Shown piece by piece: positions 1-32,122 of a stretch of DNA of 32,122 bases. Position 1 is the first letter of the stretch; every line of letters begins with the position of its first letter. The stretch spans positions 1 to 32,122 of the forward strand of contig JAUYKI010000004.1 in the NCBI GenBank assembly GCA_030700025.1. Direction: 5' to 3'. The notes beneath the pieces are model-generated. The model ran no database searches and had not been told where the DNA came from. It saw only the letters and a program-made list of their open reading frames with translations. Origin of the DNA: a bacterium (GTDB lineage: Bacteria; Patescibacteriota; Minisyncoccia; UBA6257; 02-FULL-45-10c). A program made the translations under genes and the position numbers.

Positions 1-28
1 TCCTTATCTTTGTTGTAGTACGGGGCAA

Positions 29-166
29 ATCCCTCACTCTTGAAGCGCTGCGATTTTCAAACGCCTGCCTCAATACGCCGCCTTCCAACTCTCATCTTGA
101 CTTGCGAATAGCCAATACTCTCTAAGAAAATCGTCTTAGCGTTTCGGCGCTTCAAAAGCGAGGGAT
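29..166. repeat. Stop/start-type palindromic element, copy A (138 bp)
   Basis: The ends form a 20-bp inverted repeat with 18 matches: ATCCCTCACTCTTGAAGCGC at 29-48 against the reverse complement of 147-166. The same ends recur at 5596-5724, 14311-14446 and 15527-15663, and once more after a GIY-YIG gene at 31983. This copy lies just beyond the terminator of the pup operon, so it is the only one not seen between a stop and a start codon; a gene to its left may begin outside the window. No ORF is visible in the interior. Confidence 0.75.
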
Positions 167-171
167 AAAAA

Positions 172-193
172 ATAAGCCCCGCGTTGCGGGGCT
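172..193 (-). terminator. Intrinsic terminator after pup
   Basis: Read on the minus strand, AGCCCCGC and GCGGGGCT pair around a 3-nt loop and are followed by TTATTTTTTAT. It lies about 25 bp beyond the pup stop codon and closes the ARC-dop-pup transcription unit. Any 20S proteasome genes further left would therefore need their own promoter or read-through. Confidence 0.85.
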
Positions 194-216
194 ATAAACT
201 TATTAAATGTGGGGGT

Positions 217-471
217 TTACTCGCAGTCCTTCTGCGGAAAAGATTCCACGGCCGTCGCTTCGGTATCGCCTTCAAATTGAGTCAGCAAATCATCCAATTC
301 GTCTTCGGTTTCTTCGTCCAAGCTCGGCTCTTCTTCGTCGCCGTCAGACCGCTTTTTCTTGTCGTCCTTCTTGGCCTTCTTGTCCGGACTCTTCCGCTTT
401 TCTTCCTCTTCCCGCTCCTTGCGCTCTTTTGCGCGCCGTTCTCGGATCTTCGGATCTTCTTGTTCGGGCAT
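217..471 (-). CDS. pup: Pup-like prokaryotic ubiquitin-like protein, 84 aa
   Basis: Small, extremely charged protein without predicted structure: Lys/Arg/Glu-rich for about 55 residues, then an acidic stretch with spaced hydrophobics (DELDDLLTQFEG), ending in QKDCE. Size, charge, C-terminal Glu and position next to a Dop/PafA-family gene and an ARC-type ATPase identify it as Pup, the tag that PafA attaches to lysines of proteins destined for the proteasome. The start chosen is the ATG at 471, because GGGAGG lies 8 bp before it; an in-frame ATG at 489 lies upstream of that site. Known Pups end in Gly-Gly-Glu or Gly-Gly-Gln; here the two glycines are Asp-Cys. An encoded Glu means no deamidation is needed before ligation. 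Two hairpins (485-509 and 516-532) separate it from dop; the first abuts the ribosome-binding site. The call rests on context as much as on sequence. Confidence 0.8.
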   Translation of the reverse strand: MPEQEDPKIRERRAKERKEREEEEKRKSPDKKAKKDDKKKRSDGDEEEPSLDEETEDELDDLLTQFEGDTEATAVESFPQKDCE

Positions 472-484
472 GATCTTTTCCTCC

Positions 485-532
485 CTCAATCCCGCTCTGC
501 GGGATTGAGCGACCCGATTCGCTTTCAGCGAA
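485..532 (-). promoter_or_regulatory. Tandem hairpins in front of the pup ribosome-binding site
   Basis: An 11-bp perfect stem (CTCAATCCCGC/GCGGGATTGAG, 3-nt loop, 485-509) and a 6-bp stem (ATTCGC/GCGAAT, 516-532) fill the dop-pup gap. Neither is followed by a T run on the minus strand, so they look like mRNA stability or processing structures that could let pup be expressed at a level different from dop. That role is inference. Confidence 0.5.
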
Positions 533-551
533 TTTAGGGTTTAGCCTTTTT

Positions 552-2084
552 TCAAGAATCTAACTTTGATAATAATTCAGCGTAATATCTTTCGTCAAGC
601 AGGGGCATCCCTAAGTCCAAATAACCCCAGGAAAAACCATCCCACCCCCTCGTTTCCATCAGCGACCAATCGGCCAGTCCAATTTTATCACCCAATTCCT
701 TCATCAGGCGTCCGCGTAAATGCGCGCGAGTATTTATTGGCGCGGTAGTCTGCGCTTTAACAATTAACGCCTTATCCAGCAAGTGATGTATCTTGCCGGC
801 TCGATCCAGTCGGGCATATAATCCGCCCTCGGAAATATCCCGGAACCCCAAAACATTTTTCTTGGCCAATTCCGGGTGCTTCTGAGCAATCATCCAAGTT
901 GTAGTCCAGTCCAATTTCCCGCAAGTCAAAAACGGGTCTTTTTCCAGCTGATCCAGTAATTCTTCCGCCAGCTTAACCGCCCAAACATGCTGATCGCTCA
1001 TTGGATTCTGATTCAGATATTCCCGCGACTTCGCCAAATAATACCGCAGTGTTTCCAGGCCAGTGGCGCGTTTCCCGCTTTGAAGAGGAATCAAAGTTTC
1101 AAACTTTAAATCCCTGGAAACCGCGTGCGCTGCCAATACCGGTTTGCTAGGAAACCAATTTTCACTTAAGAAACGGTCCTCGATCATAGCAAGAACAATT
1201 TGAGTCAGGGCCACTTTCAAAAACAGGGCAGTTTCGCACATGGAAGAATCAGGCGAAATATCATGCAGTCGAAAATACTTCAGCCGATCGGCGTGCGGCT
1301 CATCCCGAATATTCAGAATCGGCCTGCTGTCAGTGGTTCCTAAACCAACCTTTCGGTCAAAGAAATCCGCCCGCTGGGAAATTTGGAATTCGCAATCCGG
1401 CCGCTTATATTCCGCCCCAACTTTTCCACCGCCAATTAATACCATCCTAGCGATTTGGAATGGCATATAATGCCGGGCGAAATAAAAGAAATTTTGGCCA
1501 ATAACCGTTTCCCGGCTCAAAAGCACGTTCAGATGGGAACCCCAGCTATGGCCAAAGCCATCGCTGTTACTTTTATAAATTAGCGCATCACTGAAATACT
1601 TGCTCTCCCTTGCCCAAAATTGAAAAATCTGCCGCGCTTCCAGCATTGCCAGTTCACCGGCTTTGTCATGGGCAACTAAGTCCAGAGGCAATAAGCATTC
1701 CGGTGTAGAATATTCCGGAGCTTCAACGTCCAAATAAAATCGGGCGCCGTTCGGCAAAAAGCCGTCGCATTCCGAAGACAAAGACCGGACCCGAAGCCTA
1801 TGCTTCTTATCTTGAGCCGTCAGTTTAAACGGGTCGCCAGGATGATCATCTTCGGCGTCCAATGCCCCATCCCAACGCTTAGCCTCCTCAATGCCCGTTA
1901 GGGGCGTTTCCTGAGAGCGTCCATGCAAGATAGCCTTTACCGAGCTTAAAAACCCATGCGTAAAGGCCTCTAGCCCCCGATAATGAATATTCGCCTGTTC
2001 AATAGGATGAATCGGCTTGCCATTTTTATCTAGCGTAATAAAACGAAATTCAGTTTCAATCCCGCAGACTTTCGGAATTGCCAT
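552..2084 (-). CDS. dop: Dop/PafA-family enzyme (likely depupylase Dop), 510 aa
   Basis: Glutamine-synthetase-fold enzyme of the Pup pathway: Dop deamidates and removes Pup, PafA ligates it. Family signatures are GIETEF at residues 8-13 (metal-binding Glu), NGARFYLD at 112-119, EYSTPEC at 124-130, ISQRAD at 235-240, and NIRDEPHAD at 258-266. Dop is preferred over PafA for three reasons: the segment between GIETEF and NGARFYLD is long, it contains KRWDGALDAEDDHPGDPF (69-86) resembling the Dop loop region, and the gene order ATPase-dop-pup is that of actinobacteria. Odd points: the usual SHEN motif reads SHLN (183-186), and only one such enzyme is in the window, so PafA is elsewhere or this protein does both jobs. 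The start codon follows a weak GAGGAGG-like site. Family assignment is firm; Dop versus PafA is moderately sure. Confidence 0.85.
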   Translation of the reverse strand: MAIPKVCGIETEFRFITLDKNGKPIHPIEQANIHYRGLEAFTHGFLSSVKAILHGRSQETPLTGIEEAKRWDGALDAEDDHPGDPFKLTAQDKKHRLRVRSLSSECDGFLPNGARFYLDVEAPEYSTPECLLPLDLVAHDKAGELAMLEARQIFQFWARESKYFSDALIYKSNSDGFGHSWGSHLNVLLSRETVIGQNFFYFARHYMPFQIARMVLIGGGKVGAEYKRPDCEFQISQRADFFDRKVGLGTTDSRPILNIRDEPHADRLKYFRLHDISPDSSMCETALFLKVALTQIVLAMIEDRFLSENWFPSKPVLAAHAVSRDLKFETLIPLQSGKRATGLETLRYYLAKSREYLNQNPMSDQHVWAVKLAEELLDQLEKDPFLTCGKLDWTTTWMIAQKHPELAKKNVLGFRDISEGGLYARLDRAGKIHHLLDKALIVKAQTTAPINTRAHLRGRLMKELGDKIGLADWSLMETRGWDGFSWGYLDLGMPLLDERYYAELLSKLDS

Positions 2085-2178
2085 GTAATCCCTCCTCGCC
2101 TTTCAAAGAACTCTTAATGTTATACCCGAAATCCGGATAAAATAAAAGGCCCGATGTTAATCGGACCTAACTAATTAC

Positions 2179-4176
2179 TTAAAAGCCTTTAATCGGCTTG
2201 TGCTTCGTTTCTTTAAAGCTGTGCCTCAACCGCTTCAGTTCTTCATCAATTGCCCGGAAAAAGTCCCGCTTGTTAATGTCATACTCTGGCTTCTCACCTT
2301 TGTCATTCAAATAATCATACCGGGCCAGGGCCATTCGCTTGGCTCCGTCCACAATGCTTTTCAGCACTGCTCCGGAAAGATGGTCTTTCAAATAGATTTC
2401 CTTTGGCACGCCATCGTCAATCGCCGTAAAGCGGTTATCCACTTTGATGGTAGGCCGGTGGCCGGCATCATCATTGAATTCAATATCAATCGGCTTGCCG
2501 ACATAACGCAAACGCTTAATCACCATATCAATAAAGTGATCGCAAACTTTCTGCCGCGTTTCCGGAGAATTTGAGTCTTTTCCAAAATGTATTTTTTCCT
2601 GATTTCCGCTTCCGAACCGATCCAAGAATTCATAGTTGCCATCGGCATCAGTTTCAAAATACTGGGCCGCGAACGGCAAATCCGGAGTCAAATAAATTTT
2701 CATGATGGACTTCATATCTTCTTCAGTTTTAGGCCGGGGAACCAAAATATCAATTCCCAGCCGGTCAGGCCGCAAGAGCGCCGCGTCAACCAAGTGCTTA
2801 TGGTTAGTAGCGGCAATCAGCAGAATGTTTCCAAAAGGCTCCACTCCGTCCATGATTAAGTTCATCTGAGCGATATGCTCGGCCTGCCAAGGCTCGTGCT
2901 CCATGCCCTGATCCCGGCTCCGAAACAATCCGTCAAATTCATCCCAGAACATCATTACCAAGCAACCCTCTCCGGCCAATTTCTTGGCGTATTCGTAACG
3001 AGTGCGGATATTTTCCGAAGTGTTGCCGACAAATTTGTTGGAAAGCGCGGGCGAAGGAACCGGCATGAAATAGCATTTCAATCCCCGAAACTTAGCCACT
3101 TCAGCGGCAATTATTTTCGCCACCAAAGTTTTTCCGCAACCCGACGGACCGTGCAAGATCATGCCCCGCGGCATTGTCTCACCCTTAAACTGGGTCTTAT
3201 AAACTTCCGGATGCCGGAACGGCAAAAGCGTTCTGTGAATCTGCGCCTTGGCCTCTTCCAATCCGCCGACATTGAGCCAGCTCAAATTGGAAATATCCGC
3301 CAAGTCTTTCAAGAAATCTTTCTTGTCTTCCTTGGGCAACGCCCTAACTGCCACTCCCTCGCAAATCAGCAAACGATCGCCCTCTTTTAATTCTTTCAAT
3401 TCTGAATTCACCAGGCATAATTCCAAAGTGCTTTGCCTGGTTGTTACCCAAGCCATGCCCTCCGGCGCCAGCTCTTTGAAAATCACTTCTGTTCCCCATG
3501 GCCAGTATTCACCGGTAAATTCAATCAAAACGCGTTCGTTCACCAGAACTTCCATTCCGCACTTTAATTCGTCCAACTTGATATCCGGACTCACGGCAAC
3601 TTTTACCAAAGTATGGCGGGCCAGCACATCCACTTCGTTTTCTTTTCCCTTGGGATGCTTGCGGACAAACATTGCATAATCCGGCTGCGGTTTTTCTTTT
3701 TCTACTTCGGGCAAAACCCGGAGCAAAATCCCGCCGCAATTCAAAAGCCGGTCGCCGTCTTTCAATTCCTCCGAATTTAATTCCGGATTCAAAAATCCTT
3801 GAACCACTTCGTTAGAACTGGTAAGCACCAGCGCGGTTTCTTTGGAGAGAAGCTGTTTGAAAGTAACTTCCTCGCCCCAAGGCCATTCCTTCTCCGGAAA
3901 CACCTCTGCTACAACTCCGCCGCCCCGCATCAATACCAAACAACCGCACTTCAAATCTTTGGCTGCCAAATTCGGCACACCCAAAATTACCTTAGTAAGC
4001 CGGCTATCAACCATTACATCCGCTTGATCGCTTTCCCCACCGGGATGCGGACGCACAAAGACCGCGTACTCCATTCCCGGAGGCGGTTTTTTGAGCATCC
4101 TAACCAATTTGGTAATCAATTTGTCCTGAAGGCCAATCCTCTTCTGCAGACGCTGATTTTCCACATCTCTAGACAT
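2179..4176 (-). CDS. arc: ARC/Mpa-type proteasomal AAA+ ATPase, 665 aa
   Basis: Hexameric unfoldase that recognises pupylated substrates and feeds them to the 20S proteasome. Architecture: a short helical N-terminus (1-30), two clearly duplicated OB-type domains (about 35-155 and 165-283, each with an LKCG segment, a WPWG..V.FK segment and an LK.GDRLL.C.G segment), then the AAA module. Walker A is GPSGCGKT (343-350), pore loop KFVGNTSE (381-388), Walker B ends WDEFDG (411-416), sensor AATN (455-458), and RPDRLG (469-474) carries the arginine fingers. The double OB domain is diagnostic of ARC/Mpa. Differences from Mycobacterium Mpa: the Pup-binding coiled coil is much shorter, and the C-terminus is PIKGF rather than the GQYL docking motif. 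An AAGGAGG site lies 8 bp before the ATG. It is the first gene of the ARC-dop-pup operon. Confidence 0.92.
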   Translation of the reverse strand: MSRDVENQRLQKRIGLQDKLITKLVRMLKKPPPGMEYAVFVRPHPGGESDQADVMVDSRLTKVILGVPNLAAKDLKCGCLVLMRGGGVVAEVFPEKEWPWGEEVTFKQLLSKETALVLTSSNEVVQGFLNPELNSEELKDGDRLLNCGGILLRVLPEVEKEKPQPDYAMFVRKHPKGKENEVDVLARHTLVKVAVSPDIKLDELKCGMEVLVNERVLIEFTGEYWPWGTEVIFKELAPEGMAWVTTRQSTLELCLVNSELKELKEGDRLLICEGVAVRALPKEDKKDFLKDLADISNLSWLNVGGLEEAKAQIHRTLLPFRHPEVYKTQFKGETMPRGMILHGPSGCGKTLVAKIIAAEVAKFRGLKCYFMPVPSPALSNKFVGNTSENIRTRYEYAKKLAGEGCLVMMFWDEFDGLFRSRDQGMEHEPWQAEHIAQMNLIMDGVEPFGNILLIAATNHKHLVDAALLRPDRLGIDILVPRPKTEEDMKSIMKIYLTPDLPFAAQYFETDADGNYEFLDRFGSGNQEKIHFGKDSNSPETRQKVCDHFIDMVIKRLRYVGKPIDIEFNDDAGHRPTIKVDNRFTAIDDGVPKEIYLKDHLSGAVLKSIVDGAKRMALARYDYLNDKGEKPEYDINKRDFFRAIDEELKRLRHSFKETKHKPIKGF

Positions 4177-4215
4177 GGTAAAACCTCCTTATTCGAGACT
4201 AAAAGCGCTAAGTAA

Positions 4216-4244
4216 AAAATAAACTATTTTAGGGCTGGGGTCAA
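4216..4244 (-). promoter_or_regulatory. Probable promoter of the ARC-dop-pup operon
   Basis: On the minus strand, TTGACC (4244-4239), 17 bp, TATTTT (4221-4216). The -35 hexamer falls inside the terminal GGGGTTGACCCC of the inverted-repeat element at 4237-4388, so that element may have supplied half of the promoter. Confidence 0.55.
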
Positions 4245-4388
4245 CCCCACACATAACTGCGATTGCAAAGCTAGTTAATCCTAGGGGTTGTTCGTTGTTT
4301 ATTAAGCTAATAGCTGACGGCTAAGCCTTATAATCAGACTTCACGGCTTTGGGGATTAAATCGCAGTTATGTGTGGGGTCAATCCCCC
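4237..4388. repeat. 152-bp inverted-repeat (MITE-like) element overlapping the PAP2 gene end
   Basis: Arms at 4237-4264 and 4359-4388 share a perfect CCCCACACATAACTGCGATT core and GGGGTCAA-type tips. The right arm lies inside the PAP2 reading frame and the left tip carries the -35 of the ARC promoter. No transposase is encoded. The layout is that of a small non-autonomous mobile element inserted between two divergent-function operons. Confidence 0.7.
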
Positions 4389-4890
4389 GGAACAATCTCT
4401 TAACCACAAAGAAACTAATTAACGCCACCACTAATCCGCCGAGGATATCCAACGGCCAATGCACGCCGACAAAAACTCTGGCTAATCCCATTAATAAAGC
4501 GGCTGCCAAAAACCACCAACCCCATGTCCGGTTAATTAAATAAAAAACGGAGAGGGCTAAAGCGAAATAAACTGCCGCGTGGCCGGATGGAAAAGCCGCG
4601 GCCGTGTCGTGATTGATTAAGGGCGTGAAGTCTAAAGCGATAAAAGGCCGGGGGCGGTAATAAAAATAACGGATTATTTCCGTTAATAACCCCCGCGATA
4701 AAACAAGAGTTAAAAGAGTGAAGGAAAAAATATAATAACGTCGGCGCCATTCTTTTTGGACAAAAATAAAATATACCGCTCCCAATATTAAAAAATAGGC
4801 CAAATAATCAGCAAGCAATATTCCCGCCCAATCCAAAAAACGGTTTTTCTCCGCTAGCCCGTGGATAAATAAAAAAATACTCTGATCCAT
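4321..4890 (-). CDS. PAP2-family membrane phosphatase, 189 aa
   Basis: Integral-membrane lipid phosphatase, probably an undecaprenyl-diphosphate phosphatase (BcrC-like) recycling the cell-wall lipid carrier. About five hydrophobic helices surround the three PAP2 motifs: RYFYYRPRP (74-82), PSGH (101-104) and RVFVGVHWPLD (138-148), with the catalytic histidines in the last two. The last 20 or so residues (GIDPTHNCDLIP onward) are encoded by the right arm and interior of the inverted-repeat element at 4237-4388, so the original C-terminus was probably replaced when that element inserted. It is the last gene after rpsR, 12 bp downstream. The substrate is inferred from the family only. Confidence 0.85.
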   Translation of the reverse strand: MDQSIFLFIHGLAEKNRFLDWAGILLADYLAYFLILGAVYFIFVQKEWRRRYYIFSFTLLTLVLSRGLLTEIIRYFYYRPRPFIALDFTPLINHDTAAAFPSGHAAVYFALALSVFYLINRTWGWWFLAAALLMGLARVFVGVHWPLDILGGLVVALISFFVVKRLFRGIDPTHNCDLIPKAVKSDYKA

Positions 4891-4902
4891 TACGTTAAAA
4901 CT

Positions 4903-5106
4903 TTAACGGCGGACAAAAGGCAAAAGGCCCAAAAAGCGGGCGCGCTTAATCGCCTGGGATAAGCCGCGCTGATGCTTGGCGCAAGTGGCGGAAAATCTCG
5001 GGTCTACAATCTTGGCCTGGCGGGAAATAAACCGCTTTAATAATTCGATTTCTTTATAATCGATATCTTGTAGATTTTGCGAGCAAAAATAACACTGTTT
5101 AGACAT
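4903..5106 (-). CDS. rpsR: 30S ribosomal protein bS18, 67 aa
   Basis: Small-subunit platform protein that binds next to bS6. Recognisable bS18 sequence: [13 protein letters not shown], the ATCAKHQR segment and the C-terminal [10 protein letters not shown]. An N-terminal CYFC plus later Cys/His suggests the zinc-binding version. Lies in the conserved rpsF-ssb-rpsR order, but is separated from ssb by 59 bp filled with TCTAATT-type heptamer repeats. Confidence 0.95.
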
Positions 5107-5150
5107 ATATTTAAATTTCTAATATCTAATTTCTAATTTCTAATTCACCT
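5107..5150. repeat. Degenerate heptamer array (TCTAATT type)
   Basis: Between ssb and rpsR the 7-bp unit TTTCTAA/TATCTAA repeats about four times. Related arrays occur inside the 23S intron (17141-17277) and at 31548-31590. Confidence 0.7.
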
Positions 5151-5165
5151 AATAAAATATTCATA

Positions 5166-5597
5166 TTAAAATGGTAAATCTTCCGACTTAATATCTTCTT
5201 CTCCGCCGATTTCAATGGTCGGCAATTCTTGCTTAACCTCCGCTGGCTCCGAAGCGGGCCGATTGCCGGCTGGCCGCGGGCCCAATTGAATCCGCTCGCC
5301 GATTATTTCCGTAGTTTTACGCTTCTGGCCGTTTTTATCTTCCCAGTCGCGGGTTTGCAGCCGGCCCTCTATCAAAACTAAGCCGCCTTTTTTTAAATAT
5401 TGGCTGGCTACTTCCGCTTGCCGCCCCCAAACTACTACGTTATGAAATTCGGTGTCATCTTTTTTCGCTCCAGACTTATCATTCCAAACCCGGTTCGTTG
5501 CCACTGAAAAATTAGCTACCGCCGCGCCGGATGGCGTGCTCCGCAAAACCGGATCAGCGGTTAATCTTCCTAAAATAAATACTTTGTTTAAATTCAT
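5166..5597 (-). CDS. ssb: Single-stranded DNA-binding protein, 143 aa
   Basis: Homotetrameric ssDNA-binding protein. The N-terminal OB fold (1-105) starts MNLNKVFILGRLTADP and contains FHNVVVWGRQAEVA; a short acidic linker ends in the tip SEDLPF, the partner-recruiting C-terminal motif that interacts with DNA repair and replication enzymes. Lies between rpsF and rpsR as in many bacteria. The start codon is formed at the very edge of palindromic element B (GTGAGGGATG), leaving no conventional ribosome-binding site at normal spacing, so translation probably depends on coupling to rpsF. Confidence 0.95.
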   Translation of the reverse strand: MNLNKVFILGRLTADPVLRSTPSGAAVANFSVATNRVWNDKSGAKKDDTEFHNVVVWGRQAEVASQYLKKGGLVLIEGRLQTRDWEDKNGQKRKTTEIIGERIQLGPRPAGNRPASEPAEVKQELPTIEIGGEEDIKSEDLPF

Positions 5598-5724
5598 CCC
5601 TCACCCTTGAATGGCCTAACGCATTTCTGCGTTTTTGTTTCAAGGTTATTTCTTTAATTTATAATTTTCGACATCTTTAAATATAATAGCATATCTTAAT
5701 CCCAGCCTTTCAAGGGTGAGGGAT
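5596..5724. repeat. Stop/start-type palindromic element, copy B (129 bp)
   Basis: Terminal inverted repeat ATCCCTCACCCTTGAA at both ends, 16 bp perfect and extendable. It begins at the T of the rpsF stop codon TAA and ends at the A of the ssb start codon ATG (minus strand), so it fills the whole intergenic gap. The interior is A+T-rich with a small ACGCAGAAATGCGT hairpin and TATTATA, which might act as a promoter. Confidence 0.85.
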
Positions 5725-6122
5725 TATTTGAGTATTTCCTCCAGCCTTTCCTCCAGCGCTTCATTAGTTAACACCGCGGCTCGGGAAACTGGCGCCGGCT
5801 TGACGGCTTCCGGAGCTTCCGGCCTTCGCTCCACCATTTTCTTAGCGGTTGATGGCGTAACAATTAAATGCCGCAAAATTCCCGGATGCAATTTTAAGGT
5901 TTCCGATAACTTATCTACGTTTTCCGGCAAAAATTCAAACCGCAGATAGCCGAAATAGGCCGAGGTTTGTTTTTTAATCGGGTATGCCAATTTTACCTCC
6001 TGAAAAGCGCCTCTTTGCACTACATTGCCCTGATATTGCTTAATCAATTCGGCCAATGCTTTTTCTTCGTCCAAACTTTTGGCCAAAAAAGCTACTTCGT
6101 ATACTTTAGAGTCTGTCGTCAT
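5724..6122 (-). CDS. rpsF: 30S ribosomal protein bS6, 132 aa
   Basis: Small-subunit protein pairing with bS18. Typical start (KVYEVAFLAKS), the LAYPIKKQTSAYFGYLRFEF strand region and ILRHLIVTP; then an Ala/Pro/Glu-rich tail. It follows rpoC by 22 bp, so the ribosomal/ssb cluster is probably transcribed from the rpoB promoter. Its TAA stop is shared with the left end of element B. Confidence 0.93.
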   Translation of the reverse strand: MTTDSKVYEVAFLAKSLDEEKALAELIKQYQGNVVQRGAFQEVKLAYPIKKQTSAYFGYLRFEFLPENVDKLSETLKLHPGILRHLIVTPSTAKKMVERRPEAPEAVKPAPVSRAAVLTNEALEERLEEILK

Positions 6123-6144
6123 TTTTTAAGATAGTCTATCAAGA

Positions 6145-9100
6145 TTAAACGGTGTCGTCAATTGCCTTTCCCGCGTCTTCCGATTGCGAGTCCAATAAGC
6201 CCGTGCCCACCGGAATTAACCGGCCAATAATGACATTTTCCTTAAGGCCGCGGAGATGATCCACTCGGCCTTCGGTTGCGGCGTTAATAAGGCTGCGCGC
6301 GGTTTCCTGGAAGGACGCCGCGGAAAGGAAACTCTCAGTAGAAAGCGCCACTTTAGTAATGCCCATCAAAACTTGAACGGCTTTGGCCGGCTGTTTTCCG
6401 GCTTTTTTTATTTGCCGATTGACTTCCAGGAAACGGGACTTCTCTAAGATATCGCCGGACACGAATTCCGTATCGCCGGATTCTTTAATTCTTACCCGCG
6501 CAAACATTTGACGAACAATGACCTCTAAGTGCTTATTGTTAATAGGCGCGCCTTCATTGAAGTAAATTCTTTGAACTTCGTTGACGACATAGCGCTCTAC
6601 GGCCCGGCTGCCCTTTAGGCTAAACAATTCTTTTAAGTCTAAGTTGCCCTCGCAAAGCTGTTCTCCTTTTTTAATTTCATCGCCTAATTTTACAAAAGTC
6701 GTAACAATTCGCGGTATGGAATACTCAAAAACTTTTTCTTTCTTATTCTTACCCATGCATTTTATTTTCACCACCTTTAATGAACCGCGCTCTTCAATTT
6801 CCACAACTACGCCCCCTTCTTCGGCTAAATATGCCTTGCCTTTGGGAGTCCGAGATTCAAAAATTTCTTCTACCCGCGGCAAACCGTGGGTAATGTCCGC
6901 CCCGGCAATACCTCCAATATGGAAAGTCCTCATGGTTAACTGAGTGCCCGGCTCGCCAATAGACTGAGCCGCCACAATACCAACCGCCACGCCTAATTTT
7001 ACCGCGTGGTTGTTGCCCAAATCATAGCCATAGCACTTACTGCAAACGCCGTATAAAGTTTTGCAAGAAATCGGCGATCGGACTTTTACTATTTCTAAAT
7101 TGGATTGTCCGATAAGTTCCGCCATTTCCCGGTCCATCATTTCTCCCGCTTTTATGACAGTTTTTCCGTCTACTTTAACGTTTTCCAAAGCGGTTCTGGA
7201 AAATAGCTGAGCGGCAAATGGCTGGCCGAATTCCGCGCTGTCCGCTTTTACCAAGTCAATTCCCTCAACAGTCCGGCAATCTTCTTCCCTGATTACCAAG
7301 TCTTGGCAAACGTCAATTAACCGCCGAGTCAAATAACCCGCCGAGGCAGTTTTTAAGGCGGTGTCAGTGGATCCTTTTCTAGCGCCGTGAGTTGAAATGA
7401 AATATTCCAAAACGCTGAAACCTTCTTTTAAGGAAGATTTGATCGGCAATTCAATTGGCTCGTTTTTTGGATTCTGTACTAAACCCTTCATACCCATCAT
7501 CTGCACCGGCTGAGCCCAAGAACCTCTGGAACCGGAATCAATAATCGCGTAAATCGGATTGGTTTCGTTCATAGATGCCGGAACCAATTTACTGATTGCG
7601 CTTTTCACCTTCTCCCAAACACTGATTACCCGCGCCCGCCGTTCAGAATCAGTTAATAAACCTTCGTCAAATTGTCCGCTAATTCCCGCTACGTCTTCTT
7701 CGGCCTTCTTTATGATTCCGTCTTTTTCTTTAGGCGATACTAGGTCCGACATGCTCCAAGTAATTCCAGCCCGAGTAGCATACTCAAAACCAACTTTTTT
7801 GATGTTATCTAAATAAACGGCGGATTTTTCAATGCCGTATTTATGGATAATGGCGCCAACCATTCTGGAAATGGATTTCTTATCTAAATGCTTATTAACA
7901 AATTCCCAATCGTCCGGCAAAGCTTCATTAAAAATCATCCGGCCAACTGAAGTTTCCAGTTTATCAATCCTAACTAAAGCATTGACTGCCACTAAACCGT
8001 TTTCATAAGCCACCAGCGCTTCTTCCAAGCTGGCAAAGGCTTTTCCGGTGCCTAACACGTTAGCCCGGGTTTTGGTCAGATAATAAACACCTAAAACAAT
8101 GTCCTGAGTCGGAACAGTAATCGGATCGCCAGTGGCCGGCTTCAATAGATTTTGCGAAGACAGCATTAATTCGGTGGCTTCTTTTTGAGCCTCATCCGAT
8201 AATGGCAAATGAACCGCCATCTGGTCGCCGTCAAAGTCAGCGTTAAAAGCAGTGCAAACCATTGGCGGAATCCGGATAGCTAAATCTTCAGTCAAAAGCG
8301 GTTTAAAGGCCTGAACGCCCAAACGATGCAAGGTCGGAGCGCGGTTTAAAAGCACCTTGCGATCCGCAATAACTTCTTCTAAAATAGCCCAAACTTCCGG
8401 CGGCGCCTGTTCAATCAAGCGGTTAGAATTCCGGATATTGTGGGCTAATCCGCGTTCAATAATTTTATTAATAACAAACGGCTTAAAAAGCTCCAGAGCC
8501 ATGCGCTTTGGCAATCCGCATTCATGAAGTTTCAGATGCGGGCCGATAACGATTACCGAACGGCCGGAGTAGTCCACCCGCTTGCCCAAAAGATTTTGCC
8601 GGAACCGTCCTTGTTTGCCGCGCAACATATCGGCCAGCGAACGGAGCGGCCGCTTTTGGCTGGACATCTGCTGAACTCCAAACCGGGCGGTATTATCAAT
8701 TAAAGCGTCAATGGATTCCTGCAACATTCTTTTTTCGTTAACCACGATGACATCCGGCGCTTTCAATTCCAAAAGTTTTTTTAAACGATTATTGCGATTG
8801 ATAACCCGGCGATAAAGATCGTTCAAATCAGATGTGGCATAACGCCCGCCATCCAAAGCCACCATCGGACGAAGGTCCGGCGGCAACACCGGCAAAACAG
8901 TTAAAATCATCCATTCTGGCCGCATATTGTTTTTCAACATGGAGGTGGCCAATTTCAAACGGCGAAGCAAACGCCGTTCCGCCAAAGTATCCTTAGAAAT
9001 TTCTAATTCCTTCTTAATCTCGGCAACTAAATCTTTCAAATCAACGTCCTTCAAAATATTCCTGATCGCTTCCGCGCCGGTTCCGGCCTCAAAAACATCT

Positions 9101-9702
9101 CCAAAGCGCCGAGACAGATGATGAAATTCTATTTCGCTTAATACCATACCGACCCGCAAGGACTCTATTGCCTTGCGGCTTTCGGTCATAGCGGATTTTA
9201 ATTCTGAAACTTTAACCTTTTCCTGCCGGGCGGTTTTTTTGCGGGAAGAAAATTCCTTCTCTAATTCATTTAAAACTCGCTTGCGGTTAGTCTCATTAAG
9301 AGAGGTAATAATGTAAGAGGCATAATAAATAACCTTTTCCACCTTTGGCAAAGGCACATCTAAGAACAAACTGATTTTAGACGGAGCGCTCCGCAAAAAC
9401 CAAATATGCGCCACGGGAGAAGCCAATTTGATATGGCCCATTCTCTCTCTCCGGACAATAGAACGGGTAACCTCTACTCCGCACTTATCGCAAACGATTC
9501 CTTTATAACGGATCCGCCGATATTTTCCGCAATAGCATTCCCAATCCTTGGTTGGCCCGAAAATCCGCTCGGAAAATAAGCTGTCCTTTTCCGGACGCTG
9601 AGTGCGGTAATTAATAGTTTCCGCTTTTAGAACCTCTCCAAAAGACCACTTTAGAATATCCTCGGGAGAAGCAACTTTTAATTTTATGGCGTCAAAATCC
9701 AT
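6145..9702 (-). CDS. rpoC: DNA-directed RNA polymerase subunit beta', 1185 aa
   Basis: Catalytic large subunit of RNA polymerase. The N-terminal zinc finger is [20 protein letters not shown], the bridge and trigger regions are intact, and the catalytic magnesium loop NADFDGDQM lies at 487-495. A second zinc cluster ([11 protein letters not shown]) sits near residue 877. Length is typical of beta' proteins lacking lineage-specific insertions. It begins 31 bp after rpoB in the same operon. No broken or missing motif is seen. Confidence 0.98.
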
Positions 9703-9733
9703 GAGTTTAAAATTTAATAATTAATAACTAGGG

Positions 9734-12700
9734 TTATGAACGGCTTTTTCGCTTATCCGACTTTTCATCCTCTTTTACCAAATCTACATTTAACCCTAAT
9801 GATTTTAATTCGCTGACCAAAACATTAAATGACGCCGGAATATTCGGCTTTTTAATTTTCTCGCCGCGAATAATAGATTCGTAAGCCGCTGACCGGCCCA
9901 GCACATCGTCCGATTTAATAGTCAGCATTTCCTGAAGCGTGTGCGCCGCGCCATAACCTTCCAAAGCCCACACCTCCATTTCTCCGAAACGCTGTCCGCC
10001 GAATTGCGCTTTTCCGCCTAACGGCTGTTGAGTAATCAAAGAATAGGGGCCGATAGATCGCATGTGGATTTTATCTTCCACTAAGTGATTCAATTTCAGC
10101 ATATAAATAATGCCGACGGTAACATCGTTATCAAAAGTTTTTCCAGTGCGTCCGTCGTAAAGAGTTACCTTGCCGCTTTCCGGCAAACCCGCCTTTCTTA
10201 ATTCCTCTTGAATATGATTTTGTTTGGCGCCGGATAAAGCCGGAGTAACCGCCCGATAACCAAGCGTTTTAGCGGCCCAGCCCAAATGAGTTTCTAAAAT
10301 CTGCCCCAAATTCATACGAGACGCCACGCCTAATGGATTCAAAATGATATCTACAGGAGTGCCGTCAGCCAAATATGGCATATCTTCTACTGGACGAATC
10401 ATAGAGATAACGCCTTTATTGCCGTGGCGGCCGGCTAATTTGTCGCCTGCCCGCACCTTGCGAAGCTGAGCGACCTCTACCTGAATTCTCCGGATAATGC
10501 CCGGCTCTAATTTATCCCCCTTTTCCCGATCAAAAATTTTAATACCGACTACCCGCCCATATTTTCCGTGCGGCATCGTTAAAGAGGTGTCCTTAACGTC
10601 GCGGGCTTTTTCGCCGAAAATCGCTCTCAACAGCCGTTCTTCGGAAGTCAATTCGCTTTCGCCTTTCGGAGAAATTTTTCCAACTAAAATATCGCCGGAT
10701 TTTACTTCAGCGCCAATGCGGACAATTCCTTCTTCGTCTAAATTTTTTAATTTTTCTTCGGAAACATTCGGAATGTCAGGCGTAGTCAATTCCGGACCAA
10801 GTTTAGTGTCCCGGACATCGCAATAAAAATCTTCAATATGGATAGAGGTAAACTTATCGTCTCGCATTACTTTTTCCGAAATAACAATTGCGTCTTCAAA
10901 ATTCCCGCCTTCCCAGGCAACAAAAGCCACCAAAAGATTCTGCCCCAAAGCCAAAACTCCATTATCAATAGAGGGTCCGTCTACTAAAATATCTCCTTTT
11001 TTAATTTTTTGCCCCCGTTCCACTAATGGCCGTTGAGAAATGCAGGTAAATTGATTAGAACGCTTAAATTTATTTAAAGCGTAGGTTTTGACGCCAGACC
11101 GATATTTAACGATAACCCGCCGGGCATCTACTTCTGTTACTTCACCGCTGTCTTCAGCAATAATTAAATGGCCAGAGTCGCGGGCCGCTCTTTCTTCGGC
11201 TCCAGTTCCTACATAAGGCGCTTCCGGCAAAACCGATACTACCGCCTGGCGCTGCATGTTAGATCCCATTAAAGCCCGGTTGGCATCGTCGTGTTCCAAA
11301 AACGGAATTAAAGAAGTGGCGACGCTGATAAATTGATTGGGGGCCACGTCAATTAAATCAACTTCCAAGCGAGTGCAGGTTTTTGGCTCTCCACCAATCC
11401 TCGCCTCCACCATTTCGTCCAAAAGAACGCCGTCCTTATCAAAATGAATTCCACCGTGCGCAATTTTATATTTTTCTTCGTCTAAAGCATTTAGCCAGAC
11501 AATTTTCTTGGTAATTTTTCCTTTTTCTACCACTGCGTAAGGAGTTTCTAAAAATCCCAATTCGTTCACTCTGGCATAATTCGCCAAGTGATTTACCAAA
11601 CCGATGTTGGATCCTTCCGGAGTTTCAATCGGGCAAATCCGGCCGTAGTGCGAACGATGCACGTCCCGCACCTCAAAACCAGCCCGTTCCCGGGTCAAAC
11701 CGCCTGGTCCCATGGCGGAAATCCGGCGTTTATGTTCCAGCTCAGCTAAGGGATTTACCTGATCCATAAACTGAGAAAGCTGGGAAGAGGAGAAAAATTC
11801 TTTAACTACCGACATCAAGGGCCGGGCGTTAATAAGCTGGACCGGGGTCAGGGTATTAATATCCAAGGTGGACATTCTGTCTTGAACAATACGGCGCAAT
11901 CGGGCAAAGCCAACCCTAAGCTTGTTTTGCAATAACTCGCCTACTGGCCGGACCCGGCGATTGCCTAAGTGGTCAATATCATCCGGCTCCGCGGTCTGTT
12001 CCATATTCAATTTAATAATGTGCCGGACAATTTCAATTAAATCCGACAATTCCAAAATCCGGGATTCGCTCTTGATCCCCAGGCGCTGATTCAGCTTAAA
12101 GCGGCCTACCGAGGAAAGGTCATAGCGGTCAAAGCGGTTGAACATGGCCTCAATCAAGCTCTTGGCGTTATCTACCGTGGCCAAATCTCCCGGCCGGATT
12201 CTTTTATAAATTTCAATATAAGACGAATCTACGTCCTTAGCGGCGTCTTTTTTAAGAGTAGTTTCAATATGTTTAATTTGGGTGTCTTCCAAATCGGAAA
12301 AAGCATCCAAAATTTCTTCGTTGGTTTCCAAGCCGAAAATCCTTAAGATGTCGGTAACCGGCGCTTTTCTCCGGCGATCAATCTTCACTCCGATAAATCC
12401 GTCCGGATCGGTTTCAAACTCCAGCCAAGCGCCGCGATTCGGAATCACTTTCGCGCCGAATAATTTCCGGCCGCGCCAAAGGCTGCCGGTAAAATAAACG
12501 CCGGAAGAACGGATCAGCTGGGAAACCACTACCCGCTCAATGCCGTTGATGATAAAAGTTCCGCGCTCGGTCATTACCGGAAAATCTCCAAAGTAAACCT
12601 CCTGCTCTTTGGTTTCTTTAGTTCTCCGGTTGGTTAATTTAACTTTAATGCGCAGCGCGCTTTCATAAGTTAAATCTTTAAATTTGGAATATTCTTCGTC

Positions 12701-12910
12701 GTACTTCGGTTCGTCAAAATAAAAATCCTGGAAATGCAATTCCAAATCTTTTCCGGCAAAATCTTTAATTGGAGAAACTTCTTTTAAAAGTTCTTTGAGT
12801 CCGGCTTTTAAAAACCACTCATAGGAAGCAGTTTGAATTTCCACCAAATTGGGCTGGCTAATTAATGGCCCCGGATGGCTAGAAAAAATTTTAGTAGGCA
12901 ATTTTAACAT
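9734..12910 (-). CDS. rpoB: DNA-directed RNA polymerase subunit beta, 1058 aa
   Basis: Second largest RNA polymerase subunit, forming the active-site cleft with beta'. Recognisable blocks include [18 protein letters not shown], the [10 protein letters not shown] segment of the rifampicin-binding region, [17 protein letters not shown] and the C-terminal [14 protein letters not shown]. It is shorter than the 1342-residue E. coli protein, as expected without the proteobacterial insertions. First gene of the rpoBC-rpsF-ssb-rpsR block; a strong promoter lies about 80 bp upstream. Confidence 0.98.
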
Positions 12911-12987
12911 TAATTAATTAAATTTGCTTAAAAGCATAAAAAACTGGCCCTAGTAATCTTGTGGGTTTTAGAAAGCTATGAAATTCT

Positions 12988-13017
12988 ATTATATACTCAC
13001 CGGCATTATTTTGTCAA
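12988..13017 (-). promoter_or_regulatory. Promoter of rpoBC
   Basis: On the minus strand TTGACA (13017-13012), 18 bp, TATAAT (12993-12988): both hexamers are perfect consensus. The -35 abuts the hairpin at 13019-13042 and is only about 20 bp from repeat copy F1. Confidence 0.85.
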
Positions 13018-13018
13018 T

Positions 13019-13042
13019 ACCCCTACCACGGGGTAGGGGTCT
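13019..13042. promoter_or_regulatory. Perfect hairpin immediately upstream of the rpoBC -35
   Basis: ACCCCTACC and GGTAGGGGT pair around a 4-6 nt loop. It has no T run on the minus strand, so it is not a classical terminator for mltG; it could be a binding site or the remnant of a terminator. Its GGGGT end is shared with the left end of element F1. Confidence 0.5.
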
Positions 13043-13306
13043 GTCATAAAATTACTGGTTTAATTTGGAGGCCTAGATTTGAGACAGATACGAGACGCGA
13101 CGACGAAAACGTGTCTGAAGGACACGTTTAGGAGAAGCAACGAAGTAGCTGGCCAAAGATAAGCCTCCCCGAAGGGCCAAAGCATTTTATGGGCTGCGAC
13201 TGCGTCACTCGTCGTCAATGTAACTAAAGCTACAATCTCCTCCTCGTTCCTTGTCTCGCTCCAAAAATGCTATGGCAAATAAGCCATTAATTTTATGACA
13301 GACCCC
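13036..13306. repeat. Three-arm palindromic element, copy F1 (271 bp, intergenic)
   Basis: Outer stem GGGGTCTGTCATAAAATTA pairs with the mirrored right end. Inside are GCGACGACGAAAACGTGTC on the left arm and CTCGTCGTCAATGTAACT on the right, each containing a small hairpin, and a central CCTCCCCGAAGGG hairpin. Copies F2-F4 in 23S rRNA have the same length and the same internal order. The 81-codon open frame inside it on the minus strand is not a gene: it follows the palindrome and has no family resemblance. This element accounts for most of the 406-bp gap between mltG and rpoB. Confidence 0.8.
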
Positions 13307-13316
13307 AAGCGGGTCG

Positions 13317-14312
13317 TCAAAGGCCGAGGTATAAAGCCCGGTTTTCATTATGCTCGTCCAGGGTCTTGCTGAAAATAGTCTTTTTGGTTTTGGGGTCGGA
13401 TAAATAGTAAAGAAACTCGGACTCTTGAGGATTAAGCGCAGCCACAATGGACCCGAGGCCCGGATTACTAATCGGTCCCGGCGGCAAGCCCGGATGCAAA
13501 TAAGTGTTATACAGCGAATTAAGTTTTAAATCGCTTCGTACCAGCGCCGGACTTTCACAAAAAACAAATAAACCGCCGCATTTGGCATAAATAATAGTTG
13601 CATCTACCCGAAGCGCGATTCCCTGGCGCAATCTTTCCATTAAAACACCGGATACTAAATGCCGATCTTCCGCGGAAGGAACCTCTTTTTCAATCAAAGA
13701 TGCCAAAATCAGTTTTTCTTTAAAGTCCGGATGGTTTTTTAAAACTGGCCAGGCTTTTTTATTAAAATTGTCTAAAAACTTCCCCGCCACTAACGCCGCG
13801 TCTGACTGGCGGTAGAAACGATAAGTGTCGGGAAATAAATACCCTTCTAAACTTTTAGCGCCGGCCAAAAATTCATACTCTTTGCGGAAATTATCTAAAT
13901 TCAAACTAGACAAAGCTTTCTTTGGCAAAATATTTTCGCGAACCAATATTTCTTCAATGTCTTTTAAAGTGAATCCTTCGGGAATAGTAATCTCCGGCTC
14001 TTCCCGCGATCCCCGCACTAAACCGGCCACAATCAGCGGGGTGCTGGAAGCGGCATCTAAGAAATAGTTGCCCGGCTTTAAAAGGTGGGCCGAACCCGCC
14101 AAAAATGAATAAATCTCAAAAGCGTATTGGGAGCGGATTAATCCCGCGGTTTTTAAATTAGAGGAGATTTCCCCCAATCCCTGGCCCGCCTTAATTTCAA
14201 ATTTTTCCCGCCAAGAGTCCCTCGCTACTGCTCCTAGGGCAAAAAAGAAATAAGAAAGAGATATTGAAGCAATAAAGCCGATTATTACAATTGAAATGGA
14301 AATAGCTTTCAT
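13317..14312 (-). CDS. mltG: Endolytic transglycosylase MltG (YceG family), 331 aa
   Basis: Inner-membrane enzyme that cuts nascent peptidoglycan strands and sets their length. One N-terminal membrane helix (5-27), a LysM-like segment, then the YceG catalytic domain with LILASLIEKEV (catalytic Glu208) and the signature LYNTYLHPGLPPGPISNPG (267-285). Full length for the family. The stop codon TGA lies 11 bp from element F1. The ATG is formed at the edge of element C and overlaps a TGA in another frame (ATGA). Lies downstream of rodA, consistent with a wall-synthesis group. Confidence 0.93.
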   Translation of the reverse strand: MKAISISIVIIGFIASISLSYFFFALGAVARDSWREKFEIKAGQGLGEISSNLKTAGLIRSQYAFEIYSFLAGSAHLLKPGNYFLDAASSTPLIVAGLVRGSREEPEITIPEGFTLKDIEEILVRENILPKKALSSLNLDNFRKEYEFLAGAKSLEGYLFPDTYRFYRQSDAALVAGKFLDNFNKKAWPVLKNHPDFKEKLILASLIEKEVPSAEDRHLVSGVLMERLRQGIALRVDATIIYAKCGGLFVFCESPALVRSDLKLNSLYNTYLHPGLPPGPISNPGLGSIVAALNPQESEFLYYLSDPKTKKTIFSKTLDEHNENRALYLGL

Positions 14313-14446
14313 CCCTCACTCTTAAAGGATTGCGAAGCGAGCGCAACTCCTTATTTTAATTAAATGACTTTTTATTTTAGAAAACATAGTTATTGTGGTA
14401 TAAATTTGGCTTCGGATAAATTGCTGATCCTTTAAGAGTGAGGGAT
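14311..14446. repeat. Stop/start-type palindromic element, copy C (136 bp)
   Basis: Ends ATCCCTCACTCTTAAAGGAT and its mirror image. It starts at the rodA stop codon TAA and finishes at the mltG ATG. Its interior closely matches copy D over its whole length (shared blocks GATTGCGAAGCGA, TTTTTATTTTAGAAAACAT and GGCTTCGGATAAATT). On the minus strand a good AAGGAG lies 34 nt before the mltG ATG, too far for normal use. Confidence 0.88.
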
Positions 14447-15528
14447 TAAAATTTAGAACGGACCGCGATGCCCTGAATCATGCCTACTAAAATAAAATTA
14501 ATCAATAAATTAGAACCTCCGTAGCTTAAAAATGGAAATGGCACCCCCACTACCGGCAAAAATCCCAAGCTAGAACCGCTATTTAAAACAAAATGGGTGG
14601 TAAACATAATTACCGAACCCAGGCAAATTAATTTCGAAAAATTATTAGGGCTGGCCAGCCCGATTTTAATAATCCTGGCGATCAAAACCAAAAAGGCCGC
14701 AATCACTAGCAGTCCGCCAAGTAATCCCCACTCCTCGGTAAAGGCCGACAGAATAAAATCGGTTTGCGCCTCCGGTAAAAATCCGAGCTGGGTCTGGGTT
14801 CCTTGGCCGAATCCCTTGCCGAAAAAGCCCGCCGATCCCACGGCGATTTTCGATTGAATAACGCTATAATTAATTCCTAACGGATCCCGCTCCGGATAAA
14901 AAAGGCCCAGTACTCTTTCTTTTTGATAATCCGCCAAAAAACTAACCCATAACAAAATTCCACCGATAGCAAAAATAACAAAAGCGGTTATTAAATGGCT
15001 CCAGCGTATTCCGCTAACCAGCAAAAAACCGAACCAGATGGAAAAAAGGATTAACACCGATCCCAAGTCCGGCTGAAGCGTTACCAAAAAAGCCGGAACG
15101 CCAAAATATAACAAAGAGATTCCTAAATTTCTAAGGCGCGCCACGCCAATATGGGCCTTAGCCCAAAAAGACGAAAACACAATAATCAGCGCCAGCTTGG
15201 CCAGCTCCGCGGCCTGAAATTGCAACGGTCCGATAATTAACCATCCTCGGATTCCCCGGATTGTTGGCGCAAAAAAATAAGTTAGAACCAGCAATAAAAT
15301 TGAAACTCCATAACAGGCGTGGATAAAACGGGAATAATTCATCAATGGCCGCCAATCAATCCGAAAGGCCAGGAACAAAGCCGCAAAACCAAGTAAGTAC
15401 CACGCAAATTGCAAATAAAATAAGCTTTTATCCGTGCTCAAAAGCGAAACCAAGCTCGCCAAAGCTAAAAAAAGAATGGCGAAGTTTAAAATCCAATCTT
15501 GTTTTTTAAAACCAAAGCTGAAATCCAT
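14446..15528 (-). CDS. rodA: Rod-shape/lipid II polymerase of the SEDS family (RodA), 360 aa
   Basis: Polytopic membrane glycosyltransferase that polymerises lipid II. About ten hydrophobic helices; SEDS signatures are FQAAELAKLALI, TLQPDLGSVLILF, and the C-terminal PVVGVPFPFLSYGGSNLLINF. The short length and EW.LLGG segment fit RodA better than FtsW. Flanked on both sides by copies of the same palindromic element (C and D), whose ends supply its start context and stop junction. Grouped with mltG. Confidence 0.92.
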   Translation of the reverse strand: MDFSFGFKKQDWILNFAILFLALASLVSLLSTDKSLFYLQFAWYLLGFAALFLAFRIDWRPLMNYSRFIHACYGVSILLLVLTYFFAPTIRGIRGWLIIGPLQFQAAELAKLALIIVFSSFWAKAHIGVARLRNLGISLLYFGVPAFLVTLQPDLGSVLILFSIWFGFLLVSGIRWSHLITAFVIFAIGGILLWVSFLADYQKERVLGLFYPERDPLGINYSVIQSKIAVGSAGFFGKGFGQGTQTQLGFLPEAQTDFILSAFTEEWGLLGGLLVIAAFLVLIARIIKIGLASPNNFSKLICLGSVIMFTTHFVLNSGSSLGFLPVVGVPFPFLSYGGSNLLINFILVGMIQGIAVRSKF

Positions 15529-15663
15529 CCCTCACTTTTAAAGGATTGCGAAGCGAACGCAATTCTTTGTTTTAATTAAAAGACTTTTTATTTTAGAAAA
15601 CATGGTTATTTATAATAATATCTTGGCTTCGGATAAATTACCCATCCTTTAAGAGTGAGGGAT
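15527..15663. repeat. Stop/start-type palindromic element, copy D (137 bp)
   Basis: Ends ATCCCTCACTTTTAAAGGAT and ATCCTTTAAGAGTGAGGGAT. It spans exactly from the TAA of the upstream surface-protein gene to the ATG of rodA. Highly similar to copy C in sequence and length, indicating recent duplication. Confidence 0.88.
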
Positions 15664-16430
15664 TATTTTCTCGCCTCCAGAATAATCTGGGTGGCTTCCG
15701 GATCAACTTCGGACTGCGCTGTTGAAGAAATAGGTATAAAAATCTGGAAATTCTTAATTTGAAACGGGGATAACCCGCCCAAGTCAGTCTTAGAAACCCC
15801 GATTGGAAAACCCGACCGATCATTTAAAATCGCGCCCACCGTTACCTTAGTTATTGAAAAGCTACTGGGATTTTTTACTACGCCGGTGATAACCGCCTGA
15901 TCTTTCTGAACCGCGCTTTTAACCTCTGCCGCCTCTAAAGTCGGCGCTGTCCATTCTGCCGCGGGACGCCAATTCAGGCTTGATTCTTCAATTAACAATT
16001 CGGCGCTCGCCGCCACTCCCCGGCTCACGCGGACACCAGCTTCCAAGATATCCTTGGTTTCTCCCGCGTAAATAAATGACGTTTGGTTCAGCGTTAATAA
16101 AAGATTGTTCTGGCTGTCATAAAAATTTACCTTGTAATCTAATTTATCGCTGCCGTAAGCTAGGTTCGGATTATGAATCCTCGCCCAAAAAGAAGCTTGG
16201 TCGTTGTTTTTAAAAATCAGCGGGCGGGAAACCGTAAGGGGATTGATATATTTTAATCCGCAATCAATGCAAGATCCGCCGCAATCAATTCTGGTTTCGT
16301 CCTGGTTTTGCTGGTTATCAAAACAAGACGGGACCGTCCTGAAAAAAATCAAATAAACCAATCCGGCCGCAATAGCCCAAACAAATAAATAAAAACCGCC
16401 GTAAAGCAGGTATTTTAGAAAGCGGATCAT
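15663..16430 (-). CDS. Membrane-anchored surface protein with a cysteine motif, 255 aa
   Basis: An N-terminal membrane helix (about 7-30) is followed by SCFDNQQNQDETRIDCGGSC, the extracellular C-x-DG-x-QN-x-DE...DCGG-C-x-x-C type motif seen in many secreted bacterial proteins and likely disulfide bonded or calcium bound. The rest is beta-rich, with a segment near residues 185-235 (ITGVVKNPSSFSITKVTVGA...FQIKNF) resembling the FxLYD beta-sandwich. No enzymatic motif is seen. The function is unknown; an extracytoplasmic structural or binding role is inferred. It begins 54 bp beyond the 5S rRNA 3' end with no clear terminator between, so read-through from the rRNA operon is possible. Confidence 0.75.
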   Translation of the reverse strand: MIRFLKYLLYGGFYLFVWAIAAGLVYLIFFRTVPSCFDNQQNQDETRIDCGGSCIDCGLKYINPLTVSRPLIFKNNDQASFWARIHNPNLAYGSDKLDYKVNFYDSQNNLLLTLNQTSFIYAGETKDILEAGVRVSRGVAASAELLIEESSLNWRPAAEWTAPTLEAAEVKSAVQKDQAVITGVVKNPSSFSITKVTVGAILNDRSGFPIGVSKTDLGGLSPFQIKNFQIFIPISSTAQSEVDPEATQIILEARK

Positions 16431-16484
16431 AATAGGAATTTATTTTAATGATAACTCCAAATATGATAAATTCAAAACTTTTGT

Positions 16485-16604
16485 ATGCTGGCGAACTCTA
16501 CTTTCTCAGAAGCCGAAGCAACGAATATCATCGAGGCTGCGCGATTTCACTTCTCTGTTCGGAATGGGAAGAGGTGGTTCACGCGCGACTAAATCACCAG
16601 CAAG
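16485..16604 (-). rRNA. rrf: 5S rRNA
   Basis: The reverse complement contains the 5S signatures GAACCACCTCTTCCCATTCC and CCGAACAGAGAAGTGAAATC with complementary ends TTGCTGGTG/CGCCAGCAT. Length about 118-120 nt. It lies about 60 bp after 23S; no tRNA is between them. The 60-codon frame on the opposite strand is a shadow. Confidence 0.95.
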
Positions 16605-16968
16605 CAAAAATTTTGACCGGTTATAAATAAAATAACGAATACTATTTTAACGAATACTGATTTAAGAGGTCAGCGCGGTCTATTAGTATCACTTGGCTAA
16701 AACCCTTACGGGCCTTACACCTATGACCTATCAACGTAGTAATCTTCTACGGACCTACACCTAATCTTGGGGTGGGTTTCGTGCTTAGATGCTTTCAGCG
16801 CTTATCCCTTCCGAGTAATAGCTACCCAGCAGTTCCATTGGTATGAAAGCTGGTACGCCAGAGACTCGTTCATCCCGGTCCTCTCGTACTAGGGACGACT
16901 CCCCTCAAGTGTTTACGAGTCCTGTTCGGACTCACGCCTGCAACAGATAGAGACCAACCTGTCTCACG

Positions 16969-17467
16969 CATTAAATTCAATTATTACTAATTGTTTGGAC
17001 TATACCACCATCCTTCGACAAGCTCAGGATAAATCCCGAACCGCAAAGGAGATCGACGTATTATCCGCAAATTGCGAATCTAATCTTTAAATAAAGATTA
17101 AGTCTCTACGGGGTCATAACCACCGCTCCGCGGTGGAATTTCTAATTCCTAATATCTAATGACTAATCAAATCCCAATAATTTAATGACCAAATGACTAA
17201 AAAATTTAGACATTGGACATTTTGACATTAGACATTGATTAGAAATTAGTAATTAGACATTAGTCATTCCAATACAAAGTATTGGCTAGACTTCCCTCGA
17301 TATTATCCTAAAAACCCAGGTTTCGAAATTTATAGGACTTCATCGATATGAGTCGATTTTTTACCCGAACCAAGCTCTGCTTGATTTAGGGTTTCGCTCT
17401 TTGGCATTACTGCCAAAGGCCGCCGTTTTGATAACTTGCTTGATGTCTTTTTTTGGTTCAACTTTTG
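16969..17467 (-). other. Probable group I intron in 23S rRNA (499 nt, no ORF)
   Basis: Minus-strand exons read GGGTTCAAACCGT and CGTGAGACAG, which rejoin to the E. coli 2581-2603 sequence. The 5' exon ends in U and the intron ends in G, as group I introns require. A candidate internal guide GCGG near intron nt 45-48 can pair with CCGU. Other fitting parts are a GTAA tetraloop hairpin (CTTTGGCA/TGCCAAAG), GTAGAGACTTAAT (P7 5' strand, R-like) and GGTATAGTCC (P7 3' strand, S-like) near the 3' end. The same site, L2593, hosts the I-CreI intron of Chlamydomonas chloroplasts. No endonuclease ORF is present; a loop is instead filled with CTAATGA-type heptamers and one CCTTCGACAAGCTCAGG repeat. Confidence 0.7.
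17141..17277. repeat. Heptamer array forming an inverted repeat inside the 23S intron
   Basis: TCTAATG/ACTAATT-type 7-bp units run in one orientation at the start and the opposite orientation at the end, so the array can fold on itself as a peripheral intron stem. Similar units occur at 5107-5150 and 31548-31590. Confidence 0.7.
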
Positions 17468-17658
17468 ACGGTTTGAACCCAGCTCGCGTGCCCTTTTAAA
17501 TGGCGAACAGCCATACGCTTCCCACCTTCTTCAGCGGGGCGCTAGGGCGAGCCGACATCGAGGTGCCGAGCGTTGCCGTCGATATGGACTCTCGGGCAAC
17601 ACCAGCCTGTTATCCCCAGGGTAACTTTTGGCCGATGTCTCCAGCCTTTCTATAAAGA

Positions 17659-17928
17659 GTCCTGTACTTCACAAATACCATCAAAATTTGAAAGTTTAAA
17701 AATGAGATGAACTCAAGGCGCGACGACGAAATTGTGGCTTTAGCTACATTAAGGAGGAGCAACACAGAGATCGCTCATTTTTAAGCTTCTTCTGCGAAGC
17801 GGGCGAATTTTGGCCAGCTTCTTTGTTGCTCGTCGTCAACGTGGCATCAGCCACAGTTTCCTTCTCGCGTCGCGAATCTGTCTCAAAATTCGCTCCGTCA
17901 AATTGATGTTATTTGTGAAGTACAGGAC
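17659..17928 (-). repeat. Three-arm palindromic element, copy F2, in 23S rRNA (270 nt)
   Basis: Outer stem GTCCTGTACTTCACAAATA pairs with its mirror at 17911-17928. Inner blocks are CGCGACGACGAAATTGTGGC and GTTGCTCGTCGTCAACGTGG, with a central CTTCTTCTGCGAAGCGGG hairpin. It replaces a short loop near E. coli 2400 (helix 88 area). Flanking rRNA on both sides is normal. Confidence 0.85.
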
Positions 17929-19159
17929 ATAACTGTCGGGTCACTAAGTTCTGCTTTCGCATCTGCTCGACTTGTAGGTCTCGCAGTTAAGCCGGCTTTT
18001 GCCTTTACGCGTTCAGCCCGATTTCCATCCGGGCTAAGCCGACCTTAATAAACTCCTCCATTACTCTTTAGGAGGAAAATGCCCCATTTAAACTGCCCAC
18101 CAGGCACTGTCTCCCGCCGTTTTTGCCGGCGAGGTTAGAATTTAAAGTCCGAAAGATGGATGTTTCATTGTCGAGTCCACCTCGCCCGAAAGCGAGGATT
18201 CAACCTCTAACCACTACGCTACGCATCCGAACTCTAAAACCAATACCAAGCTACAGTAAAGCTCCTGGGGTCTTTTCGTCTTGCTGCAGGTATCCCGCGT
18301 CTTCACGGGAATCGCATTTTCACCGAGCTCTTCGTTGAGACAGTTCACCAATCGTTACACCTTTCGTGCGCTTCAGAACTTACCTGAAAAGGAATTGCGC
18401 TACCTTAGAACGGTTATAGTTACCGCTGACATTGACGAGGGCTTCGGGCAGTCAGCCACACATATTAAAACATATGACCGCCACCGTTAACCTTCTCGCA
18501 TCGGTCAGGTGTCACCCCCTATACATCCTCTTACGAGTTCGCAGGGAGCTGTGTTTTTGTTAAACAGTCGCCAGTGAGACTTTTGTTGCAACCTTTCTTG
18601 CGAAAGGCAGGCCTTATCGCTAACTTACGGCCGCTTTTTTGCCGAGTTCCTTAACGAAGATTCACTCGTTCCCCTTAGGCTACTCGCCTCATCCACCTGT
18701 GTCGGTTTACGGTACGATGCCTGACATACTAATCTTAGAAGATTTTCTCGGAAGGCTCTTCAATCTAATTAGCAAAGTAAAAACTTTGCCTTACGCCGGC
18801 GCGTGGACTTTGCTATTAAAAGCAGTTCAACAGATTTGCTAGTCGAACAGTCCTTAACGCTTGCGACGCCAAACCATTAAGGCGCTAAATCTTTTTTCCT
18901 TCGTCTCTCCATCGAATATATCAGACGGGCCGGAATATTAACCGGCTACCCATTAGCTGCGGTTTTCACCATTGCCTTAGGATCGCCTAACCCGTGGATG
19001 ATTGCCATTGCCACGGAAACCTTGGATTTGCGGGGATCGGGTTTCGCACCCGATTTTTGGGTTACTCATACCAACATTCTCTCTTCCCAACGCTCCACCG
19101 CCTCTCTCGAGTACGGCTTCACAGCAGATGGGAATGCTCTCCTACCACGCCGCGCACAG

Positions 19160-19303
19160 CGCGGAAGCACCAAATCCCAAGCACCAAATTACAAACAAGC
19201 GCCAATGACCAAAATTCAAATGACCAAAACGTGTTTGGAATTTTGAAATTTTAGATTTGGAATTTGTTTGTGATTTGTAATTTGTAATTTGGAATTTCTG
19301 TGC
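19160..19303 (-). repeat. Intervening sequence in 23S helix 45
   Basis: A+T-rich palindrome built from CCAAATTACAAACAA-type units facing TTGTTTGTAATTTGG-type units, about 145 nt. It is inserted at the tip of the helix near E. coli 1170, a known site of intervening sequences in Salmonella and relatives. It is unrelated in sequence to F2-F4. Overlapping short ORFs are not genes. Confidence 0.75.
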
Positions 19304-20244
19304 TATGCACGGCATTCGTGTCTTCGGCATCTTACTTAGCCCCGGTACATTTTCGGCGCAATAACCCGTCGAATAGTGAGTTGTTACACACTCTTTAAAG
19401 GATGGCTACCTCTAAGCCAACCTCCTATCTGTCAATGGATTACTACTACCTTTAACACTTAGTAAGAATTTAGGGGCCTTAGACGACGATCTGGGCTTTT
19501 TCCCTCGCGACCACGGGGCTTAGCCTCCGCAGTCTAACTAGACAACTGATCTACTATGGTATTCGGAGTTTGACTCGGAAGTCGGAGTTTCCCCCTTTAC
19601 TTCCGAACCAGTAGCTCTACCCCCACAGCAGTTTTTTTGTCCGCTAGTCCGAAAACTATTTCGGAGAGAACCAGCTATTACCAAGCTCGTTTAGCTTTTC
19701 ACTCCTTATCCCAGCTCATCCAAAGGTTTTGCACAACCAACTAGTTCGGACCTCCCTCCGATTTTACTCGGAGTTCATCCTGGCCAGGACAAGCTCGCTT
19801 GGTTTCGGGTCTTACACAAACGACTTGCTCTTGCGAGCAGCGCGCTATTAACACTCGGTTTCCCTGTGACTCCATTGCCAGAGGCAACTTAGCCGAGCCG
19901 CGTGTGTAAAGTCGTTGGCTCATTCTTCAATAGGCACCTCGTCACCCTTACGGGCTTCGAGTCCTTGTAAGCATATGGTTTCAGGTATTATTTCAACGCC
20001 CTTCCGGGCTACTTTTCACCTTTCCCCCACGGTACTTGTTCACTATCGATCACAAAATGTATTTAGCCTCACCAGATAGTACTGGTAACTTCCTGCTAGG
20101 TTTTATGGCCTCGCAGTACTCAGGATAGATAACCATAAAGCTATCTGTGGATTGGTTACCACTAAAAACAAGAAAGATTGTCGGTTTTTGTTTACGAGGC
20201 TATCACTCACTCTGGCGCAACTTTCCAGTTGCTTCAACTAACCG

Positions 20245-20512
20245 AACCCCTATTTCACAAATCTCGCCAAATTTGAAAGTAAAATAATGTGACAAATTCA
20301 AGGCGCGACGACGAAATTGTGCCTTTGGCACATTGAGGAGGAGCAACGATGAAATTGGCCATTATTTTGCTTCCCTTGCGGGCGGGCAAATTTTGGCTAA
20401 TTTCTTTGTTGTTCTTCACTCGTGTATCTCTTGATACACTTCGCTCATCACGTCGCGAACTTATCTCAAAATTTTCACCGTCAAATTGGTGATATTTGTG
20501 AAATAGGGGTTT
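20245..20512 (-). repeat. Three-arm palindromic element, copy F3, in 23S rRNA (268 nt)
   Basis: Outer stem AACCCCTATTTCACAAAT pairs with its mirror ending at 20512. Inner left block GGCGCGACGACGAAATTGTG is nearly identical to F2; the centre is CTTCCCTTGCGGGCGGG. Located in domain I near E. coli 270. Confidence 0.85.
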
Positions 20513-20950
20513 TCAATTTTGTAACTTTCCTTTAACCGTGAAATTGCCTTACCACCATCGGTACTGCAATTTCAAAGTTAAAATGTTTCTATCCTACGAC
20601 CCTCAAATACAAACTACTAAAAGGTCTGAACTAGTAACTCCGCTTTCGCGAAATTCTGACATCCAGTTTCTAATAACTTGAAACTTAAGTTTAGGCTGTT
20701 CCCTTTTCGCTCGCCGCTACTTGGGGAATAAATTTTTATTCTTTGTTCTTCCGCTTACTGAGATGTTTCACTTCAGCGGATACGCTCTCCGATCTCTTGA
20801 ATCGGAACAATTGAGGTTTACTCAATTAGGTTGCCCCATTCGGAAATCCCCGGATCAAAGGTTGCTACACACCTACCCGAGGCTTATCGCAGCTACGCCG
20901 CGTCCTTCATCGCCATTTTGTGTCTAGGCATCCACCATACGCCCTTATTT

Positions 20951-21218
20951 GCACCCTCCACAAAAATATCTTCACTAAATTGAAATTTTTAATTTTGTAT
21001 TAAATTCAAGGCTTTTTGCCGAAGCCGTATTGAAAATACGGCGAGGCGAAATAACGCAGAAATTAAACAAAATTAAGATTCCCGAAGGGTAAGCAAATTT
21101 TCTGTAACTACGGCGTTGCTCGTCGAAGATGTATATTCACACAATCTTCTCCTCGCGCCTGGTATTTACGAGAAAATTTGGCTTATCAATTTTAGGAAAA
21201 TATCTTTGTGGAGGGTGC
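20951..21218 (-). repeat. Three-arm palindromic element, copy F4, at the 23S 5' end (268 nt)
   Basis: Outer stem GCACCCTCCACAAAAATATC pairs with its mirror ending at 21218. It is the most diverged copy, but keeps AAATTCAAGGC, the right-arm block GTTGCTCGTCGAAG followed by TCTTCTCCTCGCG, and a central TTCCCGAAGGG hairpin. It lies between the terminal helix of 23S (GAGGTCAG/CTGACCTC) and GCGTATGGTGGATGCC, so it sits within the first dozen mature nucleotides. Confidence 0.75.
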
Positions 21219-21236
21219 GTACTGACCTCTTAAATC

Positions 21237-21645
21237 AATATTCGTTATTACTACTTTAACATTGGTACGTGACAGCTTAACTAAGCTGGCAATTCTATAC
21301 CCATATAGAATTTGACGACATGCGCTGAAAATGCGAAAGCGACTTCCCGGAAAAAAATATTTGCCGAAAAATCGTTGCATGCCGCTTAAATTTTACCGAA
21401 AAAATTTTCAAGCTTCAGGACATTCAACCATTGTTATCAATCTTCCGCGGCTGCCCAAAATTATTTTTGAAAAGCCGCGGACTATCGATTAGAGCTCATT
21501 ACAAGATAACTGAACATATTTGTCATAAGCTCTCACATATTAAAAAGCCGTTCGCCAGCGGGGGAACGGCTTTTTAACGAAAAAAGTCGCCGATCACCTA
21601 ACTGCGCTGTTTTTTATATGTAGGAAAATACTCATTCAGTTGTAT
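21237..21645 (-). other. Leader of the 23S-5S transcript
   Basis: About 400 nt of non-coding leader between the promoter and 23S. It contains a terminator-like hairpin (21542-21576), a GTCCGCGGCTTTT/GCAGCCGCGGA stem around 21440-21485, and the 5' processing strand AACGAATATTGATTTAAGAG, which pairs with matching sequence beyond the 23S 3' end. No tRNA or 16S sequence is found in it. Confidence 0.7.
21542..21576 (-). terminator. Terminator-like hairpin inside the rRNA leader
   Basis: A perfect 12-bp stem AAAAAGCCGTTC/GAACGGCTTTTT with an 11-nt loop and a T tail, about 70 nt after the expected start of rRNA transcription. It could be an attenuator requiring antitermination, or a processing signal. 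Confidence 0.7.
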
Positions 21646-21650
21646 TTACT

Positions 21651-21678
21651 ATTATACTCATGCCCAAAAACATGTCAA
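21651..21678 (-). promoter_or_regulatory. Promoter of the 23S-5S rRNA operon
   Basis: On the minus strand TTGACA (21678-21673), 16 bp, TATAAT (21656-21651): perfect consensus hexamers. It shows that this 23S operon has its own promoter and is not a read-through product of a 16S gene. Confidence 0.85.
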
Positions 21679-21744
21679 CACCCCCTCATTCGTATTAGAT
21701 AAAAACTCGTATGGTATGAAGTCAAACAAAAAACCCGCTTAAAT

Positions 21745-21777
21745 AAAAAATCTTCGCCCTCACAGCGAAGATTTTTT
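21745..21777 (-). terminator. Terminator after the TM-helix protein gene
   Basis: AAAAAATCTTCGC/GCGAAGATTTTTT, 13-bp stem, about 57 bp beyond the stop codon at 21834. It has T runs on both strands but suits the minus-strand gene. Confidence 0.85.
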
Positions 21778-21833
21778 ATTTCTGGGATTCTCGTTTTCTA
21801 AGTTCTAGCTACTAGTCGCTATCTCTTAAAAAA

Positions 21834-22517
21834 TTATTTCCCTTCTACTTCTGACTGGAATCGGCTTACGAGATGAGAGGCGTATTCTTTGCCGCCCAAA
21901 CCGAAGGCCAAACCTCCTGCCAAAGCAAACATGGCAATCAATCCGGTAATAACGGTGTTAATAATGGCAACGGCAATGCCCAACTGCGATAAAGCAGTTA
22001 AACCTCCGAAGATCATTACTACCCACCAAACGCCGGAGCTCAAAAACTTGGCGCCGTGCAATTTGGCTCCCATGACAGAAGCGCGAATTAAGTGGCTCAA
22101 GATGTTAGCAGCTACAAAAGCAGCAACCATCATCAAGACCGCGACGGCCAAGTTTGGAATGTAGAGCAATACGTCGCGCAAGAAATTAGAAAGCGCGAAG
22201 AAGCCAAGAATGTCCGAAGCAGCCAGCAAGAACGCCAAAACTAAGAACCAATAAACTACCTTGCCCAAGAAATGGCCGGAGTTAAGTTCAATATTGGCGC
22301 GCCGGGCGTATTCGTCCAATCCTAACTTTTTCAGCAAATCATCTAATCTCAAGGCGGCAATTACTTTTTCTACCAAAGATCCGAGACCAGCTGCCACGAT
22401 CAAGCCGACGATAAAAATAACTAAGGCGCCGACTAAAGAAGGCAAGAAGCTTAAGACTTGGATCCAAAGGTTTTGTAACGAGCTGACTAAAACGTCAGTC
22501 CAACTTTGAATAAGCAT
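21834..22517 (-). CDS. Conserved TM-helix (mechanosensitive-channel-like) membrane protein, 227 aa
   Basis: Five or so hydrophobic helices with the repeated glycine-rich pattern of the conserved TM helix family (PF05552), for example LVGALVIFIVGLIVAAGLGS and the C-terminal ALAGGLAFGLGGKEYASHL. The same helix occurs at the pore of MscS-type channels, so a role in ion flux or osmotic relief is plausible, but the cytoplasmic MscS beta domain is absent. A single gene with its own terminator; TATAAT sequences about 70 bp upstream may form its promoter. Confidence 0.8.
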   Translation of the reverse strand: MLIQSWTDVLVSSLQNLWIQVLSFLPSLVGALVIFIVGLIVAAGLGSLVEKVIAALRLDDLLKKLGLDEYARRANIELNSGHFLGKVVYWFLVLAFLLAASDILGFFALSNFLRDVLLYIPNLAVAVLMMVAAFVAANILSHLIRASVMGAKLHGAKFLSSGVWWVVMIFGGLTALSQLGIAVAIINTVITGLIAMFALAGGLAFGLGGKEYASHLVSRFQSEVEGK

Positions 22518-22633
22518 AATTTTTAAATATTTAGAGTTTCTCGACCTTTAAATTGCAATTTAAAAGCTGCTTTTACAGCTCTATTATAATTATAGCAAAT
22601 AGGCCCGCTCTATTGGGCTGGCGCTGTTAATAA

Positions 22634-23836
22634 CTAATAATACTTTTTTACCAGCCGGCAAACTGCCGCCGCCGGATTCACCGGCGCGCCAACGGCCGGG
22701 AAATGATGCATGTCTATATATGGAAGGCTGTTTAGCTCCATAATCGCGCATGGCTGGGCTTTCCAGGAAACACCAATGTCTTTTGCCAAAAAATCCACGC
22801 CCGCCAAGCGGGTATTAAAAATCCGCGCCACCCGGCAGAATAATTCTTGGTTATCCGGATGAACCCGATCCGATTCTTCGTGTAAATCTCCGCCTAAGTC
22901 CAAAATCACCTTTTCCTGGAGAAATGCCGTCTTGTCTTTAGGAAGAACCGCGTCCCAGGATAAATTCTGGCTTTTCAGCAATTGTTCCGCGGTCTCATTT
23001 AATACCAGCTTATATAAAGTAGTGTCCTTGGCTCTGGGATTGCCCCGCCGGAGATCCTGATTTTTTATTTCCACCAATTCTTTTATGGTATGCCGGCCAT
23101 CGCCTGCCACATGCGCCGGGACCCGCTTAACGCAACCCGCCAAATTAAAATCAATGACCGTGGCCCGATGGGTCTGGGCGTCCGCCAAAAAATTTTCCAC
23201 GATAAAAAACGGGGAATAGCGAATTGCGGCATCAATGGCCGATTTCAAAGCTGGGGCATCTTGGATATTCATCGTAATGTGCTGGCTCATGGATCCGAAC
23301 CGCGGTTTTACCGCCAATGGGAAATTCAAATTAGCCGATGCCCAGCGGATTGCCTGTTTTTTTTGCCGCCAGGAAAAAGCCCGGCCGTTCACTGCCGGCA
23401 AGCCTTCCGCCTGAAGAATATTTTTTACTTCGGCTTTATCATCAATTATCTTGCTAACGCGGGTTTCCCGCTGTTCGGCGCGGGGCAAACCTTCAAAATA
23501 ATGAAAACAGTTATTTATTTTTAACCGGAAATAATTTGTCGGACCGAAACGGGACAATAAATTCTCGCATTCAATTCCGGCTTTTTCCGCTTCTTTTAAA
23601 AAAACGGCTGTCCGGAGAGAAATCTTTTCTGGGTCCATATTCTTAGTCGGCCGTAAAACTCCGAACCATACCATTGCCCGCTGAAGCCGTTGGTCCAAAA
23701 AATAATTCAACGAAGCCGGTACAATTTTCCCCACCGTAGATTCCAAAACAAAATGAATCAGGTCCGAAGTCCAATTGTGAAAATGATTGACCGGCAAGGG
23801 TCCGCAATCCGGACAAAATTTAATTTTAGTTTTCAT
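22634..23836 (-). CDS. ATP-grasp ligase (cyanophycin/glutathione synthetase-like), 400 aa
   Basis: ATP-dependent carboxylate-amine ligase fold. The ATP-grasp core spans about residues 130-395: FPLAVKPRFGSMSQHITMNI (ATP-binding strand and loop), FFIVENFL, RVPAHVAGDGRHTIKELVEI (shared with cyanophycin synthetase and bifunctional GshAB) and the metal-binding end CAIMELNSLPYIDMHHFPA. The N-terminus carries CPDCG and a helical region of unknown role. The substrate cannot be read from the sequence; amide-bond formation with an amino acid or peptide is expected. It follows the winged-helix gene by 17 bp and is probably co-transcribed with it. Confidence 0.8.
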   Translation of the reverse strand: MKTKIKFCPDCGPLPVNHFHNWTSDLIHFVLESTVGKIVPASLNYFLDQRLQRAMVWFGVLRPTKNMDPEKISLRTAVFLKEAEKAGIECENLLSRFGPTNYFRLKINNCFHYFEGLPRAEQRETRVSKIIDDKAEVKNILQAEGLPAVNGRAFSWRQKKQAIRWASANLNFPLAVKPRFGSMSQHITMNIQDAPALKSAIDAAIRYSPFFIVENFLADAQTHRATVIDFNLAGCVKRVPAHVAGDGRHTIKELVEIKNQDLRRGNPRAKDTTLYKLVLNETAEQLLKSQNLSWDAVLPKDKTAFLQEKVILDLGGDLHEESDRVHPDNQELFCRVARIFNTRLAGVDFLAKDIGVSWKAQPCAIMELNSLPYIDMHHFPAVGAPVNPAAAVCRLVKKYY

Positions 23837-23853
23837 TTAGTGAGTTTATCGAA

Positions 23854-24243
23854 CTATTTCAAACGATAAGTTACGGAGTGGCCGATTTTGCCGACTTGTT
23901 CCACCTTTCCTTCCTTTTCTAGCTCATCCAAATATCGCACGGCTGTCCGGCTGGATACGCCCAACGCTTTTCGGATTTCGGCGTTAGAAAGTTCCTTATA
24001 CCCTGAGCTTGCCTGCCCCGAGGCACCTCGAAGGGTCGAACGGGCTTGCTCCACAAACATAGCCAGCGCCTTTTGCTTCCGGGCTTCTTTCTGCGAAGCC
24101 GTCTCAACGGCCGAGGCGCAAATGCCGACAAATTCTTCCTTCGTACTCGTGCCGTGTCTTTTTGCTTCCAACCGCGAAATTAACAATACAAAAACAACCA
24201 CAATAATAACCATCGCGATTATAAATAAAGATACCTGTCCCAT
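23854..24243 (-). CDS. Membrane-anchored winged-helix protein, 129 aa
   Basis: One N-terminal membrane helix (4-24), a charged helical linker, and a C-terminal winged-helix DNA-binding domain: LSNAEIRKALGVSSRTAVRYLDELEKEGKVEQVG reads as helix-turn-helix plus wing (sequence continues to TYRLK). Probably a membrane-tethered transcription regulator. Residues about 68-82 (TLRGASGQASSGY) are encoded by a dispersed repeat of the CCCTGAGCTTG...CGAAGGG type inserted in frame. A 10-bp palindrome 25 bp upstream may be its own operator. No ribosome-binding site is evident; TTAAAAT lies 12 bp before the ATG, suggesting a very short leader. Confidence 0.75.
   Translation of the reverse strand: MGQVSLFIIAMVIIVVVFVLLISRLEAKRHGTSTKEEFVGICASAVETASQKEARKQKALAMFVEQARSTLRGASGQASSGYKELSNAEIRKALGVSSRTAVRYLDELEKEGKVEQVGKIGHSVTYRLK
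24000..24040. repeat. In-frame dispersed palindrome (CTGAGCTTG...CGAAGGG family)
   Basis: CCCTGAGCTTGCC at the left and CGAAGGG at the right bracket a GCCCCGAGGCACCT core. A relative, CCTTCGACAAGCTCAGG, lies in the 23S intron at 17013-17029. It encodes part of the linker of the winged-helix protein. Confidence 0.65.
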
Positions 24244-24267
24244 GGGGTTATTTTAACATCTAAATGT

Positions 24268-24297
24268 CATCCTTACATTCTCAAGTTTGTAAGGATG
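24268..24297. promoter_or_regulatory. Palindrome upstream of the winged-helix gene
   Basis: CATCCTTACA and TGTAAGGATG form a perfect 10-bp inverted repeat with a 10-nt spacer, ending 25 bp before the ATG. Candidate operator for the adjacent regulator or an mRNA hairpin. Confidence 0.5.
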
Positions 24298-24369
24298 TCG
24301 TTGGAATGTTTATTGGAATGGTTTTGCCTGCTTTTGAGCTAAATTTTTGATTGATTTTTTTGTTGGGGG

Positions 24370-24399
24370 CTGAATACGCCACTCGCCTGGCGTATTCAG
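24370..24399. repeat. AATACGCC hairpin repeat, copy 1
   Basis: CTGAATACGCCA and TGGCGTATTCAG, 12-bp perfect stem with a 6-nt loop. Related copies are at 27773-27798 and 28440-28465, so the three bracket the accessory island. Confidence 0.8.
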
Positions 24400-24400
24400 G

Positions 24401-24438
24401 ACATACCAACAAACTCCAGTTTGTTGGTATGTTTTTTT
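24401..24438 (+). terminator. Rightward intrinsic terminator with no gene before it
   Basis: ACATACCAACAAACT/AGTTTGTTGGTATGT perfect 15-bp stem, then TTTTTTT on the plus strand. All nearby genes run the other way, so either an unseen rightward RNA ends here or it insulates the island. Confidence 0.75.
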
Positions 24439-24458
24439 ACTTGCGGCGGGAGGGGGGT

Positions 24459-24467
24459 TGTGGATAA
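24459..24467 (-). other. Consensus DnaA box
   Basis: TGTGGATAA is the reverse complement of TTATCCACA. It lies 16 bp before the -35 of the rightward promoter at 24484. Confidence 0.45.
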
Positions 24468-24483
24468 CTATGTACAATAACTA

Positions 24484-24556
24484 TTGACTTTTCTTATCAC
24501 TAAATGATAATATACAAATGTCCTTAGAAAAAGTCGCGCTTCGCGGCTTTTTCCTT
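24484..24556 (+). ncRNA. Minimal promoter-terminator unit 1 (about 40-nt RNA)
   Basis: TTGACT (24484-24489), 16 bp, GATAAT (24506-24511), then within 20 bp a terminator AAAAAGTCGCG-CTT-CGCGGCTTTTT (24527-24551). Any transcript would be about 35-40 nt and mostly terminator. The hairpin is symmetrical and also ends the leftward NYN gene. No coding potential. Confidence 0.45.
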
Positions 24557-24557
24557 T

Positions 24558-25157
24558 TTAGTCCTTCTTAATACGCATTTTTAAGTTATTGATGTCTATA
24601 AAGTCAACCATATTCTTAAGCTCTGCGAATAAATTTCTTAATTTAGTAGAAAGTCGCGAAGTAGAATATCGGGGTCCAGCTTTCACCTTCTTACCACTTG
24701 AGACCACGTGCACTTTTACACTTTTATCAACTAAATTCCTTATTAAGAATTCAAAATCGCCATCGCCAGTAAAAAGATAAAATTCGTTATCTTTTGCCGC
24801 GTTTTCAATTGCGTCTACGGTAAGTTCGACATCGCAATTTGATTTTCGGGTATATCCCATATCAACGTGTTCAATGAATAAGTGCTGGCATGAGGGACAA
24901 GATAAATTAATTTCTCTGTCTTTATTCTTGTATGCAAAAACAGTTTTGGCTCGCAAGGTACAACCGATTTTTTCCAAATTTTCGAGCATAGCAATCATAT
25001 CTAAATCACCCTCATCAACGCCTGCATAAAAAAATACTTTATCACACTGCCACTCATTTTTTAAAAATTGAAATAATTTATGCCAATCAATAATAAAGCC
25101 AAGTAATTTTTTAGTTGTTCCGTCAGTATTGTGATAATCAATAAAGGCGTATTTCAT
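24558..25157 (-). CDS. NYN-domain (LabA/DUF88-like) putative ribonuclease, 199 aa
   Basis: PIN-like fold nuclease of the NYN family. The first strand has the acidic residue in KYAFIDYHNTDG (Asp7); later acidic motifs are KSNCDVELTVDAI and LFTGDGDFEFLI, which together form the expected metal site. A CPSC...H segment near residues 90-96 suggests a small zinc insertion. Such proteins cut RNA and often accompany mobile or defence genes. It starts 9 bp beyond the end of a remnant gene; TTGAAA and TATAAG upstream may form its promoter, and no ribosome-binding site is seen. Ends at the bidirectional terminator 24527-24556. Confidence 0.82.
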   Translation of the reverse strand: MKYAFIDYHNTDGTTKKLLGFIIDWHKLFQFLKNEWQCDKVFFYAGVDEGDLDMIAMLENLEKIGCTLRAKTVFAYKNKDREINLSCPSCQHLFIEHVDMGYTRKSNCDVELTVDAIENAAKDNEFYLFTGDGDFEFLIRNLVDKSVKVHVVSSGKKVKAGPRYSTSRLSTKLRNLFAELKNMVDFIDINNLKMRIKKD

Positions 25158-25166
25158 CTTATGATC

Positions 25167-25289
25167 TTATAATAAAAATGGTTGGTTTTCAATAACAATT
25201 TTAATTTCCTCCGGGGTGAGGGCGTAGAGTTTACCTATGGTAAACGGACGAGGAAAGGGATACTGGATATTCTTCTCTTCCGCGGGTGT
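25167..25289 (-). pseudogene. 3' remnant of a restriction/methylase-type gene
   Basis: An open minus-strand frame without start codon reads PFPRPFTIGKLYALTPEEI followed by KIVIENQPFLL and a stop. The LYALTPEEIKIV pattern resembles the C-terminal end of type II/IIG restriction-methylation enzymes (LYxLTxEEIxIVE). It fills the gap between the helicase fusion and the NYN gene and overlaps the fusion's last codon region. Probably what is left of a deleted restriction gene; family assignment is tentative. Confidence 0.45.
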
Positions 25290-25291
25290 TT

Positions 25292-27301
25292 TTATTTACT
25301 ACTTAATTTAAGAATCTCTTGTACGACACCCTGAACGCTGTCGCCCTCCTCGGGCGTTATAGGCACGTGTGCCTTATTTGTGCTTTTGGGTAGCAGTATT
25401 CTCCGACCATCTTTTTTGTCATACATCTTAATTGTTACATTATTACCAAGAAGAGCTATAACTCTATCACCTGTATCTGCCTTTAACTGTTGGCGGCACA
25501 AGACAAGGTCTCCATTGTTAATGCCCGCGAGATTCATAGAATCGCCTTCGGCGCGAAGAATAAAATATAGATAGCCGGGTTTTAACTTACGCGCATCAAC
25601 GTCAATGTATTCTTCGATATTTTCCTCACTCAATATTGGATTCCCGCACGGGGCTGATCCGACAATGGGGACGCGCGTAGTGGCAAATGTACTTGGTTTC
25701 AAAATTTGTGTCAGTGTTTTCTGATTATCCTCGTTTTTTTCGATTCTGCTTTTAAAAAATTGTTCAGTCTCTTTGTCTACAAAATATACATAACATCCCC
25801 TAATTCCACGAGTCATGAGTGTTTTATAAATATTGATGATGTATCTTTCCAATTCAGCAGAATCCGTGATTCCCCTCCATCCATTTCTGTCCTCATACTT
25901 GTTTTCGTCTATTGTTAATTTTTTATTTTTGGCATCGTACGCTAATTCTGGACCTACTATAACACCCACATAATTAAGATCATATCCTTGAATCGTATGA
26001 ATGCATCCAACCTCGTTGATGGCGTTCGTTGAATTGACCCAGTTAGTTGTGGTGCTGTTCCATCTCATTTTAAACCCATTGATATCAATATCGGTTGCGC
26101 TGGAGTCTCCTCTGCTAACCCACGGCCACGCAAAACCCGCAACAACCCTACATAAACTAAATTTATTATTTTTGATTTTAATATCGTCAACCATCTGCCC
26201 CACATCATCATAAATTTGGAAGTCAAAATTATTAAATTGTGCGTCAAGGGCCTTCTCTCCTTCGAATATGTCATTTATAAATGTAATGTACTTCTCTCCA
26301 CCCCTAACTCTGTGCTGACTTGTTAAGAAATGATGGGTTGCTTTAAGGTCTTTAAATTGCGTGGCATGAACATCGGTAGGTCTAATGCTTTGCTTTTCGT
26401 CATAAAAAAGAATCTGTTGCTTTGAGCATTTAAGAACCCAATCCAGCTCCGTGCCATTCTGCCCAAGCCCTAGCCGCGCATTCATTGCGTCGTGGCTTCT
26501 ATAATTTGTTAGATTTCTGCGTTGTCGCAAGCGATGGGCCTCATCGACAATTAATAGGTCATATTTTCTGTTCCCGACCTCGCTGGGACCTATAACCATA
26601 TTTCTTGAAAGTCCAGACACGCATGAAAATGCGTCTTTGATTGATTCACGCAACGACGTCATTGATATAACTAACCCAACTATAAGATTTTTGGTATTTT
26701 CGTCTTCTTGAAGTAACTTGACCAAATACGTCGCCAATATGGTCTTGCCCGTTCCTGGACCCCCATTTATAATGTGCGCGCTTGCCTGGCCAGTTCTAAC
26801 GACAGCATATAGCTCCTCAGCAACCGCCATCTGATCCTCTGTAAGTGCCTTATACGGAGAATACTTGAACAATTCGCTGTTCTCAATGTCCTTTAAATCA
26901 CGTTTCACCAGCGCTAACTTCTGAAGTTTTTCCCAAATTGTTTCCAATTTTGCGCGATATCGCTCCTTATCAAAATAATTGTGGTTAACCAACCCCTTAT
27001 TGCCGTTTTGTAAGCGGAGAGTGCCTTCTGTAGAAAAATATTGAATTAATTGCGATTCAAGATCAAGTGTCGCGGATTTATTGTATTCCTCATCTACTAT
27101 GACGTGTAATCTATTTAATCGAATTCGATCCTCGTTTTCATAATGTTGTCGGCTTCGATTATGTAGGCTGGTTGTTTCTCCAATATACACTTCGTTCTCA
27201 TTTTCGAGAATGTAAACTACTGGCCAATCTCGCCCAAGTGGAAATTTTTTAATACCCTCGAGTCCCGCTTTGTTAAATATGAAAGTTTGGATATCGGACA
27301 T
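25292..27301 (-). CDS. GIY-YIG nuclease + DUF2075 helicase + UmuD-like S24 protease fusion, 669 aa
   Basis: Three domains in one chain. Residues 25-110: GIY-YIG nuclease (VVYILENENEVYIGE, Arg near 49-51, Glu82). Residues 145-530: DUF2075 superfamily helicase/ATPase with Walker A GGPGTGKT (180-187), Walker B LLIVDEAH (249-256), QHR (329-331) and IHTIQGYDLNYVGV (434-447). Residues 545-669: LexA/UmuD-type S24 domain with Ser588 in AEGDSM and Lys625 in NVTIKM, the catalytic dyad, and a Cys-Gly pair (552-553, SAPCGNP) where UmuD is cut. All catalytic residues are present. The inference is that RecA-type or other stress signals trigger self-cleavage, releasing or inactivating the nuclease-helicase. 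It starts 3 bp after the MazG-like gene, so the two are translationally linked. Confidence 0.9.
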   Translation of the reverse strand: MSDIQTFIFNKAGLEGIKKFPLGRDWPVVYILENENEVYIGETTSLHNRSRQHYENEDRIRLNRLHVIVDEEYNKSATLDLESQLIQYFSTEGTLRLQNGNKGLVNHNYFDKERYRAKLETIWEKLQKLALVKRDLKDIENSELFKYSPYKALTEDQMAVAEELYAVVRTGQASAHIINGGPGTGKTILATYLVKLLQEDENTKNLIVGLVISMTSLRESIKDAFSCVSGLSRNMVIGPSEVGNRKYDLLIVDEAHRLRQRRNLTNYRSHDAMNARLGLGQNGTELDWVLKCSKQQILFYDEKQSIRPTDVHATQFKDLKATHHFLTSQHRVRGGEKYITFINDIFEGEKALDAQFNNFDFQIYDDVGQMVDDIKIKNNKFSLCRVVAGFAWPWVSRGDSSATDIDINGFKMRWNSTTTNWVNSTNAINEVGCIHTIQGYDLNYVGVIVGPELAYDAKNKKLTIDENKYEDRNGWRGITDSAELERYIINIYKTLMTRGIRGCYVYFVDKETEQFFKSRIEKNEDNQKTLTQILKPSTFATTRVPIVGSAPCGNPILSEENIEEYIDVDARKLKPGYLYFILRAEGDSMNLAGINNGDLVLCRQQLKADTGDRVIALLGNNVTIKMYDKKDGRRILLPKSTNKAHVPITPEEGDSVQGVVQEILKLSSK

Positions 27302-27304
27302 GGA

Positions 27305-27652
27305 TTATAGCTTTGTGTATTTCGTATGCTTACCTTTTGCTTTTTCAACCGGATATTTTTCCTCATTTTTTAAAATCTTATTTTCAAGCGCCTCTAAAAC
27401 GTCGATCTTGAGATCGTAGCTCATTAGTAAAACCCAATAAAGTACATCCGCTAATTCTTCGCCAATCTCGGCTTTATTGGTTTTAATATATTTTTCAATT
27501 TCTTCTTTGCTTTTCCATTGAAAATGCTCCATGACCTCTGCCGCCTCCAAAACCAAAGACAGAGCAACATCTTTTGGATTATGAAATTGCTTCCAATCTC
27601 GTGCGTCACGGAAAGCTATAATTCTTTTTGTTAAATCGTTAATATTTTTCAT
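27305..27652 (-). CDS. MazG-like nucleotide pyrophosphohydrolase, 115 aa
   Basis: All-alpha NTP pyrophosphatase of the MazG/RS21-C6 type, cleaving (d)NTPs to monophosphates. Magnesium motifs: LEAAEVMEHFQW (EAAE at about 36-39) and EIGEELADVLYW (ExxEELxD at about 62-69). Single-domain length. The stop codon is separated from the downstream fusion gene by 3 bp, which implies one functional unit: damaged or phage-related nucleotides handled by MazG, nucleic acid handled by the fusion. The palindrome ATTATTTAAATAAT sits directly before the ATG and there is no ribosome-binding site. Confidence 0.88.
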   Translation of the reverse strand: MKNINDLTKRIIAFRDARDWKQFHNPKDVALSLVLEAAEVMEHFQWKSKEEIEKYIKTNKAEIGEELADVLYWVLLMSYDLKIDVLEALENKILKNEEKYPVEKAKGKHTKYTKL

Positions 27653-27666
27653 ATTATTTAAATAAT
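27653..27666. promoter_or_regulatory. 14-bp palindrome at the MazG-fusion operon start
   Basis: ATTATTTAAATAAT is a perfect palindrome abutting the start codon. It is A+T-only, so chance is possible, but its position suits an operator for the island. Confidence 0.35.
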
Positions 27667-27704
27667 TCCGCCACTAGATTTTGCATATTCTTATTTTACC
27701 TCAT

Positions 27705-27749
27705 CCTATTAGAAATTTCTTGTTGCGAGCTCTCGCTATTTCTAACGGG
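27705..27749. repeat. Cruciform repeat (TTAGAAAT...ATTTCTAACGGG)
   Basis: Outer arms CCTATTAGAAAT and ATTTCTAACGGG pair 10 of 12; inside is the palindrome GCGAGCTCTCGC. Looks like a dispersed REP-type element at the right edge of the MazG-fusion operon. Confidence 0.6.
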
Positions 27750-27772
27750 ACAGGCTAAACCCCATTTTCACT

Positions 27773-27798
27773 CAATACGCCAGACGAGTGGCGTATTC
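27773..27798. repeat. AATACGCC hairpin repeat, copy 2
   Basis: CAATACGCCA and TGGCGTATTCG around GACGAG. Same family as 24370-24399 and 28440-28465. Confidence 0.75.
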
Positions 27799-27854
27799 GC
27801 GTTTTGTTTATAATTCTTGAATTTTTTTCTTTAATATCGTCAGGCATAAATTAT

Positions 27855-27883
27855 TTAACAATATCTTCCTTTCTATATATAAT
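27855..27883 (+). promoter_or_regulatory. Consensus-like rightward promoter in the 27.65-28.47 kb gap
   Basis: TTAACA, 17 bp, TATAAT. It would start transcription near 27890, into a CGGCTCAAAAAAAGCCG hairpin and then the DnaA-box region. No ORF follows. Confidence 0.5.
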
Positions 27884-27917
27884 AGCGCAAAATACGGCTC
27901 AAAAAAAGCCGGAAAAA

Positions 27918-27971
27918 GTTATCCACGGAGGCGTATTGGATTTAATTTAAGTTCATTTTGACTTATCCACA
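27918..27971 (+). other. Two DnaA-box-like sites
   Basis: TTATCCACG at about 27919 and the consensus TTATCCACA at 27963-27971, in an A+T-rich stretch. Too few for a clear origin. Confidence 0.35.
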
Positions 27972-27977
27972 CGGATA

Positions 27978-28066
27978 TTGACTATTACCGAGCGTTTGGT
28001 ATCATACAAGTATTCCTATGAAGAAGACCCTTGTGCGGATTCGTCCGCGCCGGGGGCTTTTTCTTT
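27978..28066 (+). ncRNA. Minimal promoter-terminator unit 2 (about 55-nt RNA)
   Basis: TTGACT (27978-27983), 16 bp, TATCAT (28000-28005), then a strong terminator: GTGCGGA-TTCG-TCCGCGC inside AAGACCC/GGGGGCTT, followed by TTTTTCTTTTT (28024-28066). The TSS-proximal TCCTATGAAGAAG resembles TCCTTAGAAAAAG of unit 1. Confidence 0.5.
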
Positions 28067-28092
28067 TTGGGCTTGTAAAATACGTAACGTAT

Positions 28093-28195
28093 TGATTTAG
28101 TGGTCTCAATGTGCTATATTGGAAATAAGTAAGTAAGACCCCGTCACCGAGATACCGTAAGGCGTCTCGTTCAAGTGGCGGGGCTTTGTGTTTTT
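28093..28195 (+). ncRNA. Minimal promoter-terminator unit 3 (about 70-nt RNA)
   Basis: TTGATT (28093-28098), 16 bp, TATATT (28115-28120). The RNA would fold as CCCCGTCAC...GTGGCGGGG enclosing CGAGATACC/GGCGTCTCG-type inner stem, and end at CTTTGTGTTTTT. No ORF. Confidence 0.5.
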
Positions 28196-28283
28196 AAGAG
28201 AATAAGAATGCCTCTTCAATAATCTTTGTTTTTATAAGTTTATAGTAAGTATCGTCACCTTTTTCGTGTTTCCTAAAAAATCA

Positions 28284-28306
28284 AAAACCGCCTTATTCGG
28301 GCGGTT
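28284..28306 (-). terminator. Leftward terminator beyond the dockerin gene
   Basis: On the minus strand ACCGCC/GGCGGT stem with loop CGAATAA and TTTTTGATTTTTT tail. The 28200-28283 and 28310-28439 stretches hold nothing else recognisable. Confidence 0.7.
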
Positions 28307-28439
28307 GTTGGGTACCCCAATCGTCGGGGTTAGTTTTTCTGGGATTTGGCGGCCAGGAGCGGTCGGCAGATTTTGGCATTCATAAATTTATTTAAACAAT
28401 TAGACCGGGCGAGCGCCGAGGGCTTTTGCTATTTTTGCT

Positions 28440-28465
28440 CAATACGCCACTCGGGTGGCGTATTG
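28440..28465. repeat. AATACGCC hairpin repeat, copy 3
   Basis: CAATACGCCA and TGGCGTATTG, 10-bp perfect stem, 10 bp beyond the stop of the dockerin gene. Confidence 0.8.
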
Positions 28466-28474
28466 CCTGCTATT

Positions 28475-29167
28475 TTATTGAGCGCTCATTTTTGAAATAA
28501 GAATGCTAAGGTCAAGCAAGCCAACCTTGCCGTCTCTGTTTAAGTCATAGCGGGCATTTTTGGCTGTTACCTTCCCCCAGTTAGAAAATAAAATACTAAT
28601 ATCAGACATAGAAACTTTCCCGTCATTATTTAAGTCGGGTGATGGCGCGCCGTTATCAACAATGAGATATGTTGCCCCAATCTTTTTTTCAAGAATATCG
28701 GTTCCTTTTCCATCATTTGCCAAGACTGCCGCGGAAGGAAAATCAATAATTACTTCCCCGGGTTTTTTAGCTTTCAATTTAACAGAAAAAATCTTTCCTT
28801 CGCCATTAAAGCCTGGATTTGGGACACCGCCGACAAAATCAATCAGTTTTTCTTCTTCGGAAAAAGCGGGTTCGGAAATCCAAAGAGAGATAAAGGAATC
28901 AGATTTAGAAATATCCACTACTTCAATAATATTTTCGTCTTCTATAATTTTCACTCCGGCCTTAATAGCATTGACGTCCTTTTCGGATTTTAATTTAACC
29001 GCTACTTCTATTTCATCGCCTACCTTAAAAACTGCTTGTGGCGGATCCACAAATAAAATAACTTCGCCTTTCACGGCAGAATCTCCATTGAATGAAATCC
29101 AAATTAACAATATGGCAATCGGTAAAAGCCAAAATAGTTTATGTTTGTGTTTTTTAAGGGTTTCCAT
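28475..29167 (-). CDS. Anchored cohesin + type I dockerin protein, 230 aa
   Basis: An N-terminal membrane anchor (about 8-28, KLFWLLPIAILLIWISF) is followed by a cohesin-type beta domain (about 35-165: GDEIEVAVKLKSEKDVNAIK...FNGEGKIFSVKLKAKKPGEV...AAVLANDGKGTDIL) and a type I dockerin (about 174-230) with two calcium loops, DLNNDGKVSMSDISILFSNW and DLNRDGKVGLLDLSIL. Cohesin and dockerin normally lie on different proteins of cellulosome-like assemblies; here both are on one anchored chain, which could polymerise head to tail or bind partners on the cell surface. Upstream lie an (AG)14 tract and tRNA-Leu. AGAGGTG 11 nt before the ATG is the likely ribosome-binding site. Confidence 0.85.
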   Translation of the reverse strand: METLKKHKHKLFWLLPIAILLIWISFNGDSAVKGEVILFVDPPQAVFKVGDEIEVAVKLKSEKDVNAIKAGVKIIEDENIIEVVDISKSDSFISLWISEPAFSEEEKLIDFVGGVPNPGFNGEGKIFSVKLKAKKPGEVIIDFPSAAVLANDGKGTDILEKKIGATYLIVDNGAPSPDLNNDGKVSMSDISILFSNWGKVTAKNARYDLNRDGKVGLLDLSILISKMSAQ

Positions 29168-29228
29168 AATTAAAAAACACCTCTAATTTTTAGCGGGGTA
29201 TCTTCTTTGGAAATTTTAAAACAGGGTC

Positions 29229-29264
<36 letters not shown>

Positions 29265-29325
29265 TTTGGCGCGGCACCAAGAAAGATTTCATAATTATTA
29301 TTATAACATACCTCGCCCTGCGTTG

Positions 29326-29407
29326 TGCCCTCGAGAGGACTCGAACCTCTATTCCTTGCGGAACCAGCTCCTAAAGCTGGCGTGTCTGCCAATTCCACCA
29401 CGAGGGC
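29326..29407 (-). tRNA. tRNA-Leu (UAG anticodon)
   Basis: Acceptor GCCCTCG/CGAGGGC, anticodon stem-loop CCAGC-TTTAGGA-GCTGG giving anticodon UAG (reads CUN leucine codons), a long class II variable arm, and T arm GAGGTTCGAGTCCTC. About 82 nt; 3' CCA is not encoded. Confidence 0.95.
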
Positions 29408-29449
29408 TTGACTACTGCTCTATTATATGCTATCCTATATATAGCACAA
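29408..29449. promoter_or_regulatory. Overlapping divergent promoters of tRNA-Leu and the SPFH operon
   Basis: Leftward: TTGTGC (29449-29444), 16 bp, TATAAT (29427-29422), aimed at the tRNA. Rightward: TTGACT (29408-29413), 17 bp, TATCCT (29431-29436), aimed at the SPFH gene. They physically overlap, so the two transcription units should compete for polymerase. Confidence 0.65.
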
Positions 29450-29494
29450 GTCCTGTGATAGGGACTAATTGAAAACAACAAGGAGGAGACTCAA

Positions 29495-30433
29495 ATGCTC
29501 ACCTACCTTTGGAACGCTGTGGTGGCGGTGGGGCCGATTCTCGGACCTCTCCTCATTATAGCAGTGGTTCTGGGTTACGGCTTGCGGAAGATTCCGCCTA
29601 TGTATTACGGACGGGTCAGCGCTTTCGGAAAACGGGGAAGGGTGGTTAAAGAAGGCCTGCGCTTTCTAATCCCCTTTGTGGAAGAAGTGGAGTTTTACTC
29701 CAAAGAAATGCAACGCATTCCACTGGAAGTGACAGCGACCAGCAAGGACAAACTGGAGATCATTCTCCAGGTGACTGTTACGTTTGTCCCGGATTGGAAT
29801 CTGATCACGGCCTACGAAGAAAGCACCAAAGAAAGAAACGGCGAGCTGATAGACGGAATCAGAGCCGTAGTTGGTGAAATTGCCGGCGTGAAAAAAGCGG
29901 AGGATTTTATCCAGCGTCGAGAAGCGATTGGCCATCTGATCAATTGCTTGCTCCGGCTGAAAGATCTTCCACACGAAGGCGTTTCGATTAACCAACGATT
30001 GCAGTTCTACGAAATACTGGCCAGCGAAATCAGCCAGCTTCTGAAAAAAGAAACTTCGGTGCCGGATGAACGTTCTGAAATTGAAGACAAGCTCGGAATT
30101 GACATTCTGGATGCCCATCTGAAACAGATTGATTTCAGCCCGGCTACTAAGGCGGCGCTGGAAAAGGACAGGCAAACGCAAGCCGCTATGAAAGCTACCG
30201 AGCGTATGTTGGGAACCGCTGAACGCATCCAAAAAACGCTAAACCTGGAAGGCTCCGAAGCGGCAAATTTCGTGTTAGTGACGGCTGGCCACGCAAAAAA
30301 GCAAGTTGTTGCCATGGAAGGGCGTGGCATGTCGCCAATTCCATTTCTGAATCTCGGGGGAGAAGGCGGCGGCGGAGGTCACGAAGGCGGAAACAGGGGC
30401 CGTGAAGGCAACTGGAAAAGAGGTGGCAAATGA
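29495..30433 (+). CDS. SPFH/band 7 (prohibitin-like) membrane protein, 312 aa
   Basis: An N-terminal membrane helix (about 13-31) precedes the SPFH domain (YYGRVSAFGKRGRVVKEGLRFLIPFVEEVEFYSKEMQRI... onward to about 235), then a helical segment and a Gly/Arg-rich tail (GGEGGGGGHEGGNRGREG). Such proteins assemble as membrane scaffolds and often regulate proteases. AAGGAGG lies 8 bp before the ATG, stronger than the sites of most leftward genes. Base and codon use look richer in G+C than the neighbouring leftward genes. The stop overlaps the next ATG (ATGA). Confidence 0.85.
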   Translation: MLTYLWNAVVAVGPILGPLLIIAVVLGYGLRKIPPMYYGRVSAFGKRGRVVKEGLRFLIPFVEEVEFYSKEMQRIPLEVTATSKDKLEIILQVTVTFVPDWNLITAYEESTKERNGELIDGIRAVVGEIAGVKKAEDFIQRREAIGHLINCLLRLKDLPHEGVSINQRLQFYEILASEISQLLKKETSVPDERSEIEDKLGIDILDAHLKQIDFSPATKAALEKDRQTQAAMKATERMLGTAERIQKTLNLEGSEAANFVLVTAGHAKKQVVAMEGRGMSPIPFLNLGGEGGGGGHEGGNRGREGNWKRGGK

Positions 30434-30858
30434 AACCGACGAAACCCGCTGAAGCCAACTCCAGGAAAAAGCTGATCCGATTTTGCGGACTGCTGATTCT
30501 GGGAGTGGGGCTGACTGCCATTGGTTTGTTCGGCGACAAGAAAACCGCCGTCCAGCCAAAGGCCTTTCAGCTGACTCCGGACAGTCAGGACTTCCGATTT
30601 TCCAAGCCCGGGCATCTCCAGGTCCAACTGGACCAGAAAAAGTTCTCGCCCTGGATCGACACTCAAGTGCCCAACCTGAAGAACGGCTACTGCTCCCGCT
30701 ATCGCATTGATGGCCAGGGGGTGGAAATCCAGTTCTGGGATGGAACGCGGGTGATTGACTCCGGCAAGGATAAAATCTGGCTCGGCATCCGGAAAGGAAT
30801 TTTCCGGATCAAGGGAGCCGGCACTGCCACGGTCACCGTGGAAGTCTCCAGAAGCTAA
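30430..30858 (+). CDS. Membrane-anchored hypothetical protein, 142 aa
   Basis: Lys/Arg-rich N-terminus and one membrane helix (about 18-36), then about 100 residues of predicted beta-rich extracytoplasmic domain without a motif I recognise. Translationally coupled to the SPFH gene (ATGA overlap), so it is probably a partner of that scaffold. Followed 10 bp later by a strong terminator. Confidence 0.7.
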   Translation: MKPTKPAEANSRKKLIRFCGLLILGVGLTAIGLFGDKKTAVQPKAFQLTPDSQDFRFSKPGHLQVQLDQKKFSPWIDTQVPNLKNGYCSRYRIDGQGVEIQFWDGTRVIDSGKDKIWLGIRKGIFRIKGAGTATVTVEVSRS

Positions 30859-30868
30859 CGTAACAAAA

Positions 30869-30907
30869 CCCCCCATTCGCGGAAAGCGAGTGGGGGGAAT
30901 TTTTTTG
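30869..30907 (+). terminator. Terminator of the SPFH operon
   Basis: CCCCCCATTCGC/GCGAGTGGGGGG (one mismatch) with a 5-nt loop, then AATTTTTTT. It ends just 5 bp before the stop codon of the converging leftward gene. Confidence 0.9.
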
Positions 30908-30911
30908 TTAA

Positions 30912-31178
30912 CTATCTAATAAAGTTGGAAACAATCGTAGTTACGCTAAAAGCAATTAAGCCAATCGCGATGGCGATTATAGAATAAATTAATTGATTTT
31001 TGGCCTTGGTTAACTTTTCCGGATCGCCGGCCGCGGTTAAGTAAAGATAAGCGGCATAAAAAATAAAGATTACGGCTACCGCGAAAAATGTGGCCGCTAA
31101 CCAGTTAATAATTGTTTGAATGATATCAAAAATATCCTGAACGCTGGTTATCGTAGTAACTCGTGGTGCTGTTGGCAT
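30912..31178 (-). CDS. VirB2/TrbC-like small membrane protein 1, 88 aa
   Basis: Two hydrophobic helices separated by the polar loop TAAGDPEKLTKAKNQLIYS, the pattern of the TrbC/VirB2 pilin family as commonly found in CPR genomes. No cleavable signal peptide is evident. Third of three tandem relatives in transcription order. Probable role in a pilus or secretion apparatus; inference from family only. Confidence 0.75.
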   Translation of the reverse strand: MPTAPRVTTITSVQDIFDIIQTIINWLAATFFAVAVIFIFYAAYLYLTAAGDPEKLTKAKNQLIYSIIAIAIGLIAFSVTTIVSNFIR

Positions 31179-31217
31179 ATATGTGAGATTAAAATACTTG
31201 TCTTAACGACCTTTTTA

Positions 31218-31547
31218 CTATCGGGCTCCCAGCAAATCTTGAATGATAAAGCTGGCTCCCCTCGCTATCAGAATTATAACATAACCCAAAACCGTATAAG
31301 TAATAGTCTTTCTTCCTTGGGTTATTTTTTCCGGATTGCCGGCAGCGGTTAAAATCTGAAATGCTCCGACAAAAATCATCAAAGCGACAATCGGAGTCGC
31401 CAAAAGAACTAAATAGCCTAAAATCCGGTCAATCAGCGCCTGGAAAGTAGTAACTCCCAGCGGATTGGGAAAGCTGATATTACCGCCCCCGCTAGTGGGA
31501 TTTTGTCCGCCTACCACTGCTAATAATTTATAAAGTCCGTTAGTCAT
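31218..31547 (-). CDS. VirB2/TrbC-like small membrane protein 2, 109 aa
   Basis: Same two-helix layout with loop TAAGNPEKITQGRKTITYT, which closely matches both neighbours. A glycine-rich segment (GGQNPTSGGGN) precedes the first helix. The 39-bp gap to gene 1 and the 47-bp gap to gene 3 fit one operon; the latter gap holds TAGTAAT-type heptamers. Confidence 0.75.
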   Translation of the reverse strand: MTNGLYKLLAVVGGQNPTSGGGNISFPNPLGVTTFQALIDRILGYLVLLATPIVALMIFVGAFQILTAAGNPEKITQGRKTITYTVLGYVIILIARGASFIIQDLLGAR

Positions 31548-31590
31548 AGTTAGTAATTAGTAAATAGTAAATAGTAATTAGTGAATAGTG
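31548..31590. repeat. Heptamer array between VirB2-like genes
   Basis: TAGTAAT/TAGTAAA units repeat about five times, related to the arrays at 5107 and 17141. Confidence 0.65.
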
Positions 31591-31594
31591 GTCA

Positions 31595-31984
31595 TTATCG
31601 GCATTGAATGCTATTCCACGGAAGAGCTGATGGCGAACCGGTTATCACATTAAATAGAGTGCCGATAATCAGCCAAGCCCCAAAAACAATGATCAATCCG
31701 GTTACCGCGATAGTGATAGTTTTCCGGCCCTCGGTCATTTTCTCGGGAGAACCGCCTGCCATCATTATAACAAAGCCTCCCCAGACAATAAACGCTACGG
31801 CTAAAGTAGAGGCGATGCCAACTAGCCAATCAATCACATTTTTCGCCAGCTTCAAAAAATCGCAAAAAGTGCAGGCCGCCTGGCCGGTGCCTCCGCAAGG
31901 AACCAAAGCTGCCTGAGCCGAGCCCGCCAACGACAATGATAAAAGAATGGCGATTAGATAAAGTATTAAAAATTTCTTAGGCAT
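31595..31984 (-). CDS. VirB2/TrbC-like protein 3 with signal peptide, 129 aa
   Basis: A signal peptide (1-25, cleavage likely after SAQA) is followed by two helices around MAGGSPEKMTEGRKTITIA. Four cysteines after the signal region (PCGGTGQAACTFC) may form disulfides. First gene of the tandem trio and the most pilin-like. Its ATG is formed at the GTGAGGGATG edge of a palindromic end, directly after a GIY-YIG gene. Confidence 0.78.
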   Translation of the reverse strand: MPKKFLILYLIAILLSLSLAGSAQAALVPCGGTGQAACTFCDFLKLAKNVIDWLVGIASTLAVAFIVWGGFVIMMAGGSPEKMTEGRKTITIAVTGLIIVFGAWLIIGTLFNVITGSPSALPWNSIQCR

Positions 31985-32018
31985 CCCTCACCCTTAAAGC
32001 ATTAACGAATTGCGAAGC
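31983..32018. repeat. Stop/start-type element end, copy E (cut by window edge)
   Basis: ATCCCTCACCCTTAAAG followed by AATTGCGAAG matches the left ends of copies C and D (ATCCCTCACTCTTAAAGGATTGCGAAG), apart from a 7-bp difference. Here the sequence directly inward is a GIY-YIG coding sequence, not the short interior of C and D. Confidence 0.7.
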
Positions 32019-32122
32019 CGACTTTTAAGCGAAGCAAACCCTTTGGCAAAATGCTTCAATCTTGCCTCGCGTATTAAGGCGTCTTTTTTTGACTTGTATC
32101 CTTCAAAATAAATTAATTCCAT
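31994..32122 (-). CDS. GIY-YIG nuclease, C-terminal part (cut by window edge)
   Basis: The open frame reads MELIYFEGYKSKKDALIREA then RLKHFAKGFASLKSRLRNSL and ML before TAA. This is the C-terminal half of small single-domain GIY-YIG nucleases (LIYxExYxxKxDAxxREKxLK pattern), including the conserved Glu of the catalytic site in IREAR. The first Met here is internal; the GIY and YIG motifs lie beyond the window. It ends 9 bp before the VirB2-like gene. This frame was found by reading the edge sequence. Confidence 0.8.
   Translation of the reverse strand: MELIYFEGYKSKKDALIREARLKHFAKGFASLKSRLRNSLML

Follow-up and report, generated by a model that had tools for sequence, protein, structure and literature searches.

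Among the known users of a LexA-type self-cleavage switch, LexA and phage CI are repressors and UmuD is a polymerase subunit. Here we describe a locus in which the self-cleavage domain is attached, repeatedly and exchangeably, to an effector enzyme. The locus lies in a stretch of 32,122 nucleotides, the whole of which was analyzed and is called the window below, from a patescibacterial genome (830 kb, 18 contigs, 98.7% complete); Patescibacteria are very small, little-studied bacteria. Its main gene encodes a single chain of 669 amino acids (aa) with a GIY-YIG nuclease domain, a Schlafen-group-3 (SLFN-g3, DUF2075) SF1 helicase domain and a LexA-type S24 domain.

The S24 self-cleavers studied so far have an Ala-Gly or Cys-Gly bond and a Ser-Lys dyad in common, and LexA is inactivated by cleavage (PMC10020695). 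The LexA repressor (TIGR00498, PF00717) resembles our fusion in its S24 domain, which has a (C/A)-G site, a Ser and a Lys at equal spacing. The fusion differs from it in lacking the LexA DNA-binding domain and in carrying a nuclease-helicase, not a repressor, as its N-terminal cargo. UmuD has the same Cys-Gly scissile bond, and the S24 domain of the fusion matches the UmuD profile (NF007621, E 8.1e-16); the spacings in UmuD, 35 from Gly to Ser and 37 from Ser to Lys, equal those of the window protein. UmuD, however, loses a short tail before it binds a polymerase, whereas the fusion would release an enzyme of about 552 aa.

Other described proteins resemble the helicase part. Gene pairs of a MazG-like protein and a nuclease-SLFN-g3 protein without S24 share the helicase family and the adjoining MazG-like gene; they differ in having no built-in self-cleavage domain and are usually without assigned function. 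The helicase domain of human SLFN11 and SLFN14, as well as RecD2, share the SF1 helicase fold but have neither S24 nor a MazG partner. SLFN proteins carry an N-terminal RNase of another fold. PADLOC profiles of the anti-phage proteins AbiO and Nhi match only the helicase region of the fusion (E ~1e-14); the match stops before S24, and the models include no MazG partner or S24. No catalogued defence system in PADLOC corresponds to the locus, with partial helicase or nuclease matches only and none for MazG, and NCBIfam holds no such system.

Fusions of LexA to DNA methyltransferases in Patescibacteria likewise join a LexA-type S24 domain to a DNA-modification enzyme. They differ in that S24 is N-terminal to the enzyme, the LexA DNA-binding domain is intact and the S24 domain is only about 30-37% identical to that of our fusion. 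They are single chains (L161:1574-3136, L162 and L164-L175, for example L175:1765-3301), with enzymes of both the N6/N4 type (L161) and the C5 type (L175), and occur in at least 12 genomes of the phylum sample. From their sequences, they look like SOS-type self-cleavage placed on modification enzymes.

A literature search, which was incomplete, turned up no publication that treats DUF2075 together with MazG or a fusion of S24 to a helicase. The component families are known, but their combination, modular exchange and conservation appear to be undescribed.

A nuclease-helicase-S24 fusion adjoining a MazG-like gene

The features of the locus, all on the minus strand, are as follows.

25292..27301, minus strand: fusion gene, 669 aa (ORF and Pfam profile matches)
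27035..27220, minus strand: GIY-YIG nuclease domain, residues 28-89 (Pfam PF01541, E 1.1e-5)
25775..26776, minus strand: SLFN-g3/DUF2075 helicase domain, residues 176-509 (PF09848, E 1.8e-66)
25649..25735, minus strand: variable linker between helicase and S24, residues 523-551 (gapped, variable alignment)
25325..25669, minus strand: LexA-type Peptidase_S24 domain, residues 545-659 (PF00717, E 3.3e-20)
25643..25648, minus strand: predicted scissile bond Cys552-Gly553 in the motif VG[SC]APC-G (invariant in 20/20 fusions)
25538..25540, minus strand: Ser588, predicted nucleophile (kept in 20/20 fusions)
25427..25429, minus strand: Lys625, predicted general base (kept in 20/20 fusions)
27305..27652, minus strand: MazG-like NTP pyrophosphohydrolase, 115 aa (PF12643, E 4.5e-16)

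An earlier note on this DNA, made from the letters alone, had described a fusion of three domains, and the Pfam profiles GIY-YIG, SLFN-g3_helicase and Peptidase_S24 bear it out. Cys552-Gly553, Ser588 and Lys625 are where the note had placed them, and it was correct that the cut site lies between helicase and protease. The MazG-like gene (27305-27652) ends 3 bp upstream of the start of the fusion (25292-27301), again as described.

Each part carries the residues expected of its family. The nuclease domain has the two active-site Tyr, the Arg and the Glu of GIY-YIG enzymes: Y30, Y39, R49 and E82 were unchanged in all 12 GIY-type fusions, and H53 in 11 of the 12. The helicase domain matches PF09848 and has intact Walker A and B motifs; GxPGTGK(T/S) and DEAHR, variable positions aside, were invariant in 16 fusions. 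The MazG-like protein has an all-alpha fold, with an all-helical model at pLDDT 92, and an EXXE...EXXD metal site, which is E36xxE39...E66xxD69 and invariant in 16 loci.

The full-length model of the fusion had a mean pLDDT of 70. Structure prediction of the three domains, as the earlier note had proposed, was informative for the helicase, which resembles RecD2, SLFN11, Dna2 and RecBCD RecD (Foldseek E ~1e-9 for SLFN11/SLFN14 and RecD2), but not for the S24 part, most of which was below pLDDT 50. The linker sits upstream of the scissile bond, and its residues 523-540 had low pLDDT.

The S24 domain is complete and LexA-like

The S24 domain matches its profile across the entire domain and aligns from end to end with LexA and UmuD chains of solved structure. 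In the alignment, Ser588 falls on the catalytic Ser of LexA chains from E. coli, which is Ala in the mutant 1jhc, and Lys625 on the LexA Lys in VTVK. In the window protein, the spacing is 35 from Gly to Ser and 37 from Ser to Lys. The LexA profile (TIGR00498, E 4.8e-23) matched better than the UmuD profile, so the S24 domain that the earlier note had called UmuD-like is nearer to LexA. The TIGR00498 score was under the LexA equivalog cut-off, and so the domain is not LexA itself; no LexA_DNA_bind match, which would mark the N-terminal winged-helix DNA-binding domain of LexA, was found in the fusion.

Two patescibacterial LexA-like repressors (L178:1987-2721 and L177:2101-2724) have a Cys-Gly site in place of Ala-Gly and are 47-51% identical to the S24 domain of the fusion. 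Repressors of this type are a plausible source of the S24 module.

Conservation and distribution of the fusion

There were 20 distinct fusion loci, namely the window, L031 and L047-L064, after duplicates between collections were merged (L002 = L055, L033 = L062, L034 = L064). Two of them (L056 and L064) are truncated at contig ends, and L057 has a frame break, which might suggest an artefact or a chance fusion without function. This explanation is extremely improbable because 19 other loci, in many lineages, have the same architecture as the window, all the catalytic sets are conserved, and S24 has been exchanged between two nuclease types.

These two types differ at the N-terminus. In 16 of the 20 loci the protein was of the GIY-YIG type or too truncated to assign, while L058, L060, L061 and L062 had another N-terminal region, marked by an ID-(x)n-ELK motif. 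Pfam names no domain in this alternative N-terminus, which we read, from the motif, as a putative PD-(D/E)XK-like nuclease.

The earlier note had proposed a search for homologues that keep the C-G site and the MazG neighbour, and its reading would have fallen had they lost the C-G site or the Ser/Lys dyad; they had not. All 20 fusions kept [AS]PC-G, followed by a Ser at a distance of 35 from the Gly and a Lys at 37 or 38 from that Ser, that is, a Cys-Gly bond and a Ser-Lys dyad at the fixed spacing of the self-cleavers. Of the 134 columns in the S24 alignment, 49 were invariant among the 20 fusions and 85 differed. Upstream DNA was readable in 18 loci, and in 17 of these the MazG-like gene adjoined the fusion, at distances from -4 to +3 bp; the sole exception was the frame-broken L057.

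Where the record names a phylum, all hosts of the fusion were Patescibacteria. The records include Parcubacteria, Paceibacterota, Taylor-, Nomura-, Kaiser-, Zambryski- and Vogelbacteria, and one labelled Saccharimonas. The distribution is patchy: the fusion was absent from all 60 genomes of family- and order-level relatives, and six of 384 genomes of the class had a match at E 1e-50 or better. When viral contigs were scanned with the window protein as the single query, no relative turned up, and an alignment-based viral scan found S24 proteins only, none with an adjoining helicase or MazG. Plasmids and phages were also examined for S24 fusions and gave only helicases without S24 or stand-alone S24.

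In three loci, a gene of about 230 aa with an HNH-like motif lies directly downstream of the fusion (L031:3565-4260, L062:6590-7284 and L058:6629-7336). It is conserved among the three, is split into two frames in L062 and receives no name from Pfam. This gene is a possible optional third component.

MazG-helicase pairs without S24

The pair of MazG and helicase also occurs without S24. It was present in all 10 S24-less GIY-type loci, in all eight other patescibacterial loci (non-GIY type) and in seven of the 14 loci inspected on plasmids or in phages, among them loci of Bacillota, of a haloarchaeal plasmid and of a Microcystis phage. Besides Patescibacteria and this phage, the pair was carried by plasmids of Lactiplantibacillus, Ligilactobacillus, Priestia and Halalkalicoccus. 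Some pairs stand beside restriction genes or DUF3578 genes, the restriction-gene neighbours being seen on plasmids. From its occurrence in Patescibacteria, plasmids and phage, MazG and the SLFN-g3 helicase form an old, mobile pair, probably with a defence function, to which S24 is the patescibacterial addition.

A role in DNA repair, or in uptake of transforming or damaged DNA, would be the alternative to anti-phage defence. The modelled helicase does resemble RecD2, RecBCD RecD and Dna2, MazG-type enzymes clean damaged nucleotides, and the S24 link points to SOS. Against this, the locus is AT-rich (about 34-42% GC, compared with 44-45% in the rest of the window), close relatives and most genomes of the class lack it (0/60 and 6/384), and the related pairs are on plasmids and in phages, some of them beside restriction genes. 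Such patchiness, base composition and relatives look like those of a horizontally moved accessory system, not of core repair, and we consider the repair or uptake role unlikely. Defence is the probable role as judged from gene context: the S24-less pairs adjoin restriction genes on plasmids and occur in phages.

A RhuM family gene was seen near the MazG-helicase pair in nine compared loci, including L047 (377-1327), which also has Fic.

S24 as an exchangeable module

When GIY-YIG fusions were compared with the alternative-nuclease fusions, the S24 domains were 76% identical (68-87), but the remainder of the proteins was only 27% identical (22-30). Within the GIY type, the values were 73% for S24 and 55% for the remainder. 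High identity of S24 against low identity of the remainder across the types indicates that selection and exchange act on S24 as a unit.

The history of the nuclease-helicase part agrees. Ten GIY-type homologues (L003-L006, L032 and L187-L191; 520-549 aa) have no S24 at all. On the tree of the nuclease-helicase part, the S24-bearing rows need five changes, of which at least three are forced by well-supported branches. An AU test on this tree rejected a single clade of S24-bearing rows (p 0.0013). For example, L050, with S24, and L032, without it, were sisters with full support. As the S24-bearing rows do not form one clade, S24 was gained, lost or exchanged repeatedly; by these comparisons of sequence, S24 is a mobile add-on module.

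Because the relatives without S24 work without the domain, S24 might be an optional accessory, such as a dimerizer or recruiter. Under this explanation, S24 would be a structural or recruiting module, for dimerization or for binding of RecA or the clamp, and its self-cleavage would be incidental or slow. Its optional place on the nuclease-helicase tree fits, and UmuD-type S24 domains also serve as binding subunits, as UmuD' does in Pol V. Yet a pure binder need not keep Cys-Gly and Ser-Lys in 20 of 20 proteins while 85 of 134 columns vary, which makes this explanation quite unlikely. A LexA-like ancestor accounts for part of the conservation of the cut site, which a fast recent spread would preserve as well. 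Our reading is that S24 is probably an active self-cleaving switch.

Proposed mechanism

The best explanation of the whole, with a probability of about 0.5 as read from sequence, is that S24 is a self-cleavage switch on a pair of MazG and nuclease-helicase. A pair of a MazG-like pyrophosphohydrolase and a nuclease-SLFN-g3 helicase would have acquired a C-terminal LexA-type S24 domain in Patescibacteria. In the intact cell, S24 would hold the nuclease-helicase paired as a dimer or restrained, as suggested by the dimerization of the S24 domains of LexA and CI. Single-stranded DNA coated with RecA, arising from damage, phage or incoming DNA, would form RecA*, which would promote the cut between Cys552 and Gly553. 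This cleavage would free a nuclease-helicase of 552 aa, about the size of its natural S24-less relatives. The freed enzyme would then attack DNA, while MazG would hydrolyze its nucleotide substrate.

The trigger and the direction of the switch are less firm than the switch. RecA* may well be the trigger, at slightly less than even odds; RecA is encoded in the genome of the window and in four other fusion-bearing genomes. That cleavage turns the enzyme on is our tentative preference. For GIY-type fusions, the N-terminal product of cleavage is predicted at 551-565 aa, close to the 520-549 aa of the relatives without S24, and because of this likeness in length we favour a cut that frees a working enzyme over one that inactivates it.

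Cleavage might instead be an off-switch, with S24 dimers as the active form and RecA* disarming the enzyme after damage, so that the repair intermediates of the host would be spared from cutting. LexA and CI do lose function on cleavage through loss of S24 dimerization, and the catalytic residues would be equally conserved under such a model. The relatives without S24 (10 GIY-type and eight other-type loci), though, keep the same operon with no dimerizer, so presumably they function unfused. ClpXP removes the LexA fragment through its AA end, but the N-terminal fragment of the fusion would end in APC and have no AA end. We regard the off-switch as unlikely.

A bolder reading, less likely than not, is that of a mobile defence nuclease-helicase that would be switched post-translationally by a built-in LexA-type autoprotease answering RecA filaments. 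If this is true, immunity would respond to DNA damage directly and with no transcriptional step, in a genome that yielded neither LexA nor UmuD. SOS sensing would then switch a nuclease on or off directly, and two nuclease-helicase types would share the sensor as a plug-in module. This hypothesis would further explain what the widespread, so far unexplained pair of MazG and DUF2075 genes does, and would provide Patescibacteria apparently without LexA with a route for sensing damage.

Host genome and surroundings of the locus

Neither LexA nor UmuD was found in the genome of the window, the assembly of which is incomplete, since its only other S24 match, considered as a LexA, was rejected as signal peptidase I.

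The neighbourhood of the fusion contains a further gene.

24558-25157, minus strand: NYN-domain gene (PF01936, E 1.8e-13)

The earlier note had counted this gene, a restriction-gene fragment and hairpin repeats towards a defence or DNA-damage system. They are present, if weakly, but are not conserved with the system and lend it no support. The NYN gene is AT-rich like the fusion block. It was rejected as a component because, among S24-bearing and S24-less loci, a homologue was recognized in only two (the window and L051); another NYN-like ORF lies beside L187.

The hairpins are a perfect palindrome, AATACGCC-N8-GGCGTATT, at 24373-24396, 27774-27797 and 28441-28464 of the window, and two of its copies flank the NYN-fusion-MazG block. 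Besides these three in the window, which are among six exact copies genome-wide on four contigs, there is one copy with a mismatch; shuffled sequence had none by chance. The palindrome was rejected as a component because further copies lie elsewhere in the genome.

Between the fusion and the NYN gene, an open stretch of about 40 codons (window 25170-25290, minus strand) reads TPAEEKNIQYPFPRPFTIGKLYALTPEEIKIVIENQPFLL* and is possibly the end of a restriction-type gene that has been lost.
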